Of a stretch of DNA of 64,000 nucleotides, positions 1 to 64,000 are shown piece after piece. Where the stretch lies: NCBI GenBank assembly GCA_017634595.1, contig JAGBNC010000015.1, positions 62,001 through 126,000 of the forward strand, written 5' to 3'. The position numbers and the translations under genes are program-made. The notes beneath the pieces were generated by a model, which saw only the letters and a list, made by a program, of their open reading frames with translations, was not told where the DNA came from and made no database searches. Every line of letters begins with the position of its first letter. Positions within the stretch are counted from its first letter, which is position 1. The DNA is from Bacteroidales bacterium (lineage in GTDB: Bacteria > Bacteroidota > Bacteroidia > Bacteroidales > UBA932).

Positions 1-2
1 TT

Positions 3-167
3 TGTGATTTGGTTCTTTATCAGAAAGTGTCGATGCATCCGCTATCGCACGCCACCGGAGCTATGCCGCTATCCACGCAGAAGGAAGTTGACCGCTCTAT
101 AACCCTGCTGATGATGTTGGAGAAGCAGATGGGAACGCTGATTGGAAGAGATTTGTACTCAATATAA
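3..167 (+). CDS. C-terminal end of an unidentified protein (cut by window edge)
   Basis: An open frame runs from the window edge to a TAA at 165-167, three bases before the next start codon, so it looks like the tail of an upstream gene in the same operon. About 54 residues are visible; they are helical in character (several Met/Leu pairs, charged residues) and end in GRDLYSI. I see no motif that identifies it. The tight spacing to the primase-like gene and the same strand suggest they belong to one mobile or phage-like unit. The frame also contains ATG codons (first at 33), so a short independent gene cannot be excluded. Confidence 0.5.
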   Translation, partial: CDLVLYQKVSMHPLSHATGAMPLSTQKEVDRSITLLMMLEKQMGTLIGRDLYSI

Positions 168-169
168 AG

Positions 170-1195
170 ATGACCAAAGAAGAGTTGCTGAACATACCCG
201 TGTCGTGGATTCCCGGTACTACCTCGAAGCAAGTAGTACATCAGAGCCTGCGTAACGCGTTGTTGGCTATATGGCGCGGTGAGCAAAAGGATAAGATGTT
301 GCGGATGAGGGAATTGGTGGATACCAATCACGATGCGTATGACGCGATTAAAAGAACACTGCCCGCCAACATCTTTTCTGGAAAGTTTACGGGCGGTCAC
401 GCAGCTACGGATATTACTGAATACAATCGGCTACTGACACTCGATATTGACAAGTTGGACGCAGAACGACTTGAGCAGGTGAGGCAGTATTTAGCAGACG
501 ACGAGTATGTGTTTGCCTTTTGGTTGTCGCCGTCGGGAAAAGGTTTCAAGGGGCTTGTGCTATTGGACTATGGGGAAATAGATTTGGTTGACAAGGTGTA
601 CTGGCATAGAGAAGCCTTTAATCAACTCTTCAAGTATTTCCACGACAAATATGGTTTTGAACTGGACATAAAATGCAAAGACGTTCCTCGTCTTTGTTTT
701 GTTTCATACGATCCCAATATCAGGGTTAAGAACACGGTGAAGGCCTTCATAGTGGAACCTATCGAGGAAGTGCTGAAGGCGAAGACGGAAGCAGTGAAGC
801 ATCGGAAAGCCTTTGCCAACTACAAAGAAAACGGGACCTATCGCCGCAACCAGCCAGGGCGTAACCAGCAGAAAGACCGTGGCACAGTGAGTTCGATAGT
901 GAAGTATTTGGAGAGGAACAGGCTGTCTATAACCTCCAATTACAATGACTGGTTTTGTGTGGCGATGGCTATTGTGACGGCATTTAACTATGATGTTGGG
1001 GAGCGTTACTACGTGCGCTTATGCAGGTTGGACGGTGCAAAACACGACGAGCAGGCCAGCATTGCTATGCTGCGCTACTGTTACGAGCACAGTAATTATG
1101 AAATTACGCTGGGAACGCTCGTTTACTTTGCCCAGCGGAAGGGATATAAATTCAGTTATAAGGCAGTACCTAAGAGGGACACCGAATCTGATTGA
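170..1195 (+). CDS. VirE N-terminal / PriCT_2 primase-like protein
   Basis: The 341-residue product matches the BT4734/VirE_N type found in Bacteroidales mobile elements. Residues about 40-200 carry the VirE_N-like region (FSGKFTGGHAATDI, LTLDIDKLD, FAFWLSPSGKGFKGLV, DVPRLCFVSYDP), resembling the fold of small DNA primases, with acidic residues of the LTLDID strand in the place of the metal-binding aspartates. Residues about 240-330 resemble the PriCT_2 primase C-terminal domain (WFCVAMAIVTAF ... YVRLCRLD ... LGTLVYFAQRKGY). Such proteins are usually followed by a DUF3987 helicase in Bacteroides elements; here none follows, and the next gene is a reverse transcriptase. Role in element replication is inferred. 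The start at 170 follows the upstream stop closely. Confidence 0.8.
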   Translation: MTKEELLNIPVSWIPGTTSKQVVHQSLRNALLAIWRGEQKDKMLRMRELVDTNHDAYDAIKRTLPANIFSGKFTGGHAATDITEYNRLLTLDIDKLDAERLEQVRQYLADDEYVFAFWLSPSGKGFKGLVLLDYGEIDLVDKVYWHREAFNQLFKYFHDKYGFELDIKCKDVPRLCFVSYDPNIRVKNTVKAFIVEPIEEVLKAKTEAVKHRKAFANYKENGTYRRNQPGRNQQKDRGTVSSIVKYLERNRLSITSNYNDWFCVAMAIVTAFNYDVGERYYVRLCRLDGAKHDEQASIAMLRYCYEHSNYEITLGTLVYFAQRKGYKFSYKAVPKRDTESD

Positions 1196-1363
1196 CGTTT
1201 CATTCGGATGAGGCCCGCGTACGGGTGAGCAAAGCATATTAGGGACCTACTGCGCCCGCAAGGGAGCAGACCTCTCACCAACAGGAAGGTTTATAATCAT
1301 AATCGAATTGTGATTGTAGTTTGTTCGGAGTTTTAGTTAACGGGGACTGCCTTTTTTTATACG
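1196..1363 (+). ncRNA. Candidate structured RNA upstream of the reverse transcriptase
   Basis: This gap between two genes is rich in self-complementary segments. A hairpin CCCG-CGTA-CGGG lies at 1214-1225. GGTGAG (1224-1229) pairs with CTCACC (1274-1279) and encloses the hairpin CTGC-g-CCC-GCAA-GGG-a-GCAG at 1250-1269, which has a GNRA tetraloop. A long imperfect hairpin with a three-base loop spans 1291-1319. No reading frame of note is present. Many non-retron antiphage reverse transcriptases and retrons use an RNA encoded just upstream as template or partner, so a functional RNA is plausible, but this is inference. It could also be a 5' leader that regulates the RT gene. Confidence 0.4.
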
Positions 1364-3106
1364 ATGAAACCGTTTGGGGAATATATTTCGTTTTGGTCGG
1401 TGGCTGACGTGCTTATCAGTAAGCGCGTACAGCTCTGCGACAAGCGGCACAAGAAGCATCAGTTGCATTTGTTGTCGCCCTCGATGAGTTTAGGGCAGAT
1501 GACGGAAACAGAACAGTTGTTGCTATCGCTGATGCCGCCCCGGAAGCGTTGGGTGAGTCTGTCGACAAAAACCCGTTACCGCGAACTTGACGATGGTCAC
1601 CGCCAACGCAATGCCGCGGCGAGATGCAATTGGAAGGCTATAAAATGGACAATTAAGAGAGATCTGGCTGATGGCGGAGTTATTCCATATCTTACAGCCT
1701 TGAAGGAGTTTGTGAATAAGATTCAGAAGCGGGTACGTGAAGAACATTTTGCTTTTGAGGTACCCCTTTTGTTTCCTGACGTAAAAGACGAGACGAGTTG
1801 TCGTCCACTATGCAAATTTGAAAGTCTGGAGGATTCGGTGATACTGATCTTGGCGAATAAGTATCTGACGGAGTTGTTCGACAGCCTGTTTTATGAGGAA
1901 AGTCTGGCTTTCAGGTGCAAACGCGATTATCACGGAGAGAACGATTGTGTTACTGCACATCATCACGCCATTGTACGGATGAAGGAATACCGAGAACGAT
2001 TTGAGGGGAAACGGCTATACGTGAGTGAGTGCGACCTGCAGAAGTTCTACGACACGGTGAGCCATCGAGTGGTTCGCAAATGCTACTATGGCTTGTTGAA
2101 GAAAGCGGCCAAGGAGAATCCGGGGTTGCGGTTCGATGAGATAACTCGTGTGTTTGAGGCTTATCTGAAGTGTTACAACTTCCCGAAGAATGTTTTCTGC
2201 AAAAACGGCGATAAGAAATTTTGGGAGGGAAACAAGATTGATGAGAAGCAGCGTTGCTTCAAGTGGGTAGATACGATATTATTGGCCAAGAGCCGCCGTG
2301 GATTGATGCATTTGCAAATTGGCGTGCCCCAAGGTGGCGCTCTTTCAGGGCTGATAGCCAATATGGTGCTGAACTCCGTGGACTGGCAAGTGAAGAAGGA
2401 AATGAAATGGAGCGACCTTTACCTTCGCTACTGCGATGATATGATTATCATATCTACCAGCAAGGCTCGTTGCAAGAAACTGTTCTCTATATATTATAAA
2501 GGTGCGAAAAAGTTGAAATTGGTGCCTCACGAGCCAGAAAAAGACTTGGCGTTTGGACGGAAGGCTTTCTGGAAGGGGAAGAGCAAGGATGCTTATCCGT
2601 GGGCAATGGGGCAGAAGGATGCAGCTGAGTGGATAGGTTTTGTGGGTTACGAGATGCGCCGTGACGGTGCGATGAGGATTCGAAAGAAGTCGTTCCGCAA
2701 AGAACTGGACAAACAGACCAAGGTGGTGTTCGAAAAAACGCTGGATAAAATCAAGGACAAGGAGCGAGTGTCGAACGACTCGCTGCTGAGCTCGCTGGAG
2801 AGTAAACTTATCTCTATGTCGGTTGGAAAGATTGAGGTATGGAATGCACCGTTTATGGAGAGTGAGATGTGCTGGAGCGCTGGTTATAAGGAGCTGGAGA
2901 TGAATTCGGTGCTTGCGAAGCAGCTCAGGGAGCTGGATAGACATCGCTGGATGATGCTGGGTGCAGCAAAACGACGCATTGAGGGTGCAAAGAAGAAAGC
3001 AAGAGAGCTTGTCAGGAAGGATCTGGAGCAGTTGGAGAAAGATAAGAATCCGGACTCGCACGGTATGGTACATAGTTATTATTATCAGTTTGCGAGGGGA
3101 AAGTGA
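1364..3106 (+). CDS. Reverse transcriptase of unassigned type
   Basis: A 580-residue RNA-directed DNA polymerase. Palm motifs are clear: the first catalytic Asp in CDLQKFYDTVSH (about residue 223), the template/primer motif IGVPQGGALSGLIANMVL (about 316-334) and the catalytic box RYCDD (about 353-357). A thumb-like region and a basic helical C-terminal extension of roughly 120 residues follow, ending with many Lys/Glu. The QGG motif excludes the diversity-generating retroelement type, which has SQ there, and I see no maturase or endonuclease domain and no group II intron domain V nearby. Length and a YCDD box with adjacent structured RNA fit the broad class of stand-alone defence reverse transcriptases, but the subgroup cannot be named without a tree. 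Start at 1364 is the first ATG after the structured gap; no strong RBS decides it. Confidence 0.85.
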   Translation: MKPFGEYISFWSVADVLISKRVQLCDKRHKKHQLHLLSPSMSLGQMTETEQLLLSLMPPRKRWVSLSTKTRYRELDDGHRQRNAAARCNWKAIKWTIKRDLADGGVIPYLTALKEFVNKIQKRVREEHFAFEVPLLFPDVKDETSCRPLCKFESLEDSVILILANKYLTELFDSLFYEESLAFRCKRDYHGENDCVTAHHHAIVRMKEYRERFEGKRLYVSECDLQKFYDTVSHRVVRKCYYGLLKKAAKENPGLRFDEITRVFEAYLKCYNFPKNVFCKNGDKKFWEGNKIDEKQRCFKWVDTILLAKSRRGLMHLQIGVPQGGALSGLIANMVLNSVDWQVKKEMKWSDLYLRYCDDMIIISTSKARCKKLFSIYYKGAKKLKLVPHEPEKDLAFGRKAFWKGKSKDAYPWAMGQKDAAEWIGFVGYEMRRDGAMRIRKKSFRKELDKQTKVVFEKTLDKIKDKERVSNDSLLSSLESKLISMSVGKIEVWNAPFMESEMCWSAGYKELEMNSVLAKQLRELDRHRWMMLGAAKRRIEGAKKKARELVRKDLEQLEKDKNPDSHGMVHSYYYQFARGK

Positions 3107-3113
3107 TACAAAA

Positions 3114-3231
3114 TAGGATAAGATACAGGTGAGAGGGGCAACCCTCGGTATCTATAAGTTCTAAATGCTGTTTTCAAAAAGAAAAAAAGTGACGCTATGA
3201 GCTGAAAAATGGTAAAAGTAGGATAAGATAC
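3114..3231 (+). repeat. 13-bp direct repeat pair, 105 bp apart
   Basis: TAGGATAAGATAC occurs at 3114-3126 and again at 3219-3231, exactly 105 bp apart, and the following bases are also similar (aGGTgaGAgGGG versus gGTTgaAGGGa). The pair lies in the gap between the RT gene and the sigma-like gene. It may mark the borders of an RNA, protein-binding sites or alternative pairing partners of the hairpin that begins in the first copy. Confidence 0.6.
3121..3153 (+). ncRNA. GNRA-capped hairpin downstream of the RT gene
   Basis: AGATAC (3121-3126) pairs with GTATCT (3148-3153) and, after an internal loop, GAGGG (3133-3137) pairs with CCCTC (3142-3146) around a GCAA tetraloop. There is no U-tract directly after it, so it is not a classic terminator. 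The AGATAC strand is part of a repeat whose second copy at 3219-3231 could compete for the same partner. It may be part of a functional RNA of the RT locus or a leader of the next gene. Confidence 0.4.
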
Positions 3232-3285
3232 GGTTGAAGGGACAAGAGAAAAGATTTTTTATTGTTTCATTTTAACTTGTATTTT

Positions 3286-3876
3286 ATGGCAAATAAACTA
3301 CTTTTATCAGAAGAGGTGTGGTCGCGACTGGAAGCCGTGACACCCGAAGAAAAGGAGAAGGCGCTGAGGAAACTGGCTCGTTGGATTACTTATGAGATTG
3401 TGCATCGCGGTTTTGATTTGGACTACGGTCCATTTTCATTCGCTGCGATGGGCGGCAATACCGTTGAGGTGATTTCACAACAGTGTTACGATGTGCTTTT
3501 TGGAGGCGAGTGGCATTGGAAGCCTACTCGAGAGTTGAGCTCGATGCTGATTCAGATTGCAAAGAGCAAGATGAGTCACATCATTAGAGACTGGCATGCG
3601 CAGGGTCGTCCTGATATCAAGCATACCAGTGAGTTGAGCTACCGCGAACAGGTGGAGATGGACATAGCCCGCCAGTGGGAAGCGGAGGCCAATATGCGTG
3701 AACTGGGTTTCGACATCGCCCGTAAGGCGCTGAGCGGCAATCCCAAAATGCAGGCCTACGTGGAAGCTGTGTATGAGACTAACGATTACAGAGCCGTTGC
3801 TACGCGCTTGAAGATGACCTTGAAAGAGGTTCAGGAGCTGGAGCGTGAGCTGCTGGCTATCCTTGAGAAATGCTAA
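3286..3876 (+). CDS. Sigma-70-like / helix-turn-helix protein
   Basis: A 196-residue protein without a signal peptide. Residues about 50-115 look like sigma region 2 (VISQQCYDVLF ... SSMLIQIAKSKMSHIIRDW) and residues about 155-190 like region 4 with a helix-turn-helix (YVEAVYETNDYRAVATRLKMTLKEVQELERELL). This is the layout of ECF-type sigma factors, although the match is weak and it could instead be a diverged DNA-binding protein. It follows the RT gene after a 179-base structured gap and is closed by a strong terminator, so RT and this gene may be one transcription unit. The ATG at 3286 is chosen over upstream TTG codons. Confidence 0.55.
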   Translation: MANKLLLSEEVWSRLEAVTPEEKEKALRKLARWITYEIVHRGFDLDYGPFSFAAMGGNTVEVISQQCYDVLFGGEWHWKPTRELSSMLIQIAKSKMSHIIRDWHAQGRPDIKHTSELSYREQVEMDIARQWEAEANMRELGFDIARKALSGNPKMQAYVEAVYETNDYRAVATRLKMTLKEVQELERELLAILEKC

Positions 3877-3885
3877 AGCGTTACT

Positions 3886-3930
3886 GATTCGGGCCCGTGG
3901 AAGGGTGACCCAAGCGGGCCTGAATCTTTT
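3886..3930 (+). terminator. Rho-independent terminator after the sigma-like gene
   Basis: A near-perfect 12-bp stem (GATTCGGGCCCG with CGGGCCTGAATC, one mismatch) is followed by TTTT. It begins ten bases after the stop codon of the sigma-like gene and separates it from the small-protein cluster. Confidence 0.8.
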
Positions 3931-3969
3931 CAAATGAATACAGTATTAACAGTTTAAAAGATTACAGCA

Positions 3970-4140
3970 ATGAAGAACGTTATAGACAAGATCGATGCAT
4001 TGAAGGCAAACACCGAAAACGAAAAAGAATTCAAGACCGTTTGGGGAATCAGCCTGGATGAGCACATCAACAAGATGATGATGTATGTGCAAAAGAGTGA
4101 TGCACGTATCAAGGAGAAACGTGAGAGCATCAAGAAGTAA
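3970..4140 (+). CDS. Small helical protein, 56 aa
   Basis: A short frame from ATG 3970 to TAA 4138-4140 encodes a charged, probably helical 56-residue protein (MKNVIDKIDALKANTENEKEF... ending RIKEKRESIKK). It lies between two terminators, which supports a small independent transcript. No family is recognised. Proteins of this size are common between the regulatory and lysis-like genes of Bacteroidales phage-like elements; the assignment as a real gene rests on its position and clean frame. Confidence 0.5.
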   Translation: MKNVIDKIDALKANTENEKEFKTVWGISLDEHINKMMMYVQKSDARIKEKRESIKK

Positions 4141-4174
4141 GATGACTTTATGGGCTTTTAAGCCTGATTGCATA

Positions 4175-4303
4175 ATGGAAGACCTCCGCAAGACTGCGGG
4201 GGTCTTTCTGGATAAATGTGTATGGCTTTTGCTTACGGGCGTGGGCCTTTTTTTGTGCCCGGTTGGAACGAAGGGGATTGATAACGATAACGAAAAAGCA
4301 TAG
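4175..4303 (+). CDS. Possible small membrane protein, 42 aa
   Basis: A 42-residue frame holds one hydrophobic segment (CVWLLLTGVGLFLCPVG) and an acidic tail ending DNDNEKA. Its TAG stop overlaps the strong ATAGGAGG ribosome-binding site of the next gene, as expected for a small holin-like or anchoring peptide in a lysis-type cluster. Against it, the first third of the frame overlaps a terminator hairpin, and no start signal is evident. I treat it as uncertain. Confidence 0.3.
   Translation: MEDLRKTAGVFLDKCVWLLLTGVGLFLCPVGTKGIDNDNEKA
4181..4207 (+). terminator. Rho-independent terminator
   Basis: GACCTCCGC (4181-4189) pairs with GCGGGGGTC (4196-4204) around AAGACT, with one T-G pair, and TTT follows. 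It lies about 40 bases after the 56-residue gene. Confidence 0.7.
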
Positions 4304-4315
4304 GAGGTAACGGAA

Positions 4316-4657
4316 ATGGTAGTAGATGTGACAAGCGTAGTGCTGGGGATCCTTACCCTGGCGGGTGGATGCGGGTGGGTCGTGGACCGCCGCAAATACA
4401 AATACAAGGTGGAGGTCAGGAAGCTGAAAGCGGAGGTGAAGGCCCTGGAGGCGGAACAGAAGCAGAAGTATATGGACCTGGCCAAGGAGTATGTGGAGGA
4501 GTTTCGCAAGAACATCGGCGAGCCTCTGCAACAGGAGGTTGGTGAACTGAGAAAGGAAGTAAAGGAACTGAAAGATGCGGTGGAAGGTATCAATGATTGC
4601 CCTTATAGGGCTGAGTGTCCTGTGCGTGACAGGATGGTTAATAAATCATTTAAATAG
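4316..4657 (+). CDS. Single-pass membrane coiled-coil protein
   Basis: The 113-residue product has one N-terminal membrane segment (VTSVVLGILTLAGGCGWVV), then a long charged coiled coil (about residues 28-95, KAEVKALEAEQKQKYMDLAKEY...) and a C-terminal CPYRAECPV motif with two cysteines. This architecture recurs next to lysis genes of Bacteroidales prophages and related elements, but the function is not known to me. It has a strong Shine-Dalgarno, ATAGGAGG, eight bases before ATG, which is unusual in this window and supports a phage origin. It ends with TAG at 4655-4657. Confidence 0.6.
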   Translation: MVVDVTSVVLGILTLAGGCGWVVDRRKYKYKVEVRKLKAEVKALEAEQKQKYMDLAKEYVEEFRKNIGEPLQQEVGELRKEVKELKDAVEGINDCPYRAECPVRDRMVNKSFK

Positions 4658-4675
4658 ATATAGGAGGAAAGTAAA

Positions 4676-5747
4676 ATGGCAAAGATTAGTGGTATCAACA
4701 CGAAGATCAGTGGTCAGGTGGGTGAGTATCTGTTCCGCCAGACCAAGTATGGAACGATTGTGAGCGAGGCTCCGGTGCGTAGCAGTACGCCGCGCCGCAG
4801 CCAGCTGCAGATGAACACGCGGACGCAGTGGGCGAACCTGGGGGCGATCTACCGCCAGTTCGACGATATGCTGAAGCGCGGGTTCGAGAGTCTGCCGACG
4901 GGTATGAGCGTGTATAACGCTTTCGTGCAGGCGAACCTGAGGGGTGGTGAAGGTGTATATCATCACCAAGACGATGCGGCTGAACGGCGGTTCGGTGCTG
5001 GCACAGTATCAGATTACCAGAGGCACGCTGCCGAGCATCCCGATGGCGGTGAACGGCGCGGGGCTGCTGATGGGCGGACTGAGCGTAGGTGCGCTGAGCA
5101 TCGACGCGACGACGACGGTGGGTGCGCTGAGCGAGGCGATCCTGGCGGGCAACTTCGACTGGCAGGAGGGCGACCAGCTATCGTTCTTCCACGGGGTGCA
5201 GAGGGTGGACCAGGTGACGGGGATTCCGCGTGCGACGATCACGGGCTACCGCGTGGTGATCAATACGGCGGACGAGACGCTGCTGTGGGATGTGGTGAGC
5301 CGGATGCGGTTCAGCACGGTGGTGTCGGGCTCGTCCGGGGTGAATGTGATCGGGACGAGCGAGGCAATCCAGAGCGGAGTGGGCGTGTAGGTGCACAGCC
5401 GCGAGACGGAGAGCGGGCTGAAGGTGAGTACGCAGTTCTTCTATGTGGAGAATGCGGCGCTGGCGACGTATCAGAGCAGTGCGGCGCAGGTGGCGACTGC
5501 GAACAGCTATGGCGGAATCAATACGGGCCAGGTGTTCCTGCAGCCGAGCGTGAGCGGAATGGCGGGAGCGGGAGGCAGCGTTAACGTTAACCAGGGCGGC
5601 CCTTCGAGCAACGATAACGATAACGTTAACGACAACCAGGGTGGTAACACAGGTGGAGGAAACATTACCGGTGGTGACACGGGTGGTGGTGACAATGGCG
5701 GCGGCGACAATACCGGTGGCGGTGGTGATGGAGGATACACCGACTAA
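4676..5747 (+). pseudogene. Frameshifted and amber-interrupted element protein of unknown function
   Basis: Preceded by ATATAGGAGG, the frame starts MAKISGINTKISGQVGEYLFR and continues to ANLRGG near 4945, where the homologous-looking reading moves to another frame (VKVYIITKTMRLNGGS...). The cause is one extra G in the run AGGGG at 4940-4944; with three Gs the text would read ANLRVVKVYIITK. In the second frame a TAG stands at 5388-5390 (GVGV-stop-VHSRETES), after which the same frame stays open to the TAA at 5745-5747. The last 50 residues are a low-complexity Gly/Asn/Asp tail from tandem repeats. The N-terminus resembles a Bacteroidales family of element-borne proteins of unknown role. Read as a damaged gene; sequencing error at the G run and a CAG-to-TAG change are alternatives. 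Confidence 0.6.
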
Positions 5748-5820
5748 ACTTCATCTTTCAGAGCGGGGGGGTGGCAACCCAGCCTCCCGCCTCCCTCTGA
5801 ATCTTTAAGCAGTAAACAAA

Positions 5821-6150
5821 ATGAAAGAGAAGATGAAGTACTTTACGATTAGCGAGATGCTGCACAGCCCGACGACTGTGGCTCGCAAGATATGGAAGGG
5901 GTGCGGGCGTGCGGAGGAGGATAATATGACGGCGCTGATTGAGAATGTGCTGGAGCCGGCGCGGGTGATTGTAGGCCTGGGGCGGTTCGATCAGGTGATT
6001 CTGGAGAATGTGCCGGGGAATCAGCTGCTGCCGCAGTGGATTCACGTGATTTATCGGCCTTTTGGACCCAATCGGCAGGAGGTCAGGAAGAAGGTGGTGG
6101 GTAGCAGCAGCTATCCGCTGGTGACGAGGAAGGAGGTGCTGGGGGGATGA
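5821..6150 (+). CDS. Internally deleted M15-type peptidase
   Basis: The 109-residue product begins like small M15 D-Ala-D-Ala carboxypeptidase-like lysis enzymes of Bacteroidales elements (MKYFTISEMLHSPTTVARK ... NMTALIENVLEPARVIVG) and ends like them (GRFDQVILE ... PQWIHVIYRPFGPNRQEV). The middle part that normally carries the SGYRCPxLNxAVGG and SQHxxGxAAD zinc-binding stretch is absent; only the last His of WIHV remains. The join lies near 5976 (VIVG-LGRFDQ). The frame is open, so a short protein may be made, but it should have no peptidase activity. The next gene starts inside its stop (ATGA). Recent internal deletion is the simplest reading. Confidence 0.6.
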   Translation: MKEKMKYFTISEMLHSPTTVARKIWKGCGRAEEDNMTALIENVLEPARVIVGLGRFDQVILENVPGNQLLPQWIHVIYRPFGPNRQEVRKKVVGSSSYPLVTRKEVLGG

Positions 6151-6629
6151 GGTGTGGTTGTGTGAGCGTTGCCCTTGCAGGGATGGCTGCCCTGTGTGTG
6201 ATGGGTTGCGGGGTGAGTCGGCAGGTGAGTAGCAGCGAGCGGCTGCTGCGCACGGATGCGGTGACAAGGGATACGGTCTGGCATCAGGTGGTGGTGGCGG
6301 TCCACGATACCCTTCGGGAGGTGACGACCATCACGCTGCGGCAGAACGACCGGGGCGACACGCTGAAGCTGTTGCAGGTGACGGACCGCACACGCGCCTC
6401 CCGCAGCTAGGGTTTTCGGGACCGGGAAGAGAAGGTGGTTGTCAAGACTGATACGGTGTATGTGGAGCGGCGGGACAGCATGGCGGTTTCTGACACGCGG
6501 CTGGCGAAGGGAGCGGAAATTGGCGGTGGCTCGGGTCTGCGGGCGACGCTGAAGTGGATTTTTGCGGTGGTGTGTGTGGTGATGGGGTTGGTGGTGGCAG
6601 TGAGGTTTGCTTGGCGGAGGGGGCTGTAG
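6147..6629 (+). pseudogene. Lipoprotein with C-terminal membrane segment, interrupted by an amber codon
   Basis: The frame starts with a lipoprotein signal (hydrophobic stretch and lipobox CVMGC, residues about 4-21), continues with repeated DTV/DTL-type segments (RDTVWHQVVVAVHDTLREV) and reaches TAG at 6408-6410. The same frame then stays open (GFRDREEKVVVKTDTVYVERRDS) and ends with a membrane segment (WIFAVVCVVMGLVVAVRFAW) at 6629. Both halves fit one spanin-like protein common in Bacteroidales phage-like elements. The amber is best explained by CAG to TAG, or by stop recoding. The first ATG overlaps the stop of the M15-like gene. Confidence 0.55.
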
Positions 6630-6674
6630 GGGGCTTTTGCGTTGGGCTACATAATAAATCTGGGAAAGATTCGT

Positions 6675-6682
6675 TATCTTTG
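6675..6682 (+). promoter_or_regulatory. -7 box of the DUF4062 gene
   Basis: TATCTTTG matches the Bacteroidetes TAnnTTTG -7 consensus and lies 18 bases before the ATG at 6701. It follows directly on the end of the lysis-like module and marks the start of a new transcription unit. Confidence 0.65.
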
Positions 6683-6700
6683 TAGGAAAGTTGAATTGAA

Positions 6701-8242
6701 ATGAAAAGGATTAGGATATTCATCAGCAGTGTGCAGAGCGAGTTCGCACAGGAGCGGGCAATGTTAGGGCAGTATATCCGGCAGGATGCGCTGTTGGGGA
6801 AGTTCTTTGAGACTTTTCTGTTCAAGGATGTCCCGGCTAACGAGGCCTCGCCGCTGCAGGTGTACCTGAGCGAGGTGGAGATGAGTGATATCTACCTCGG
6901 CCTTTATGGCAACCGATATGGCTATGAGGATTCGGAGGGCGTGTCTCCTACGGAGCGGGAGTATGACCGTGCTGCAGAGTTGCATAAAACGCGTCTGATT
7001 TTCATCAAAAGCATCGATGAGGAGCACCGGCATCCGAAGGAGTCGGCCTTGATTCAAAAGGTGGAACGCGATATCGTGCGGAAGACGTTTGTGGATGCGG
7101 AGGGGCTGCGGACATCGGTGTATGCGTCGCTCGTGCGTTATCTGGAGGAGAAGGAGTATATCCGTTGGCAGCCATTTGATGCGGCGTTTGATACGAATGC
7201 GACGCTTGCAGATCTGGATGAAGACAAGATGCACGACTTCATTGTGACAGCTCGGAGGAAACGCGGATTCCCGCTTTCGGAGGATTCGTCGGCCGAGAAG
7301 TTGCTGACGCATCTGTCGCTGATGGATGAGCGGGGCCGAATTTCGAATTCGGCGGTGTTGCTGTTCGGCAAGAGGCCGCAACGTTTTTTCATTACCTCGG
7401 AGGTGAAGTGCGTGCAGTTTTTCGGGAATGTGGTGGAGAAACCGCTTCCGGCATATCAGATATGCCGTGGGACACTGTTTGAAATGATAGACCAGGCGAC
7501 GGCTTTTGTGATGGACCGTGTGGACCTGGCCGTAGGAACCCGGGCCGAGGGCAATACGGCTTCGGTGCCGACGAAATATGAGTTGCCACCGGATGCGGTG
7601 AAGGAGGCTATTGTGAATGCCGTGGCGCATAGGGATTATACCAGCAACGGGAGTGTGCAGGTAATGCTGTTCCGCAACAGGCTGGAGGTCTGGAACCCGG
7701 GGCAGTTGCCTTATGGCTTGACGGTAAATAAGCTGACTGTGCCGCACAAGTCGTTGCATGCGAATCCGCTGATTGCAGCTCCGTTGTTCTGGACCGGTTA
7801 TGTGGATAAGGTGGGAACAGGTACCGAGGACATAGTGAACCTGTGCAAGGCCGAAGGGCTGAAGACTCCGGAGTATCATCAGGAGGAGGATTTCAGGGTG
7901 ATGATTTGGCGGAGTGATCCAGGGGGGAATTCTGTAAAGAGTCAGCAAGTAGATAGTACAGCATTCACCAAGCAGTCACTAAGTAGGGACCAAGTAGGGA
8001 CTAGGCTGGGACTAAGCTGGGATCAAGCAGAAAAACTACTGTTGTGTACACTACAGGCTGCTCCAGCTGTTGAACTTAGACAGACGATGAAAATGACAAA
8101 TGCAACCAAATTCAAGAGGAACTATATTGATCCTCTCCTAGAGATGGGAGTGCTCGCGATGACTCAACCTGATTCACCTACGAGTCCTACACAGAAGTAT
8201 TATCTGACGGAGTTGGGGAAGGCTTTGCTGGAAAAAGAATAA
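6701..8242 (+). CDS. DUF4062 / GHKL ATP-binding (RecG-like) protein
   Basis: The 513-residue protein has an N-terminal DUF4062 domain (IFISSVQSEFAQER, residues about 4-110), a central part related to AlbA_2-associated proteins (NSAVLLFGKRPQRFF, about 215-230) and a HATPase_c_4 domain with the GHKL N-box-like motif EAIVNAVAHRDY (about 303-314) and GTGTEDI (about 371-377). A winged-helix segment closes it (KRNYIDPLLEMGVLAMT ... KYYLTELGKALL). Proteins of this type are usually in accessory or defence-rich regions; nucleotide-dependent regulation or DNA binding is inferred. Between the ATPase part and the winged helix is a linker encoded by 11-bp tandem repeats. Own promoter, single-gene unit. 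Confidence 0.75.
   Translation: MKRIRIFISSVQSEFAQERAMLGQYIRQDALLGKFFETFLFKDVPANEASPLQVYLSEVEMSDIYLGLYGNRYGYEDSEGVSPTEREYDRAAELHKTRLIFIKSIDEEHRHPKESALIQKVERDIVRKTFVDAEGLRTSVYASLVRYLEEKEYIRWQPFDAAFDTNATLADLDEDKMHDFIVTARRKRGFPLSEDSSAEKLLTHLSLMDERGRISNSAVLLFGKRPQRFFITSEVKCVQFFGNVVEKPLPAYQICRGTLFEMIDQATAFVMDRVDLAVGTRAEGNTASVPTKYELPPDAVKEAIVNAVAHRDYTSNGSVQVMLFRNRLEVWNPGQLPYGLTVNKLTVPHKSLHANPLIAAPLFWTGYVDKVGTGTEDIVNLCKAEGLKTPEYHQEEDFRVMIWRSDPGGNSVKSQQVDSTAFTKQSLSRDQVGTRLGLSWDQAEKLLLCTLQAAPAVELRQTMKMTNATKFKRNYIDPLLEMGVLAMTQPDSPTSPTQKYYLTELGKALLEKE
7981..8024 (+). repeat. 11-bp minisatellite inside the DUF4062 gene
   Basis: Four consecutive 11-mers of the type AAGTAGGGACT stand at 7981-7991, 7992-8002, 8003-8013 and 8014-8024 (last two with AGGCTGGGACT and AAGCTGGGATC). 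Gain or loss of one or two units would shift the frame and remove the winged helix. Confidence 0.75.
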
Positions 8243-8308
8243 AAAAAAGTGTCACAATCAGTGATACCTTGTTTCTTATTGATATATCAAATAACTTTAT
8301 AACATATT

Positions 8309-9568
8309 ATGTTTGAACGGAAAAGAATTTATCTGTGCCTGGCTCATATGAGCGAGGACGGGATGGAACAGAAGTACATCAAAGAGGCGTTTGATACAAA
8401 CTGGGTGGTGCCGCTGGGACCGAATGTGAACGGGTTCGAGAAGGACCTGGAGGAGTTCGTAGGTGAAGGTAAGCGCGTTGTGGCGTTGTCCTCAGGAACA
8501 GCGGCGGTGCATCTGGGGCTCCTCGCGGCGGGTGTGAAGCCGGGTGACGAGGTGCTGGTGCAGAGCTTTACCTTCTGCGCCTCGACGCACCCGATTACGT
8601 ACCTCGGTGCAACGCCGGTGATGATTGATTCAGAGCCGGATACATGGAATATGGACCCGGATTTGCTGGAAGAGGCCATCAAGGACCGCATTGCGAAGAC
8701 GGGAAAGAAGCCGGCGGCGATAGTGCCGGTGGCGCTTTATGGTATGCCGTACAAAGCTGACCGCATTATGGAAATTGCTAATCGTTACGGGATTCCGGTG
8801 GTTGAGGATGCTGCCGAGGGCTTCGGCTCGAAGTATAAGGGGCAGGTGCTGGGCACGTTCGGCAAGTACGGCGTGCTGAGCTTCAATGGCAACAAGATGA
8901 TCACGACCTCTGGCGGTGGTGCGCTGATTACGGCCAACGAGGACGAGTGGCGCGAGATAATGATGTATGCGACGCAGTATCGTGAGAGTTACCCGTACTA
9001 CCAGCACGAGAAGATTGGCTACAACTACCGTATGTCGAACATCTGCGCTGGTATTGGTCGCGGGCAGATGACGGTGGTTGAGGACCATCTGAAGCATCAT
9101 AAGCACGTACAGAAATTATACGAGGAATTGTTGGCCGATGTCCCCGGCCTCCACGTTCATAGTCAGCCTGCAGGTGGCGACTACGATTCGAACTACTGGC
9201 TCTGCACCATTACCATCGACCCGGAGGTGCGTATAAAAGGGCAGGAAAATGCCTATAAGACAATCGTTAAAGGCGCTGTTGGCGGTGCCGCCGGCGTGAT
9301 TCACATGGCTGATTCGGCAACGACGGACTGCCAGCCGAACGACAATGTCGAGGCTCTTCGTGTGCTGATGGACCAAGCTCAGATTGAGGCTCGCCCCGTG
9401 TGGAAGCCCATGCACAAACAACCCTGCTACAAAGGCGTCCCGGCATATGTGAACGGCGTTTCCGAGAGCCTGTTCAAGGTCGGCATGTGCCTCCCCGCTG
9501 GCCCGTATGTGAGTGATGATGATGTGCGGTTTATCGTCGAGACGATTAAGGGGGCGATTGTTAAGTGA
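8309..9568 (+). CDS. DegT/DnrJ/EryC1 family sugar aminotransferase
   Basis: A full-length 419-residue PLP-dependent aminotransferase of the type that makes 4-amino sugars from nucleotide 4-keto sugars. Landmarks are the substrate-side WVVPLGPNVNGFE, ALSSGTAAVHLGLLA (about 54-68), the cofactor-side VVEDAAEGFGSKYKG, the LSFNGNKMITTSGGG stretch with the Schiff-base Lys (about 196), and the YNYRMSNICAGIGRGQM motif. It is the first sugar gene of the region and probably serves surface glycan synthesis together with the cap genes downstream, although the accessory genes between separate them. The start at 8309 keeps the family-typical KRIYLCLAHMS beginning. Confidence 0.88.
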   Translation: MFERKRIYLCLAHMSEDGMEQKYIKEAFDTNWVVPLGPNVNGFEKDLEEFVGEGKRVVALSSGTAAVHLGLLAAGVKPGDEVLVQSFTFCASTHPITYLGATPVMIDSEPDTWNMDPDLLEEAIKDRIAKTGKKPAAIVPVALYGMPYKADRIMEIANRYGIPVVEDAAEGFGSKYKGQVLGTFGKYGVLSFNGNKMITTSGGGALITANEDEWREIMMYATQYRESYPYYQHEKIGYNYRMSNICAGIGRGQMTVVEDHLKHHKHVQKLYEELLADVPGLHVHSQPAGGDYDSNYWLCTITIDPEVRIKGQENAYKTIVKGAVGGAAGVIHMADSATTDCQPNDNVEALRVLMDQAQIEARPVWKPMHKQPCYKGVPAYVNGVSESLFKVGMCLPAGPYVSDDDVRFIVETIKGAIVK

Positions 9569-9696
9569 GGGATGGGCCTTCTTCTTATCCCTCTGCTTTA
9601 CTTCGTTCTGGGAAACTAAGCGTCTCCAGGCGCAACAGGAGTATGAGGAGATGCTTTATAGGGTCTAGACCTGATGTGGAATAATCTTCTTTGTCG

Positions 9697-9704
9697 TATA
9701 TTTG
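9697..9704 (+). promoter_or_regulatory. -7 box before the AT-rich gene pair
   Basis: TATATTTG lies 19 bases before the ATG at 9724. Its position rules out the ATG at 9691, which would lie upstream of the transcription start. A 10-bp palindrome GGTCTAGACC stands at 9662-9671 just before it. Confidence 0.6.
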
Positions 9705-9723
9705 TGATGCTCCTTGTCCTGCT

Positions 9724-10095
9724 ATGAGACGTATATTACTCCATCCAACCCATAGGAAGTTTGTCAGAATAATAAGAAACCGAGTGAATTCGGGACGTCC
9801 TATCATTCTTGCGAAAACAGACATTAAAGCTTTTCAAGATATTTGTCAAGGAACAATGACAATGTTGAAACGTCATCAAGGTATTTATCGAATCGTATTA
9901 ACGGCAGCCAATCGCCCCATAGAGGGAATAGAAAAAAATGAAAAGGTTTGTGTTCTCGGAAACAGTTTAGTAAACGCTATTGAGAAAGAGTTTTCAAAAG
10001 CTGAATGGCGACACCCATGGACAACTGTGTTAAGTGGGTATGTCGTGCCAATCCTTCAGAGGACTGTAAATAAGCGTCTTGCAAAGAGAAAGTGA
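9724..10095 (+). CDS. Unknown basic protein paired with the DUF2971 gene
   Basis: A 123-residue, Lys/Arg-rich protein (MRRILLHPTHRKFVRIIRNR ... ILQRTVNKRLAKRK) without membrane segment or signal. No family is recognised. Its stop overlaps the GTG start of the next gene (GTGA), so the two are translationally coupled, and both are AT-rich compared with their surroundings, which points to joint acquisition. In accessory regions such coupled pairs with DUF2971 proteins may be toxin/antitoxin or defence units, but that is inference. The start at 9724 is chosen from the promoter position. Confidence 0.5.
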   Translation: MRRILLHPTHRKFVRIIRNRVNSGRPIILAKTDIKAFQDICQGTMTMLKRHQGIYRIVLTAANRPIEGIEKNEKVCVLGNSLVNAIEKEFSKAEWRHPWTTVLSGYVVPILQRTVNKRLAKRK

Positions 10096-11597
10096 CCGGC
10101 AATAATGAACTGATAGCGAAGAAACTTGATATGAACAGATCAGAATTCGCCAAGATACTCAACTCTATAATTGTACCTCAAGGAACGCCTATTGAGGAGA
10201 TTAATAGTATGGTCCGTCCTATTTCCGAAGCAGTATTCCAAATGATGCCAAAGAGCCTGTACCGATACCGAGCATGCAACGACCGATCGATAGATGCATT
10301 TGAAAAGGACATCATCTATGCTGTGACAGCGGACAATTACAATGATCCTTATGACACGTTGGTTAAATGTGATATTGAAGGGATTAAGGCCTTTCTTCGG
10401 CAAGTATTCAGTGTCGAGACGCTAGCAAAATTGAAAACTTATATGGCGCATGGCAATTCAATGCCAGAAGAGATAGTTCATAGCAATCCGAATGTACAAT
10501 GGAATCAAATAAGGGACAAACTTCTCGAGATAGAAGATGTCTCAAACTTAGAGGGAAAGATAGATGAGATTCTGCTGCAGGTCTCAACGAGTATTGATAT
10601 ACTTCTTCCCATTATCTCAGAGTCGGCCAAGCGTTTCTCGACCTATGCCTGCTTCTGCGAGTCAGTAGATAATATGTTGATGTGGAGTCATTATGCAGAC
10701 TCGCACCGAGGATTCGCGTTGGAGTATGATTTTCGGCAGACGTTAAGTTCTCCCATTGAAAACACAATATTACTTCCTGTTGTATATTCGGAAGATCGCC
10801 TTGATGTATCGGCTTATATGATGTGGGCTTTTTTATGGGTTCACGGCAATCGCGTGAGTAATCCTGATACGATGGCTCATATCAAGGTCGCACTTAATAA
10901 ATCGATTTCTTGGGCTTATGAGAAAGAATGGCGTATGATAAATTCGTTGCCAAGAAATCCCTTTGACCAAACATCAACCGCGATTGAGTATAAACCAGTT
11001 GCCATTTATTACGGAAGTAAGATGCCTCTGGATGTAAAGATGCGTTTGCACGAGATTGCCAATTGCAAAGGCTTGCGTGAGTATTCAATGGCAGTAGACT
11101 ATTGCTCTCCAAAGTATGAGATGAAAGTTAGGCCATTTGAGGGTTTCCCTCTTTTGCAGAAGGACAAATTGACCAGAACGCTCAAAGGGGTTATCGACAA
11201 GAAAATGATGGATAATTTGACGGCGCAGGCTAAGGCTTCGCCACGGCTCCGCATAAACCTCGACCTTCGGAATTCGCCGGAGGATAAGTCCCAGCGGATG
11301 CTGAACGCGATTGAACCGGGGACTGTTATGCCGATACATCGGCACAGGTCTTCATCTGAAACAGTGGTATGCATTCGCGGACATTTCGAGGAGTATTTCT
11401 ACGATGACTCCGGTGCGCTTGTCGCAGTTGTTGATATGCGTCCTGGCGGTAATGTGCTTAATGTCCCTATAGGTCAGTGGCACAGCCTAAAGTCCCTTGA
11501 AAGCGGAACAATACTGTTCGAATGCAAGGACGGCCCTTATGAGCCACTGGGGGAGGAGGATGTGCTTACAGCACTTGGTGAGGAAAAATTTCAATAG
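10092..11597 (+). CDS. DUF2971 - WbuC cupin fusion protein
   Basis: A 501-residue protein of two unrelated parts. Residues about 50-345 match the DUF2971 pattern (LYRYRACND, DNYNDPYDT, ACFCESVDNMLMWSHYADSHRGFALEYD, WAYEKEWRMI). Residues about 365-495 are a complete WbuC-type cupin (GVIDKKMMDNLTAQAKASPRLRINLDLRNS ... IEPGTVMPIHRH ... VPIGQWHSLKSLESGTILFECKDGPYEP), a domain normally encoded as a separate gene in O-antigen and capsule clusters. Base composition changes at the joint near 11200 from AT-rich to the GC-richer style of the region. The GTG at 10092 overlaps the previous stop; ATG at 10131 is an alternative start. Confidence 0.7.
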   Translation: MTGNNELIAKKLDMNRSEFAKILNSIIVPQGTPIEEINSMVRPISEAVFQMMPKSLYRYRACNDRSIDAFEKDIIYAVTADNYNDPYDTLVKCDIEGIKAFLRQVFSVETLAKLKTYMAHGNSMPEEIVHSNPNVQWNQIRDKLLEIEDVSNLEGKIDEILLQVSTSIDILLPIISESAKRFSTYACFCESVDNMLMWSHYADSHRGFALEYDFRQTLSSPIENTILLPVVYSEDRLDVSAYMMWAFLWVHGNRVSNPDTMAHIKVALNKSISWAYEKEWRMINSLPRNPFDQTSTAIEYKPVAIYYGSKMPLDVKMRLHEIANCKGLREYSMAVDYCSPKYEMKVRPFEGFPLLQKDKLTRTLKGVIDKKMMDNLTAQAKASPRLRINLDLRNSPEDKSQRMLNAIEPGTVMPIHRHRSSSETVVCIRGHFEEYFYDDSGALVAVVDMRPGGNVLNVPIGQWHSLKSLESGTILFECKDGPYEPLGEEDVLTALGEEKFQ

Positions 11598-11660
11598 AAT
11601 AGCTCAATATTAAACTATTATTCGTATCTCTGCGGCACAAGGGTTTATTATTGAACTATT

Positions 11661-12011
11661 ATGGACGATGTATATATGCTGGCGGATGCCGTTATCCTTA
11701 GTAGGATAGGCGGTCACTTGAAAGCGGCTCGGCTGAGACAGAATATCACCCAGCAGAGTCTCGCGGATGCTGCCGGCGTGTCCCTTTCTTCTCTGAAGAA
11801 AATTGAGAAGGGAGAAATCGGCTCGTTTGATTCTTTCCTGCGGGTACTGCGAACTTTGGGTAAGCTTGACGTGCTTCAACCGCTGGTGGACGACGAGCAG
11901 CTGAGTCCGAGCGAATACTATCATCTCGTTCAATCCAATACGGCCAAGCACCAACGCCAGCGGGCGGTTGGAAGGCTTAATAATACAGATAAGGAGGAGT
12001 CGGGATGGTAG
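11661..12011 (+). CDS. hipB: HipB-like antitoxin / XRE regulator
   Basis: A 116-residue protein with a helix-turn-helix of the Cro/CI type (IGGHLKAARLRQNITQQSLADAAGVSLSSLKKIEKGEIGSFDSFLRVLRTLGKLDVLQPLV, residues about 14-75). In HipBA systems this protein binds operators and the HipA kinase and neutralises it. Its stop codon overlaps the ATG of the hipA remnant, the usual arrangement. Because the toxin is deleted, it now stands as an orphan repressor that may still bind its own promoter. Confidence 0.8.
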   Translation: MDDVYMLADAVILSRIGGHLKAARLRQNITQQSLADAAGVSLSSLKKIEKGEIGSFDSFLRVLRTLGKLDVLQPLVDDEQLSPSEYYHLVQSNTAKHQRQRAVGRLNNTDKEESGW

Positions 12012-12692
12012 ATGTCGCAAAAGTCAGTATGTTCGGCTTCCCCGTCGGCATCTTCAATTGGGATGACAGGTATGGAGTCGCCAGATTTGAATATGAGCCA
12101 AGTTTTGTCGGCCGTGGCTTGGAACCCTCGCCGCTGATGATGCCGGTTCGGGAAGGAAGGGTTTATGCTTTTGCCAATTTGGGGAGGGACACCTTTCAGG
12201 GGCTGCCTGGTATGTTGGCAGACTCTCTGTGGAATTGCACATTTTGATTACCGGCTCCACCGGGCTTATTCATACGAGCAAGCCTTCGATGTTATGCGGG
12301 CATTGCGATTGTCCTACTCGGAAGCCAGACAGATGTTTCGCCGGATGGTCTTCAATGTTGTGGTTCGCAATCAGGACGACCACACCAAGAATATCTCTTT
12401 CTTAATGGGAGAAGACGGAAAGTGGCATCTCTCGCCGGCTTACGATATGGGCTATGCCTATAATCCCGATGGTGGATGGACCGCCACGCATCAGATGTCG
12501 ATCAATGAGAAGTTCGACAATATCACCCGGGATGACTTGCTGACATTCGCTTCCCGGAACAACATCAAAGATGCCGCATCCATTGTTGATGAGGTTTGTC
12601 AGGCGGCTTCGCAGTGGGAGGACATAGCGAAAGATTGCGGTGTCCCCTCGGCCATGATTGATGCTATTATTCCCAATTATATTCTCTGGTGA
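12005..12692 (+). pseudogene. hipA: HipA kinase toxin with internal deletion
   Basis: The first part (12005 to about 12225) encodes a HipA N-terminal subdomain 1 (VSMFGFPVGIFNWDDRYGVARFEYE ... GRDTFQGLPGMLADSL) and then meets a stop at 12245-12247. From about 12230 a different frame continues as the HipA C-terminal lobe (IAHFDYRLHRAYSYEQAFDVMRALRLSYSEARQMFRRMVFNVVVRNQDDHTKNISFLM) to the TGA at 12690-12692. Intact HipA is roughly 400-440 residues; here about half is missing, including the ATP-binding loop, and the join is out of frame. The catalytic NQDDHTKN motif is still there but cannot be made with the N-terminal lobe. Non-functional toxin is the clear reading. Confidence 0.8.
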
Positions 12693-12737
12693 GCGGGGCC
12701 AACGACAGGAGATGTTTAATCTCCATGGTATAGTGTT

Positions 12738-13448
12738 ATGTGCGAACTTCATGCCTCCATATTAGCAGCCGCTGATCCTTCCCAGGTTGAGGGGCTAAGC
12801 CGGTTCTTCAAGACGGGGCCGGGGCAGTACGGAGAGGGGGATAAGTTCTTGGGTATCAAGGTGCCTGTGACGCGCTCGATCGTGAAGGTGTGCTGGAAGG
12901 CAACGGACTTCGAGGAGCTGGAGCGCTGCATCGGCAGCGAGTACCACGAGATGCGCCTCGCGGCCCTTCTTGCGCTGGTGGAGATCTTCTCGCACGCGAA
13001 GACGGATTCTCTGCGACGCGCCTGCATCGATTTCTACCTTTCCCACACCGACCGCATCAACAACTGGGACCTGGTGGACCTGAGTTGCTACCCGCTTCTG
13101 GGCGCGTGGTTGCTGGACAAGGACCGCGGCATCCTGTATGAACTTGCCCGCAGTGGCAAGACCATCTGGGAGCAGCGCATCGGCATCGTCTCCACCATGA
13201 CATTCATCCGGCACGGGCAGCTCACGGACACATTCGCCATTGCTGATATCCTCCTTCATCACCCGCACGACCTGATTCACAAAGCCGTCGGCTGGCTACT
13301 CCGCGAGGCCGGAAAACGCGACAAGAAGGCGCTGGAGGCGTATCTTTTGCCCCGTTACCGCCAGATGCCCCGCACCATGCTCCGCTATGCCATCGAAAAA
13401 TTCCCGGAGCCCGAGCGCCAGCGCTATATGAAAGGGCTCCTTAACTGA
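12738..13448 (+). CDS. AlkD-like DNA alkylation repair protein (copy 1)
   Basis: The 236-residue HEAT-like-repeat protein belongs to the DNA alkylation repair family (AlkD type), glycosylases that remove bulky or cationic alkylated bases. The family motifs INNWDLVDLSCYPLLG (about residue 111) and HPHDLIHKAVGWLLREAGKRDKKALEAYL (about 175-203) carry the Trp and Asp residues used at the lesion. A second, inverted paralogue at 18642-19421 frames the cap genes. The beginning MCELHASILAAADPSQ is short but matches the start of the other copy. A small hairpin GGAGAT-gttta-ATCTCC at 12708-12724 separates it from the hipA remnant. Confidence 0.85.
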   Translation: MCELHASILAAADPSQVEGLSRFFKTGPGQYGEGDKFLGIKVPVTRSIVKVCWKATDFEELERCIGSEYHEMRLAALLALVEIFSHAKTDSLRRACIDFYLSHTDRINNWDLVDLSCYPLLGAWLLDKDRGILYELARSGKTIWEQRIGIVSTMTFIRHGQLTDTFAIADILLHHPHDLIHKAVGWLLREAGKRDKKALEAYLLPRYRQMPRTMLRYAIEKFPEPERQRYMKGLLN

Positions 13449-13465
13449 TTCTGCGCATGCGCATC

Positions 13466-13557
13466 GTGCTCATACCGGTCCATCGACCTGTACCCACATG
13501 CGCGAAAAAGGCCGATTTTGACGATACCCTGCCATCTGCGTGGACCGGTATGAGCAC
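13466..13557. repeat. Palindromic intergenic element with 17-bp perfect arms
   Basis: GTGCTCATACCGGTCCA (13466-13482) is repeated in inverse orientation at 13541-13557, with a 58-bp interior. It lies between the ends of a plus gene and a minus gene. The stem could act as a bidirectional terminator but the long loop and missing U-tract speak for a small palindromic repeat element. Confidence 0.7.
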
Positions 13558-13589
13558 CCGGGGCATGGATGCGGTCGATGAGGCCCGTC

Positions 13590-14210
13590 CTACCGTATGA
13601 AATGCATCGGAGCCCAGGGCTCGTCGCCGCGGCCTGGGGCGGTGGTGCCGCCAGTGGCCTTGAGCAGGAAGGCCATGTTGTTCGCAAGTGCCCTCAGTGT
13701 CTGCATACCCTCGGTGTCCAGCGCGGCCTGGCCCGGTTCGCGGCCATATACGATGTTCCAGTACTGGGACGTGACGACGGGCATGTTCATCATCTGGAAG
13801 GGGAGGTTCAGCGTTTCAAAACTTGCCGTTGCGCCGCCCCTACGGCACACGGCGATGGCTGCAGCAGGCTTGCCTGCGATGGCCCCGCCGTTGGAGTAGA
13901 ACGCCCTCTGGATGATGGCGAGAAGGGCGCCGTTGGGCTGGCCGTAGTACACGGGCGAGCCGACAATCAGGGCGTCGCACGAGGCGAATTTCTCGCTGAT
14001 GCGGTTGCAGACATCGTCATCGAAGACACAGCGGCCGCCGGCCTTCGCCTTGCACTGATTGCAGGCAATGCATCCACGTACCGGTTTGTTGCCGATCCAC
14101 ACTATTTCACTTTCTATACCGTTTTTCTTCAGCTGCGCCGCTACTTCTCCCAGAGCGGTGGCGGTATTGCCATTCTGGCGCGGACTTCCGTTGATGAGTA
14201 ATACTTTCAT
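13590..14210 (-). CDS. Flavodoxin-family NAD(P)H-dependent FMN reductase
   Basis: A 206-residue flavodoxin-fold oxidoreductase. The FMN phosphate loop is LLINGSPRQNGNTATAL (residues 4-20), a Cys-rich segment GCIACNQCKAKAGGRC follows (about 46-61), and VGSPVYYGQPNGALLA (about 83-98) forms the second flavin loop. Such proteins reduce quinones, nitro compounds or iron chelates; the substrate cannot be read from sequence. It is transcribed away from capE, with the shared spacer 14211-14287 holding both promoters. Nothing ties it to sugar synthesis. Confidence 0.82.
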   Translation of the reverse strand: MKVLLINGSPRQNGNTATALGEVAAQLKKNGIESEIVWIGNKPVRGCIACNQCKAKAGGRCVFDDDVCNRISEKFASCDALIVGSPVYYGQPNGALLAIIQRAFYSNGGAIAGKPAAAIAVCRRGGATASFETLNLPFQMMNMPVVTSQYWNIVYGREPGQAALDTEGMQTLRALANNMAFLLKATGGTTAPGRGDEPWAPMHFIR

Positions 14211-14242
14211 AGTGCGAAGTTAATAATTTCCCCGAAAATGAC

Positions 14243-14250
14243 TAAATTTG
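14243..14250 (+). promoter_or_regulatory. -7 box of the cap cassette
   Basis: TAAATTTG fits the -7 consensus and lies 37 bases before the capE ATG. It is the only good plus-strand box in the spacer and probably drives capE-capF and perhaps the following genes. Confidence 0.5.
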
Positions 14251-14287
14251 TAGGATTTAACAACAATCGCAATAAAGAATTAACCAT

Positions 14288-15337
14288 ATGAGTGTTTTCA
14301 AAGACAAGACGCTGCTGATTACGGGCGGTACCGGCAGCTTCGGCAATGCGGTTCTGAACAGGTTCCTGCGTACCGACATAGGCGAGATCCGCATCTTCAG
14401 CCGCGACGAGAAGAAGCAGGACGACATGCGTCATGACTTCCAAGCTCGGATGCCGGAGGTGGCTGGCAAGATCAAGTTCTACATCGGCGACGTCCGCAAC
14501 CGCAGCACGCTGCATTATGCCATGCAAGGCGTTGATTATGTGTTCCATGCGGCGGCGCTGAAGCAGGTGCCCAGCTGCGAGTTCTTCCCGATGGAGGCAG
14601 TGAAGACCAATGTCATCGGCACTGACAACACGCTGGACGCGGCTATCGAGGCGGGCGTGAAGTGCGTCATCTGCCTCTCCACCGACAAGGCTGCGTATCC
14701 CATCAATGCTATGGGTATCACCAAGGCCATCGAGGAGAAGGTGGCGATTGCCAAATCAAGATACTCCGGCGAAACGAAGATCTGCTGCACCCGTTACGGC
14801 AACGTGATGTGCTCACGCGGAAGCGTCATCCCTCTGTGGATCGACCAGATCCGCAAGGGCAATCCTATCACGCTGACGGAGCCCAAGATGACGCGGTTCA
14901 TCATGAGCCTCGAAGAGGCAGTGGACCTTGTGCTCTTTGCCTTCGAGAACGGACAGAACGGCGATATCCTCGTGCAGAAGGCTCCAGCCTGCACCATAGG
15001 CACCCAGGCCGAGGCGGTGTGCGAGCTCTTCGGCGGCGATAAGTCTCAAATCAAGGTCATCGGCATCCGCCACGGCGAGAAGATGTACGAGACGCTGCTC
15101 ACCAAGGAAGAGGCGGCCAAAGCCGTGGACATGGGCAATTTCTACCGCGTGCCGGCAGACAACCGCGACCTCAACTACGACAAGTATTTCAAAGAGGGCG
15201 ACGCCAAGCGTGCCACAATCGACGAGTTCAACTCCGATAACACCCGCAGGCTCAACCTCGAAGAGACCAAGGCCAAGATTGCCTCGCTGGAATACATCCA
15301 GAATGAGCTCAACGGCGTGCCGAATATCGTGAAATAA
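14288..15337 (+). CDS. capE: UDP-GlcNAc 4,6-dehydratase/5-epimerase (CapE/FnlA/WbjB)
   Basis: The 349-residue short-chain dehydrogenase catalyses the first step from UDP-GlcNAc to UDP-N-acetyl-L-fucosamine. NAD-binding GGTGSFG is at residues 13-19, FSRDEKKQDDMRHDF at 38-52, the AALKQVPSCEFFPMEAVKTNV signature at 89-109 and the catalytic region LSTDKAAYPINAMGITKA at 127-144, where the usual Tyr-x-x-x-Lys is replaced by Met-Gly-Ile-Thr-Lys, as is normal in this subgroup. The stop overlaps the capF start by one base. Together with CapF and CapG it forms a complete route to the precursor of a capsule or O-antigen residue. Confidence 0.92.
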   Translation: MSVFKDKTLLITGGTGSFGNAVLNRFLRTDIGEIRIFSRDEKKQDDMRHDFQARMPEVAGKIKFYIGDVRNRSTLHYAMQGVDYVFHAAALKQVPSCEFFPMEAVKTNVIGTDNTLDAAIEAGVKCVICLSTDKAAYPINAMGITKAIEEKVAIAKSRYSGETKICCTRYGNVMCSRGSVIPLWIDQIRKGNPITLTEPKMTRFIMSLEEAVDLVLFAFENGQNGDILVQKAPACTIGTQAEAVCELFGGDKSQIKVIGIRHGEKMYETLLTKEEAAKAVDMGNFYRVPADNRDLNYDKYFKEGDAKRATIDEFNSDNTRRLNLEETKAKIASLEYIQNELNGVPNIVK

Positions 15338-16542
15338 TGAAGATACTCGTTACCGGCGCAAAGGGGTTCGTAGGAAAGAACCTGTGCGCACAATTGAAGA
15401 ACATCCGGGACGGGAAGGCGCGGAATTATGGCGTCGCGGTCTCGGAGGTGTATGAGTACGATCTGGATTCGACGCCGGAGCAGCTGGATGCGTGGTGCGC
15501 GCAGGCGGACTTCGTGTTCAACCTTGCCGGCGTGAACCGGCCACAGAATGCTTCCGAGTTCATGGAAGGCAATTTTGGATTTGCCTCCGTGCTGCTGGAT
15601 ACGCTGCGTAGGCACGGGAACGCGTGCCCGGTGATGCTGTCGTCCAGCCAGCAGGCGTCGCTGACGGGGCGCTTCGGAAACTCAGAGTACGGTCGCAGCA
15701 AGAAGGCAGGGGAGGACCTGTTCCTCAAATATGGCGAGGATACTGGCGCCCGGGTGCTGGTGTACCGCTTCCCGAATCTCTTCGGTAAATGGTGCCGTCC
15801 CAACTACAATTCCGCCGTCGCAACATTCTGCAACGCGGTGGCCAATGACCTGCCGTACACCGTCAACGACCCCAGCGTGGAGCTGGAACTGCTGTATATC
15901 GACGACCTTGTGGACGAGATGATCGCTTGCCTTCGTGGCGAGGAGCACCGTTGCGAGTTTGACGGGCTCGGCGTTTTCCCTTGTGCCGACGGCCGCTACT
16001 GCTATGTGCCCACTACCCACAAGGCCACCCTCGGGGAGATTGTGAATCTGCTTGACAGCTTTGCCGCTCAGCCCAAGACGCTGATGATCCCGGAGATACC
16101 TGCAGGGTCGTTTGCTAAGAAGTTGTACAGCACGTACTTGAGCTACCTGCCTGCGTCCAAGGTCGCGTTCCCGCTGAAAATGAATGTGGACGACCGCGGT
16201 TGCTTCACGGAGCTCGTGCATACCCGTAACGCCGGCCAGGTCAGCATCAACATCTCCAAGCCTGGCATCACCAAGGGCCAGCACTGGCACAATACCAAGT
16301 TCGAGCAGTTCATCGTGGTCAAGGGCCACGGCCTCATCCAGCAGCGTTCGTTGAACGACCCCGACGGCAAAGTGCTCGAGTGGGAAGTTGACGGCGATCA
16401 CATCCAGGCCGTCCACATGCTCCCTGGCTACACCCACAATATCATCAATCTCTCCGACACCGAGGACCTCGTCACCGTCATGTACTGCAACGAGGTGTTC
16501 AACCCCGATAAACCGGATACTTACTTTGAACCTGTAAAATAA
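15337..16542 (+). CDS. capF: CapF/FnlB/WbjC reductase-epimerase with C-terminal cupin
   Basis: The 401-residue enzyme carries out the second step of UDP-L-FucNAc synthesis. The N-terminal SDR part has GAKGFVGKNL (residues 7-16), SSSQQASL and the active YGRSKKAGE (about 112-120). The C-terminal cupin, about residues 280-395, has HWHNTKFEQFIVVKGHG with the metal-binding His residues and GYTHNIINLSD, needed for the C3 epimerisation. It overlaps capE by one base. Full length compared with the family. Confidence 0.92.
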   Translation: MKILVTGAKGFVGKNLCAQLKNIRDGKARNYGVAVSEVYEYDLDSTPEQLDAWCAQADFVFNLAGVNRPQNASEFMEGNFGFASVLLDTLRRHGNACPVMLSSSQQASLTGRFGNSEYGRSKKAGEDLFLKYGEDTGARVLVYRFPNLFGKWCRPNYNSAVATFCNAVANDLPYTVNDPSVELELLYIDDLVDEMIACLRGEEHRCEFDGLGVFPCADGRYCYVPTTHKATLGEIVNLLDSFAAQPKTLMIPEIPAGSFAKKLYSTYLSYLPASKVAFPLKMNVDDRGCFTELVHTRNAGQVSINISKPGITKGQHWHNTKFEQFIVVKGHGLIQQRSLNDPDGKVLEWEVDGDHIQAVHMLPGYTHNIINLSDTEDLVTVMYCNEVFNPDKPDTYFEPVK

Positions 16543-16561
16543 ATTCTGATATTTGTATATT

Positions 16562-17029
16562 ATGACAAATCTATCAGATAAAGAACGCGCGGCACAGATG
16601 GCAGATATGAAGTCATTTGATGAACAGATGCCGTGCGTTGGCATTTTTTGGTATGACCCTTCTGATCACTCGCTTTTCGGCGTGAGGAAGAAAGAGCTTA
16701 CGCCCCAGGATGTCGAGGCGGCGGCAGAGAAAGGTGTGCCCTTTATCAACTACCCTCATCTGCATCGGCAAGTATGGGCAAAGGAGTATTTCAAAGCACA
16801 GTCAAAGCACCTGGATACCAAGTTCAAGGGGGACTATACACAGGTTCCGCGCGGCCGCGTGGCCTGGACGATAGATAAGTTCATCGTGCTGGTAGGGAAG
16901 TGGGCGGAACCCATCCAGGAAGAGCTGACGGTACTTCTGGAGGAAGAGTTCTCCCTTCCATATTTCGAATTCGTCTATGACGAGCATTGGGACCTGGGCC
17001 ACGGCTGGTCCGGTGATATGCCTAGATAA
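16562..17029 (+). CDS. Conserved protein of unknown function inside the cap cassette
   Basis: A 155-residue soluble protein with no signal or membrane segment. Its C-terminal half is rich in aromatic and acidic residues (RVAWTIDKFIVLVGKWAEPIQEELTVLLEEEFSLPYFEFVYDEHWDLGHGWSGD). I do not recognise a described family, although the regular pattern suggests a small globular enzyme or a binding protein. It lies 19 bases after capF and before a repeat and capG. The ATG at 16562 is used; the upstream TTG-type starts are less likely. It is not known as a UDP-FucNAc enzyme, so it may be a passenger. Confidence 0.6.
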   Translation: MTNLSDKERAAQMADMKSFDEQMPCVGIFWYDPSDHSLFGVRKKELTPQDVEAAAEKGVPFINYPHLHRQVWAKEYFKAQSKHLDTKFKGDYTQVPRGRVAWTIDKFIVLVGKWAEPIQEELTVLLEEEFSLPYFEFVYDEHWDLGHGWSGDMPR

Positions 17030-17043
17030 ATGTTTATGCGAAT

Positions 17044-17087
17044 GTCATTCTGAGCGAAATTGTCATTCTGAGCGAAGCGAAGAATCT
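17044..17087. repeat. Tandem copies of a TCATTCTGAGCGAA repeat
   Basis: GTCATTCTGAGCGAA (17044-17058) is followed at 17061-17087 by a longer copy that reads on as GCGAAGAATCT, so the second copy can fold ATTCT onto AGAAT. This sequence family is widespread between genes in many bacterial genomes and metagenome bins. It sits in the spacer before capG. Confidence 0.7.
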
Positions 17088-17102
17088 AAAAATTAACAAG
17101 AT

Positions 17103-18263
17103 ATGGCACAATTCAAGAATAACGGAAAGTTGAAGCTGCTGATTATCGTCGGCACCCGCCCGGAAATTATTAGGCTGGCGGCGGTGATTAACAAGTGCCG
17201 GGAGTATTTCGACTGCCTGCTGGCACACACCGGACAGAACTACGACTATAACCTTAACGGGGTGTTCTTCAGGGACTTGAAGCTCGCGGACCCGGATATT
17301 TATATGGAGGCCGTGGGCAAGGACCTGGGCGAGACGATGGGCAATATCATCGCCAAGAGCTACCAGCTGATGGTGGAGGTGAAGCCGGATGCCGTGCTGG
17401 TGCTGGGGGATACGAATAGCTGTCTGAGCGTCATCGGCGCCAAGCGTCTCCACATCCCCATCTTCCACATGGAAGCCGGCAATCGCTGCAAGGACGAGTG
17501 CCTGCCGGAGGAGACCAACCGCCGCATCGTGGATATTATTTCCGATGTGAATATGGCCTATAGCGAGCACGCACGCCGCTATCTTGCCGATACCGGACTG
17601 CCGAAGGAACGCACTTACGTTACCGGATCGCCTATGGCTGAGGTGCTACATAATAATCTGGCCGAGATCGAGGCTTCGGACATTCATGCTCGGCTTGGTC
17701 TGGAGAAGGGTAAGTACATTCTCCTTTCTGCGCATAGGGAGGAGAACATCGATACCGAGAAGAACTTTCTGTCGCTGTTCACGGCAATCAACAAGATGGC
17801 TGAGAAGTACGATATGCCTATCCTGTACAGCTGCCACCCGCGTTCCCGCAAGCGCCTGGAGGCATCAGGCTTTAAGCTCGACCGCCGCGTCATCCAGCAC
17901 GAGCCCCTCGGCTTCCACGACTACAACTGCTTGCAGATGAATGCATTCTGCGTTGTGTCCGACAGCGGCACCCTGCCTGAGGAGAGCAGTTTCTTCACCA
18001 GCATCGGCCATCCTTTCCCCGCTGTCTGCATCCGCACCAGTACCGAGCGTCCGGAGGCCCTCGACAAAGGCTGCTTCGTCCTCTCCGGCATCGACACCCA
18101 GGGCCTGCTGCAGAGCGTTGACGTCGCCGTTTCCCTCATCCGCGACGGCCTTCCCGGCATTCCCGTGCCAGACTACGTCGACGAAAACGTCTCCACTAAG
18201 GTCGTCCGCATCATCCAGAGCTACGTGGGCGTTGTCAACAAGATGGTCTGGAGGAAGTTCTGA
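17103..18263 (+). CDS. capG: UDP-GlcNAc 2-epimerase-type enzyme (CapG/FnlC/WbjD)
   Basis: The 386-residue non-hydrolysing epimerase performs the last step to UDP-N-acetyl-L-fucosamine, an inversion at C2. Family motifs are IVGTRPEIIRLAAVI (residues 15-29), HTGQNYDYNLNGVFF, VLVLGDTNSCLS (about 98-109), FHMEAGNRCKDECLPEETNRRIVD (about 120-143), SAHREENID (about 206-214) and SDSGTLPEESSFF (about 286-298). The GNRC...LPEE variant matches the CapG rather than the WecB subgroup. No glycosyltransferase, flippase or polymerase follows, so the sugar must be used by genes elsewhere. Confidence 0.92.
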   Translation: MAQFKNNGKLKLLIIVGTRPEIIRLAAVINKCREYFDCLLAHTGQNYDYNLNGVFFRDLKLADPDIYMEAVGKDLGETMGNIIAKSYQLMVEVKPDAVLVLGDTNSCLSVIGAKRLHIPIFHMEAGNRCKDECLPEETNRRIVDIISDVNMAYSEHARRYLADTGLPKERTYVTGSPMAEVLHNNLAEIEASDIHARLGLEKGKYILLSAHREENIDTEKNFLSLFTAINKMAEKYDMPILYSCHPRSRKRLEASGFKLDRRVIQHEPLGFHDYNCLQMNAFCVVSDSGTLPEESSFFTSIGHPFPAVCIRTSTERPEALDKGCFVLSGIDTQGLLQSVDVAVSLIRDGLPGIPVPDYVDENVSTKVVRIIQSYVGVVNKMVWRKF

Positions 18264-18323
18264 CTTAGTCATTGCCCGGATCGCTCCGTGGAAATATACC
18301 GTCTCATTTGTGCGACGGATTGA

Positions 18324-18484
18324 GTTTTGAAATGATCGGCCGGGTGAATATGCACTGGAAGCTTTCAGAAGCATATTCTCCCGGCCGGTCTCGCTTTTCA
18401 GGGGATACCGGCCGGACTTTGAAAATGTAAGTTACTGATAATCAGCAGTGATAGGACTGACGTCCCGGCCGATCATTTCAAAAC
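18324..18484. repeat. Nested palindromic element with 21-bp perfect arms
   Basis: The outer arms at 18324-18344 and 18464-18484 are perfect inverse copies (core AAATGATCGGCCGGG). Inside, CGGCCGGG-GAATATGC-type sequence at 18337-18353 pairs again with 18371-18387 with one mismatch, so the left arm has two possible partners. The rest of the 18264-18641 gap holds a CTGCAGCGC direct repeat (18489-18497 and 18523-18531) and no gene. Confidence 0.7.
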
Positions 18485-18614
18485 CAGGCTGCAGCGCGGA
18501 TTTCGGCGATGACCACCCAGACTGCAGCGCTGGAAGCCTAGGCCAGATATAAAAAATGTGGGGTTGTGAAAAAAGCTATTAGGACGCTTTCCCTCCGGAT
18601 CAATGGAATTGTGG

Positions 18615-18636
18615 CCGTGGCCACGAGAACGTGAGG
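18615..18636 (+). repeat. Fragment related to the palindrome inside aroE-aroK
   Basis: Twenty of 22 bases (CCGTGGCCACG ... GAACG.GAGG) equal 35422-35443 within the element that interrupts aroE. It lies just after the stop of the minus-strand AlkD copy 2 and is preceded by an overlapping palindrome GTGGCC/GGCCAC. Confidence 0.5.
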
Positions 18637-18641
18637 CATGT

Positions 18642-19421
18642 TCAAAGACCCTTCAGGTACTGCTGGCGGAGAGCTTCGGGGAACTTTTCGATGGCGTAGC
18701 GGAGCATGGTACGGGGCATTTGTCGGTAGCGGAGGAGAGTACTTTCAGAACCCCCATGCCCCGGGGTGCCTTGTAAGTAGGCTTCCAGCGCTGCCTGATC
18801 GCGTTTCCCGGCCTCGCGGAGGAGCCAACCGACCGCTTTGTGAATTAGGTCGTGGGGGTGATGCAGGAGAATGTCGGCGATGGCAAAGGTATCTTGGAGC
18901 TGCCCGTGGCGCACAAAGGTCATGGTGGAGACTATGCCTATGCGCTGTTCCCATATAGTACGACCGCTGCGTGCGAGGCCATACAGCACTGTCCGGTCCT
19001 TGTCCAGCAGCCATTCACCCAGAAGGGGATAGCAACTAAGATCGACCAGGTCCCAGTTGTTGATATAGGCAGTATGACCAAGATAGAAATCGATACAGTT
19101 GCTCTGACTAAAGGCGTCCTCAGAATGGCCGCTGCCGTGCCCGGAAGGGGAGTGCCGGAAGATTTCCACCAGCGTGAGCAGCGCCGCCAGACGTATCTCA
19201 TGGTATTCCGAGCTGATGCATCGCTCGAGCTGCGCCCAGTCGGCCGAGCGCCAGCATTCCTTTACCACCGAACGCGTGACCGGCACCTTGATACCCAGGA
19301 ACTTGTCGCCCTCGCCATATTGGCCGGGACCGCACTTGAAAAAGCGCGAAAGGCCTGCTACCTGCGACGGATCGCCCGCTGCTAGCATGGCATTGTAGAG
19401 ATCCAGCTTCTCATCAAGCAT
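18642..19421 (-). CDS. AlkD-like DNA alkylation repair protein (copy 2)
   Basis: A 259-residue paralogue of the gene at 12738, in opposite orientation. The conserved parts are nearly identical in protein sequence (INNWDLVDLSCYPLLGEWLLDKDR, HPHDLIHKAVGWLLREAGKRD, YRQMPRTMLRYAIEKFPE). It has two extra segments: about 11 residues after LVEIFRHS (SGHGSGHSEDAFSQSN) and about nine after LEAYLQ (GTPGHGGSEST), both in surface loops. DNA identity with copy 1 is moderate by eye, so the duplication is not recent or one copy was acquired. The ATG at 19421 (MLDEKLDLYNAML) is chosen. Confidence 0.82.
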   Translation of the reverse strand: MLDEKLDLYNAMLAAGDPSQVAGLSRFFKCGPGQYGEGDKFLGIKVPVTRSVVKECWRSADWAQLERCISSEYHEIRLAALLTLVEIFRHSPSGHGSGHSEDAFSQSNCIDFYLGHTAYINNWDLVDLSCYPLLGEWLLDKDRTVLYGLARSGRTIWEQRIGIVSTMTFVRHGQLQDTFAIADILLHHPHDLIHKAVGWLLREAGKRDQAALEAYLQGTPGHGGSESTLLRYRQMPRTMLRYAIEKFPEALRQQYLKGL

Positions 19422-19506
19422 AGTATTTCTTTTCCCCAAATCTAGGTATTTTCGTTCAAACAGCAAAGATTGCCATCAGCCCTTTCCATTCTTACTGGTT
19501 TTTTTG

Positions 19507-19514
19507 TACTTTTG
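19507..19514 (+). promoter_or_regulatory. -7 box of gdhA-aspC
   Basis: TACTTTTG stands six bases before the gdhA ATG at 19521, so the transcript should start at or next to the start codon. Confidence 0.6.
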
Positions 19515-19520
19515 TAAGTT

Positions 19521-20876
19521 ATGGAAAAGTTAGTTAGTAGGTACATCGAGTCTTTCATGACTGAGCTGGTGTCGAAGAATCCGGGAGAGACGGAGTTTCA
19601 CCAGGCTGTGGGTGAGGTGGTAAAGAGCCTTGCTCCGTATATTGAGATGAATCCACATATCATGGGACAGAAGATTCTGGAGCGCATGGCTGAGGCCGAG
19701 CGCATCGTGATTTTCCGTGTCCCCTGGGTGGACGATGCCGGAGACATACAGATTAACCGTGGCTTCCGCGTGCAGATGAACAGCGCCATTGGCCCCTACA
19801 AGGGCGGCCTTCGCTTCCACCCGAGCGTAAACCTCAGTATTATGAAGTTCCTGGCCTTCGAACAGACCTTCAAGAATGCTCTTACCACCCTCCCGATGGG
19901 CGGTGCGAAGGGAGGCTCCGATTTTAATCCCCGTGGCCGGTCCGATGCGGAGGTGATGCGCTTCTGCCAGAGTTTCATGACCGAGCTTTACCGCCACATT
20001 GGCCCTGACACCGACGTGCCGGCGGGCGATATAGGAGTAGGCGGGCGCGAGATAGGCTACCTGTTCGGTCAGTACAAGCGCCTGACCGACAGCTTCACCG
20101 GCGCTCTTACCGGAAAGGGGCTTAACTGGGGCGGATCGCTGCTCAGGCCTGAAGCTACCGGATATGGACTGTGTTATTTCGCTGAGCAGATGCTTGCTAC
20201 GCGCGGCGAGGGCTTCAACGGCAGGACGGTGGTTGTGTCCGGTGCCGGAAACGTGGCGCAGTACGCAGCCCAGAAGGCCATGAGGCTTGGAGCCAAAGTG
20301 GTGACTCTCAGTGACTCCGACGGCTTTATCTACGATCCTGATGGTCTCGATGAAGATAAGATGGCCTATGTCTTCCAGCTCAAGAACTTCTTCCGCGGGA
20401 GGATAAAGGAGTACGCTCAGAAATACCCTTCCGCTCAGTATTTCCCCGGGCAGAAGCCATGGGGCATAGCTTGCGACATAGCTCTGCCTTGTGCTACCCA
20501 GAACGAAATTGGCAAAGCTGATGCTGAGAGCTTATTAGCAGGCGGTTGCAAGTGCGTTGCCGAAGGCGCTAACATGCCTTCCACCCCGGAGGCTATCCAG
20601 GTGTTCCAGTCGGCCGGCATTCTCTATTCGCCGGGCAAGGCATCCAATGCCGGCGGCGTGGCTACTTCGGGCCTGGAGATGAGCCAGAACTCAATGCGGC
20701 TCCACTGGACCAAGGAAGAAGTGGACAACAATCTGCGCAAGATAATGTCCGACATACACGAAGCCTGCTGCAAGTATGGCACGGAGGCGGACGGCAGCGT
20801 GAATTATGTCAAGGGCGCCAATATTGCGGCTTTCATGAAGGTCGCCGGCGCAATGATGGACCAAGGAGCGGTGTAG
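19521..20876 (+). CDS. gdhA: NADP-type glutamate dehydrogenase
   Basis: The 451-residue enzyme interconverts 2-oxoglutarate, ammonia and glutamate. Hallmarks of the hexameric bacterial family are RVQMNSAIGPYKGGLRFHPSV (about 82-102), the catalytic Lys in LPMGGAKGGSDF (about 126-137), DVPAGDIGVGGREIGY (about 165-180) and the nucleotide-binding VVVSGAGNVAQYAA (about 233-246). The length is typical for the family. One base separates it from aspC, so ammonia assimilation and transamination are co-expressed. Confidence 0.96.
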   Translation: MEKLVSRYIESFMTELVSKNPGETEFHQAVGEVVKSLAPYIEMNPHIMGQKILERMAEAERIVIFRVPWVDDAGDIQINRGFRVQMNSAIGPYKGGLRFHPSVNLSIMKFLAFEQTFKNALTTLPMGGAKGGSDFNPRGRSDAEVMRFCQSFMTELYRHIGPDTDVPAGDIGVGGREIGYLFGQYKRLTDSFTGALTGKGLNWGGSLLRPEATGYGLCYFAEQMLATRGEGFNGRTVVVSGAGNVAQYAAQKAMRLGAKVVTLSDSDGFIYDPDGLDEDKMAYVFQLKNFFRGRIKEYAQKYPSAQYFPGQKPWGIACDIALPCATQNEIGKADAESLLAGGCKCVAEGANMPSTPEAIQVFQSAGILYSPGKASNAGGVATSGLEMSQNSMRLHWTKEEVDNNLRKIMSDIHEACCKYGTEADGSVNYVKGANIAAFMKVAGAMMDQGAV

Positions 20877-20877
20877 A

Positions 20878-22074
20878 ATGGCTCAGATTTCAGATACATT
20901 GTCAAGGCTTTCGCCGTCGGCCACTTTTGAGATGGCCAGTAAGAGCGCTGAACTTGTGGCGCAGGGAATCGACGTCATAAACCTGTCGGTGGGGGAACCT
21001 GATTTCCCGACTCCCAACCACATCAAGCAGGCGGCCCGGGAGGCAATAGATAATAACTATTCAAAATATTCTCCTGTAGCAGGTTATCTCGCCCTTAAGA
21101 AGGCTGTGACAGCTAAGCTCGGGCGCGAGAACGGACTTGACTATACCACCTCGGAGATACTTATATCCAACGGAGCCAAGCAGAGCGTGTGCAATGCGAT
21201 CATGGCCCTCGTGAACCCGGGCGACGAGGTGATAATACCCGCACCGTTCTGGGTGAGTTACCCGCAGATGGTGAAGCTTGCGGGAGGCACGCCTGTGCAC
21301 ATCGCTACCAGCATAAAAAGCGATTTCAAGATGAGCCCTCAGCAGCTTGAGGAGGCTGTTTCGAGCCGTACCAAGTTGCTCATACTCTGCTCGCCATGCA
21401 ACCCCTCCGGAGCTGTGTATTCCAAGGCTGAATTGCAAGCCCTGGCCGATGTACTGCTGAGGCATCCCGATGTTTTTGTCATCTCCGATGAGATATACGA
21501 GCACATCAACTATACCGGCGAGAGCTGCTCGATAGCGTCACTGCCCGGTATGCGTGAGCGCACGATGGTGGTGAACGGAGTGTCCAAGGCCTATGCTATG
21601 ACAGGCTGGCGCATAGGTTTTCTTGCAGCGCCGGAGTGGATTGTGAGCGCGTGCAGCATGCTTCAGGGGCAGTACACCAGCGGGCCTTGCTCTGTGAGCC
21701 AGAAGGCCGCAGAGGCTGCCTGGAACGGTCCTCAGGACTGCGTGGCGCAGATGTGCGAGAGCTTCCGCCGCAGGCGCGACTTGATTGTGCGTCTGATGCG
21801 GGACATCCCGGGAGTAGAGGTCAACGAGCCGCAGGGAGCATTCTACCTGTTCCCCAATTTCGAGGTGTTCATAGGGAAGAACAATGGCGGACGTGCGATA
21901 GCTGATGCTACCGACCTTGCCATGTATCTGCTTGAAACAGGCCATGTGGCGACGGTTGGAGGCGATGCATTCGGAGCTCCCGGGTGCCTGCGCCTGTCGT
22001 ACGCTACTTCTGAAGCCAACATCACTGAGGCAGCCCGCCGTATCAAGGCGGCCCTCGCCCTACTTACTGCGTAG
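20878..22074 (+). CDS. aspC: Class I aminotransferase (aspartate/aromatic type)
   Basis: The 398-residue PLP enzyme starts one base after gdhA. Motifs are NLSVGEPDFPTP (about 35-46), YSPVAGYLALKKAV, the CNPSGAVYS substrate loop (about 174-182), VISDEIYEHINY with the cofactor Asp (about 201-212) and the Schiff-base Lys in SKAYAMTGWRIGFLA (about 237-251). The subgroup (AspC Ib type) uses aspartate and often prephenate or aromatic acids; the aromatic operon of this window lacks its own aminotransferase, so this enzyme may serve it. Its end overlaps the convergent metallophosphoesterase gene by 15 bases. Confidence 0.92.
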   Translation: MAQISDTLSRLSPSATFEMASKSAELVAQGIDVINLSVGEPDFPTPNHIKQAAREAIDNNYSKYSPVAGYLALKKAVTAKLGRENGLDYTTSEILISNGAKQSVCNAIMALVNPGDEVIIPAPFWVSYPQMVKLAGGTPVHIATSIKSDFKMSPQQLEEAVSSRTKLLILCSPCNPSGAVYSKAELQALADVLLRHPDVFVISDEIYEHINYTGESCSIASLPGMRERTMVVNGVSKAYAMTGWRIGFLAAPEWIVSACSMLQGQYTSGPCSVSQKAAEAAWNGPQDCVAQMCESFRRRRDLIVRLMRDIPGVEVNEPQGAFYLFPNFEVFIGKNNGGRAIADATDLAMYLLETGHVATVGGDAFGAPGCLRLSYATSEANITEAARRIKAALALLTA

Positions 22075-23937
22075 CTCCAGCAGCGTCACGTTGCCGTCCA
22101 TGGCGGAGGCCAGAATGTATGTCCTGCCGCAACGAGTCCATACTTCCAGCGGATTGATGAGGGCAACGGATATCTTGTGAATCCACTGCAGCGAACCGTC
22201 CTGCAGCGAGAGCGCGAACAGATTGCCTTTGTCGGTGGGAGTCAGCACCATGCCTCCGCTTTCCACCAGCGGCGTAGGACCTATCTCGTAGTGAGTGCCG
22301 TTGGGCACTTTCCACAACAGCGCCGAATCCGGAAGCACTCCGTTCTCCGGGATCTCCACGTCCGCCCTGAATGCGTAGGACGAATTGAACATGGTCTTGG
22401 CCAGCACCGTGCTGCCGTCCGACGACAGTCCTATTGCCTCCCTTCCCCCATCTACAGAGAAGAGCTCCCGCCCGCTGCGGGCGTCAATTGCGTACACCTT
22501 GCGGTCGGGGTTGGCAATGAAGATGCGTCCGGCGGCCTTGACGGGCCAGGTGGCGGCGGGGGAATACATTCTTGAGGGCTTGCTGCATCGCCAAATCCAC
22601 TGAAGCGAACCGTCCCGAGGGTCAAGCGAGTAGAGCCGTCCCGTCCAGCTTCCGAACACAATCTGCTCGTCGTCGACCATGGGGCGGCATTCGACAAATC
22701 CTTCCACGCCAGAATACTCCCACAGGGTGGCGCCGGTACGCAGGTCCAGCGCCCGGAATACTCCGTCCGATGCTCCGGCGTACACGGTGCCGTGGCGCAC
22801 CACCGGAGATGCCAGCACCGACTTGTCGGCGGCAGAGCTCCATCGTATGCGCCCGTTGCGGGTGTTGAGGGCGTAGATGTTGCCGTCGGTGCAGCCGAAC
22901 ACCAGCGTGCCGCCGCTTACCGCCGGTGTGGAGAATATCTTGCCGGGGAAGTCTTTGGCCCACAAACGTTTGCCGTCGCGGACGCGTATGCAGCACACGC
23001 TGCCGGATGCCGTTGTGTACCAGGCACGCCGGCCTTTGCGGGCAAACCCGGCTACGATGTTGCTGCTCTCTTGGAATTTCCATACTTCGCGCACTTGCGG
23101 GTATCGCTCGTTGACTTCGTAGCGCAGCCAGGGATAAGAGGCCGGGAGCCCGTGGGCGTCGTATTGTACGGTGTCGCGCAGCTCGGGCAGGGCAGCTGAG
23201 TACCATGGCACCATTTCGGCCAGCCTTTCAGGATGGAGACGCCGTTCGCACACGGCTACGCTGTCGGGCCATAGCCGGAAGATGTTGTAGCCGGTGCAGC
23301 CCTGTTTGTCGGAAAGGGACGAACGCCCGAGCACTGCAGGTATGCCGTCGTAGTTGAGGACTCTGTTCTGATGCCAGTGTCCGCCTATCTCGAAGCGTAC
23401 CCCTGCCTTCTTGAGGGCACGGGTCACGTCGAAGTAATTGAGAACGGAAGTGTCTTGCGGATAATGGTTTATAAAGATGCTTGGGACTCCTTCCGGGAGG
23501 CTCTCCAGCCACTCCATACTCTCACGAGGCAGCAGTGCCGGCGCCATGCGCATGTCGGGTCCGCAGTTGCAGCCGAGGAAACGCCAGCCACCGGCTTCGA
23601 ATTCAAAATGTTCGTAGCCGAACACGTTCTTGAATGTATTGCAGCCGCTCTCGGACCATTTGGCGTCGTGGTTGCCGGCGACCACCCACCATGGTTGGCG
23701 CAGCGAGTCGAGCAACTGCTTGGCTGCACTGATCTCCTCGTCGGTGCCGAAGTCGGTAATGTCGCCTCCGAATATCACGAAGTCTATGGAATCTTGGGCG
23801 TTTATGTCGGCTATGCAGCGGCGCAAATCGCTGAAGGAGTGAGAACCGAGAGCAAGATGGGTGTCGGTGATAAAGGCAAAGCGCACCGGATTGGTGAGTG
23901 CCAGAATCAAAAGGGGCAGGATGAGAAGTCGTTTCAT
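22060..23937 (-). CDS. Metallophosphoesterase with PQQ-type beta-propeller
   Basis: A 625-residue exported protein. After a signal peptide (MKRLLILPLLILALTNP) comes a calcineurin-like phosphoesterase domain (ITDTHLALGSHS, GGDITDFG, VAGNHDAKW, INHYPQD, GGHWHQN; residues about 20-220) with all metal ligands. The rest is a PQQ_2-like propeller with repeated DGxxYALxxxxGxxxW units (CTDGNIYALNTRNGRIRWSS, ASDGVFRALDLRTGATLWEY, SWTGRLYSLDPRDGSLQW, NPDRKVYAIDARSGRELF). The periplasm or cell surface is the likely site; the substrate is unknown. Start at 23937 is set by the signal peptide and a -7 box 19 bases upstream. Confidence 0.85.
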   Translation of the reverse strand: MKRLLILPLLILALTNPVRFAFITDTHLALGSHSFSDLRRCIADINAQDSIDFVIFGGDITDFGTDEEISAAKQLLDSLRQPWWVVAGNHDAKWSESGCNTFKNVFGYEHFEFEAGGWRFLGCNCGPDMRMAPALLPRESMEWLESLPEGVPSIFINHYPQDTSVLNYFDVTRALKKAGVRFEIGGHWHQNRVLNYDGIPAVLGRSSLSDKQGCTGYNIFRLWPDSVAVCERRLHPERLAEMVPWYSAALPELRDTVQYDAHGLPASYPWLRYEVNERYPQVREVWKFQESSNIVAGFARKGRRAWYTTASGSVCCIRVRDGKRLWAKDFPGKIFSTPAVSGGTLVFGCTDGNIYALNTRNGRIRWSSAADKSVLASPVVRHGTVYAGASDGVFRALDLRTGATLWEYSGVEGFVECRPMVDDEQIVFGSWTGRLYSLDPRDGSLQWIWRCSKPSRMYSPAATWPVKAAGRIFIANPDRKVYAIDARSGRELFSVDGGREAIGLSSDGSTVLAKTMFNSSYAFRADVEIPENGVLPDSALLWKVPNGTHYEIGPTPLVESGGMVLTPTDKGNLFALSLQDGSLQWIHKISVALINPLEVWTRCGRTYILASAMDGNVTLLELRSK

Positions 23938-23956
23938 TCTTAATTGTGTATCAGGA

Positions 23957-23985
23957 CAAAGATACAAGATTTTTGTGTATTTTTG
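23957..23985. promoter_or_regulatory. Divergent pair of -7 boxes
   Basis: On the minus strand TATCTTTG (plus 23957-23964) serves the metallophosphoesterase gene; on the plus strand TATTTTTG (23978-23985) serves the PCMD gene, whose ATG is only four bases further on. Confidence 0.6.
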
Positions 23986-23989
23986 CGCC

Positions 23990-24757
23990 ATGAAAATCTA
24001 CCGCAGTATCTTGGCTCTGTTGCTGTCGGCGTTTCCGCTGGTTCTTTCTGCCCAGAACGGTCCGCAGCTCTATAACATGGGATTCGATAATTGGTGCAAG
24101 ACCGGGGGAGTGTGGCGTCTGTATGCCAAAGATGCTTCCGCATCCCAGCGTATATGGGATTCGGCCAATCCGGGACTGAGCAAACTCAGAGTAAACAGCA
24201 CTACCCCTGAATATGAACACGTTGCTGTGAAGGGAGAGGGTGAAGCTGCTGCTCGGATCGAAAGCAAGAAGGTGCCTTTTGCATTCGTGGCGGGCAATGT
24301 GTTCAGCGGACGCTATGTGCGCTTGGTGGACCTGTCGGGAGTGGAGACGGAGCTTGGCGCTCCCTTTACTTCACGCCCCAAGGCTTTGAGCGGATGGTAT
24401 CATTATATACCGCGCAAAATCAATTATACCGATGAGCCCTACGATGATATGAAGGGTAAGACCGATGAAGCCTTGATAGAAGTACTTCTGATGGACTGGG
24501 AGAAGCCACGTAAGCAGATCAGCAATGTGGACGGCTTCATCAATTCCAATACCGACCCTCATATTATCGGTCGGGCAAGGCTGGTGGTGACGCGCGCCAC
24601 ATCAGGCTACGTGCATTTTGAGATACCTTTCGAGTACCGCAACGGCAAGACGCCCCGCTATGTATCGGTGGCCATAACAAGCAGTCGCTTGGGCGGATAC
24701 AATACTGGAGCGTCGGGCAGTGTGCTGTATGTCGATGAGTTCGAGTTCAAGTACTAG
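23990..24757 (+). CDS. PCMD-domain exported protein
   Basis: The 255-residue product has a signal peptide (MKIYRSILALLLSAFPLVLSAQ) and then a putative carbohydrate metabolism domain of the Bacteroidetes PCMD type: beta-rich sequence with GMxFDNW-like YNMGFDNWCKTGG, IWDSANPGLSKL, the AARIESKKVPFAFVAGNVFSGRY strand set and a C-terminal GSVLYVDEFEFKY typical for the family. Function is unknown; members are often linked to surface glycan use. The tail overlaps the convergent DUF2490 gene by four bases. Confidence 0.8.
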   Translation: MKIYRSILALLLSAFPLVLSAQNGPQLYNMGFDNWCKTGGVWRLYAKDASASQRIWDSANPGLSKLRVNSTTPEYEHVAVKGEGEAAARIESKKVPFAFVAGNVFSGRYVRLVDLSGVETELGAPFTSRPKALSGWYHYIPRKINYTDEPYDDMKGKTDEALIEVLLMDWEKPRKQISNVDGFINSNTDPHIIGRARLVVTRATSGYVHFEIPFEYRNGKTPRYVSVAITSSRLGGYNTGASGSVLYVDEFEFKY

Positions 24758-25548
24758 AACGAGAACTTGTAAGCGACCCCTACGATAGTATTCAGGCTCT
24801 GGTCCCAGGTGAGAGATTTCAGATAGGTGTGCGTTTTATCTACGTCCAGGTTCTTGTCGTAGCAATAGTCCAGCATGGCGTAAATGTCTATGGCGGAGTG
24901 TCTTGATACGCTCCATTCAAGTCCCAGCGCGCCCCTGAGGCGGTTGATGTAGGTATCGTCATAACCTCCGAAGCTATAGTTGGAATAGGCCAGGCTTGTA
25001 TTGCTCCAGGTAGCGCTGCATGAGGGGTCGTTGAAAATGTTGCGGACCTCGAAGAAGGCATAGGGCTCGATGCGGCTGAAACCTTTGTATTGGACCTTGG
25101 CCCTTGACTTGAGCATCAGAGGGTTACGTACTTCCTGGCATGGATTCATGCTCTCTGTCTTGTGGGTGAATCGAAGCTGCTCCTTGAGAGAGAATCGCCA
25201 GTCTCCGCTTTTGAATCCCAGGGTGACGTCGGCGCTGAGGCGGTGCCTCGGAGTCCATCCCTTATCTCCACGGTTGTGATAGATGAAGGTGTATGACGCT
25301 CCTGTCTTGAGCCATTTGTTGATCTTGTAACTAATCCCGAGCTCGGCCTGGTGGCGGTCAATTGCCCCGAAGCTGTTCTCGGTGCGCAGCTCGTATCCTC
25401 CTTCAAGGTGCAGGCCTTTTGCCAGCTTCCAGTCGGCTTCCAGCGATGTGCGGGTACGGAAGTCGCTTACGACAGGGTTGACTGTGCCCTGTGCGAGTGC
25501 GGGGATCGTGAGTATGAGAGCCCCGGCAAAGCTTATTAGTCGTTTCAT
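24754..25548 (-). CDS. DUF2490 outer-membrane beta-barrel protein
   Basis: A 264-residue protein with a signal peptide (MKRLISFAGALILTIPALAQ) followed by alternating hydrophobic strands of a beta-barrel (DFRTRTSLEADWKLAKGLHLEGGYELRTENSFGAIDRHQAELGISYKI...) and the terminal aromatic residue pattern GVAYKFSF. This is the DUF2490 type. It is the last gene of the minus-strand operon with DUF4956 and VTC genes; overlap with the previous gene is four bases (ATGA). A pore or surface anchor for the system is possible. Confidence 0.78.
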   Translation of the reverse strand: MKRLISFAGALILTIPALAQGTVNPVVSDFRTRTSLEADWKLAKGLHLEGGYELRTENSFGAIDRHQAELGISYKINKWLKTGASYTFIYHNRGDKGWTPRHRLSADVTLGFKSGDWRFSLKEQLRFTHKTESMNPCQEVRNPLMLKSRAKVQYKGFSRIEPYAFFEVRNIFNDPSCSATWSNTSLAYSNYSFGGYDDTYINRLRGALGLEWSVSRHSAIDIYAMLDYCYDKNLDVDKTHTYLKSLTWDQSLNTIVGVAYKFSF

Positions 25549-26312
25549 TCTGTAAAGTCTTTAGCACGTGTGAGTTCTCCTATTGTGGCGGGTTCGCCGG
25601 CAGCAGGATTGTAGTAGATTTTGATAAAAGCGGCGTCGCGCAGGAAATCGACGTGTCCTATTTCGAGCTTGTCAATGGCCACGCCTACCCTTTGCTCGAG
25701 GTCCGCTTTAAGAAGCTCGCGCTTTTCGGGCACTATCAGGTCTATGCGGTCGTAGAGAATAAGGCGTGTCGCCGTCTGTTTGAGCGCCTTGCTGCTCTCC
25801 AGGATGCCCACCAGCGCTACTGCAAGCAGGTTGGAGACCAGCAGTACAGCCAGATGTCCGGTAGATAACTGATAGTGGGGAGAGTCTGTAGTGATCCCTT
25901 CAATCTTGTAAAGGGGCGAGAGTCCGTTGACCGCGGCAACGGCGATGATAATGAACAAGTAGGTCATTTCGCGTATGGGAACGGTCTCGGTGCGGTAGCG
26001 TATGACTCCGAAGATGGCGAAGAGACCTAGCGTGAGTCCTACGCCCACTTCGGCATTGCCCATCATGAAGAGGAGGAGCAGCATGGCGGACGAGAACACC
26101 ATGAAAGTGAAGTAGTAGTCGCGCCTGCGGCTTTTGGGAAAGTAGAAGCAGCGCACCAGAATCCAGCAAACCAGCAGGTTGAGGAAGAAGCGGATGCCGA
26201 GTTCGGTGAGGCTCTGCGAGGTGGTCATCATGGCGTCGGTGATGGTCTGCACGTTGATGAGGTTGTCGTCGGTCAGGTCGAGGGCGGCGGGAATGTCGGT
26301 CTGAAGTATCAT
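25545..26312 (-). CDS. DUF4956 membrane protein
   Basis: The 255-residue protein has four predicted membrane segments: IRFFLNLLVCWILVRCFYF, YYFTFMVFSSAMLLLLFMMG, VGVGLTLGLFAIFGVIRY-MTYLFIIIAVAAVNGL and LAVLLVSNLLAVALVGIL, then a soluble C-terminal domain of about 80 residues. The GLFAIFGVIRYRTETVPIREMTYLF stretch is the DUF4956 signature. DUF4956 genes are regularly next to VTC-domain genes, which suggests a membrane partner of the polymerase. Starts within the VTC stop (ATGA). Confidence 0.85.
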   Translation of the reverse strand: MILQTDIPAALDLTDDNLINVQTITDAMMTTSQSLTELGIRFFLNLLVCWILVRCFYFPKSRRRDYYFTFMVFSSAMLLLLFMMGNAEVGVGLTLGLFAIFGVIRYRTETVPIREMTYLFIIIAVAAVNGLSPLYKIEGITTDSPHYQLSTGHLAVLLVSNLLAVALVGILESSKALKQTATRLILYDRIDLIVPEKRELLKADLEQRVGVAIDKLEIGHVDFLRDAAFIKIYYNPAAGEPATIGELTRAKDFTE

Positions 26313-27100
26313 ATCAGCTTGTTGTTAATTTGTTTCTCTATTCTACGGACTTTGAGTTTGAAGCGGTTGGACTTGATGTCGGGGGAGGTGAGAGTGGTGC
26401 CTATGCAGTATTTACTTACCTTTATCGGTTTTACCCTGTGGTCAAGTAGGATGCGTTTCATTTCGCTCCAGGCATGGCCCTCCTGTTTGAGTTCTATTAT
26501 CACGCCGTTGCGCAGGCTCCCTTCGTGGCCGTTGCGGGGGTTGTTGAAACTCAGGCAGGTATCTATGGTCACCCGTTCGGTCATGCCGGGGTTTACCAGG
26601 GTGATGCGCCTGAAAATGGTTTCGAGGGCCGGAGTGAGTACGGTCGGGCTGTATTCCGATTTCGTCTCGATATACTTGGCTGCCGAAGGGTCGGATATGA
26701 CTGTCTTGAACTCTCCTGGCGGGATGGGTATGCGCTTTTTCTTGGTGCGGCCCTGGTTGTTCTTGCGCTTGATCTCCAGGAATGCGAGCCCTGATGCTAT
26801 GTAAATGCGGGTGCGGATTTTCTGGCGCACGAGCCGCCGGTTGTGATGCTTGATGAACATGTCCAAGCCCGGGGTGTCATAGTACAGGGTGTCGTAGGAT
26901 GCGATCTTGGATCCTTCTGTGACCAGGGCCTTGTAGCCGGCGCGGGCAGCGTCCCGCAGCAGGGGCAGCAAGGTGGCCTCGTCGGTGAGGTACTTGCTGT
27001 CGATGCGGTTCATCAGCTTAACTGAGTTCATCTCCTCCAATGTGATGGGGGCGAAGGCCTCCAGTTCTCCGTCGGGGTATATGTGCTTGGTGTCAAGCAT
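26309..27100 (-). CDS. VTC-domain polyphosphate polymerase
   Basis: The 263-residue protein is a VTC domain of the triphosphate tunnel metalloenzyme fold. Tunnel-lining residues are visible: NRIDSKYLTD (Arg and Lys), YDTLYYDT, RRLVRQKIRTRIYI (several Arg) and LEIKRKNNQGRTKKKR with the ExKxK element. In yeast this fold makes inorganic polyphosphate from ATP; in bacteria VTC proteins stand with DUF4956 and CotH-type genes and their substrate is uncertain. Start at 27100 overlaps the preceding stop (ATGCTTGA). A start further upstream would extend into the preceding gene and is unlikely. Confidence 0.85.
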   Translation of the reverse strand: MLDTKHIYPDGELEAFAPITLEEMNSVKLMNRIDSKYLTDEATLLPLLRDAARAGYKALVTEGSKIASYDTLYYDTPGLDMFIKHHNRRLVRQKIRTRIYIASGLAFLEIKRKNNQGRTKKKRIPIPPGEFKTVISDPSAAKYIETKSEYSPTVLTPALETIFRRITLVNPGMTERVTIDTCLSFNNPRNGHEGSLRNGVIIELKQEGHAWSEMKRILLDHRVKPIKVSKYCIGTTLTSPDIKSNRFKLKVRRIEKQINNKLI

Positions 27101-27500
27101 CTTCGGTGATGTATTCGAATACTTTGATGGTTTGCAGACGCCCCTTGGCATCGTAGGTGTACTGGGTCTTCTTGCGGCCGAATTCGTTGTACTGGAGTTT
27201 CTTGATGTTATTCAGGCGATTGTGTTCGTCGTAGGTGAGTTCGCGGGACACTTTGCCGTCAGCTCCGTATTCGTAACGTTTGCGCCATTTCTGGCGGGTG
27301 CCGCTGTATTCTATCTCTTCGACTTTCTTGCCGTCCGAGTTGTATGTGGTCACATGGTCCAGCACCTTGTTGTTGGTGCGGGCATCGGTGTTCCACTCTT
27401 TGATCACCAGGTTCTTCTTGTTTATTTTAGGGGTGTCCTGACCCCGCAGCATTGGCATCGCCGTTAGCAGTACCGCTGCAATTATCAGTATCTTTTTCAT
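27093..27500 (-). CDS. Secreted YD/RHS-like repeat protein
   Basis: A 135-residue protein with a signal peptide (MKKILIIAAVLLTAMPMLRG) and short YD-like repeats: TYNSDGKKVEEIEYSG, YEYGADGKVSRELTYDEHNR, LQYNEFGRKKTQYTYDAKGRLQ. Such small repeat proteins are secreted and may bind surface glycans or partners; function is unknown. It lies between the Cthe_2159-like lipoprotein and the VTC gene and overlaps the latter, so it belongs to the same operon. ATG at 27500 is used rather than the TTG two codons upstream. Confidence 0.7.
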   Translation of the reverse strand: MKKILIIAAVLLTAMPMLRGQDTPKINKKNLVIKEWNTDARTNNKVLDHVTTYNSDGKKVEEIEYSGTRQKWRKRYEYGADGKVSRELTYDEHNRLNNIKKLQYNEFGRKKTQYTYDAKGRLQTIKVFEYITEDA

Positions 27501-27539
27501 ATCCAATATCTTAGTCCGTCCATATTCTGTGGCTCCGTG

Positions 27540-29315
27540 TTATCTGCGGCCGGAAGAGCTGTAGGTGCTAAGGCTCGCGGAGCTGCCTCCGGAGACGGTC
27601 CCGGTGCTGCCGTTGCCGCCCCATGTTGTACTTCCTTCCACCGTCACGCCGTATTTGAGAGTGGGCGTCTTGCCGCTGGAATAGACCACCATGTTGCTGC
27701 CGGAGCCGGGCGCCTTGAAAGCGAAGACCAGGGTGCCTGAACCGTCGTAGATGGCGTTCCATCCGTTCTTGGTCCAAGCAGTGCAGCTGTAGGCACTGCC
27801 GCTAATGCTGCTTCCGGATTCTATTCCGCCTATGGCTACCAGCGTTCCGCTTTCCAAGAAGAGTTTTTTGCCTCCCTCGGTGTTGGCATCTACTGCAACT
27901 TCTGCTCCGCCTGCCAGGCATACTGCATACACCGCAGCACCTTTGACGTAGAGGTTTCCGTTGGCATCTATACCGTCGTTGGCAGTGGACCAGCCGCATA
28001 CCAGGCCGCCGGAGAGAGTCATGTCGCCAGCTGAGTTGATGGCATCGTCGCCGCTGGAATAAGCGTACAGAGTGCCTCCGGTGACATTGAGCTTGCCTTT
28101 GGATTCGATGGCTTCGTGGCTTGTGGCGCTCACGCTGATGGTACCGCCGCTGATCGTTATGTCGCCGTCGAACTTGATGCCCTTGGCTGACTTTAGGTTG
28201 CTGCTCTCACCGCCGGGCATTCCGCCGCCGCCACCACCGGGGCCGCCGTGACCGCCGGGGCCCCATGCTGCAGCTTCAGCGTCTGCCTTTGTGCCGGCGG
28301 AAAGGTTGCTCCCGCTCACTGTCACGCTTACGCTTCCGCCTTTGAACTGGGCGTCCTTGTCGCCGCTGATACCTTTGCCGCCCTGGCCGGTGCTGACTAT
28401 CGTGAGCACTCCACCGGTGATGCAGAAGGTGGAGTCGGCTTTGACTCCGCAAGCTCCTGTGTATTCGGTAGTTGTCTGACCGTTGGCAGTTACCTGCTCA
28501 CTGATGGTGCCGCCGCTCACTTTGACGTCAATCGTGCCTCCGTTGATGGTCACTGTGCCGTCGGAACTGAGGCCCTTTTTGCCTGCTGCAGAACTGCTGG
28601 CGCTTATGTTGCCACCGTCGATGCGAATTGCGTCCTTGCCCCGCAGCGCGTGCCCGGCAGTGGAGCTTACACTCACGCTCTGGCTGCCCATGAAGCGCAG
28701 ATAGTCGTCGGACGTGATGCCCGCCTTGCCGGTGGCGGTGACGCTCAGGGAGCCGCTGCCGCTGAATACGAGCTGTCCCTCGCTGAAGAATGCCGCCTTG
28801 CAGTCTTCTGAGCTCATGGCATCTTTGTAGTCGCCGCTTGAGTTTACCTGACCGTCGGCTAAGGAACTGCTGCCTTCGAGAACCACGAAGGTGCGTTTCT
28901 TGCTCTGGTTGTTGATGGCGGCTCCGCTCTTGCTGCTCAGCTCAAGATTCTGAAGTACAAGCGCTTGCTTGCGTGAACTATAGAGTTTGAACGAGCCATC
29001 GGAGCTGCTGCCGGAAAGTTGGTAGCGGATGACTTCGAGGGAGTCGGTGTTGCTGACGGTAACATGTCCGCCGCTGATGCTCACTATTCCGTTTTCGTCT
29101 CCGCTTACGCTAGCGCTGTCACCATTCCAGTTGATACTTATGGTGCGGTCGAAGTTGACTGTAGAGAGCTCGTCGTTGTCGCCGATCAGCTCTTCAGGGT
29201 CGTCGTTGTCCTTGTAAGAGGTATCCACAGGATCGTCGGTAGTGTCGATGCGGTCCTTTGAGCATCCGATCAGAACAACAGAGATCATTAATAATCCAAT
29301 AACTACACGTTTCAT
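27540..29315 (-). CDS. Cthe_2159-type beta-helix lipoprotein
   Basis: The 591-residue protein starts with a lipoprotein signal (MKRVVIGLLMISVVLIGCSKD). The body is a right-handed beta-helix of about a dozen turns with GGxIxxxxxGxKGLSSDGxVTINGG-type units (KKGLSSDGTVTINGG, GKGISGDKDAQFKGG, HEAIESKGKLNVTGG, DDAINSAGDMTLSGG, NDGIDANGNLYVKG), as in the calcium-binding, cellulose or acid-sugar binding family of Clostridium thermocellum Cthe_2159. A Gly-rich stretch GGHGGPGGGGGGMPGG interrupts near residue 365. First gene of the five-gene minus operon; its promoter region is shared with the LytTR pair. Likely surface-exposed. Confidence 0.85.
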   Translation of the reverse strand: MKRVVIGLLMISVVLIGCSKDRIDTTDDPVDTSYKDNDDPEELIGDNDELSTVNFDRTISINWNGDSASVSGDENGIVSISGGHVTVSNTDSLEVIRYQLSGSSSDGSFKLYSSRKQALVLQNLELSSKSGAAINNQSKKRTFVVLEGSSSLADGQVNSSGDYKDAMSSEDCKAAFFSEGQLVFSGSGSLSVTATGKAGITSDDYLRFMGSQSVSVSSTAGHALRGKDAIRIDGGNISASSSAAGKKGLSSDGTVTINGGTIDVKVSGGTISEQVTANGQTTTEYTGACGVKADSTFCITGGVLTIVSTGQGGKGISGDKDAQFKGGSVSVTVSGSNLSAGTKADAEAAAWGPGGHGGPGGGGGGMPGGESSNLKSAKGIKFDGDITISGGTISVSATSHEAIESKGKLNVTGGTLYAYSSGDDAINSAGDMTLSGGLVCGWSTANDGIDANGNLYVKGAAVYAVCLAGGAEVAVDANTEGGKKLFLESGTLVAIGGIESGSSISGSAYSCTAWTKNGWNAIYDGSGTLVFAFKAPGSGSNMVVYSSGKTPTLKYGVTVEGSTTWGGNGSTGTVSGGSSASLSTYSSSGRR

Positions 29316-29368
29316 AATGAAAATTCTTTATTGCCAAGTTAAGCAAGATTTTGGCCATATTTCAAAAG

Positions 29369-29400
29369 TTTCAGCGAACGCCCATTTTTTTTCAGCGAAA
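29369..29400. promoter_or_regulatory. Direct repeat with 21-bp spacing, candidate LytTR operator
   Basis: TTTCAGCGAA occurs at 29369-29378 and 29390-29399, shifted by exactly 21 bp, i.e. two helical turns. LytTR regulators bind such tandem direct repeats just upstream of the core promoter. It lies about 30 bp before the plus-strand -7 box of the kinase gene and between the divergent units. Confidence 0.6.
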
Positions 29401-29426
29401 CGGGTACTCCATTGATTTTGAATAAC

Positions 29427-29434
29427 TAAATTTG
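29427..29434 (+). promoter_or_regulatory. -7 box of the LytS-LytTR pair
   Basis: TAAATTTG is followed after five bases by the ATG at 29440, favouring this start over the GTG at 29437 and implying a nearly leaderless mRNA. Confidence 0.55.
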
Positions 29435-29439
29435 CAGTG

Positions 29440-30513
29440 ATGAATAAAGAAAACAAACTCTACGTCATAGTTTGGGCGTCGTTTTTCGCCTTGTTCGCCC
29501 TGCGTATCGTGGTAGAGTGCATCTACCATGGGGCTGGTTACATCGACTTTGGTGCCATTCTGCGGTCATGGTTGAGCCTGGTGCCGTTCCTACTGCTTTT
29601 TGCCGTGCACAATTACCTTCTTGCTCCTTTGTTCGTGAGCAAGAAGCAGGTCTGGCTGTATGTGTCGCTCACAGTGATTCTGCTTGCGGTGTTTATTGTA
29701 GCTGTTGTCCTTTCCGGCGACGGTCATGCCGGGCCTCCGCCGGAGATAGATGCGTGGGATCCTGGCTTTGGTCCAGGTCCGGAGCCTTCCGGCGCGCGTC
29801 CCTTGCACCCGGCGTCGCTTAAAGCCTTGGTAGGTATAATGATGGTGGGTGCAAACCTGGGTGTGAAGATATACTTTCGCGATGAGGGGCAGAAGCGGGA
29901 ACTTGAGCGGCTGGAGAAAGAGAACCTGCAGTATCAGCTGGAGTATCTAAGGTATCAGATCAACCCGCATTTCTTTATGAATACGCTGAACAATATTCAT
30001 GCGCTTGTGGATTTTGACCCCGAGAAGGCCAAGGAGAGTATTGTAGAGCTTTCTAAACTGATGCGTCATGTGCTTTACGATTCCGACAAAGCGACCATTC
30101 CTCTTTCGCAGGAATTGGATTTCCTGGACAATTATGTGTCGCTGATGCGCTTGCGTTATCCGGAGAATGCGCTCATTGAGTTCCTGCGCCCGGATTCTGA
30201 CGAAGGTGCGGAAGTGCCTCCTTTGGTGTTTGCCTCCTTCGTGGAAAACGCTTTCAAGCATGGATTCAGCTCCGGAAAAGATAGTTTTATACGTGTGTCG
30301 GTGTCGATCGAGGGGGACAAACTGCTGTTCAAGTGCGTAAACAGCCGTCCCGCTGCAGCTCAGGCGCCGTCGGGAGGAGTAGGCCTGAATAATGCCCGAA
30401 AGCGCCTCCAACTGCTCTACGGCAGCGATTATACCCTTCATGTTGACAATGCGTCGGGAGGGGTTTACGATATAACACTCTTGTTTCCCAAAAAACCAGC
30501 AAAGACAGTATGA
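29440..30513 (+). CDS. LytS-family sensor histidine kinase
   Basis: The 357-residue kinase has four membrane segments in the first 135 residues (YVIVWASFFALFALRIVVE, IDFGAILRSWLSLVPFLLLFAVHNYLL, VWLYVSLTVILLAVFIVAVVL, LKALVGIMMVGANLGVKIYF), a short coiled coil (ELERLEKENLQYQLEYLRYQ) and the His_kinase domain with the phosphorylated His in QINPHFFMNTLNNIHAL (about residue 181). The ATP-binding part shows VENAFKHG (N-box, about 270) and GVGLNNARKRL (G-box, about 323). Its stop overlaps the response regulator (ATGA). The signal is unknown. Confidence 0.9.
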   Translation: MNKENKLYVIVWASFFALFALRIVVECIYHGAGYIDFGAILRSWLSLVPFLLLFAVHNYLLAPLFVSKKQVWLYVSLTVILLAVFIVAVVLSGDGHAGPPPEIDAWDPGFGPGPEPSGARPLHPASLKALVGIMMVGANLGVKIYFRDEGQKRELERLEKENLQYQLEYLRYQINPHFFMNTLNNIHALVDFDPEKAKESIVELSKLMRHVLYDSDKATIPLSQELDFLDNYVSLMRLRYPENALIEFLRPDSDEGAEVPPLVFASFVENAFKHGFSSGKDSFIRVSVSIEGDKLLFKCVNSRPAAAQAPSGGVGLNNARKRLQLLYGSDYTLHVDNASGGVYDITLLFPKKPAKTV

Positions 30514-31238
30514 TTAGAGTCTTGGCAATTGATGATGAGCCTCTGGCTCTCAAACAGTTGGAGTCATATATCTCCAAGGTGCCATATCTGGAACTTGCAG
30601 GCTCCTGCCTCAGCGCCATCGAGGCCAGGGCCCTGCTGGAAGACAGTGTGGTCGATGCTATGTTCCTGGATATCAATATGCCAGACTTGTCGGGGATGGA
30701 TTTTGTGCGCTCCCTTGATAATCCTCCGCTGGTGGTATTTACAACCGCATATTCAGAGTATGCCATAGATGGGTTCAAGGTCGAGGCCGTGGATTATCTG
30801 CTCAAGCCATTCAGTCTTGCCGACTTTATGGCAGCGGCAGAGAGGGTGAAGAACCGCCTGGAACTGCTCAAAGACAAATCAGCCCCGGTGTTTGAACATG
30901 CTCCCTCCGAGGATGCAATATTCTTCCGGACTGACTATAAGACCGTGCGCGTGCGACTGGACGACATACGGTACGTGGAGAGCATGAGCGAGTATATCAA
31001 GGTCTATGTTAACACTCAGCCGGCCCCGCTTATCGTGCTCCTGAGCCTTAAGTATCTGATGGAGAAGCTCCCCTCTGACCGTTTCATGCGAGTGCATCGC
31101 TCTTATATCATACCTTTGCGCCGTATCCGCGAAGTCGGGAAAGGGGAACTGGTGCTGGACGGAGGGGATAAGATTCCGGTAGGAGATCTGTACCGCCAGG
31201 ATTTGAAAGACTATCTGGCGGGGCGCAGCGTGGGCTAG
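30510..31238 (+). CDS. LytTR response regulator
   Basis: A 242-residue regulator. Receiver domain residues 1-120 contain the acidic pocket DDE (9-11), the phosphorylated Asp in MFLDINMPDLSG (about 54) and the Lys in DYLLKPFS. Residues 138-240 are a LytTR DNA-binding domain (FFRTDYKTVRVRLDDIRYVESMSEYIKVYV ... FMRVHRSYIIPLRRI). With the overlapping kinase it forms a two-component system. The 21-bp-spaced repeat between this operon and the Cthe_2159/VTC operon is the likely target, so it may control its own expression and that operon. Confidence 0.92.
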   Translation: MIRVLAIDDEPLALKQLESYISKVPYLELAGSCLSAIEARALLEDSVVDAMFLDINMPDLSGMDFVRSLDNPPLVVFTTAYSEYAIDGFKVEAVDYLLKPFSLADFMAAAERVKNRLELLKDKSAPVFEHAPSEDAIFFRTDYKTVRVRLDDIRYVESMSEYIKVYVNTQPAPLIVLLSLKYLMEKLPSDRFMRVHRSYIIPLRRIREVGKGELVLDGGDKIPVGDLYRQDLKDYLAGRSVG

Positions 31239-31267
31239 CCTGCATTTGCTTTGTCACGCGGAATTGT

Positions 31268-31275
31268 TATATTTG
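31268..31275 (+). promoter_or_regulatory. -7 box of the rubredoxin-aromatic operon
   Basis: TATATTTG lies 22 bases before the rubredoxin ATG. No other good box is seen before the tightly packed genes up to 37989, so it may drive the whole chain. Confidence 0.6.
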
Positions 31276-31297
31276 TAAGATTAATATTTGAATAGCT

Positions 31298-31432
31298 ATG
31301 AAGTACATTTGCACTGTTTGCGGTCACGTTTATGATGAGGCCGCCGAGGGAGTTCCTTTCGAGCAGCTTCCCGACGATTGGGTGTGTCCTCTCTGCGGAG
31401 TGGGCAAAGATCTGTTCGAGCCCGATGAATAA
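31298..31432 (+). CDS. Rubredoxin
   Basis: A complete 44-residue rubredoxin: [17 protein letters not shown] (first CxxC knuckle, residues 4-7) and [17 protein letters not shown] (second CPLCG knuckle, residues 30-34). The four Cys bind one iron for single-electron transfer in the cytoplasm. It is slightly shorter than usual (about 52) at the N-terminus. The stop TAA overlaps the start of pheA (ATGAATAA), so the two are coupled. Its role in this operon is unclear; it may support an oxygen-detoxifying or maturation enzyme. Confidence 0.93.
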
Positions 31433-32519
31433 ACTTGAAGAGGCCAGGCTGGGAATAGGCGCAGTAGATAAAGAAATAGCGTCGCTTTTCGAGAAGCGAA
31501 TGCGCCTGGCCGGGATAATCCTGGACTACAAGAAGGGGAACGGACTTCCCATTCTGGATGCCGCGCAGGAAGAAAGGGTGATTGCCAACAACATGGGCAA
31601 TATCTCCGATCCTGAGATTCAGGAGTACTATGTGCTCTTTCTGCGCGATATGATGAAGATTTCGAAGCTCTATCAGGCTCGCCTGATGGACGGAATGAAG
31701 ATAGCCTACTGCGGCGTGCCCGGGGCTTTTGCCCATATCGCTGCACATCAAGCTTTTCCTCAGGCCGATATAGTGCCTTATCCCGATTTTGAGAGTGCTT
31801 ACAAAGCCTGCGAGAGCGGGGAGGCGGATACGGCGATACTTCCTGTAGAGAACAGTTTTGCAGGCGATGTGGGCGGGGTCATGGATCTTACTTTCAGCGG
31901 CTCCTTGTATATCAACCTGATGCTGGAATTGGATGTGTCGCAGAACCTGCTGGCACTGCCTGGCGCAGTGTCCGGGGACATACGGACCGTCGTAAGCCAT
32001 CCGCAGGCTCTGGCACAGTGCGCCAAGTTCTTGACAGACAGGGGATATGAGGTGAAGGAGTGTTCGAATACGGCGCGGGCGGCCAAAATGGTTGCCGAGG
32101 CTGGCGACAAGACCATGGCAGCTATTGCCTCGCGCGAGACCGCCTCGCTCTACGGACTGGAGATCCTGGAGCCGAATATCAATTCGTCCGTGATCAATAC
32201 CACCCGCTTTGCCGTGTTCTCGAGAGCGCTCAACAAGGCTACGCTTCCTCAGACTGGCGGGGAGCATTTTATCCTTGTGTTTACGGTTCGCAATGAAGCC
32301 GGAGCGCTGGCTAAGATCTTGAACATCATTGGTTCGCACGGCTTCAACATGAGCAGCTTGCATAGCCGTCCGGTTGCCGGGCCGTTGTGGAACCATTATT
32401 TCTTCGCCGAGCTGGAAGGATGCGTAGGCACCGATAACGGACAAGACCTTCTGCGTCAGCTCGGGACAGTGTGCGACCGGCTCAAGATGGTTGGGGCCTA
32501 TCATAGTTTGAAATTGTAA
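31425..32519 (+). CDS. pheA: Bifunctional chorismate mutase / prephenate dehydratase
   Basis: The 364-residue protein joins an AroQ-type chorismate mutase (residues 1-85: [42 protein letters not shown]), a prephenate dehydratase (about 92-265: [49 protein letters not shown]) and an ACT domain for phenylalanine feedback (about 280-360: [32 protein letters not shown]). The TRF threonine-phenylalanine motif of the dehydratase is present. It converts chorismate to phenylpyruvate. The start at 31425 overlaps the rubredoxin stop and matches the mutase beginning; in-frame upstream ATGs would lie inside rubredoxin. Confidence 0.94.
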
Positions 32520-32522
32520 TAT

Positions 32523-33656
32523 ATGACACTTCGTTTCGATTCGTCAGGCGTCGCTTACGATATCTCTGTGGGCAGGGGACTGCTTGCGGAGGCCGGACGC
32601 TTGTTCAATCTGAAACGTAAAGTGCTGGTAGTTACCGACGACGGCGTGCCTCAGCAGTACGCCAATGCGCTGCTTGACCAGTGCCTGGAGGGCACTCTGC
32701 TGGTGATTCCCCAGGGCGAAGGCTCCAAAAGTATAGCCGGGCTTGAAAGGATATTGGGCACTCTGCTTGACAAGGGTTTTACCCGCAGCGATGCTATAGT
32801 TGCCGTGGGCGGAGGCGTGGTGGGCGATGTATCAGGATTTGCCGCTGCGTGCTATCAGCGCGGCATAGATTATTACAATGTGCCTACCACTTTGCTGTCG
32901 CAGGTGGATTCTTCCGTGGGCGGTAAGACTGCTGTTAACTTCCATGGCGTCAAGAATATAGTGGGAGCTTTCCATCATCCTTCCGGGGTGCTGGTGGATC
33001 CTGCCGTGCTGGAGACCCTGAGCCTGAGGCTCTTCGCCGAAGGGATGGCGGAAGTTATCAAGATGGCGGCATCGCTTGACGCATCCCTCTTTGAACTGCT
33101 TGAATCGGCTGATGATATACATCCGCTGCTTCCTGAGATTATCTACAGGGCGCTTAAGCTTAAGCTGGAGGTGGTTACTCAGGATCCTTCGGAAAAGGGT
33201 CTCCGTGCCGTGCTTAATTTCGGACACACAATAGGCCATGCCGTAGAAGCGGCCGGCGCTCTGTGCTGCAGTAGTGGTGACACAGGCGTCGCTTCGCGAC
33301 CCCTCCCTGAAGGGCCCCTCCCTCTTACGGAGCCGAGGGTGGCTACGGCCTGTGTCACCACTACTGCAGCACAGAGCGCCGGGTACTTTCACGGCGAAGG
33401 AGTGGCTATAGGTATGACCTATACTTCAGAGGGAGACGCCAGAAGACGTATAGAAAAACTGCTGCTGAAGTACGGACTCCCAGTTTCCGACCCATTTGAC
33501 GCCAGCGAACTCATGCGCCTCGCCGCCAGCGACAAAAAACGCAGGGGCTCTCTTACCCGTGTTGTAATCGTCAACAGTATAGGGACATACTCCTTCCGCG
33601 ATCTGAACGATACTGAACTTCTCACCCTTATACAGAAGCGTAAAGATGAAGAATAG
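32523..33656 (+). CDS. aroB: 3-dehydroquinate synthase with an in-frame palindromic insert
   Basis: The 377-residue enzyme makes dehydroquinate from DAHP. Typical motifs are IPQGEGSKS (about 63), GGGVVGDVSGFAAACYQRGIDYYNVPTTLLSQVDSSVGGKTAVN (about 98-141), EGMAEVIKMA and NFGHTIGHAVEAA (about 230-243). Directly after HAVEAA about 42 residues (about 245-287, including LCCSSGDTG and PLPEGPLPLTEP) are inserted before GYFHGEGVAIGM. Homologues have a short loop here, and the His of GHTIGHA and the His of FHGEG both bind the metal, so the insert separates two ligands. The frame is intact and the remaining length is normal, so the protein may be active. Overlaps aroC by 11 bases. Confidence 0.93.
   Translation: MTLRFDSSGVAYDISVGRGLLAEAGRLFNLKRKVLVVTDDGVPQQYANALLDQCLEGTLLVIPQGEGSKSIAGLERILGTLLDKGFTRSDAIVAVGGGVVGDVSGFAAACYQRGIDYYNVPTTLLSQVDSSVGGKTAVNFHGVKNIVGAFHHPSGVLVDPAVLETLSLRLFAEGMAEVIKMAASLDASLFELLESADDIHPLLPEIIYRALKLKLEVVTQDPSEKGLRAVLNFGHTIGHAVEAAGALCCSSGDTGVASRPLPEGPLPLTEPRVATACVTTTAAQSAGYFHGEGVAIGMTYTSEGDARRRIEKLLLKYGLPVSDPFDASELMRLAASDKKRRGSLTRVVIVNSIGTYSFRDLNDTELLTLIQKRKDEE
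33253..33382. repeat. 130-bp palindromic element inside aroB
   Basis: Two perfect inverse arms of 35 bp lie at 33253-33287 and 33348-33382 (arm core CTGTGCTGCAGTAGTGGTGA) around a 60-bp centre. CCGG flanks it on both sides, possibly a 4-bp target duplication; the net insert would be 126 bp or 42 codons. The centre, read on the minus strand, shares GGGAGGGGCCC, GGGAGGG and GCGAAGCGA with the element in aroE-aroK. Confidence 0.85.
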
Positions 33657-34737
33657 CATAGGCACCAGCGTAATACTTACCCTTGCCGGCGAATCGCACG
33701 GATCTATGATTTGTGCAATCCTCGACGGCCTTGCCCCCGGTATCCCTGTAGACGAACAGTTCATCGCTGCTCAGCTGTCGCTCCGACGCCCGAAGGGCCC
33801 GGCCGATACGGCACGCAGGGAGCCTGACCCTTTCAGCATCGTAAGCGGGGTGTTCGAAGGCCATACTACCGGTGCACCTGTCACGATACTTATACCCAAC
33901 GGGGATGTGCGCAGCGCCGACTACGAACGCAACTGTGGTCTGGCACGTCCATCCCATGCCGACTATACGGCTCATGTCAAGTATGACGGCTTTGAAGACT
34001 GGCGTGGCGGAGGCCATTTCAGCGGACGCATAACAGCTGGCATAGTAGCTGCCGGCGCCATTGCCCTGACGGCTTTGGAGCGAAAAGGCATTACCGTTGG
34101 TACTCACATACTTGAGTGCGCAGGAGTGAAAGACATCCCTTTCGATGAGCTTGATCCTTCTGCCCAGATTGAACAGGTCAAAGTGCTTGAATTTCCGGTG
34201 CTTTCCGATGTCCGCGAGGCTATGGAGAGGCGAATTCTCGATGCAAAAGCTGACCTGGACTCCGTCGGAGGCATTGTGCAGACTGCGGTCTGCGGCTTCC
34301 CGGCTGGAGTGGGCGAACCTTGGTTCGGTTCGGTTGAAGGCGTGATTGCCAATGCATTGCTTTCCATAGGAGGGATTAAAGGGGTGGAATTCGGCGCAGG
34401 CTTTTCGCTTGCAGGTATGCGCGGCTCGGAAGCTAATGACGGATTCTGCGTCAAGGACTCACGAGTGCTTACAAGCTCCAACCGCAGCGGGGGAGTCAAT
34501 GGGGGAATTTCCAACGGCATGCCTCTGATTTTCAATGCAGTGGTAAAGCCTACACCCTCGATAGGCCGCCCGCAGGACTCTGTTGATATGGCCTCCGGGG
34601 CAGAAGCGCAGCTATGCATTTCCGGTAGGCACGATCCTGCAATCGTCAGGCGCGTAAGTATAGTGGTCAGCAGCCTGACTGCAATTGTGCTGTGTGACCT
34701 CCTCGCCCAGCACTTTGGTACTGACTATCTGAAATAG
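33646..34737 (+). CDS. aroC: Chorismate synthase
   Basis: The 363-residue FMN-dependent lyase makes chorismate from EPSP. Signatures: GTSVILTLAGESHGSMICAILDGLAPG (residues 6-32), the GGGHFSGRITAG motif (about 121-132) and SNRSGGVNGGISNGMPLIFNAVVKPTPSIGRPQ (about 283-315). All family motifs are in place and no insert is visible. It starts 11 bases inside aroB and ends one base before aroE-aroK. Confidence 0.96.
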   Translation: MKNSIGTSVILTLAGESHGSMICAILDGLAPGIPVDEQFIAAQLSLRRPKGPADTARREPDPFSIVSGVFEGHTTGAPVTILIPNGDVRSADYERNCGLARPSHADYTAHVKYDGFEDWRGGGHFSGRITAGIVAAGAIALTALERKGITVGTHILECAGVKDIPFDELDPSAQIEQVKVLEFPVLSDVREAMERRILDAKADLDSVGGIVQTAVCGFPAGVGEPWFGSVEGVIANALLSIGGIKGVEFGAGFSLAGMRGSEANDGFCVKDSRVLTSSNRSGGVNGGISNGMPLIFNAVVKPTPSIGRPQDSVDMASGAEAQLCISGRHDPAIVRRVSIVVSSLTAIVLCDLLAQHFGTDYLK

Positions 34738-34738
34738 A

Positions 34739-36112
34739 ATGCTTTACGGACTGATTGGCGAACATCTTGGACATAGTTTCTCCCGCGATATTCACGGGAG
34801 ACTTTCTTCCGATCCTTACGAGCTCTGCGAGCTGCGTCCGGACGAGCTTGGAGATTTCCTGCGGCGAAGAGACTTCCGCGGCATCAATGTGACCATTCCC
34901 TACAAGCAGGCTGTGATGCCTTATCTGGATGAACTCGAAGAGTCGGCAAGAGGTGCGGGCGCTGTGAACACTATTGTGAACCGGGATGGTAAGCTCCGGG
35001 GATACAATACTGATTATGACGGCTTTATAGCTTTGGCCCGGCATGCCGGGATTGATTTCGGCGGCGCTCGTGTGGTTATACTTGGAGCCGGAGGCGCCGC
35101 TAAGGCCGTGCGGGCAGCTGCCTTGGCTATGGGTGCAGCGGAGCTTGTTAATGCTGTGCGTACTGTGCGCGGCGATGGACAGCTTCCTATCGATGATCCA
35201 GCTACTTACGACGGCTGCAATGTGTTGGTGAATGCTACTCCCGTGGGTATGTATCCTAAGTGGCAGGAGGCTCCAATTGAGTTGCAGGCTCTGTTGCCCC
35301 GTATGCAGTTACGGGGTGTGCTTGACTGCATTTACAATCCTCTCCGTACTCCTTTGGTCCTGGATGCACGTTCCCTTGCCGGCAGTCCGGCGCTGGGGGA
35401 TGCGGCCGGGACCGTGGCCGCCCGTGGCCACGTGAACGGGAGGGGCCCGCGCGAAAGCGTGGGAGGGACGAGCGAAGCGAGGTCAACGGCAGCCTCCCCC
35501 AGCACCGTACTGCCAGCAGAGGGCGGACTTATGATGCTGGTGGCACAGGCGGTCAAAGCGAGGGAGTATTTTACCGGGGAAAGCATCCCGGATGAAGTGA
35601 TAGAAAAAGAATACCGGCATCTGCTTAACACTAAGCAGAATATCGTTCTGTGCGGAATGCCGTCCAGCGGCAAGAGCACCGTGGCCAAGGCTTTGGCTGA
35701 GAGAACAGGACGCCGAGTGGTGGATACTGATGAAATTGTGGCTCTACAGGCCGATATGGAGATCCCTGAAATCTTTGCCCGCGAAGGCGAACAGGGCTTC
35801 CGGGCTCGCGAGACGGTGGCAATCGAGTCGATAGCTTCCGAGCAGGGCTTGATAATCGCTACCGGCGGAGGTGCCGTACTCAAGCCTGAGAATGTCCGAA
35901 TGCTCCGCAGCAACGGGCTTGTGTGCCTGCTTGAACGCGACCTTGCCCTTCTCACTCCCGGCGGCGGACGCCCTCTTGCTCCGGATCGAAGCGCACTGCG
36001 CGCCCTTTGGCATAGGCGTCTTCCTGCATACCTTGCAGCAGCAGACGTAAGGATAGACAATAACGGCACGCTGGACCATACTATTTCACAACTGCTAAGT
36101 TATGTTGACTGA
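34739..36112 (+). CDS. aroE-aroK: AroE-AroK fusion (shikimate dehydrogenase + kinase) with palindromic insert
   Basis: A 457-residue fusion. Residues 1-290 are shikimate dehydrogenase: GLIGEHLGHSFSRDIH, NVTIPYKQAVMPYLDE with the catalytic Lys, GAVNTIVN, GYNTDYDGF with the catalytic Asp, NADP loop ILGAGGAAKAVRAAA, VNATPVGMYP and AEGGLMMLVAQA. Residues about 295-457 are shikimate kinase with the P-loop GMPSSGKSTVAKAL, DTDEIVAL and TGGGAVLKPENVRML. Between VLDARSLA and AEGGLMML about 45 extra residues (about 215-259) are encoded by a palindromic element. The fusion joins two consecutive steps separated by nothing else in the pathway. It ends 11 bases inside tyrA. Confidence 0.93.
   Translation: MLYGLIGEHLGHSFSRDIHGRLSSDPYELCELRPDELGDFLRRRDFRGINVTIPYKQAVMPYLDELEESARGAGAVNTIVNRDGKLRGYNTDYDGFIALARHAGIDFGGARVVILGAGGAAKAVRAAALAMGAAELVNAVRTVRGDGQLPIDDPATYDGCNVLVNATPVGMYPKWQEAPIELQALLPRMQLRGVLDCIYNPLRTPLVLDARSLAGSPALGDAAGTVAARGHVNGRGPRESVGGTSEARSTAASPSTVLPAEGGLMMLVAQAVKAREYFTGESIPDEVIEKEYRHLLNTKQNIVLCGMPSSGKSTVAKALAERTGRRVVDTDEIVALQADMEIPEIFAREGEQGFRARETVAIESIASEQGLIIATGGGAVLKPENVRMLRSNGLVCLLERDLALLTPGGGRPLAPDRSALRALWHRRLPAYLAAADVRIDNNGTLDHTISQLLSYVD
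35377..35518. repeat. 142-bp palindromic element inside aroE-aroK
   Basis: Imperfect 31-bp inverse arms at 35377-35407 and 35488-35518 (26 of 31 paired; core GCTGGGGGA) enclose an 80-bp centre with GTGGCC/GGCCAC and GGGAGGGGCCC ... GGGAGGG ... GAGCGAAGCGA. It adds about 135 bp (45 codons) without breaking the frame. The centre is the reverse orientation of the element in aroB. Confidence 0.8.
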
Positions 36113-36953
36113 AGACAAGAAGATACTGATAGTCGGACTGGGCCTCATAGGAGGTAGTTATGCACAGGCTCTCAAACGCAAGGGCTGGTATGTGGGTGCC
36201 ATAACCCGCTCCCAGGCCAGTATTGATTACGCACTTGCTCAAGGCTTCATCGATACCGGTACTACCGAGGTGTCGGAGGAGGCGGTGGCTCAGTACGATC
36301 TCATTGTCTTTGCCCTGTATCCCAATGTCCTGCTTAAGTGGTTGCAGACCAATCAGAAATATATCAAGAGCGGAGCTGTCCTTACCGACGTGACAGGCGT
36401 GAAAGCCAAGGTGGTTTACAAAGTGCAGGCCATGCTGAGGCCCGATCTGGAGTTTGTGGGGGCGCACCCCATGGCAGGACGCGAAGTGTACGGAGTGCGC
36501 AATGCCGACTGCTCTATCTTCAACGGCGCCAATTATATAGTTACCCCAACCGAAGCCAATACCGAGCCCGCCATTTCCGAAATAGAAGAACTCGGACGGG
36601 TACTGGGCTTTGCGCGGATTTCACGTCTGAGCCCCGAAAGGCATGATGAAATGATAGGCTTCCTGAGCCAGCTCACACATTGCATAGCAGTGGCGCTTAT
36701 GACCTGCCGTGATGTGGAACACATGTCGGCCTACAGCGGCGACTCTTTCCGCGACCTTACACGCATTGCCAGGATTAACGATGAGATGTGGAGCGAACTT
36801 TTCCTGCTCAATCGCGACACGCTCCTCCAGCAAATAGATATGTTTACAGAACAGATGGGCAGGATACGCAGCGCAGTGGCGCAGGGCGACTCCGGACTCC
36901 TGCGGGAGCTGATGAGGCTCTCAACTGCCCGCAGGGCCCTTTTTGATAAGTGA
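36102..36953 (+). CDS. tyrA: Prephenate dehydrogenase
   Basis: The 283-residue NAD-dependent enzyme converts prephenate to 4-hydroxyphenylpyruvate. It has the Rossmann motif ILIVGLGLIGGSYAQALK (residues 8-25), LIVFALYPNVLL, VTDVTGVKAKV, GAHPMAGREVYGV with the catalytic His (about 122) and LSPERHDEMIGFLSQLTHCIAVAL. No ACT or chorismate mutase domain is attached, the mutase being in PheA. Overlaps the aroE-aroK end by 11 bases. Confidence 0.93.
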   Translation: MLTEDKKILIVGLGLIGGSYAQALKRKGWYVGAITRSQASIDYALAQGFIDTGTTEVSEEAVAQYDLIVFALYPNVLLKWLQTNQKYIKSGAVLTDVTGVKAKVVYKVQAMLRPDLEFVGAHPMAGREVYGVRNADCSIFNGANYIVTPTEANTEPAISEIEELGRVLGFARISRLSPERHDEMIGFLSQLTHCIAVALMTCRDVEHMSAYSGDSFRDLTRIARINDEMWSELFLLNRDTLLQQIDMFTEQMGRIRSAVAQGDSGLLRELMRLSTARRALFDK

Positions 36954-36960
36954 TTGTACT

Positions 36961-37989
36961 ATGAATATGCGATTCAACCGCGAGCTTTTCAGCCCGCAGG
37001 AACTCAAACGGATGTACGGTGTGAGCGAAGCCGCCGCCGCACGCAAGGCAGAGAATGACGAAGCGATAAAGGCGGTGCTTGACGGATCGTCGCACAAGCT
37101 TCTGCTCGTGATCGGGCCGTGCTCGGCCGACCGCGAAGATGCAGTAATAGAGTATATTTCCCGGCTTCGTCCGCTTCAGGACAAAGTGGCCGACAAGATT
37201 GTGATTGTGCCGCGTATCTATACCAACAAGCCGCGTACCACCGGCGCCGGCTACAAAGGGATGCTGCATCAGCCCGATCCAATTGCCGATCCCGATCTTT
37301 TCAAAGGCCTGGTGTCTATCCGCAGGCTGCATCTGCATGCCTTGGAACAGACAGGCTTTTCCTGCGCCGACGAGATGCTGTATCCGGAGAATCACCAGTT
37401 CCTTTCCGACCTTCTGTCGTACGTAGCTGTCGGAGCAAGGAGCGTGGAGGACCAGCAGCACAGGCTGGTCGCCAGCGGTCTTGATATCCCGGTTGGAATG
37501 AAGAATCCCACCGGCGGCGATTTGTCCGTGATGATGAATTCTATTTTTGCGGCACAGCACGGTCATTCTTTCGTGTACCGTAACTGGGATGTGGAAAGCA
37601 GCGGCAATCCTTATGCTCATGCCATCCTTCGCGGTTATGTGGACAGCCATGGCACCAGTCACCCTAATTATCATTACGAAGACTTGAGGCGCCTTTCCGA
37701 CTTGTATGCCGCCGGCAGTTTTGAGAACCCTGGGGTCATTGTGGACTGCAACCACTCCAACTCGGGCAAGCGCTACATAGAGCAGGGGAGGATTGCCAAG
37801 GAGGTGCTCCACAGCGCCCGCCACAGCGATGATGTGGCGCGGCTGGTCAAGGGCTTGATGATCGAGTCGTACCTCGAGGATGGAAACCAAAAGGCCGGTG
37901 AGAACCGCTTTGGCTGTTCTATCACCGACCCTTGCCTTGGCTGGGACAAGACCGAGCGTCTTGTGCTTGATCTTGCCGAGCTTATTTGA
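36961..37989 (+). CDS. aroF: DAHP synthase, class I (AroFGH type)
   Basis: The 342-residue enzyme condenses PEP and erythrose 4-phosphate, the first step of the pathway, although it is the last gene of the operon. Motifs: LLLVIGPCSADREDAVIEYISRL (about 43-65), VPRIYTNKPRTTGAGYKGMLHQPD (about 83-106), GARSVEDQQHRLVASGLDIPVGMKNPTGGDL (about 159-189) and VDCNHSNSGKRYIEQ (about 261-275) with the metal His. The fold belongs to the feedback-sensitive E. coli group. ATG 36961 is chosen, seven bases after the tyrA stop. Genes for dehydroquinate dehydratase and EPSP synthase are not in the window. Confidence 0.93.
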   Translation: MNMRFNRELFSPQELKRMYGVSEAAAARKAENDEAIKAVLDGSSHKLLLVIGPCSADREDAVIEYISRLRPLQDKVADKIVIVPRIYTNKPRTTGAGYKGMLHQPDPIADPDLFKGLVSIRRLHLHALEQTGFSCADEMLYPENHQFLSDLLSYVAVGARSVEDQQHRLVASGLDIPVGMKNPTGGDLSVMMNSIFAAQHGHSFVYRNWDVESSGNPYAHAILRGYVDSHGTSHPNYHYEDLRRLSDLYAAGSFENPGVIVDCNHSNSGKRYIEQGRIAKEVLHSARHSDDVARLVKGLMIESYLEDGNQKAGENRFGCSITDPCLGWDKTERLVLDLAELI

Positions 37990-37992
37990 GTA

Positions 37993-39357
37993 TTATTCAT
38001 TCAGGGCATCAGCGCTGGCTACGAAACGCTTGAGGTCTGCCTCTGACACGTGGTAGTTCTGCATCTCTCCGGAGAAGTAGCTGTCGTAGGCAGCCATATC
38101 CACCATGCCATGGCCGGAAAGGTTGAACAGGATGGTCTTGGCCTCTCCGCTTTCCTTGCATTTAAGAGCTTCGTTGATGGTGGCCGCAATGGCGTGGCAT
38201 GATTCCGGAGCGGGGATTATGCCCTCCGTGCGGGCGAAGAGCACGCCGGCCTTGAATGAGTCAAGCTGCTCTATGTCAACTGCTTCCATGTATCCGTCTT
38301 TCATAAGCTGGCTAAGGATGACACCGGAGCCGTGGTAGCGCAGTCCACCTGCATGTATGGAGGCAGGCTTGAATGTATGCCCAAGAGTGAACATGGGCAG
38401 CAGGGGAGTCATTCCGGCCTCGTCGCCGAAGTCGTATTCGAACTTGCCTCTGGTGAGCTTAGGGCAGGAGAATGGCTCTGCCGCAATGAAACGGGTTTTC
38501 TTGCCGTCGAGTATATTGTGCCTCATGAAGGGGAATGCGATTCCGGAGAAGTTGGAGCCGCCGCCGAAGCATGCAATTACTACGTCGGGGTATTCACCGG
38601 CCAGGGCCATCTGCTTCTCTGCTTCCAGGCCGATAACCGTCTGATGCAGACATACATGATTGAGAACGGACCCAAGCGCGTACTTGCAGTTGGGGGTGGA
38701 AACCGCAAGCTCTATGGCCTCTGAAATTGCGCAGCCGAGCGAGCCGCGGTCGTTGGGATTGAGAGTTAGGATATCCTTGCCGGCACGTGTTGACATTGAC
38801 GGCGAAGGGGTGACGGCCGCGCCGAAAGCTTGCATGATGCTGCGCCTGAATGGCTTCTGCTCGTAGCTTACTTTGACCATATATACGGCGCAGTCAATGC
38901 CGAACTTCTTGGTGGCGTAGCTGAGGGCTCCTCCCCACTGGCCGGCTCCGGTCTCTGTGGTTAAATTGGTGATACCCTGTTCCTTGGCGTAGTAGGCCTG
39001 GGCAATGGCGGAATTGAGCTTGTGACTGCCGGCCGGGCTTACGCTCTCGTTCTTGAAATAAATATGCGCAGGCGTGCCAAGTGCGGCCTCGAGCTCGTAG
39101 GCGCGTACGAGCGGTGTGCAGCGATATGCTGCGTACTGCTGCCTGACTTCTTCCGGAATAGGAATCCATACGTCTGTCTGGTTAAGCTCCTGGTCTGCAC
39201 ACGCCTTGCAGAAGATGGGGTACAGATCCTCGCTCTTGAGCGGCTGCTTGGTGGCAGGGTTGAGGAAGGGCAGGGGCTTGTTGGGCATGACAGCCTGAAT
39301 GTTGAAGAAATGGGTGGGAATCTCAGATTCCGGAAGCATGAATTTTTTCTGTTTCAT
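37993..39357 (-). CDS. trpB2: TrpB2-type tryptophan synthase beta
   Basis: A 454-residue PLP enzyme of the TrpB2 branch, which is longer at the N-terminus than TrpB1. Motifs: RCTPLVRAYELE, KNESVSPAGSHKLNSAIAQAYYAKEQG with the Schiff-base Lys (about 113), TETGAGQWGGALSYA, CFGGGSNFSGIAFPF (phosphate loop) and ILFNLSGHGMVDMAAYDSYF. It makes tryptophan from indole and serine, usually without a TrpA partner; none is in the window. It faces the aromatic operon tail to tail. A leader peptide with two Trp codons and a terminator precede it, so it is probably controlled by tryptophan attenuation. Confidence 0.93.
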   Translation of the reverse strand: MKQKKFMLPESEIPTHFFNIQAVMPNKPLPFLNPATKQPLKSEDLYPIFCKACADQELNQTDVWIPIPEEVRQQYAAYRCTPLVRAYELEAALGTPAHIYFKNESVSPAGSHKLNSAIAQAYYAKEQGITNLTTETGAGQWGGALSYATKKFGIDCAVYMVKVSYEQKPFRRSIMQAFGAAVTPSPSMSTRAGKDILTLNPNDRGSLGCAISEAIELAVSTPNCKYALGSVLNHVCLHQTVIGLEAEKQMALAGEYPDVVIACFGGGSNFSGIAFPFMRHNILDGKKTRFIAAEPFSCPKLTRGKFEYDFGDEAGMTPLLPMFTLGHTFKPASIHAGGLRYHGSGVILSQLMKDGYMEAVDIEQLDSFKAGVLFARTEGIIPAPESCHAIAATINEALKCKESGEAKTILFNLSGHGMVDMAAYDSYFSGEMQNYHVSEADLKRFVASADALNE

Positions 39358-39392
39358 AATGATATAGATTTAATTTTTTGATGCAAAAAGTT

Positions 39393-39418
39393 AAGGCCGC
39401 CCGATTCCGGACGGCCTT
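39393..39418 (-). terminator. Terminator hairpin in the trpB2 leader
   Basis: AAGGCCGTCCG pairs with CGGGCGGCCTT (nine GC-rich pairs including one U-G, plus two A-U) around GAAU. On the minus strand AAC and TTTTT follow, 35 bases before the trpB2 ATG; on the plus strand TTTT follows as well. Confidence 0.7.
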
Positions 39419-39459
39419 TTATGTTCTTTACCCGGTCCAAGACCGGAAGTATATACGCA

Positions 39460-39534
39460 TTAACGGGCCTGACCGGAAGTATCCTTCAGGCTCCACCAGA
39501 AATTGGAGTTAGCTATGTTGTTCTTGCGACACAT
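39460..39534 (-). CDS. Trp leader peptide (NFWWS)
   Basis: A 24-residue open frame from ATG (plus 39532-39534) to TAA (39460-39462) contains two adjacent Trp codons (NFWWS, codons 13-14). It begins seven bases after a TATATTTG -7 box and ends about 100 bases before trpB2. Two Trp in 24 residues directly before RNA hairpins and a terminator is the layout of ribosome-mediated attenuation: when charged tRNA-Trp is scarce the ribosome stalls on TGGTGG, hairpin 1 is disturbed and the antiterminator can form. Function inferred from layout. Confidence 0.7.
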   Translation of the reverse strand: MCRKNNIANSNFWWSLKDTSGQAR

Positions 39535-39541
39535 ATGTCTG

Positions 39542-39549
39542 CAAATATA
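39542..39549 (-). promoter_or_regulatory. -7 box of the trpB2 leader
   Basis: TATATTTG on the minus strand (plus CAAATATA) with the leader-peptide ATG seven bases downstream. Confidence 0.6.
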
Positions 39550-39581
39550 AACAATATTTTTAAAATGCAAGTGAAAATGAT

Positions 39582-39589
39582 TATATTTG
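39582..39589 (+). promoter_or_regulatory. -7 box of the FAD oxidoreductase gene
   Basis: TATATTTG is followed after five bases by ATG 39595, which fixes this start and makes the longer upstream frame unlikely. Confidence 0.6.
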
Positions 39590-39594
39590 TGAGT

Positions 39595-40986
39595 ATGGAT
39601 AGACGATTGTTTTTGAAGGAGGGCGCTGCGGGCGCTCTGGCCCTTGCCCTCGCTTCGGGAAAAGTTTATGCAGCCCCTTCCGGCAAAGCCTCTCCATGGC
39701 AGCCCAAGCTAGCCGGACGCTATGATGTGGTGGTTTGCGGAGGCGGCCCGTCAGGATTTGTGGCGGCTGTCGCTGCCGCCCGCAAGGGGGCCAGGACTGC
39801 GCTGATCGAAAGATACGGGTTCCTGGGAGGCATGGCCACTATGGGCTATGTCGCCCCTATAAGCGAATTCGCTTTTGGCGGGAAGCGCGTCATCGGCGGT
39901 ATCCCGTGGGAGTTTGTCCAGCGTCTGGAAGAGCTTGGTGGCGCATTCGTCGAGTGGCCTAAGGGCAATGTAGATTTTGACATAGAATTATATAAGCTCT
40001 GCGCCCAACGTATGGTGCTTGAGGCCGGAGTGGATTTATACATGCATTCTGCTCTGGTGGGATGCGAGATGGAGGGGGGCAGGATAGCAAGCGTCATCAT
40101 TGAGAACAAGAACGGGCTGGAGTCGCTTGAGGCGGCACGCTACATCGATGCCACCGGCGACGGAGACCTGGCACATCTTGCCGGAGTCCCCATGCAGCCC
40201 GATTATGGCACTGACCTTCAGCCTTCGTCATTCTGCTTCGTGCTGTCAGGGGTTGATACCGACAGCGCCCTGATGCAGCGTTACATGTACCATAGCGGCA
40301 AGAAAGGCTCCAGCGAGTGCAAGCCTATAAGGGAGAAGCTGTTAAAGCTCAAGGAGAAAGGCGCAGGCCTGCCGGATTTCGGCGGTCCCTGGTTCAACAG
40401 CGTGATGCACAAGGGGAGCGTGGCGGTAAACATTACACGTGCCGCTGCAGATTCTACCAACAACAGGGATTTCACCGCAGCAGAGTGCCGTCTAAGGGAG
40501 GATATTTTCAAGTTTACCGAGGCCCTGCGCAAGATTGCACCTGAATTCAAGGATTGCTATGTGTCTTCTACCGCTCCTCAGGCGGGAATACGTGAGAGCA
40601 GGCGCATCCTGGGCGTGCATACGGTCACGGCAGATGAATATGTAGCCGGCGTACGTTATCCGGACAGTGTTTCGCGCGGCGCCCATCAGATAGACATGCA
40701 TTCGGGCAAGGGTACCGGACAGGTGCTTATAAAGCTGGAACAAGCTGCCTATGTGCCTTACAGGGCGCTGATTGCCAAGGATTTCCCCAATCTCATAGTA
40801 GCCGGCCGCTGCATCTCAGCAGACCGTAAGGCACTTGCCTCGCTGCGGGTTCAGGCCAGTTGCATGGGGCTGGGCCAGGCTGCCGGAGTGGCCGCGGCGC
40901 AGAGCATAAGCGAGGGCCGGGATGTGCAGAGCATCGATACGGAAGCTCTCACGGCGGAGCTCAGGCGTATGGGAGCATTTGTATAA
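39595..40986 (+). CDS. Tat-exported FAD-dependent oxidoreductase
   Basis: A 463-residue flavoprotein of the FAD_oxidored group. The N-terminus has a twin-Arg type signal (MDRRLFLKEGAAGALALALASG), followed by the dinucleotide fold VVVCGGGPSGFVAAVAAARKGARTALIERYGFLGGMAT (about residues 43-82). The C-terminus has the FAD-closing motif LIVAGRCISADRKALASLRVQASCMGLGQAAGVAAAQS (about 400-437). Such proteins are common in Bacteroidetes beside sugar genes; the substrate is unknown. It is 20 bases before galM and may be co-transcribed with it and cstA. Confidence 0.85.
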   Translation: MDRRLFLKEGAAGALALALASGKVYAAPSGKASPWQPKLAGRYDVVVCGGGPSGFVAAVAAARKGARTALIERYGFLGGMATMGYVAPISEFAFGGKRVIGGIPWEFVQRLEELGGAFVEWPKGNVDFDIELYKLCAQRMVLEAGVDLYMHSALVGCEMEGGRIASVIIENKNGLESLEAARYIDATGDGDLAHLAGVPMQPDYGTDLQPSSFCFVLSGVDTDSALMQRYMYHSGKKGSSECKPIREKLLKLKEKGAGLPDFGGPWFNSVMHKGSVAVNITRAAADSTNNRDFTAAECRLREDIFKFTEALRKIAPEFKDCYVSSTAPQAGIRESRRILGVHTVTADEYVAGVRYPDSVSRGAHQIDMHSGKGTGQVLIKLEQAAYVPYRALIAKDFPNLIVAGRCISADRKALASLRVQASCMGLGQAAGVAAAQSISEGRDVQSIDTEALTAELRRMGAFV

Positions 40987-41006
40987 TCATTAATAATCAC
41001 AGAATT

Positions 41007-42053
41007 ATGACAGTGACAAGAAAGATTTGGGCGAAGACTCAGGCGGGTGAACCCATTTATCGTTATACTATTACCAATGCTTCAGGCGCTTCGGTGGTGC
41101 TGAGCAACTACGGCGCTGCGATCGTGGCCATAAATGTTCCTGACAAGGATGGACAGCTTGGTGATGTGGTACTTGGCTACGGCAAGGCGGAGCATTATTT
41201 TCATGACGGGCCTTGTTTCGGCAAATGCCCGGGGCGTCATGCCAACCGTATTGCAGCCGGGCGTTTCAGCCTTGACGGCAAGGTCTATGAATTGCCTGTG
41301 AACAATGGCCCCAACCATTTGCACGGAGGCCCTGACGGTTTTCAGAACAGGGTGTGGCAGTCGCGCAAGCATCAGGGAGCCGTGGAGTTTAAATATGTTG
41401 CCGAAGACGGCGAGATGGGCTATCCGGGCAGAATGGTTGTAGTCGCCCATTATGAGTGGAGCGAGGATAATGTGCTCCGGCTTACTTTCAGTGCCAAGAG
41501 CGACAAAAAGACCGTAATCAATCTCACTAACCATGCTTATTTCAACCTCGACTGCGGCGGTTCCGTACTAGGTCATAAGCTCAGGCTCAATGCATCGGAG
41601 TACTTGCCGACTGATGATACGCTCATCCCTCTGGGGCCATCAGAGCCAGTTGCCGGCACCCCTATGGACTTTCTGAATCTTAAGCGCCTCGGGCGTGATA
41701 TACGCAAGGATTTTCCTGCACTCAAGTATGGCAAGGGTTACGATGCGTGCTGGCTTATAGATGGTTATATCCCCGGCCAGCTGCAGGAGGCTGCATTCCT
41801 CAAGGCTGCCCGCAGCGGCCGTACGCTTAAGGTGCATACCACTCAGCCTGGCGTGCAGGTATATACCGGCAACTGGCTTGAGGGTTGCCCAAAGGGTAAA
41901 CGCGGCAAGATTTATCATGACTATTACGGAGTTGCGATCGAGTGCCAGCATTATCCTGACAGTCCCAATCATTCCGAGTATCCTCCGGTGGTCCTGAAGC
42001 CGGGCAAGGTTTTCCATGAAGCTATTGTGTTTGCATTCGGAGTTGAGAAATAA
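41007..42053 (+). CDS. galM: Aldose 1-epimerase
   Basis: The 348-residue mutarotase equilibrates alpha and beta aldoses such as galactose and glucose. Family motifs: VVLSNYGAAIVAINVPDKDG, CPGRHANRIAAGRFSLDGKVYELPVNNGPNHLHGG with the conserved Asn-Arg and His (about residues 73-107), NLTNHAYFNL with the catalytic His (about 174), and VYTGNWL near the C-terminus. The catalytic Glu is in IECQHYPDSPNH (about 312). No signal peptide, so cytoplasmic. The start at 41007 follows the preceding stop by about 20 bases. Confidence 0.93.
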   Translation: MTVTRKIWAKTQAGEPIYRYTITNASGASVVLSNYGAAIVAINVPDKDGQLGDVVLGYGKAEHYFHDGPCFGKCPGRHANRIAAGRFSLDGKVYELPVNNGPNHLHGGPDGFQNRVWQSRKHQGAVEFKYVAEDGEMGYPGRMVVVAHYEWSEDNVLRLTFSAKSDKKTVINLTNHAYFNLDCGGSVLGHKLRLNASEYLPTDDTLIPLGPSEPVAGTPMDFLNLKRLGRDIRKDFPALKYGKGYDACWLIDGYIPGQLQEAAFLKAARSGRTLKVHTTQPGVQVYTGNWLEGCPKGKRGKIYHDYYGVAIECQHYPDSPNHSEYPPVVLKPGKVFHEAIVFAFGVEK

Positions 42054-42059
42054 TCAGTT

Positions 42060-43517
42060 ATGTTCTCTTTTATAATCAGCATTGTGGCGTTGGTGATCGG
42101 CTACCTTGTGTATGGCAAGGTGGTAGAGAAGATTTTCGGCGCCGACCCTTCACGGGTGACTCCCGCCGTGTCTATGAATGACGGTGTGGATTATGTTCCT
42201 ATGCCTTCCTGGAAGGTGTATATGATCCAGTTCCTTAACATAGCCGGGACCGGGCCTATTTTCGGCGCTATCATGGGCGCCAAATTCGGCCCCAGCTGCT
42301 ATCTGTGGATAGTACTCGGGAGCATTTTTGCCGGAGCAGTGCATGATTACTTTTCCGGCATGCTCTCAATACGCAAGGGCGGGGCTACCTATCCCGAGAT
42401 TATCGGCTCCGAGATCAAGGGCAGTCGTACTATTATATTGCTGTTTACCACCATCTTGCTGCTTATGGTGGGGACCGTTTTCGTGTATAGCCCCGCGCTC
42501 ATACTTGGCGATATTGCCGGCAACGGTTCTTCTAATGCCGTGCTGGTGTGGGCAATTATTATCTTGTTCTACTATATCATCGCTACGCTGCTCCCAATTG
42601 ACAAATTGATCGGGCGCATCTATCCTCTGTTTGCCATTGCGCTCTTGTTTATGGCAGTGTCGATGATGGTGTGTCTGTTTGTCAAGTGGCCCTCGATCCC
42701 GGAGTTTTGGGACGGACTTCAGAACCGTGCTCCTTCCGTGGGCGTTAATGGCCAGAACATTTTTCCTTGTTTGTTCATAACTGTTGCTTGTGGTGCAGTG
42801 AGCGGTTTCCATGCCACTCAGAGCCCTCTGATGGCCCGATGCCTCAAGAACGAGAAGATGGGGCGCCCGATTTTCTTCGGGGCTATGATTACTGAAGGCG
42901 TGGTTGCACTCATCTGGGCTGCAGTCAGCTCCTACTTCTTCTTCGACGGCGGTATGGCAGAATGTGGTTTGAAGAGCGCTTCCGCTCCTCAGGTGGTGAC
43001 GGCTATAAGCAAACACTGGCTCGGTATTGTCGGAAGCATTTTGGCCATCCTCGGAGTTGTTGCAGCTCCTATAACCTCGGGTGATACTGCCTTGCGCGGC
43101 GCCCGTCTGAATATTGCCGAGTTCTTCCACGTTAAGCAGGCAAAGATAAGCAATCGCCTGCTGATCAGCCTTCCTATTTTCATTGGCGTCGGCTTGTTGC
43201 TGTGGTTCAATGTGAGCAACGAAGACGGATTCAATATTATCTGGCGGTATTTTGGTCTGTCTAACCAGACTCTTGCCGTGTGCTTCCTGGCTACGATTAC
43301 TGTATGGTTGGTAAGGAAGTATCCTAAAGGCTGGCAGTTCTTGATCTCAGGTATTCCTACGGTATTCATGTTCTCTGTGTGTTTGACATTCTTCTGCGTG
43401 GATAAGACATGTCTGGGGCTGCCAATGGAGTGGACTGCATGGCTTGGACCTCTTTGGGCCGCTGTTGCCGCGGCTATCCTTATTGTCTATGTTATCCGCA
43501 CTAGAAAGAAACATTAA
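42060..43517 (+). CDS. cstA: CstA-family peptide/pyruvate transporter
   Basis: A 485-residue inner-membrane protein with more than ten hydrophobic segments. The CstA signature is present at the start (FSFIISIVALVIGYLVYGKVVEKIFGADPSRVTPAVSMNDGVDYVPMPSWKVYMIQFLNIAGTGPI) and at VSGFHATQSPLMARCL. It is of the short CstA form without the C-terminal 5TM extension. Members carry peptides or pyruvate during starvation. It follows galM after six bases. Confidence 0.93.
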   Translation: MFSFIISIVALVIGYLVYGKVVEKIFGADPSRVTPAVSMNDGVDYVPMPSWKVYMIQFLNIAGTGPIFGAIMGAKFGPSCYLWIVLGSIFAGAVHDYFSGMLSIRKGGATYPEIIGSEIKGSRTIILLFTTILLLMVGTVFVYSPALILGDIAGNGSSNAVLVWAIIILFYYIIATLLPIDKLIGRIYPLFAIALLFMAVSMMVCLFVKWPSIPEFWDGLQNRAPSVGVNGQNIFPCLFITVACGAVSGFHATQSPLMARCLKNEKMGRPIFFGAMITEGVVALIWAAVSSYFFFDGGMAECGLKSASAPQVVTAISKHWLGIVGSILAILGVVAAPITSGDTALRGARLNIAEFFHVKQAKISNRLLISLPIFIGVGLLLWFNVSNEDGFNIIWRYFGLSNQTLAVCFLATITVWLVRKYPKGWQFLISGIPTVFMFSVCLTFFCVDKTCLGLPMEWTAWLGPLWAAVAAAILIVYVIRTRKKH

Positions 43518-43520
43518 ACC

Positions 43521-44834
43521 ATGAATCTTAAACGTTTTGATGTTCCGCTTAGGGCATCTACTGAAAGAATCAGGCAGGTGGCCGGGGCCGCAGACACTGA
43601 TTATACTTTGATTTATACTCGGGAAACCAAATTGGACTGGGTGAAGTTCGGTCTCGAGAGGCTGCTTCAGATTGCTGCCGACAGCGGTGCGGCCATGATT
43701 TATGCTGACCACTTCGACGGTGACAAGCCGTCTCCGGTCATTGATTATCAGCAGGGATCGCTGCGCGATGACTTTGATTTCGGGGGCGTTCAGTTGTATC
43801 GGACGGACGTGTTGAAAAAAGCCGTGGCGGCAATGGATGCCGATTATGAGTACGCCGGGCTGTATGATTTGAGGCTTAGAGTCTCGGAGCTTGGCTCCAT
43901 TGTACATGCTGCCGAGCTTCTTTATTATGAAATTGAGACCGACAGGCGCGACTCCGGCGAGAAGCTTTTCGACTATGTGGACCCGCGCAACCGTGTCGTA
44001 CAGATTGAGATGGAGAAGGCTTGTACCGAGCACCTTAAGCGTATCGGCGGCTATCTCGAACCGGTTTTCAAAGAAGTTGACCTTGACAGTTATGCCTTCG
44101 ATGTAGAGGCTTCTGTGGTGATCCCATGCCGCAACAGGGTATCCACTATAGCTGATGCCATTCGCTCGGCGCTGTCTCAGAAGACGGATTTCCCTTATAA
44201 CGTGATAGTCGTAGATGATAACTCCACAGATGGTACTGCGGATGTGATCAAGTCTTTCTGTTCCGACCCTCGGCTAATCTTTATTGCTCAGGACAAAACG
44301 TATCATGCGATAGGCGGGAACTGGAATGCGGCGGTGCATCATCCGGCTTGCGGACGTTTTGCCCTGCAGTTGGATTCGGACGATGTCTATTCCGATGACG
44401 GCGTGGTGCAACGCTTCGTGGAGGCTTTTAGGGAGCAGAAGTGCGCAATGGTTGTAGGAACGTACAGGATCACTGACTTTGACCTCAATGAACTCCCTCC
44501 TGGAAAGATTGACCACAAGGAATGGACGCTCGAGAACGGACGTAACAATGCTCTGCGTGTCAATGGGCTGGGGGCTCCGCGCGGCTTCTGGACCCCACTT
44601 CTGCGGGAGATTAATTTCCCCACTACGAAGTACGGTGAAGACTATGCCGTCGGCCTTCGTATCAGCAGGGAATACCGCATAGGACGTATCTGGGATGTGA
44701 TGTATAACTGCCGCCGCTGGGGCGGTAATTCGGACACCTCTCTCGATGTTGAGGCGGTAAACCAGAACAACTTCTATAAAGATAAAATCCGCACCTGGGA
44801 GCTCCAGGCACGGATTGCTTTGAATCGTAAGTAG
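43521..44834 (+). CDS. Family 2 glycosyltransferase with N-terminal GT-like half
   Basis: The 437-residue protein has two parts. Residues about 1-185 look like a degenerate GT-A region (YTLIYTRETKLDWVKFGLERLLQIAADSGAAMIYADHF). Residues about 195-420 are a typical GT2 domain: ASVVIPCRNRVSTIADAIRSALSQ, VIVVDDNSTDGTADV, the DxD-type ALQLDSDDVYSD (about 285) and NGLGAPRGFWTPLLREINF. It transfers a sugar from a nucleotide donor, acceptor unknown. No membrane segment. Three bases after cstA, but the functional link is not obvious. Confidence 0.88.
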   Translation: MNLKRFDVPLRASTERIRQVAGAADTDYTLIYTRETKLDWVKFGLERLLQIAADSGAAMIYADHFDGDKPSPVIDYQQGSLRDDFDFGGVQLYRTDVLKKAVAAMDADYEYAGLYDLRLRVSELGSIVHAAELLYYEIETDRRDSGEKLFDYVDPRNRVVQIEMEKACTEHLKRIGGYLEPVFKEVDLDSYAFDVEASVVIPCRNRVSTIADAIRSALSQKTDFPYNVIVVDDNSTDGTADVIKSFCSDPRLIFIAQDKTYHAIGGNWNAAVHHPACGRFALQLDSDDVYSDDGVVQRFVEAFREQKCAMVVGTYRITDFDLNELPPGKIDHKEWTLENGRNNALRVNGLGAPRGFWTPLLREINFPTTKYGEDYAVGLRISREYRIGRIWDVMYNCRRWGGNSDTSLDVEAVNQNNFYKDKIRTWELQARIALNRK

Positions 44835-44839
44835 TTTTT

Positions 44840-47278
44840 TTACAATCCCCAGTCAGAGGCTTTATACGAAGTCTTTGGTGCATTTGGTACGTTGGGGAAG
44901 TAGGTGACGCCGGTGATCTTTTCCAGATCAGCGACGGACATCAGTTCCTTGGACGTGACGCTCTGTCCCTTAAGCTCGTTGGTGTGCGTGCGTACGAAAG
45001 CGACACACTGTAGTTCCGATGCAGTGCAGTCCGCGACTCTCTTGCCGGTCTGGCCGCTCTTCGTGCGGAGCAGGACATAGTAGAACATGGTGGGCATTGA
45101 CACATCGGATCGGCCGCCGAAGCTGATTGTGGACGGGGTCTGTGTCTTGCCGTAGCCGTCGGTGTATTTCTTGAAATAGCATCCAATCACCTCATAGAGG
45201 GTGTCCCGGCATACTTGAGTATCTACATAGTCCTCAAGAGTGTTCCATCCTCCGCCTCCAGTGTTGAAACCGCTGGAGAGCTGGGGAGCGATGTTGGTAT
45301 AATAGAAAACCTGACGGTTTGTAGAGGCAGAAACCAGACGCTCGGCGCTGCCAAGCATGTGGCCCTTGTTGCATCCGCCTCCTGTGCTCTTGCTTGAGTA
45401 CTGGATATTTGACGGCACGTCGGGATCCTTTCCGTATGCATCGGTCCTGTCTGTCCCTTTTGTGCTATACATAGTATGACGCGGGGCTGCCACCCATACA
45501 GGACAGTGATGCTCGGAGCTGTAGCATACAGTGTAGTTACGGGCAAGCTTCCCGCCGGGGCCGTAAACGTCGGGACAGATGTGCCAGGCGTAGTATTGAG
45601 TGTTATCCGCGCTGTTGATCATGTATTTGCCGCTCTTGCTGATGTTCATGAGCGGGACTTCCGCCCAACCTGGCTGCAGGCCTGCCGGTGGTACGTCGGG
45701 TTGCAGGGCGGTGGTGAAACTGGCGATGTTGCCATTGAATTCAACAATTTTCTGGCCGTCCTGGAGTATTACGTAGGCGCGGTAATAATAAGTGATATTA
45801 GGATCCAAGGCATCCAGGGTCACAGAGAAAGAGCCTGATGCACCAGTGGAACTGAGGTCGGCCTGGAAAGTCTGGTCCAGGTCAGCAGCACTTGTCCCGA
45901 GTGTGAAACCAGCTTCGCGTACGCTTGTGTTCGCCCCGCTCCAGCTGCCGCTCAAGGTGGCGGAGGTCATTGTGATCCCCGACGCATCACCTGTGGTGAC
46001 TTTGACGTACGGATCGTCGGGGTTGTCAGGCGGCGTAGTCCCGCTCCCGCCCCATACGACTGACAGCTCCGTGATATTTGCGACAGCAGAGGCATACACG
46101 AACAATTGATTGGCGTTAAGTGAACTAACGTCGATTGTTACTGTGCATGTCTTATTGAATGCTCCTCTAACTTGGTTGCCCGAAGGGGATGAACCATTGG
46201 CCGCAGTGCAGACGATGAAGTCGCCGGACCTGTCAGAGATATTGTTTATAGTCAGTTCTTTTATCGCTCCTTCAAACTGTGGCGTGCCCAGATATGCGAC
46301 CTTGCCGTTGTTCAGCTGGAAAGACTTCTGTTTGGATGCGCAGATGGTCCAGGTCCCGTATTGGTTGGTGTATTTCTGGACGGAACCATAGCCTTTGACG
46401 TAATCGGACGCCTCGTCGTAAGTGAGCATTGCAGTGCCGCCGGGCTCAGTATAGTCGTCCCAATCCTTGTCGCTGATGGTGAACGGGCTGATTTTTAGTA
46501 TTTTGCTGCGCTCAATGGTGAGGGTGGCGTCTTTGGTGAAAGTGGCTGTGCGGCCGTCTTTGTTGGTAAAAATGACTTTCAGATTGTTATAGATGCCGGG
46601 GTAGGCAAGGGCCAGGTAGCGTGAACCGCTCTTGATGTTGCCCTTGAGTTCCACCATGCCGTATCCGGAGCTGAGGTCGGACACGCTGAACGGAGCGTCG
46701 CCTGTGAATTCTGTGAGTGCGCTGCCGGTGAGTGCGCCGCCCGATTTCTCGTCTGCGCTGAAGCTGATGGAAGTGATATCATCGGCGGTGACGGAGAAGG
46801 ATAATATTCCGCAGATATTCTTGAAAGAAAGCTTGTCCCCTTCGACCTTGGAGATGGCCAAATTGGCTCCTGACTCGAAACCGTCTTCTACGGCATTCTG
46901 CCGATCGGGCAGTGACAAGGTGATGGCTCCATCTTCTAATCTGATTTCGCTTTGGGCAGGGTAGATGGCGTATTTGCAGCCCGTTTCGGGCACTTCGCCG
47001 GTGAAGGTGGCGGTGAGGCCGTCGGAGCTGACATCATTTTGTGTAAGTTTGTAACATAAGCCATCCTCGTCCACGATGGTGATGGATTCGCCGGAGGCGT
47101 CCCACAGTACTTTGCCCTGTTCGCCGAGACTGGTTCTGGTATCGGGAGAAGCATCAAGTGATGCGGTGAATTCACGGGTTACCAGAGCCTTGGACGAACT
47201 TAGGTCGAGGTTGCCAGCCGTGCAGGCGGCTGCCAGTATGGCTGAAGCAAAAGCAATAAAAAAACGTGAGATTTTCAT
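44840..47278 (-). CDS. Large lipoprotein with NucA-type nuclease domain
   Basis: An 812-residue surface protein. The N-terminus is a lipoprotein signal (MKISRFFIAFASAILAAACTAG). Residues about 20-290 look like the fimbrillin-like/BACON-type Bacteroidetes beta domains (FTASLDASPDTRTSLGEQGKVLWDASGESITIVDEDG), then a beta-sandwich and an Ig/FN3-like part (residues about 430-530). The C-terminal 260 residues form a DNA/RNA non-specific endonuclease: STGGGCNKGHMLGSAERL with the general-base His in the place of the DRGH motif, and NIAPQLSSGFN with the Mg-binding Asn. DRGH is replaced by NKGH. It may digest extracellular DNA. Start ATG 47278. Confidence 0.8.
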   Translation of the reverse strand: MKISRFFIAFASAILAAACTAGNLDLSSSKALVTREFTASLDASPDTRTSLGEQGKVLWDASGESITIVDEDGLCYKLTQNDVSSDGLTATFTGEVPETGCKYAIYPAQSEIRLEDGAITLSLPDRQNAVEDGFESGANLAISKVEGDKLSFKNICGILSFSVTADDITSISFSADEKSGGALTGSALTEFTGDAPFSVSDLSSGYGMVELKGNIKSGSRYLALAYPGIYNNLKVIFTNKDGRTATFTKDATLTIERSKILKISPFTISDKDWDDYTEPGGTAMLTYDEASDYVKGYGSVQKYTNQYGTWTICASKQKSFQLNNGKVAYLGTPQFEGAIKELTINNISDRSGDFIVCTAANGSSPSGNQVRGAFNKTCTVTIDVSSLNANQLFVYASAVANITELSVVWGGSGTTPPDNPDDPYVKVTTGDASGITMTSATLSGSWSGANTSVREAGFTLGTSAADLDQTFQADLSSTGASGSFSVTLDALDPNITYYYRAYVILQDGQKIVEFNGNIASFTTALQPDVPPAGLQPGWAEVPLMNISKSGKYMINSADNTQYYAWHICPDVYGPGGKLARNYTVCYSSEHHCPVWVAAPRHTMYSTKGTDRTDAYGKDPDVPSNIQYSSKSTGGGCNKGHMLGSAERLVSASTNRQVFYYTNIAPQLSSGFNTGGGGWNTLEDYVDTQVCRDTLYEVIGCYFKKYTDGYGKTQTPSTISFGGRSDVSMPTMFYYVLLRTKSGQTGKRVADCTASELQCVAFVRTHTNELKGQSVTSKELMSVADLEKITGVTYFPNVPNAPKTSYKASDWGL

Positions 47279-47284
47279 ATCAGG

Positions 47285-47292
47285 CAAAAGTA
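47285..47292 (-). promoter_or_regulatory. -7 box of the nuclease gene
   Basis: TACTTTTG on the minus strand (plus CAAAAGTA) with the ATG six bases downstream. Confidence 0.55.
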
Positions 47293-47371
47293 ATCATTAT
47301 TTGCCATAAAACAAACAGCGCTTGTTTTCGGCCGGAGCGTTTTCCTGCCGTCATATTTAGTGATGACTGCA

Positions 47372-47435
47372 ATAATCTTCTGCATTCCGGGGCCCGTAAA
47401 GCATGGGAAAAGGGCCCCGGAATGCAGAAGATTAT
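47372..47435. repeat. Perfect 24-bp palindrome with 16-base loop
   Basis: The arms 47372-47395 and 47412-47435 are exact inverse copies (core TCTGCATTCCGGGGCCC). The loop is GTAAAGCATGGGAAAA. It lies between the nuclease promoter and the tRNA terminator and might stop transcription in either direction or be a small palindromic repeat. Confidence 0.75.
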
Positions 47436-47505
47436 AAATCTATCCTTCCATCGCAATAGTCTTACCGGAAGATGTATTAGATGCTGATACTGAAGGGTAT
47501 ATAGA

Positions 47506-47540
47506 TAAAAATAAAGTCTGTGCCGGAGACACAGACTTTT
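47506..47540 (-). terminator. Terminator behind tRNA-Ser
   Basis: A ten-bp stem AAAGTCTGTG/CACAGACTTT with loop CCGGAGA (plus strand) is followed on the minus strand by a T-rich stretch (ATTTTTAT). It lies about 40 bases past the tRNA 3' end. Confidence 0.75.
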
Positions 47541-47577
47541 CAGAGTGTAACTGCTTGATCAGCAGAGTTTTGTTCAG

Positions 47578-47665
47578 CGGAAAGACAGGGATTCGAACCC
47601 TGGAACCGCTTTGGGCGGTCACACGCTTTCCAGACGTGCCTCTTCAGCCACTCGAGCATCTTTCC
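47578..47665 (-). tRNA. tRNA-Ser (GGA)
   Basis: The minus strand folds into a class II tRNA of 88 bases: acceptor GGAAAGA/TCTTTCC with discriminator G, D arm GCTCGAGTGGCTGAAGAGGC, anticodon loop CTGGAAA (anticodon GGA, reads UCC and UCU), long variable arm with CCGCC-CAAA-GCGG type stem, and T arm with GGTTCGAATCC. CCA is not encoded. A TACCTTTG promoter box and a terminator frame it. Confidence 0.93.
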
Positions 47666-47675
47666 AATTGGACTA

Positions 47676-47683
47676 CAAAGGTA
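47676..47683 (-). promoter_or_regulatory. -7 box of tRNA-Ser
   Basis: TACCTTTG on the minus strand (plus CAAAGGTA), ten bases before the tRNA 5' end. Confidence 0.6.
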
Positions 47684-47735
47684 ATAACTTTTTCGATAAT
47701 TTTACAGGAAAGACAAAAAAAACTGTCAATTATCG

Positions 47736-47743
47736 TATTTTTG
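47736..47743 (+). promoter_or_regulatory. -7 box of the radical-SAM maturase gene
   Basis: TATTTTTG, eight bases before ATG 47752; the start within the tRNA region is thereby excluded. Confidence 0.55.
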
Positions 47744-47751
47744 TAGTTGAT

Positions 47752-49011
47752 ATGAGAACTATCAAGGATACTATTACCCTGCAGGATGCGGAGCGGCTTA
47801 CCGGTCCGGCGGCGTTCAACCTCATGCTCAAACCGGCCGGCTCGCTGTGCAATCTTGACTGTTCCTATTGCTATTATCTGGATAAATCGGAGATCTACGG
47901 CGGACTCGAACCGCGTATGACCATCCCGGAACTGGAACGCTATGTCAAGACATATATCGAATCCTGCGGGATCGAGGACGTGACTTTCAACTGGCACGGC
48001 GGGGAGCCGCTGGTGCTTGGGCTGGATTTCTACCGCAAGGCAGTGGAGTTCGAGAAACGCTACGCCGGTGGTAAACGTATTCACAATACCCTTCAGACTA
48101 ATGGTACTCTTATTACTCCTGGGTGGGCTGATTTCTTTGCCGGTGAGCAGTTTCTGCTCGGAGTGTCCATGGACGGCCCGGCAGAGGTCCACGACCGATA
48201 CCGCCGGGACAAAGGCGGCAGACCTACTCATGCCAAGGTGATTGACGGCATACGTTTGCTTTACGCAGCCGGTGCCCAGTACAACATCATGGCTACGATA
48301 AACAGTGCCTCTGAAGGCAAGGGATTGCAGGTATATCAGTTCCTTAAGGGCCTTGGCAGCGATTACATACAGTTCTCGCCGGTAGTTGAGCATGTGGTAT
48401 ATCCGCTTCGCAACGGCAAGCCGGACAAGCATGCCCGGCCGCATATAGTGGATCCGTCAGTTGACGGTGCCGTGCTGGCGCCATGGTCGGTGAGCCCGAT
48501 AGGTTTCGGCAAGTTTATGTGCGACATTTTCGATTATTGGGTACATCATGATGTGGGCCGGACCTTCGTAAATTTCTTTGACTGCACGCTCGCCAATTGG
48601 TGCGGAGTGATGCCGGGGACCTGCAGTTTTGCGCAGACCTGCGGGGGCAACGCAGTGGTGGAACACAATGGCGACGTGTACTGCTGCGACCATTTTGTGT
48701 ATCCTAAATATCTGCTGGGGAATATATATCGCGACGATCTCGGAGCCATGATGCAGTCGCCGGTACAGGTTAAATTTGGCATAGACAAGCGCAATTCGCT
48801 GCCACGCAAGTGCCTTCGATGTGAAGTGTGGTCTTTGTGCCACGGGGGCTGCCCGAAGCACCGTTTCAACGTCACCGACTCTGGCCAGACCGGACTTAAT
48901 GCCCTGTGCGAAGGCTACTACATGTTTTTTATCCGCAGTTCCGATGCTATGAAGCGAATGAAGGCGCTGCTGGAGGAGGGAAAGGCACCGGCGCTGATAA
49001 TGATGCAGTAG
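47752..49011 (+). CDS. Anaerobic sulfatase-maturase-type radical SAM enzyme
   Basis: The 419-residue enzyme has the radical SAM motif in KPAGSLCNLDCSYCYYLDKS (CxxxCxxC, about residues 29-36), the TFNWHGGEPLVLGLDFYRKAVEF stretch of the anSME family and two SPASM-type Cys clusters (CGVMPGTCSFAQTCGG, CCDHFVYPKYLLGN and CLRCEVWSLCHGGCPKHRF). In this family the enzyme oxidises a Cys or Ser of a sulfatase to formylglycine. No sulfatase gene is near, so the substrate is encoded elsewhere. The 5' end is set by the -7 box at 47736. Confidence 0.9.
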   Translation: MRTIKDTITLQDAERLTGPAAFNLMLKPAGSLCNLDCSYCYYLDKSEIYGGLEPRMTIPELERYVKTYIESCGIEDVTFNWHGGEPLVLGLDFYRKAVEFEKRYAGGKRIHNTLQTNGTLITPGWADFFAGEQFLLGVSMDGPAEVHDRYRRDKGGRPTHAKVIDGIRLLYAAGAQYNIMATINSASEGKGLQVYQFLKGLGSDYIQFSPVVEHVVYPLRNGKPDKHARPHIVDPSVDGAVLAPWSVSPIGFGKFMCDIFDYWVHHDVGRTFVNFFDCTLANWCGVMPGTCSFAQTCGGNAVVEHNGDVYCCDHFVYPKYLLGNIYRDDLGAMMQSPVQVKFGIDKRNSLPRKCLRCEVWSLCHGGCPKHRFNVTDSGQTGLNALCEGYYMFFIRSSDAMKRMKALLEEGKAPALIMMQ

Positions 49012-49022
49012 CGAAAAAATGT

Positions 49023-49030
49023 TATATTTG
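49023..49030 (+). promoter_or_regulatory. -7 box of recG
   Basis: TATATTTG followed after five bases by ATG 49036. Confidence 0.55.
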
Positions 49031-49035
49031 TAGGT

Positions 49036-51135
49036 ATGGGTGAACTGAAAAGTGACATACAGTTTCTGCCGGGAGTGGGCCCCAAGCGGGCGTTGCTTCT
49101 GAAGAGGGAGTTGGAAATCAACACCCTCGAGGACCTTATTCACTTCTACCCGTTCCGCTATATCGACCGTAGCAGTATCTCCCCGATTGCCTCCGTGAGT
49201 CCCGACGTGGCCTATGTGCAGGTTCAGGGCAAGGTGGTGTCGCGTAACCTGATAAGCATTAAGCATCTGAGCGTGATGGTGGAAGATGCTTCCGGGCGTA
49301 TGGAGATGGTGTTTTTCAAGGGGGTGAAATGGACTTTCGATAAGTTGGAACCCGGCAGGGAGTTCATCTTCTTCGGCAAGCCGCAGTTGTACAACGGTCG
49401 TCTTAACATGGTGCACCCTGAGATCGACGCTCCTCAAAACAGCCCCGCATCCATGGGGGTGCTCACCGGAGTTTATCCAAGTACCGAGAAACTGAAATCC
49501 GGTGGAGTCACCGGAAAGGTGATGTGCAAGTTGCAGAGCGCTGCGCTTGCCCTTTGCCTGGGGGAGATAAACGAGAACCTGCCGGAGCAGATACGCAAGA
49601 CACATGGCTTGTGCCCGCTGCGGTACGCCATGCAGAATATTCATTTCCCCGAGAATCCCAGGGCGCTGGAACTTGCTACACGCCGGCTCAAGTTCGAAGA
49701 ACTCTTCTTCCTGCAGCTTAGCCTTCTCAAACAGCGCTATGTGCGCAGCAGGGCGGCCAACGGAATCCCTATGCCGGTGGTCGGCGCTCCTTTCCATGCT
49801 TGTTACAACGCTCTCCCGTATTCGCTTACGGGCGCGCAGCAGCGGGTTATAAAGGAAATTCGTTCCGATCTTGCCGGAGGTACTCAGATGAACCGCCTGC
49901 TTCAGGGAGACGTGGGATCGGGCAAGACAATGGTTGCCGTGCTGAGTTGCCTGATTGCCGTAGGAAATGGTTATCAGGCTTGCATAATGGCGCCGACGGA
50001 AGTGCTTGCACAGCAGCATTATGCAAATATTCAGAAGTACCTTGCCCCTACCGGCGTACGCTGCGCCCTTCTGACCGGCAGCACAACGCGCAAGGAACGT
50101 AAGCCGCTGCTGGCAGGCCTCGCCGATGGCAGTATAGGGATTGTGGTAGGCACTCATGCACTTATCGAGGATACCGTGCAGTACAAGGCTCTGGGCCTGG
50201 CTGTCATTGATGAGCAGCACCGCTTCGGAGTCGGCCAGCGCGCCAGCTTGTGGTCCAAGGGACACAATGGCCGGCCTCCTCATATTCTGGTTATGACTGC
50301 AACTCCTATTCCGCGTACGCTCGCCATGACTCTTTACGGCGACCTGGAAGTGTCTGTTATAGACGAAATGCCACCCGGGCGCAAGCCGGTGCAGACCATG
50401 TTGATAGGGCATAATCGTCTGCCGGCAATGTATAGATTTATCAGGGAGCAAATTGCAGCCGGCCGTCAGGCTTTTGTGGTGTATCCTATGATTTTCATAA
50501 ATGAGAAGATGGAGGATATCAGCAATGTGGAACAGGGCTACGAGGATATATTAAAGGCTTTCCCGCTGGAGGAGGGGTACAAAGTAGCAATCGTGCACGG
50601 ACAGCAGTCCAATGACGACAAAACGTTCAACATGAGGGCGTTCGTCGAGGGACGTGCCCACATTTTGGTCTCGACCACTGTAATTGAGGTCGGAGTGGAT
50701 GTCCCCAATGCAAGCGTGATGGTGATAATGAGCGCGCAGCGTTTCGGACTGAGCCAGTTGCACCAGCTGCGCGGACGTGTTGGCAGGGGGGCGGAGAAGT
50801 CGTACTGCATCCTGGTCAAAGATCCTAAGACTGGGGCGGACGCTCTCAAGAGGCTGGAATTGATGTGTGCTACGGAAGACGGCTTCGAGATTGCGGAGCA
50901 GGATATGAAGATGCGTGGTCCCGGTGACCTGGAGGGCACCCAGCAAAGCGGCCTGCCTGTTAATCTTAACATCGCTTCGCTTGCCCGCGACGGCTTGCTG
51001 CTTGAAGAAGCACGCCATTGTGCACAGTCTGTACTTGACGACGATCCGCAGCTGCAGTCGCCACGTAATGCTCCTCTTGTACAGGAACTTCGGAAGGATA
51101 AGTATAACATTAAAGATTACAGTAACATATCCTGA
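49036..51135 (+). CDS. recG: ATP-dependent DNA helicase RecG
   Basis: The 699-residue helicase has the RecG wedge/OB domain at the N-terminus (about 60-150, YVQVQGKVVSRN), then the helicase motifs: Walker A LLQGDVGSGKTMVAVL (about 290-305), APTEVLAQQH, LTGSTTRKER, motif II VIDEQHRFGVGQR (DEQH, about 391), TATPIPRT, VVYPMI, STTVIEVGVDVPNA and QLRGRVGRG. RecG remodels stalled forks and branched DNA. Length and order are typical. Follows the maturase after 24 bases but has its own promoter. Confidence 0.95.
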   Translation: MGELKSDIQFLPGVGPKRALLLKRELEINTLEDLIHFYPFRYIDRSSISPIASVSPDVAYVQVQGKVVSRNLISIKHLSVMVEDASGRMEMVFFKGVKWTFDKLEPGREFIFFGKPQLYNGRLNMVHPEIDAPQNSPASMGVLTGVYPSTEKLKSGGVTGKVMCKLQSAALALCLGEINENLPEQIRKTHGLCPLRYAMQNIHFPENPRALELATRRLKFEELFFLQLSLLKQRYVRSRAANGIPMPVVGAPFHACYNALPYSLTGAQQRVIKEIRSDLAGGTQMNRLLQGDVGSGKTMVAVLSCLIAVGNGYQACIMAPTEVLAQQHYANIQKYLAPTGVRCALLTGSTTRKERKPLLAGLADGSIGIVVGTHALIEDTVQYKALGLAVIDEQHRFGVGQRASLWSKGHNGRPPHILVMTATPIPRTLAMTLYGDLEVSVIDEMPPGRKPVQTMLIGHNRLPAMYRFIREQIAAGRQAFVVYPMIFINEKMEDISNVEQGYEDILKAFPLEEGYKVAIVHGQQSNDDKTFNMRAFVEGRAHILVSTTVIEVGVDVPNASVMVIMSAQRFGLSQLHQLRGRVGRGAEKSYCILVKDPKTGADALKRLELMCATEDGFEIAEQDMKMRGPGDLEGTQQSGLPVNLNIASLARDGLLLEEARHCAQSVLDDDPQLQSPRNAPLVQELRKDKYNIKDYSNIS

Positions 51136-51168
51136 TTTTTTACTATATTGCACAAAATATTTTCAGTT

Positions 51169-51720
51169 ATGCTACCAACAATTATTGTTATTGCAGTCAT
51201 CGCACTTCTGGTGCTTTGGGTTATTTCTGTACAGCGCAAGCTCGTTAATGCCGAGGAGCTTACCAAAAACGCTATGAGCCAGATCGGTGTCCAGCAGTCA
51301 AGCCGCTGGGATGCACTGACTAGCCTTGCGGAACTCCTTAAGTCATACAATGAGCATGAGTATAACACCCTTAGGGATGTTATTGCGAGCCGTGCCGGTA
51401 TTGATTCCAATAGTACAGCAGAACAGGCCCAGGCTCAGGAAGACCTCCTGGAGAAGGCGCTGGTACAGGTGAGGGCTGTGTCGGAGAAGTACCCCGATAT
51501 AAAGGCCAATGCCATGTACATCAAGACTATGGACTCTGTCAATTCATACGAAAACATGGTCCGGGTCAGCCGTATGACTTACAATGATACCGTTACCCGC
51601 TACAACCGCCAGATACGTCAGATTCCCGACAGTATAGTGGCTGGATTGTTCCATTTTACCGAGAAGCAATATCTCAGGGATAATGTAGCCAAGGCAGACA
51701 GGCCTTCGCTCAATATCTGA
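51169..51720 (+). CDS. lemA: LemA family protein
   Basis: The 183-residue protein has one N-terminal membrane segment (LPTIIVIAVIALLVLWVISV) and a helical bundle with the LemA pattern (RKLVNAEELTKNAMSQIGVQQSSRWDALTSLAELLKSYNEHEYNTLRDVIASRAG ... YNRQIRQIPDSIVAGLFHFTEKQYL). The function is not established; in Gram-negatives it is usually with a TPM or DUF2207 protein, as here. The ATG at 51169 is used. Confidence 0.9.
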   Translation: MLPTIIVIAVIALLVLWVISVQRKLVNAEELTKNAMSQIGVQQSSRWDALTSLAELLKSYNEHEYNTLRDVIASRAGIDSNSTAEQAQAQEDLLEKALVQVRAVSEKYPDIKANAMYIKTMDSVNSYENMVRVSRMTYNDTVTRYNRQIRQIPDSIVAGLFHFTEKQYLRDNVAKADRPSLNI

Positions 51721-51730
51721 GTTTATTTAT

Positions 51731-53449
51731 ATGAAGAAACTGTTCCTGACCTTGCTGACAGCGATGTCGGCATTCTGCTTGTATGCTTATGAACCGGCCA
51801 TCAACGACATAAACATACATGTCAGTTTGTCGCAGGACGGCACGGCCAGCATAGTTGAGGTGTGGGATGTGGTAGTGGCTTCAGGAACAGAATGGTATTT
51901 GGTGCGCCAGAATCTTGGAGACATAGAGATAAAGAACCTTTCCGTTTCCGACGAGAGCGGCACCCAATACACTAATACAGGCAGTTGGAACATTGATCTC
52001 AGCCTTGAGCAGAAGGCGTTTAAGTGCGGCCTCCACTCTACAGGCTCCGGCTATGAGATATGCTGGGGAGTAGGTAGTTACGGGCCCCATGTCTTTACGG
52101 TCAGATATGTCATGACCAACGCGGTGAAGTCGCTCAACGACTATGATATGCTGCACATGCAGTTCATAAGCGACGAGCTGTCTTCGCCCCCTTCACACGC
52201 AAGTCTGACACTCACAGCTCCTGAACCGTTAGGGGAGGGCAATTCCAGAATATGGAGCTTCGGATACGAGGGCACCATTAATTGGCAAGGCGACGGTAGC
52301 GTGAAAGCTGAATCGACTGAGCCCTTTATCCGTGAGAGCTCGATGATCCTTCTCCTGCGCTTTGACAAGGGTATTTTTGAGCCTTCAAGCATTCGTGACA
52401 AGGATTTCTCCGAGGTGCTGGACAGAGCGAAGGAAGGAAGCTTCTATCCTGATAATGAAGAAGATTCGTGGGTATATACTCTCTTGGGAATGCTGCTCAG
52501 CCTCGGATTGTTGTGGCTCTTCATCATCCAGCCGATTAAGAAATTCTTTCAGGCTCTCGGGCTTTTCCAATCTAAGGACAGGAGACGTATAAAAGATATC
52601 TTCGGTGTGCGGCGGCTCCCCAAGCAAGTTGATTGGGTGAGGGACGTGCCGTTCGGTGGCGACCCATATAGGACATATTATGTCGCATCGCACATAAAGG
52701 GCTATGATAACGGTAGTTACACCATAGTATCTGCTATGTTGCTCCGGATGATTCTCGATGGTGTAATAGAGATGCGTACCGCTGCCGGTGGCAAGAATGA
52801 GTTCTGCTTCAGCAATAAAGCGTCACAGTACCAGGCTGACGAAGCTGAGGGCGGGCTTCTTCGTCTGATCCAAAATGCTTCCGGGGCTGACGGTGTGCTG
52901 CAGGAACAGGAGTTTAAAAAGTGGACCCGATCTCACGAGAGCTCTGTACGCAGTTTTATTTCGACTGTTAAGACTCGGGTGGTGAATAACTTCCGCACGG
53001 CAGGCATGTTGGGAGGAAGGGATAATTATTATGACCTTAACTTGAATGAAACCGGCCGCTCGGAAGCAATGCGGGCTCTCGGCTTCAGGCAGTTTCTGAA
53101 CGACTTTACTTTGGTAAGCGAGCGTAATTCTGTGGAGGTGGCTTTGTGGGGAGACTATCTTGTCATGGCCTCCGTGTTCGGACTTGCCGACAAGGTGGCG
53201 GCAGAGATGAAGAAAATGGCGCCTGATCTGAAGGTGTTTGACAAGTTGCCTGTGAACCAGTTGTCCGATCTTGTGATCTTTACGAACACCTTTGGCAGGC
53301 TCACAAGCAATGCCTATAGGTATTCGTTGGCTCCGTCATCGGGAGGCTATTCCGGAGGTGGACGCTCGTCCGGCGGCTTTGGCGGCCATTCTTCTTTCGG
53401 AGGCGGCGGAGGCTTCTCCGGCGGCGGAAGCGGTGGCGGTAGCCGTTAA
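51731..53449 (+). CDS. DUF2207 membrane protein
   Basis: A 572-residue protein with a signal peptide (MKKLFLTLLTAMSAFCLYAYE), a periplasmic beta domain (INDINIHVSLSQDGTASIVEVWDVV), a membrane segment near residue 245-265 (TLLGMLLSLGLLWLFIIQP), a cytoplasmic region (YYVASHIKGYDNGSYTIVSAMLLRMILDGVI) and a Gly/Ser-rich C-terminal tail GGFGGHSSFGGGGGFSGGG. This is the DUF2207 type, usually paired with LemA. Ten bases separate the genes. Biological role unknown. Confidence 0.88.
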   Translation: MKKLFLTLLTAMSAFCLYAYEPAINDINIHVSLSQDGTASIVEVWDVVVASGTEWYLVRQNLGDIEIKNLSVSDESGTQYTNTGSWNIDLSLEQKAFKCGLHSTGSGYEICWGVGSYGPHVFTVRYVMTNAVKSLNDYDMLHMQFISDELSSPPSHASLTLTAPEPLGEGNSRIWSFGYEGTINWQGDGSVKAESTEPFIRESSMILLLRFDKGIFEPSSIRDKDFSEVLDRAKEGSFYPDNEEDSWVYTLLGMLLSLGLLWLFIIQPIKKFFQALGLFQSKDRRRIKDIFGVRRLPKQVDWVRDVPFGGDPYRTYYVASHIKGYDNGSYTIVSAMLLRMILDGVIEMRTAAGGKNEFCFSNKASQYQADEAEGGLLRLIQNASGADGVLQEQEFKKWTRSHESSVRSFISTVKTRVVNNFRTAGMLGGRDNYYDLNLNETGRSEAMRALGFRQFLNDFTLVSERNSVEVALWGDYLVMASVFGLADKVAAEMKKMAPDLKVFDKLPVNQLSDLVIFTNTFGRLTSNAYRYSLAPSSGGYSGGGRSSGGFGGHSSFGGGGGFSGGGSGGGSR

Positions 53450-53472
53450 TTTATTGATAATTAATATTTTTT

Positions 53473-55641
53473 ATGAAACAATACTTTTTAGCCTTTGCGG
53501 CTCTTGCTTTGATTGTGATGAGTTGTGGAAAGAAGGAAGAGGGTCCTCATTACGTGGGACCGTCCGACATTAAGATTGAAAATGGGGTGATGACCCCCGA
53601 GACGCTCCTTTCGCTCGGGCGCCTGAGCGACCCTCAGCTTAGTCCTGACGGTAGTATAATAGTGTACGGGGTGTCTTGGAACGACATCGGTGCCAACCGT
53701 AGCTGCCGTAATCTGTGGATATGCAACACTGACGGCAGCGGTGCCGCTCAGCTGACGCGCTTCGGCCGCAGTGTCTCGAACGCAAGGTGGTCGGCCGACG
53801 GTAAAGAACTGTACTTTGTACAAGGAGGCCAGATATGGAAGGCTCCTTATGCCGGAGGCAAGTTGGGTAAGAAGGTTGTATTAAGCGATGTAGAAGCCGG
53901 GGTGGGGGAGTTCGCCCTGTCGCCTGACAATTCCAGGCTCATCTATACCACTACCATCAAGAATCCTCTGCTCGAGCAGCCTGCCGATTCTGATCCCGCA
54001 CTCGACAAGGCATCAGCTTATGCTACTGAAGACTTGATGTACAGGCATTGGGATCATTGGGTGACGGAGATTCCCCGTACTTGTCTTGCCAAGCTTGACG
54101 GCGGCGTTATTACTTCCGCCAATTCTGTTGACCTGCTTGGCGGCGAGCCCTTCGAACTGCCGACCGAGCCCTTCGGCGGAATAGAGCAGCTGTCATGGTC
54201 GCCTGACGGCAGGTACATTGCTTATTCTTGCCGGAAACTTAACGGGAAGCAATATGCTTTCAGCACCAATACTGATATTTATGTCTATGATACTCAGACC
54301 GGTAACACCGTGGCTGTGACCAAAGGCGGTGGCTACGATACCGATCCTGTGTGGAGCCCTGACGGTTCCCGCCTTGCCTGGATATCCATGGCTCGCGATG
54401 GATATGAGGCTGATGCCCAGAGGATCATGGTATGCGCAATCGAACAGGGGACTCCCCTTGACGAGCCTCGTCAACTGGCAGCATCCCTTGACCGTGACGC
54501 TGCCGGTCTGGTCTGGCACGGTGAAGAGCTGTATTTCAATGCATTGATCGATGGCGTGCAGGCCATATTCAAGGTGGATATGCAGGACAAACTTACCCGG
54601 CTCACTCCTCCTGAATGGCACTATGATTTCTTTACTCCTTTCGGTTTTGAGAGAGACCGTCTCCTGACGAGCTACTATAGTCTGCATTTCCCTCTGGAGC
54701 TTGTGGCTGTGGATATTCAGAACGCTTCATTCGATCGCATTACTTCTGTGAATAAGGACATTTTTGCTCAGCTGGATGATGTCACTACCGAGAGCGTTTA
54801 TGTAGAGACTGTTGACGGTAAGCAGATGCAGTGCTGGGTGATGTATCCTCCGGCATTCGATCCGTCCAAAGTCTATCCTGCCATTGAAATCGTGCTTGGA
54901 GGACCTCAGGGCACCAATTCTCAGGACTGGAGTTATCGCTGGTGCTACAGGCTCATGGCTCAGCAAGGATACATTGTGATGATGCCCAACCGCCGCGGCA
55001 CTACTGCTTTCGGCCAGGAGTGGAAGGAGCAGATTAGCGGAGACTATCCCGGCCTTAACATGCAGGATTATCTGAGCGCAGGGCGTTACATCAAGAGCAA
55101 ACCTTATGTCGGGAAGCTTGCATGCGTCGGAGCTTCGTACGGCGGCTATTCAGCTTATATGCTTGAGGGCCTTCATGGAGATCTCTACGATTGCTTTATC
55201 GCCCATGCCGGCATATTCGATGAAGAGCACCTCTGGTTTACTACCGAGGAAATGTGGTTTGCCAACTGGGACAATGGCGGCCTGACCGAATATGCCTATG
55301 CTCCCGGTGAGCAGGGGCCTGCGGGCGACGGCATTACCTTCGGCGGCATGCAGCAGGCGGGCGCGCCTTATTCTTCGTCGCCTAAGGCCAAGAGGCATTA
55401 TGCAAACTCGCCTAAGTCAATGGTTACCAAGTGGCATACCCCCATTCTCTGCATTCATGGCATGATGGATTATCGCATTCCTTACGAGCAGGGTATGGCG
55501 GCGTTCAATGCTGCTCAGATGATGGGAGTGCCCAGTAAACTTGTGATTTTCCCCGAAGAGAACCACTGGATTCTCCAGCCTCAGAATGCATTGTATTGGC
55601 ACCGTACTTTCTTTGACTGGCTTGATCGCTGGATGCATTAA
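53473..55641 (+). CDS. S9-family prolyl oligopeptidase-like lipoprotein
   Basis: The 722-residue peptidase has a lipoprotein signal (MKQYFLAFAALALIVMSCGKKEEG). Residues about 30-420 are a beta-propeller of PD40 repeats (LSDPQLSPDGSIIVYGVSWND, SNARWSADGKELYF, QLSWSPDGRYIAYS, DPVWSPDGSRLAW). The C-terminal alpha/beta-hydrolase has the nucleophile in CVGASYGGYSAYM (about residue 560), Asp in HGMMDYRIPYEQG and His in EENHWILQP. It cleaves short peptides, probably in the periplasm or at the surface. Its stop overlaps tcdA by one base. Confidence 0.92.
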   Translation: MKQYFLAFAALALIVMSCGKKEEGPHYVGPSDIKIENGVMTPETLLSLGRLSDPQLSPDGSIIVYGVSWNDIGANRSCRNLWICNTDGSGAAQLTRFGRSVSNARWSADGKELYFVQGGQIWKAPYAGGKLGKKVVLSDVEAGVGEFALSPDNSRLIYTTTIKNPLLEQPADSDPALDKASAYATEDLMYRHWDHWVTEIPRTCLAKLDGGVITSANSVDLLGGEPFELPTEPFGGIEQLSWSPDGRYIAYSCRKLNGKQYAFSTNTDIYVYDTQTGNTVAVTKGGGYDTDPVWSPDGSRLAWISMARDGYEADAQRIMVCAIEQGTPLDEPRQLAASLDRDAAGLVWHGEELYFNALIDGVQAIFKVDMQDKLTRLTPPEWHYDFFTPFGFERDRLLTSYYSLHFPLELVAVDIQNASFDRITSVNKDIFAQLDDVTTESVYVETVDGKQMQCWVMYPPAFDPSKVYPAIEIVLGGPQGTNSQDWSYRWCYRLMAQQGYIVMMPNRRGTTAFGQEWKEQISGDYPGLNMQDYLSAGRYIKSKPYVGKLACVGASYGGYSAYMLEGLHGDLYDCFIAHAGIFDEEHLWFTTEEMWFANWDNGGLTEYAYAPGEQGPAGDGITFGGMQQAGAPYSSSPKAKRHYANSPKSMVTKWHTPILCIHGMMDYRIPYEQGMAAFNAAQMMGVPSKLVIFPEENHWILQPQNALYWHRTFFDWLDRWMH

Positions 55642-56369
55642 TGGAAGCCTGGCAGGAAAGGAGCGCCCTTATGTTCGGCGCTGAAGGATTGGAAAGATTG
55701 GCATCCAGCCGCGTGGCAGTAGTGGGGCTGGGCGGCGTGGGCGCCATGGCCGCCGAGATGCTTGTGCGCGCCGGGGTGGGGCACATTGTGCTCATCGATG
55801 CCGACACTGTGTCTGAAAGCAATCTCAACAGGCAGTTGCCGGCCCTGCGTTCCACTATCGGACGCAGCAAGTGCTCGGTGTTGAGGGATCGGTTCCTTGA
55901 TATCAATCCGGCACTGGATGTGGTGTGCATTGAGCAGTATCTTGATGAGCATTCCGTGCCCGGCATCCTGGGAGCCGCCGCTCCCGACTGCGTGGTTGAT
56001 GCCATCGATACCCTGAGCCCCAAGATTGCGCTTATCCAGTATTGTCTTGCCGGCAAGTTGTTCCTGGTAAGTTCCATGGGCAGCGGGTCGAAGACCGACG
56101 CCACAAAGGTGCGTCTGGCCGATATTTCCGGCACTTTCCAGTGCCCCCTGGCCCATATGCTGCGCAAGCGCCTGCACAAACTGGGCATTACGACGGGATT
56201 CCTGGCCGTGTTTTCTACGGAAAAGCCCGACAAGAGTTCAGTTGTGCTGGAGGAGAGCCGCAACAAAAAGTCCCAGACAGGCACGGTATCGTATTTGCCC
56301 GCGGTTTTTGGCTGCGTGTGTGCCCAGGCTGTGGTTCAGCATATTGTAGGAGTCGAAGTTAATTGCTAA
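55641..56369 (+). CDS. tcdA: ThiF/MoeB-type tRNA t6A dehydratase (TcdA-like)
   Basis: The 242-residue protein is an E1-like enzyme: nucleotide loop VAVVGLGGVGAMAAEMLVRAGVGHIVLIDADTVSESNLNRQLPA (residues 23-67), DAIDTLSPKIALIQYCLAGKLFLVSSMGSGSKTDATKVRLADIS (about 117-160) typical of YgdL/TcdA/CsdL. It makes the cyclic form of t6A in tRNA in ATP-dependent manner. ATG overlaps the previous TAA. The stop TAA lies inside the -7 box of the next gene. Confidence 0.9.
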   Translation: MEAWQERSALMFGAEGLERLASSRVAVVGLGGVGAMAAEMLVRAGVGHIVLIDADTVSESNLNRQLPALRSTIGRSKCSVLRDRFLDINPALDVVCIEQYLDEHSVPGILGAAAPDCVVDAIDTLSPKIALIQYCLAGKLFLVSSMGSGSKTDATKVRLADISGTFQCPLAHMLRKRLHKLGITTGFLAVFSTEKPDKSSVVLEESRNKKSQTGTVSYLPAVFGCVCAQAVVQHIVGVEVNC

Positions 56370-56374
56370 CTTTG
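56367..56374 (+). promoter_or_regulatory. -7 box of the acetyltransferase-like gene
   Basis: TAACTTTG begins with the TAA stop codon of tcdA and stands six bases before ATG 56381. Confidence 0.55.
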
Positions 56375-56380
56375 CAGGCT

Positions 56381-57499
56381 ATGTTTACTGTACGTGAAGT
56401 CAAGACCAGAGCCGATTTGATGAAGTTCATCAAGTTCCCTGACGAGCTCTATAAGGATTGCCCGCAGTATGTGCCGGCACTCCATTCAGATCAGGTACAT
56501 TCTCTGACCAAATGCGCCAGTTTGAAGTATTGCAAGCGCAAAATGTGGCTTGTGCTCGACGGACGCAATGTGGCCGGGCGTATTTGCGCTATGATCAATC
56601 CCCGTTACAATGAGCGCTACTCTACCAAGCGCGTACGTTTCGGGTGGTTCGATTGTATCAACAATCTTGAAGTGGCGCGCCTGCTTATTTCCACTGCGGA
56701 AGAATGGGCCCGTGGCGAAGGCATGACTGAAATACACGGCCCCCTTTATTACAATACTCTCGGCAAGCAGGGCATGCTGGTTGAAGGATATGACAATATC
56801 CCCCCGTTCAATTGTATATACAATTTCCCGTATTACAATGACTTCATGAAGGCTTTGGGCTTCGAGAAAGAATGTGACTGGGTGCAGTTCAAGATGGTGG
56901 CCAATCATGGCGTGCCGGACAAGGCCCGCCGTGTGGCCAAACTGGTGGAGGAACGTTATAACCTTCATTTCGGAAGCCTGGATGAGCTGAAGAAAGATAA
57001 GCAGCTGGTGCATAAGTTCTTCAGGGTTTACAGCGACAGTTTCTCCCAGACAGTTTACAACTTTATACCGTTTACCGATGAGGAAATAGAGGAAGAGGCT
57101 AAAGTGTCGATGCGTTTTGTCTCCGACAAGGCCAGCTGCGTGCTTTTCGACGAGCACGATGAGATTGTTGCTTTCGGCATCTCTTTCCCGAGTATCTCTA
57201 AGGCGCTGCAGAAGGCCAAGGGACATTTGTTCCCGTTCGGCTGGTACCATCTGCTGAAAGCAATGAAAGACTACGAGACCACCGACCTTATGATCAACGG
57301 CGCAGTGCCCGAGTGGCAGAACAAGGGCGTGTCGGCTGTGTACTACAAGGAAATGGCGGACAAGGCAGTAAAGATAGGCAACCGTTGGGCGATCTCCAAC
57401 CCTCAGGTCGAGTCGAACAGCGCGGTTAATATTTGGAACAGTTATGAGCACGAGCCATTCATGAGGCGCAGGTGCTATATCAAGAAAATAGGAGGTTGA
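56381..57499 (+). CDS. GNAT-like conserved protein
   Basis: The 372-residue protein is of a Bacteroidetes family annotated as N-acetyltransferase-like: VREVKTRADLMKFIKFPDELYKDCPQYVP at the start, RICAMINPRYNERY, FGWFDCINNLEVARLLISTAEEWARGEGMTEIHGPLYYNTLGKQGMLVEGYDNIPP in the middle, and a second fold similar to GNAT at the C-terminus (INGAVPEWQNKGVSAVYYKEMADKAVKIGNRWAISNPQVESNSAVNIWNSYEHEP). It is probably two GNAT folds in tandem; the substrate is unknown. It precedes prfA by three bases, and is co-transcribed with it. Confidence 0.78.
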   Translation: MFTVREVKTRADLMKFIKFPDELYKDCPQYVPALHSDQVHSLTKCASLKYCKRKMWLVLDGRNVAGRICAMINPRYNERYSTKRVRFGWFDCINNLEVARLLISTAEEWARGEGMTEIHGPLYYNTLGKQGMLVEGYDNIPPFNCIYNFPYYNDFMKALGFEKECDWVQFKMVANHGVPDKARRVAKLVEERYNLHFGSLDELKKDKQLVHKFFRVYSDSFSQTVYNFIPFTDEEIEEEAKVSMRFVSDKASCVLFDEHDEIVAFGISFPSISKALQKAKGHLFPFGWYHLLKAMKDYETTDLMINGAVPEWQNKGVSAVYYKEMADKAVKIGNRWAISNPQVESNSAVNIWNSYEHEPFMRRRCYIKKIGG

Positions 57500-57502
57500 T
57501 AT

Positions 57503-58591
57503 ATGGCGGAGAATAATTCGCTTCTTGAGAAAGTGCTCTCGCTGGAGAGTAAGTTTAAGTCGATTCAGGAACAGCTCTCGGATCCGGGAGTGATGTCCGA
57601 TATGAAAAAATATGTCCAGCTCAACAAGGACTACAAAGAGCTGGAGCCCATCATCAAGGCCGGTCATGAATACGAAAAAATGCTCGGCGACCTGCAGTCT
57701 GCCAAGGACATTCTGCTGAACGAGAAGGATGATGAGCTGAAGGAAATGGCCCGCGAGGAAATAGCCGAAATAGAGCCGAAGCTGCCCGAAATGGAGCAGA
57801 ACATCAAATTGATGCTTATTCCCGCCGATCCGGACGACTCCAAGAATGCCATCGTGGAAATCCGCGGCGGTGCAGGAGGGGACGAGGCGGCTATTTTTGC
57901 CGGCGACCTGTTCCGTATGTACCAGCATTTTGCCGAGCGCCGTGGTTGGAAACTTGAGGTTACCGACCAGGCCCCCGGTACTTCCGGCGGCTTTAAGCAG
58001 GTGGTGTTCAAACTTAGCGGAGACGGTGTGTACGGCGTTATGAAGTATGAGTCCGGAGTGCATCGCGTGCAGCGTGTCCCCCAGACCGAAACCCAGGGCC
58101 GTATCCAGACCTCGGCAGCATCAGTGGCCGTTTTCCCTGAGGCTGGCGAGTTCGATGTCGATCTGAGCTGGGATGATATCCGCTTGGATTTGTTCTGCTC
58201 CTCAGGCCCCGGAGGTCAGGGAGTTAACACTACTTATTCTGCCGTGCGCCTTACCCATATTCCTTCGGGACTCGTGGTCCAGTGCCAGGAGGAACGCTCG
58301 CAGCTTAAGAACAAGGACCGTGCATTTGAAGAACTGCGTACACGTCTGTACAATCTTGAACATCAGAAATACCTCGACGGTATTGCTGCAAAGCGCAAGA
58401 CCATGGTCAGCACCGGGGACCGCAGCGCAAAGATCCGTACTTACAACTATCCTCAGGGGCGTGTTACCGACCACCGTATTAACTGGAGTATGTACAACCT
58501 TCCCGTGTTTATGGACGGGGATATCCAGGAATGCATAGACCAGCTCCAGATAGCGGAGAATGCAGAGCGGCTCAAGGAAGCCGGGGAATGA
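57503..58591 (+). CDS. prfA: Peptide chain release factor 1
   Basis: The 362-residue factor terminates translation at UAA and UAG. The GGQ motif is in [18 protein letters not shown] (about residue 234) and the codon-recognition tripeptide stands in [17 protein letters not shown] (PQT, about 190-192), where many bacteria have PAT or PVT. N-terminal helices and a C-terminal domain are complete. A functional RF1 in the chromosome argues that the host itself uses UAG as stop. Convergent with fabF. Confidence 0.95.
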
Positions 58592-59836
58592 TTAGATTTT
58601 CCTGAAAGCTATGCAGGCGTTGTGACCGCCGAATCCGAATGAATCTGAAAGGCCAAGCGTAAGCGCAGCCTTTTTTGCTGTATTGGGAGTGTAGTCCAAG
58701 TCGCATTCCGGATCGGGTTTATCAAGGTTGATAGTGGGAGGGATTATGCCTTCCTGAAGGGCCAGCACGGTGGCCACGGCTTCTGCGGCACCGGAGGCTC
58801 CGAACATGTGCCCGTGCATTGACTTGGTGCTGCTGATGTGTATCTTGTAAGCCTCATCTCCGAACGCGAGCTTAAGGGCTGTGGTCTCTGCGACGTCGTT
58901 GAGCTTTGTGCCTGTACCGTGGGCATTTACGTACACCTGGTCGGCGGCCGGGTCGAAAGCTGCCTGGTCCAGTGCCTCTTTGATGCAGGCTGCCTGGGTG
59001 CTCCCGTCGGGACGCGGAGCGGTAGCGTGGTAAGCATCGCAGGTGCTGCCGTATCCTACGACTTCGGCGTAGATGTGCGCTCCGCGGGCTTTGGCGTGCT
59101 CCATCTCTTCAAGAATAAGCACAGCAGAGCCGTCTGCCATTACGAAGCCGCCTCTGTCGGCGTTGAACGGGAGGCAGGCGTGCTTGGGATCTTCGGCACG
59201 CGAAAGTGCCCTGGCATTGCCGAAGGCTGCGGCACCAAGGGGGATGGCGCAATGATCAGTACCGCCTGCAATCACTGCATCGGTGTAGCCGTGATGTATG
59301 GCCCTGAATGCCTCGCCTATGGAGTGGGTAGCTGTGGCGCAGGCTGTTACAATCCCAATGCAGGAGCCTTGGGCGCCATATTTAATGGCAATCTGTCCAC
59401 CGGCCATGTCGGCTATCATGGTGGGCACGAAGAGGGGAGAGATCCACTGGCCGGTGGGATCTTCTATCATTTTGGCAACCTCCCTCTGGATGGTCTCGAA
59501 TCCGCCGATCCCGGAGCTGACGTATGTCGAAAGCCTTAGTGGGTCGATATTCTGTCCGGCTACCAGCCCGGAGTCGTTCATGGCCTGCCAAGCGGATGCC
59601 ATGGCGAAGATTGTGAACGGATCCTGCTTACGTATGAAGGGCTTGTCCATACCATACTCTTCAGGGTTGAAATTGCGGATTTTTCCGGCAATCTTTACGG
59701 GGAGGCCGTCGGTGGGGAATTCTGTGATATAATCTATGCCGCACACGCCGTGGATAAGATTGTTCCAAAAGCTCTTTACATCGTTGCCGATGCAGGAAAG
59801 GACACCAAGTCCAGTGACGGCTACTCTTTTACTCAT
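58592..59836 (-). CDS. fabF: 3-oxoacyl-ACP synthase II
   Basis: The 414-residue condensing enzyme elongates fatty acids. It starts MSKRVAVTGLGVLSCIGNDVKSFWNNL; the active-site Cys is in IVTACATATHSIGEAF (about 162), and the two His are in VNAHGTGTKLND (about 305) and SSTKSMHGHMFGASGAAE (about 340). GFGGHNACIAF at the C-terminus is typical. The start at 59836 follows from homology; an open frame extends far upstream through the divergent gene but is a shadow. fabF stands without other fatty-acid genes here. Confidence 0.95.
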   Translation of the reverse strand: MSKRVAVTGLGVLSCIGNDVKSFWNNLIHGVCGIDYITEFPTDGLPVKIAGKIRNFNPEEYGMDKPFIRKQDPFTIFAMASAWQAMNDSGLVAGQNIDPLRLSTYVSSGIGGFETIQREVAKMIEDPTGQWISPLFVPTMIADMAGGQIAIKYGAQGSCIGIVTACATATHSIGEAFRAIHHGYTDAVIAGGTDHCAIPLGAAAFGNARALSRAEDPKHACLPFNADRGGFVMADGSAVLILEEMEHAKARGAHIYAEVVGYGSTCDAYHATAPRPDGSTQAACIKEALDQAAFDPAADQVYVNAHGTGTKLNDVAETTALKLAFGDEAYKIHISSTKSMHGHMFGASGAAEAVATVLALQEGIIPPTINLDKPDPECDLDYTPNTAKKAALTLGLSDSFGFGGHNACIAFRKI

Positions 59837-59874
59837 AAGCACATGATTTAGGCCGTAAATATACAAATTTTTCA

Positions 59875-59882
59875 TATATTTG
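59875..59882 (+). promoter_or_regulatory. -7 box of the membrane LytTR gene
   Basis: TATATTTG, eight bases before ATG 59891. On the minus strand a weaker TATATTTA-type sequence nearby could serve fabF. Confidence 0.55.
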
Positions 59883-59890
59883 CAGAAGCA

Positions 59891-60775
59891 ATGCACTCGC
59901 TTCGAGACCAGTTTCCCAGGGCCCTCCTTGGAAAGCATCAACTTGTGACGACCGTGACTTTCACGGCCTTTTTCTCTTTGGTGTTCTTGCTGGTCAGTGT
60001 CCCTTTCTCGCACAATGCCTGGTTCAACCTGGGCAGGAGCGAGGCCTTCCTGTTCACTGTCTTTTTCTATATCCTTGCTCTGGCAATAGTGTGTTTCAGC
60101 AAGATGGGCCTGTATCTGATGCGTAATTCCAAGAATTTTACCGTCGGGCATTACATTCTTTGGAATTTGGCAGAAGTGCTGATCATAGCAGCTCTCTATA
60201 CTTTTTTTACGGTCGAGGGAGACAAGATAGGCATTATCGACCTGGATGATATGCGCTTCTGGCCTCTGTTCCTCAGCGCTTTCGTGTACGCATTCATCTC
60301 CCTGGCTATCCCATATGTCCTTGCCGCCCAGTTTTTTCTGATTGAGGAGAAGGACAATACGATACGTCTTATGAACTATGAAAACGTGGTCAGCGACGAG
60401 CCTGTGCCTCTTGCCTCTGAAAGGCGTATAACCTTGTTTGACAATGGGGGAGCGCTGAAGTTCTCTATCAATCCTGATAATCTGTACTTCATAGAATCCG
60501 ACGACAACTATATTCAGGTGTGGTACACCGACAGCGCGGGGACCATGAAGAAATATATGCTCAGATGCCGTCTTAAGACCGTTGAGGAGAGTTTCGCCGA
60601 CAGCGATCTGGTGCGCTGCCATCGCAAGTATATAATTAATATACGCAAGGTGCGCTTGCTCAGCTCGGAGAGGGAGGGCTACAGTATTGAGCTTGAGAGC
60701 GATGCGACACCGCGTATCCCGGTATCAAAGACCTACGAGCAAGCAGTGCTTGCCCGGTTTAATTCGAGAATCTGA
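59891..60775 (+). CDS. Membrane-bound LytTR transcription regulator
   Basis: A 294-residue protein with four membrane segments (TVTFTAFFSLVFLLVSVPF, SEAFLFTVFFYILALAIVCF, HYILWNLAEVLIIAALYTFF, RFWPLFLSAFVYAFISLAIPYVLAAQFF) and a C-terminal LytTR DNA-binding domain (about residues 190-290: LYFIESDDNYIQVWYTD ... LVRCHRKYIINIRKVRLL). It lacks a receiver domain and a kinase, so the membrane part itself must sense. It is followed after two bases by the DUF4293 gene, also a four-helix membrane protein. Targets unknown. Confidence 0.85.
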   Translation: MHSLRDQFPRALLGKHQLVTTVTFTAFFSLVFLLVSVPFSHNAWFNLGRSEAFLFTVFFYILALAIVCFSKMGLYLMRNSKNFTVGHYILWNLAEVLIIAALYTFFTVEGDKIGIIDLDDMRFWPLFLSAFVYAFISLAIPYVLAAQFFLIEEKDNTIRLMNYENVVSDEPVPLASERRITLFDNGGALKFSINPDNLYFIESDDNYIQVWYTDSAGTMKKYMLRCRLKTVEESFADSDLVRCHRKYIINIRKVRLLSSEREGYSIELESDATPRIPVSKTYEQAVLARFNSRI

Positions 60776-60777
60776 TT

Positions 60778-61182
60778 ATGTGGCAAAGAATACAAACACT
60801 TTATCTGGCGATTGCCACGGCGCTTGTCGCCGCTTTGTTTTTCTGCGATAAGGCTGGAGACATCTCATTCGTAGCTTACTGGCCTTACCTTGTACTCATC
60901 ATTATTTCCGTGCTGCTGCACCTGCTGGCCCTTACGACGTACCGTTTCAGGGTCTTTCAGGTGCGCACCGCCGTGCTTGCTGCTATCATTACTCTGGCCT
61001 TGCAAGCATGGCTGGTGGTCGATTTTATAGTTACAGGGAACAATCCTGTGTTCCATATCCCTGCCGTGTTCCCAATCGTGGCAGTGATCCTGGACACCCT
61101 TGCCGCCCGTGCTATCTGGGCCGACGAGCTGCTGGTCCGCAGCTCATCAAGGCTCCGTTCCGCAAAGCGTAAAAAACATTAA
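60778..61182 (+). CDS. DUF4293 four-helix membrane protein
   Basis: The 134-residue protein has four membrane segments (LYLAIATALVAALFF, VAYWPYLVLIIISVLLHLLALTTY, TAVLAAIITLALQAWLVVDFIV, FHIPAVFPIVAVILDTLAAR) and the family start MWQRIQTLYL. It ends with the basic stretch SSSRLRSAKRKKH that keeps the C-terminus in the cytoplasm. DUF4293 is limited to Bacteroidota and its role is unknown. Two bases after the LytTR gene. Confidence 0.88.
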   Translation: MWQRIQTLYLAIATALVAALFFCDKAGDISFVAYWPYLVLIIISVLLHLLALTTYRFRVFQVRTAVLAAIITLALQAWLVVDFIVTGNNPVFHIPAVFPIVAVILDTLAARAIWADELLVRSSSRLRSAKRKKH

Positions 61183-61193
61183 TATTCAATAAT

Positions 61194-62063
61194 ATGCGTA
61201 TTCCTGAATCTGAACTCATCATCAACGGTGACGGCTCCGTGTTCCATCTGCACATCCGTCCCGAGCAATTGGCCGACCTTGTTATACTGGTCGGCGACCC
61301 CGGCCGCGTGGCCATGGTCAGCTCCTATTTCAGTTCTATTGAATGCCAAGGCTCTTCCAGGGAGTTCGTATGGGCTACCGGCCTTTACAACGGCAAGAGG
61401 ATTACTGCTTTATCTACAGGTATAGGTACCGACAATATCGATATCGTCATGACTGAGCTGGATGCTCTGGCGAATGTGAATTTCAAGACACGGGAGGAGA
61501 ATCCGGAGCACAAGTGTCTCCACATCCTTCGCATCGGTACTTGCGGGGCTATTCAGCCTGAAATTCCTCTTGGCGCCTTCATTTTCTCACATATCTCCGT
61601 GGGTTGTGACGGCCTTCTCAACTGGTATGACAATCGCGACAGCATTGCTTTGCTGGATTTTGAAGAGGCCTTCAAGGAGCATGTGCATTGGAACAAACAT
61701 CTGCCTGATCCTTATTTCGTCCGCGCTGGGCAGCAGATTATAGACCGCTTTGCAGATTGTACCGTCAGGGGTATGACCATTTCGGCATCGGGCTTCTATG
61801 GCCCTCAGGGACGTGTTGTGCGTCAGGGCCTGGCTATGCCGGACATGCTTCAGGACTTCGAGTCATTCGAATTCAAGGGGTATAAGATTACCAATTTTGA
61901 GATGGAAGGCTCTGCGCTTGCGGGTATGGCAGCCAAGTTGGGACACCAGGCCGGCACAGTGTGCTGCGCCATAGCCCACCGTTATCTCAAAGATGCCAAT
62001 ACAGATTATAAGCCGCGTGTGGCTGAACTCGTGAAGCTGAGCCTTGATAGGCTGACAGCTTAG
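61194..62063 (+). CDS. Nucleoside phosphorylase (uridine phosphorylase-like)
   Basis: The 289-residue phosphorylase has the PNP/UDP fold: LVILVGDPGRVAMVSSYF (phosphate loop), LSTGIGTDNIDIVMTELDAL, LRIGTCGAIQPEIPLGAFIFS and the base/ribose motif NFEMEGSALAGMAAKLGH (about 230-247) with MEGSAL. It splits nucleosides with phosphate for salvage; the uridine branch is the best guess. Its last bases overlap the convergent Clp_N gene. Confidence 0.88.
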   Translation: MRIPESELIINGDGSVFHLHIRPEQLADLVILVGDPGRVAMVSSYFSSIECQGSSREFVWATGLYNGKRITALSTGIGTDNIDIVMTELDALANVNFKTREENPEHKCLHILRIGTCGAIQPEIPLGAFIFSHISVGCDGLLNWYDNRDSIALLDFEEAFKEHVHWNKHLPDPYFVRAGQQIIDRFADCTVRGMTISASGFYGPQGRVVRQGLAMPDMLQDFESFEFKGYKITNFEMEGSALAGMAAKLGHQAGTVCCAIAHRYLKDANTDYKPRVAELVKLSLDRLTA

Positions 62064-62632
62064 CTTAGGTGCGGGTTTTCGGTGCCGTATCCTTCGCGAA
62101 TGCGTTTTTCTATTGCGGCAGCCATTAAAAGAGGGTCCGGAGTTGTGTCCGGGCCTTCTTCTTTTTCGCCTCCCTTGATCCCTAACCCGTACTTAGCCCA
62201 AGGCAGCCCCGACGCTTCAACCAGACTGCGGAGACTTATGCCTTCAGAGTCCAGCCAGTCGTGGCTGTAACTGCCCGAGATGCGGCTGCAGGCAAGCAGA
62301 AAATGCAGCGGCTCTATGCAGGAAGCCCCGCAACGGGCGGCTTCGAGTGATGCGTGCTGGAGCATAGATACTGCTGAGTCGCACAGATTTATGCTTTCCC
62401 TCTCCTCCCATGGGATTTGCTCACTTACGAACAGAGCTTCGTCGAGTTGTACCTTAAGCATATCGGGTACTGCCCCTGCCGACTCGAGTGCGAGCACTGC
62501 GTTATTGTCGGCATGCCTCAGGATTCCGAGCATAATGTGGTCGGGACATATGTTGTGCCAGCCGGTTCTGAGAGCCTCGTCGCGGCTGAATTCAAGGACT
62601 TTCACAAAATCGTGGGAGAGACATAATTCCAT
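62060..62632 (-). CDS. Stand-alone Clp N-terminal domain protein
   Basis: The 190-residue protein contains the double Clp_N repeat (residues about 5-140): SHDFVKVLEFSRDEALRTGWHNICPDHIMLGILRH and CDSAVSMLQHASLEAARCGASCIEPLHFLLACSR, like the N-terminal domain of ClpC or ClpB, but without any AAA+ module. It may be an adaptor or decoy for a Clp unfoldase. It is followed by a low-complexity region and ends with GYGTENPHLS. Divergent from gyrA with about 70 bases between. Confidence 0.85.
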   Translation of the reverse strand: MELCLSHDFVKVLEFSRDEALRTGWHNICPDHIMLGILRHADNNAVLALESAGAVPDMLKVQLDEALFVSEQIPWEERESINLCDSAVSMLQHASLEAARCGASCIEPLHFLLACSRISGSYSHDWLDSEGISLRSLVEASGLPWAKYGLGIKGGEKEEGPDTTPDPLLMAAAIEKRIREGYGTENPHLS

Positions 62633-62667
62633 GGTGCAAATATGGCAAAAAATACTAATTTTTTTAT

Positions 62668-62675
62668 TATCTTTG
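62668..62675 (+). promoter_or_regulatory. -7 box of gyrA
   Basis: TATCTTTG, 25 bases before the ATG at 62701. Confidence 0.6.
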
Positions 62676-62700
62676 TACGTTTATAACGATAGGAAATTTT

Positions 62701-64000
62701 ATGGATAGTGAAGAAATCGTTCACGGCTATATAGAGCCGGTAGAGATAGACCACGAAATGCGCACGGCTTACATCGATTATTCGATGTCCGTTATTGTCT
62801 CCAGAGCTTTGCCCGATGTCCGTGACGGCCTTAAACCCGTCCAGAGGCGAGTGCTTTTCGGAATGGACGGCCTTGGCTTAAGTTTCAGCGGCCAGACCAA
62901 GAAGTCGGCCCGTATCGTAGGTGAGGTGCTCGGTAAATTCCACCCGCACGGTGATTCAAGCGTATATGATGCCATGGCACGTCTGGCTCAGCCCTGGAAT
63001 CAGCGTTACCCGCTGGTGTTCGGCCAGGGTAACTTCGGCTCCATGGACGGTGACCCTGTGGCGGCCATGCGTTACACTGAGGCCAAGCTTGCCAAGATGA
63101 CAGAGGACATTCTCGCCGACCTGGATAAGGATACGGTTGACATGACCCTCAACTTTGATGACTCCCTCCAGGAGCCTACAGTTCTCCCTACCAAACTTCC
63201 GCTCTTGCTCCTCAACGGATCCAGCGGTATTGCCGTGGGTATGGCCACCAACATGGCCCCTCACAACCTCGGGGAGATTTGTGATGCTATATGCGCCTAT
63301 ATCGACAATCCTGACATTACCACCGAGGAATTGATGGAATATGTCAAGGGACCTGATTTCCCTACGGGAGGCATTATCATGGGCCGCCAGGGCATTATCG
63401 ATGCGTACAATACCGGCCGCGGCAAAGTGGTCGTTCGCGCCCGCACCGAGATTGAAGTGGCCGACAACGGCCGTGAGACAATAGTGGTGACGGAGATCCC
63501 TTATATGGTCAACAAGCGCGATATGATTGCTCATATTGGTGAGCTCGTGCGTGACAAGAAGATTGAGGGAATTGCTGACCTTCTGGAACTTACCAACCGC
63601 GAGGGCATACGTATCGAGATCCCTCTGAAGATGGGTGCAAATTCCAACGTGGTGCTGAACACCCTGTTCAAATATACTGCCCTTCAGTCCAGTTTTGCAA
63701 TCAACAACGTTGCCCTGGTGAAGGGCCGCCCCCGCACGCTTTCCCTGAAGGAAATGATACAGAACTTCGTGGAGTTCCGTCACGAGGTTGTGGTGAGGCG
63801 CACCAAATTCGAGCTCGACAAAGCTCTTAAGCGCGCCCATATCCTGGAAGGCTTGCTGAAAGCTATCGATGTAATTGACGAGATTGTGGCCATTATCCGT
63901 CATTCCAAGAGTGTTGACGACGCCAAGGCGGAACTCATGGCTACCTTCGGATTCACTGATATTCAGGCTTCCGCTATCGTGGAGATGCGTCTGCGTCAGC
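62701..64000 (+). CDS. gyrA: DNA gyrase subunit A (5' part, cut by window edge)
   Basis: The frame from ATG 62701 stays open to the edge and encodes the first 433 residues of GyrA. The start [26 protein letters not shown], the quinolone-determining stretch [17 protein letters not shown], the active-site Tyr in [10 protein letters not shown] and the tower region ([17 protein letters not shown]) are all recognised. The Ser and Asp in the quinolone pocket are the wild-type residues of most bacteria, so no resistance change is visible there. About half of the protein lies beyond the window. Confidence 0.96.

Follow-up and report, generated by a model that had tools for sequence, protein, structure and literature searches.

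The amino-acid-synthesis gene aroB of the gut-type Bacteroidales bacterium studied here carries an in-frame palindrome that is, on balance, probably a copy of an undescribed family of palindromic elements, one that entered as mobile DNA, is translated through, and has had its arms kept paired and its cores flipped by strand switching. The repeated part of this family is its center (the core) and not its arms, and the phenomenon is genus-wide rather than a single case. The genus is probably Cryptobacteroides, a name suggested by one named record. The family is undescribed as judged from the titles and abstract openings of the papers listed by literature searches, which mention neither palindromic elements in Cryptobacteroides nor the present family.

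The window, by which we mean the whole 64,000-nucleotide stretch of DNA analyzed, has these features at aroB:

32523..33656, plus strand: aroB (3-dehydroquinate synthase, 377 aa), with the element inside its open frame
33253..33287, plus strand: left palindrome arm, 35 bp
33288..33347, plus strand: 60-bp core, common to other copies of the family
33288..33300, plus strand: hairpin H1, with a 5-bp stem and triloop TTC, which is GAA on the opposite strand, from the sequence and the family pattern
33305..33314, plus strand: hairpin H2 in a short form, CCC-TGAA-GGG, from the sequence
33327..33347, plus strand: hairpin H3, from the sequence and conserved family positions
33348..33382, plus strand: right palindrome arm, 35 bp

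As the initial annotation had claimed, perfect 35-bp inverse arms with a 60-bp center lie inside aroB (35 of 35 positions paired, 0 mismatches, 60-nt spacing; 130 bp in all, 33253-33382), and the open reading frame (ORF) reads through them without an internal stop. Its protein and domain matches are to dehydroquinate synthases, with the Pfam DHQS_C domain matched in two stretches. The H3 loop, GAGGGT (33335-33340), could pair with an upstream CCCTC to form a pseudoknot, to go by the letters. A chance origin of the palindrome is implausible: an ungapped scan for inverted repeats with arms of ≥18 bp found none in 400 kb of letter-shuffled DNA from a related genome, and the 130 nt fold far more stably than shuffled versions, both as RNA (−100.2 versus −51.9 ± 4.0 kcal/mol; z about −12) and as DNA (−61.3 versus −24.6 ± 2.8; z about −13). 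The same scan found three inverted repeats in the real window, with the core present only in the aroB one. The window also holds a perfect inverted repeat with 21-bp arms spaced 119 nt apart (18324-18484), which lacks a core match, and a perfect 24-bp inverted repeat with a 16-nt spacer (47372-47435), which scores only 12 bits against our covariance model.

Similar DNA is dispersed through the genome and the genus. The initial annotation would have given up its reading had there been no such DNA elsewhere in the genome; BLAST with the element finds 12 further places at E ≤ 0.001, and a covariance model (R1) built from 56 copies finds 26 matches. The model scores the aroB copy, itself one of the 56, at 99.9 bits over 33264-33371. 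Of the 101 genomes of the genus, 83 have at least one match to it (ours included; 1 to 36 per positive genome), and 7 of the 48 good-quality genomes are without one; an order-wide search, in which the 12 best candidates per genome were scored, gave matches in 5 of 295 genomes, again including ours. Searching named genomes with a core pattern recovered at least 119 stretches. Among the matches listed, titles read Bacteroidales or Bacteroidia, many with rumen or ruminant labels; one is Candidatus Cryptobacteroides caccocaballi and one is labeled Lachnospiraceae. The contig with the latter label (L199, near position 2917) has half a core and no clear stem, and may reflect a binning error or transfer. 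The core pattern found no match in viral contigs, phage records gave none, and no autonomous copy with a gene in its core was seen among 43 rows checked, many of which are ordinary additional copies. Comparison of 11 copies from our genome gave no sign of a recent burst.

The typical element is ∼120 to 130 bp long, with a stem of ∼27 bp (35 in the aroB copy) and, at its top, three short hairpins that form the conserved core. Stem statistics come from 104 nonredundant copies out of 130, after dropping those whose stem alignment was <18, that lay too near an end, or whose left arm was ≥16/20 identical to a copy already kept. Stem positions 1 to 27 form Watson-Crick pairs in 66 to 100% of these copies, as opposed to 25 to 80% when left and right arms of different copies are combined, the 80% being due to position 1, which is nearly invariant; pairing then declines toward background over positions 28 to 30, reaching 29% by position 30. 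All four Watson-Crick pair types occur at every stem position. Among the 11 copies from our genome, arms are 33% and cores 84% identical, and across loci there is a weak consensus at inner arm positions. Since the search for copies relied on the conserved half of the core, core conservation and invariance are partly built in. One subtype shows a recurrent A·C mismatch at stem positions 14 to 16 (11 occurrences in 25 copies), and in two related genomes many copies have, by eye, an unpaired extra base near the same positions. The ungapped scan misses such bulged stems, which are frequent in 1.2 Mb of a relative (G404): of the 14 inverted repeats (arms ≥18 bp) that it recovered there, only 3 have a core-like center.

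Within the 117 distinct cores, H1 is usually 5 to 7 bp long, and its triloop is TNC in 75 of 88 cases, with all four bases represented at N; 26 cores have no perfect H1. H2 varies in length, and H3 has a GAGGGT loop that could pair upstream. The TNC loop reads GNA on the complementary strand, and GNA loops are a type found in very stable DNA hairpins. This hints that folded single-stranded DNA may be the recognized form.

About half of the copies lie inside genes. Of 120 testable copies, 61 are in ORFs that run on without a stop for 60 codons to either side, compared with 2,448 of 3,720 random windows: copies are somewhat rarer in ORFs than chance placement would give, but far from excluded. 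A Pfam scan of 30 of the 61 host proteins left 10 without a match at the cutoff. The element falls within a single Pfam stretch in an RNase R-type RNB domain (L090), a radical SAM N-terminal domain (L085), a PP-loop ATPase (L140), and an aminotransferase (L200); it lies between domains in a PolA-like protein (L179), FAD synthase-like proteins (L116 and L138), a TldD-like protein (L180), and MiaB-like enzymes (L098 and L141), and past the last matched domain in DnaX (L087). When copies at the same site are compared, the length difference is a multiple of 3 for 62 of the 80 pairs inside ORFs versus 24 of the 47 others; these pairs are not independent, all rows having been retained, and for some spanning alignments the remainders conflict with the reciprocal comparison (for example, L094/L243). 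Such frame-keeping length differences favor translation through the element.

A second element lies in the next gene but one after aroB:

34739..36112, plus strand: aroE-aroK fusion (457 aa), with the element in frame
35373..35408, plus strand: left arm, imperfect
35409..35486, minus strand: core, divergent (family-2), in the orientation opposite to the aroB copy; 42.1 bits to R1 over 35390-35505
35487..35523, plus strand: right arm, imperfect

This element spans 35373-35523 and, by hand count, adds about 43 codons in our genome. In AroE, an in-frame element occupies one same loop in 5 of 22 genomes, in both orientations, and the loop is empty in the other 17; in two of the five the arms match perfectly, over 33 and 31 bp.

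The AroB loop was tallied in 22 genomes of the genus that have an AroB of the window type and a readable loop, with loci of one genome merged. It is short in 16 and carries an insert in 6 (ours, G023, G047, G048, G027, and G332), a distribution at odds with the possibility, allowed for earlier, that most relatives share the same 42-residue loop. This tally leaves out four AroBs (L035, L039, L043, and L047) whose type is more distant; the loop of L047 is longer. The initial annotation gave GCGGCCGGGTAC as the exact empty aroB site; the closest genome found is only ∼75% identical here (G295; 73 to 75% DNA identity), and its AroB loop is short (GHAIEALGAAGRQFLHGE). The gain in AroB is in frame, as was proposed, with a size nearer 35 to 40 codons than the 42 originally estimated. 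Counted by hand, His235 and His290, which we take to be metal ligands of dehydroquinate synthase, are 55 residues apart in the window AroB versus 15 to 20 in relatives without an insert. The inserts themselves differ: G048 has a 27-bp perfect stem with the other (family-2) core, G023 and G047 have a family-1 core in the opposite orientation with 29-bp arms of another sequence, and G027 and G332 have larger, composite inserts. These differences show that elements have inserted more than once, or have replaced one another, in the AroB loop, which does not hold a single insert kept unchanged.

Copies stay at their sites in diverged species while their sequences change. Twenty same-site comparisons, drawn from 13 sites, cover 540 stem positions; at 75 of these both sides changed and pairing was retained, a total that omits 1 of 21 pairs (L128/L156) and in which other sites are still represented more than once. 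In the same 540 positions, 64 changed on one side only and 24 on both sides without being paired in both copies; as one-sided changes are nearly as many as paired double changes, pairing also decays. The core is inverted at 7 of 13 distinct sites with 80 to 97% flank identity and the same core family; sites were grouped by eye, and three of the seven inversions were viewed as alignments, the other four coming from the script alone. Elements can be inverted between species with ∼90% identical flanks, and at one tldD site species that are 90% identical carry different core families. The raw same-site tally is 61 in the same orientation, 35 flipped, 10 of the other family, and 150 with none matched; it includes duplicates and distant pairs, "none" covers empty sites, drifted cores, and family-2 cores missed by the pattern, and same-site rows at 100% represent one genome present in two collections. 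Besides aroB and aroE, one FAD-protein locus has an empty site in relatives. Of 12 loci from G403 sought in 1.2 Mb of G404, 5 could be placed, and none of the 5 is empty there: one holds the other core family, and some hold drifted cores. Visual inspection of the few empty/filled pairs, which are ∼80 to 86% identical, showed no target-site duplication.

Near position 6000 of L266 (G404), 16 bp of host coding DNA recur in inverted form next to an element, across a 4-nt loop and without a core; this palindrome is absent from L215, which is 92 to 94% identical. Elsewhere, in G583, ten element copies in another family (L299 to L308) share 21- to 22-bp arms, a common mismatch, and outer flanks, and at several sites the left-arm sequence recurs about 80 to 100 bp away. 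Two other genera have several copies that are alike in both their arms and their outer flanks. Because the outer flanks are common too, arm sharing in other genera may reflect segmental duplication, and for the same reason we discounted the G583 arms as a young burst.

The sequence of events that we favor is as follows. The elements would have entered as mobile, nonautonomous DNA, and insertions that were in frame, free of stops, and situated in tolerant loops would have survived, to be translated as loops of about 35 to 45 residues; AroB should accordingly still work, given such an insert. Strand switching inside the hairpin (quasipalindrome correction) may then copy changes from arm to arm and flip the core, with the result that the two arms change together and the core ends up in either orientation at random. 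Strict strand switching predicts neither a fixed stem length nor a recurring A·C mismatch, which suggests selection on structure, perhaps for recognition by an enzyme. No transposition event was seen among the copies compared. Retrotransposition was considered as the motor and set aside, because reverse transcriptase (PF00078) occurs in 5 of 7 element-rich genomes (ours, G016, G042, G065, G095, G097, and G058) versus 4 of 7 element-free genomes and does not track copy number. The window itself has a reverse-transcriptase-like match at 2252-2521 (PF00078, 37.9 bits) within a 589-codon open frame.

The arms might instead have been made at insertion, if a core landed and neighboring host DNA was copied back in inverted form, yielding locus-specific arms. 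Several sites have this appearance: in our aroE the residues LPAEGG (compare IPAEGG in many empty relatives) are encoded in the right arm, of which the left arm is an inverted copy; at the FAD-protein site the outer ends TCCATCGCC and GGCGATGGA adjoin host TCCAT; and the L266 palindrome copies host coding DNA with no core at all. However, copying of one arm is also expected from later strand switching, the inner arm positions show a weak consensus across loci, and the net gains in aroB and aroE exceed a core plus one arm, so that most of the arm arrived with the insert. We therefore think such an origin unlikely, though deserving some weight; its fullest form, in which an inverted duplication of the host target is the main source of both arms, was rejected because the net gains are too large.

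We are more doubtful still that the elements are functional cis-acting RNAs under selection (terminators, processing sites, or riboswitch-like structures). Compensatory changes in stem and hairpins together with invariant unpaired positions in the family model would suit such a role, bearing in mind that copies were chosen partly by their core, as would the recurring stem mismatch and the persistence of copies at the same sites in diverged species. Yet the core lies in both orientations relative to the coding strand of host ORFs (37 versus 24 copies) and flips at single sites, so no one RNA strand is kept; moreover, Rfam at gathering score matched no element in 11 loci, its one match being an SRP RNA elsewhere in L088.

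The insert could also go untranslated, through ribosome bypass or splicing: the hairpin would be very stable in mRNA, and bypassed palindromic inserts are mentioned for Magnusiomyces mitochondria in PMC6649704. This seems very improbable, since ORFs stay open through 61 of 120 copies and same-site length differences keep the frame more often inside ORFs than elsewhere, neither of which bypass or splicing needs. An assembly artifact, conceivable insofar as the named records are nearly all labeled as metagenome-assembled genomes or uncultured metagenome isolates, can be dismissed with near certainty, because the same aroB and aroE loops hold elements in several genomes and other sites are common to assemblies of different projects.

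Housekeeping genes with in-frame palindromes are known chiefly from Rickettsia, and the comparison with Rickettsia palindromic elements (RPEs) drawn by the initial annotation is apt in the sense that both appear to work alike. RPEs, for which the source work is Ogata et al. (2000/2002) as cited in PMC6649704 and PMC10969869, are palindromes of ∼150 bp in unrelated genes, nearly half of them in ORFs and in frame (PMC10969869), whose inserts are reported not to abolish protein activity and to lose repeat identity over time (PMC6649704). The present elements are likewise palindromes of ∼100 to 150 bp in frame in unrelated protein genes, a likeness of form and placement, with no claim of RPE membership. 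They differ in having a host of an unrelated phylum, locus-specific arms, and cores that flip; and many arm changes are paired here, in contrast to the identity loss reported for RPEs, although decay occurs here too.

The earlier statement that no case had been described in Bacteroidales needs care. A 2013 survey (PMC3733652) reports CGTC-tagged repetitive extragenic palindromes (REPs) in Bacteroidetes, as well as the tag on Rickettsia RPE sequences, intragenic REPs in several species, stems of 5 to 13 bp, and an apparent lack of a dedicated transposase for CGTC repeats. Our elements resemble REPs as small palindromes, some of them intragenic, in a phylum that also has the CGTC class, and H1 often begins (C)GTC. 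But the stem is ∼27 bp long with three hairpins above it, and GTC sits inside the H1 stem, whereas the REPs of that survey are defined by a 5- to 13-bp stem with a GTAG or CGTC tag at one end. A RAYT transposase was rejected as the mover: our genome, which is 97% complete, has one Y1_Tnp match, at 20.9 bits, below the 23-bit cutoff.

MITEs have terminal inverted repeats common to their copies, whereas the arms here are the variable part, even if arms are alike among some of the copies found in other genera; site-specific invertons have a recombinase-specific repeat consensus, and the present arms share only the weak inner one. Long coding inverted repeats occur in mitochondrial genes of Nematomorpha, where shared positions differ in sequence between species, arms stay identical, and both arms encode conserved protein regions (PMC6649704). 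The likeness lies in long inverted repeats within coding sequence whose arms vary yet stay matched; the difference is that no common core is reported in the part of that paper available, and ours are inserts of a dispersed family. Chloroplast hairpins undergo recurrent small inversions, a similar flipping of sequence between palindromic arms but with no dispersed coding family, and avian inversion hotspots were found to lack stem-loops (PMC3123225).

A more far-reaching reading, which we offer tentatively and hold to be rather improbable, is that these elements would be mobile DNA that, throughout the genus, is defined by its shape and not by arm sequence: an enzyme would recognize the folded strand by its set stem length, its defect, and its GNA-loop hairpins, accepting stems of any sequence that pairs. 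Because the cores invert and keep several frames open (4.5 of 6 on average, versus 3.9 for shuffled letters), they might also serve as invertible peptide cassettes in the loops of housekeeping enzymes.

With a Bacteroidales genus that has many copies, about half of those sampled being in ORFs, comparison of species can test how palindromic DNA adds protein sequence. The copies also offer natural replicates for studying how replication keeps the arms of a palindrome matched and flips centers. Finally, they advise caution in interpreting such proteins, whose loops can be born of DNA rather than selected.
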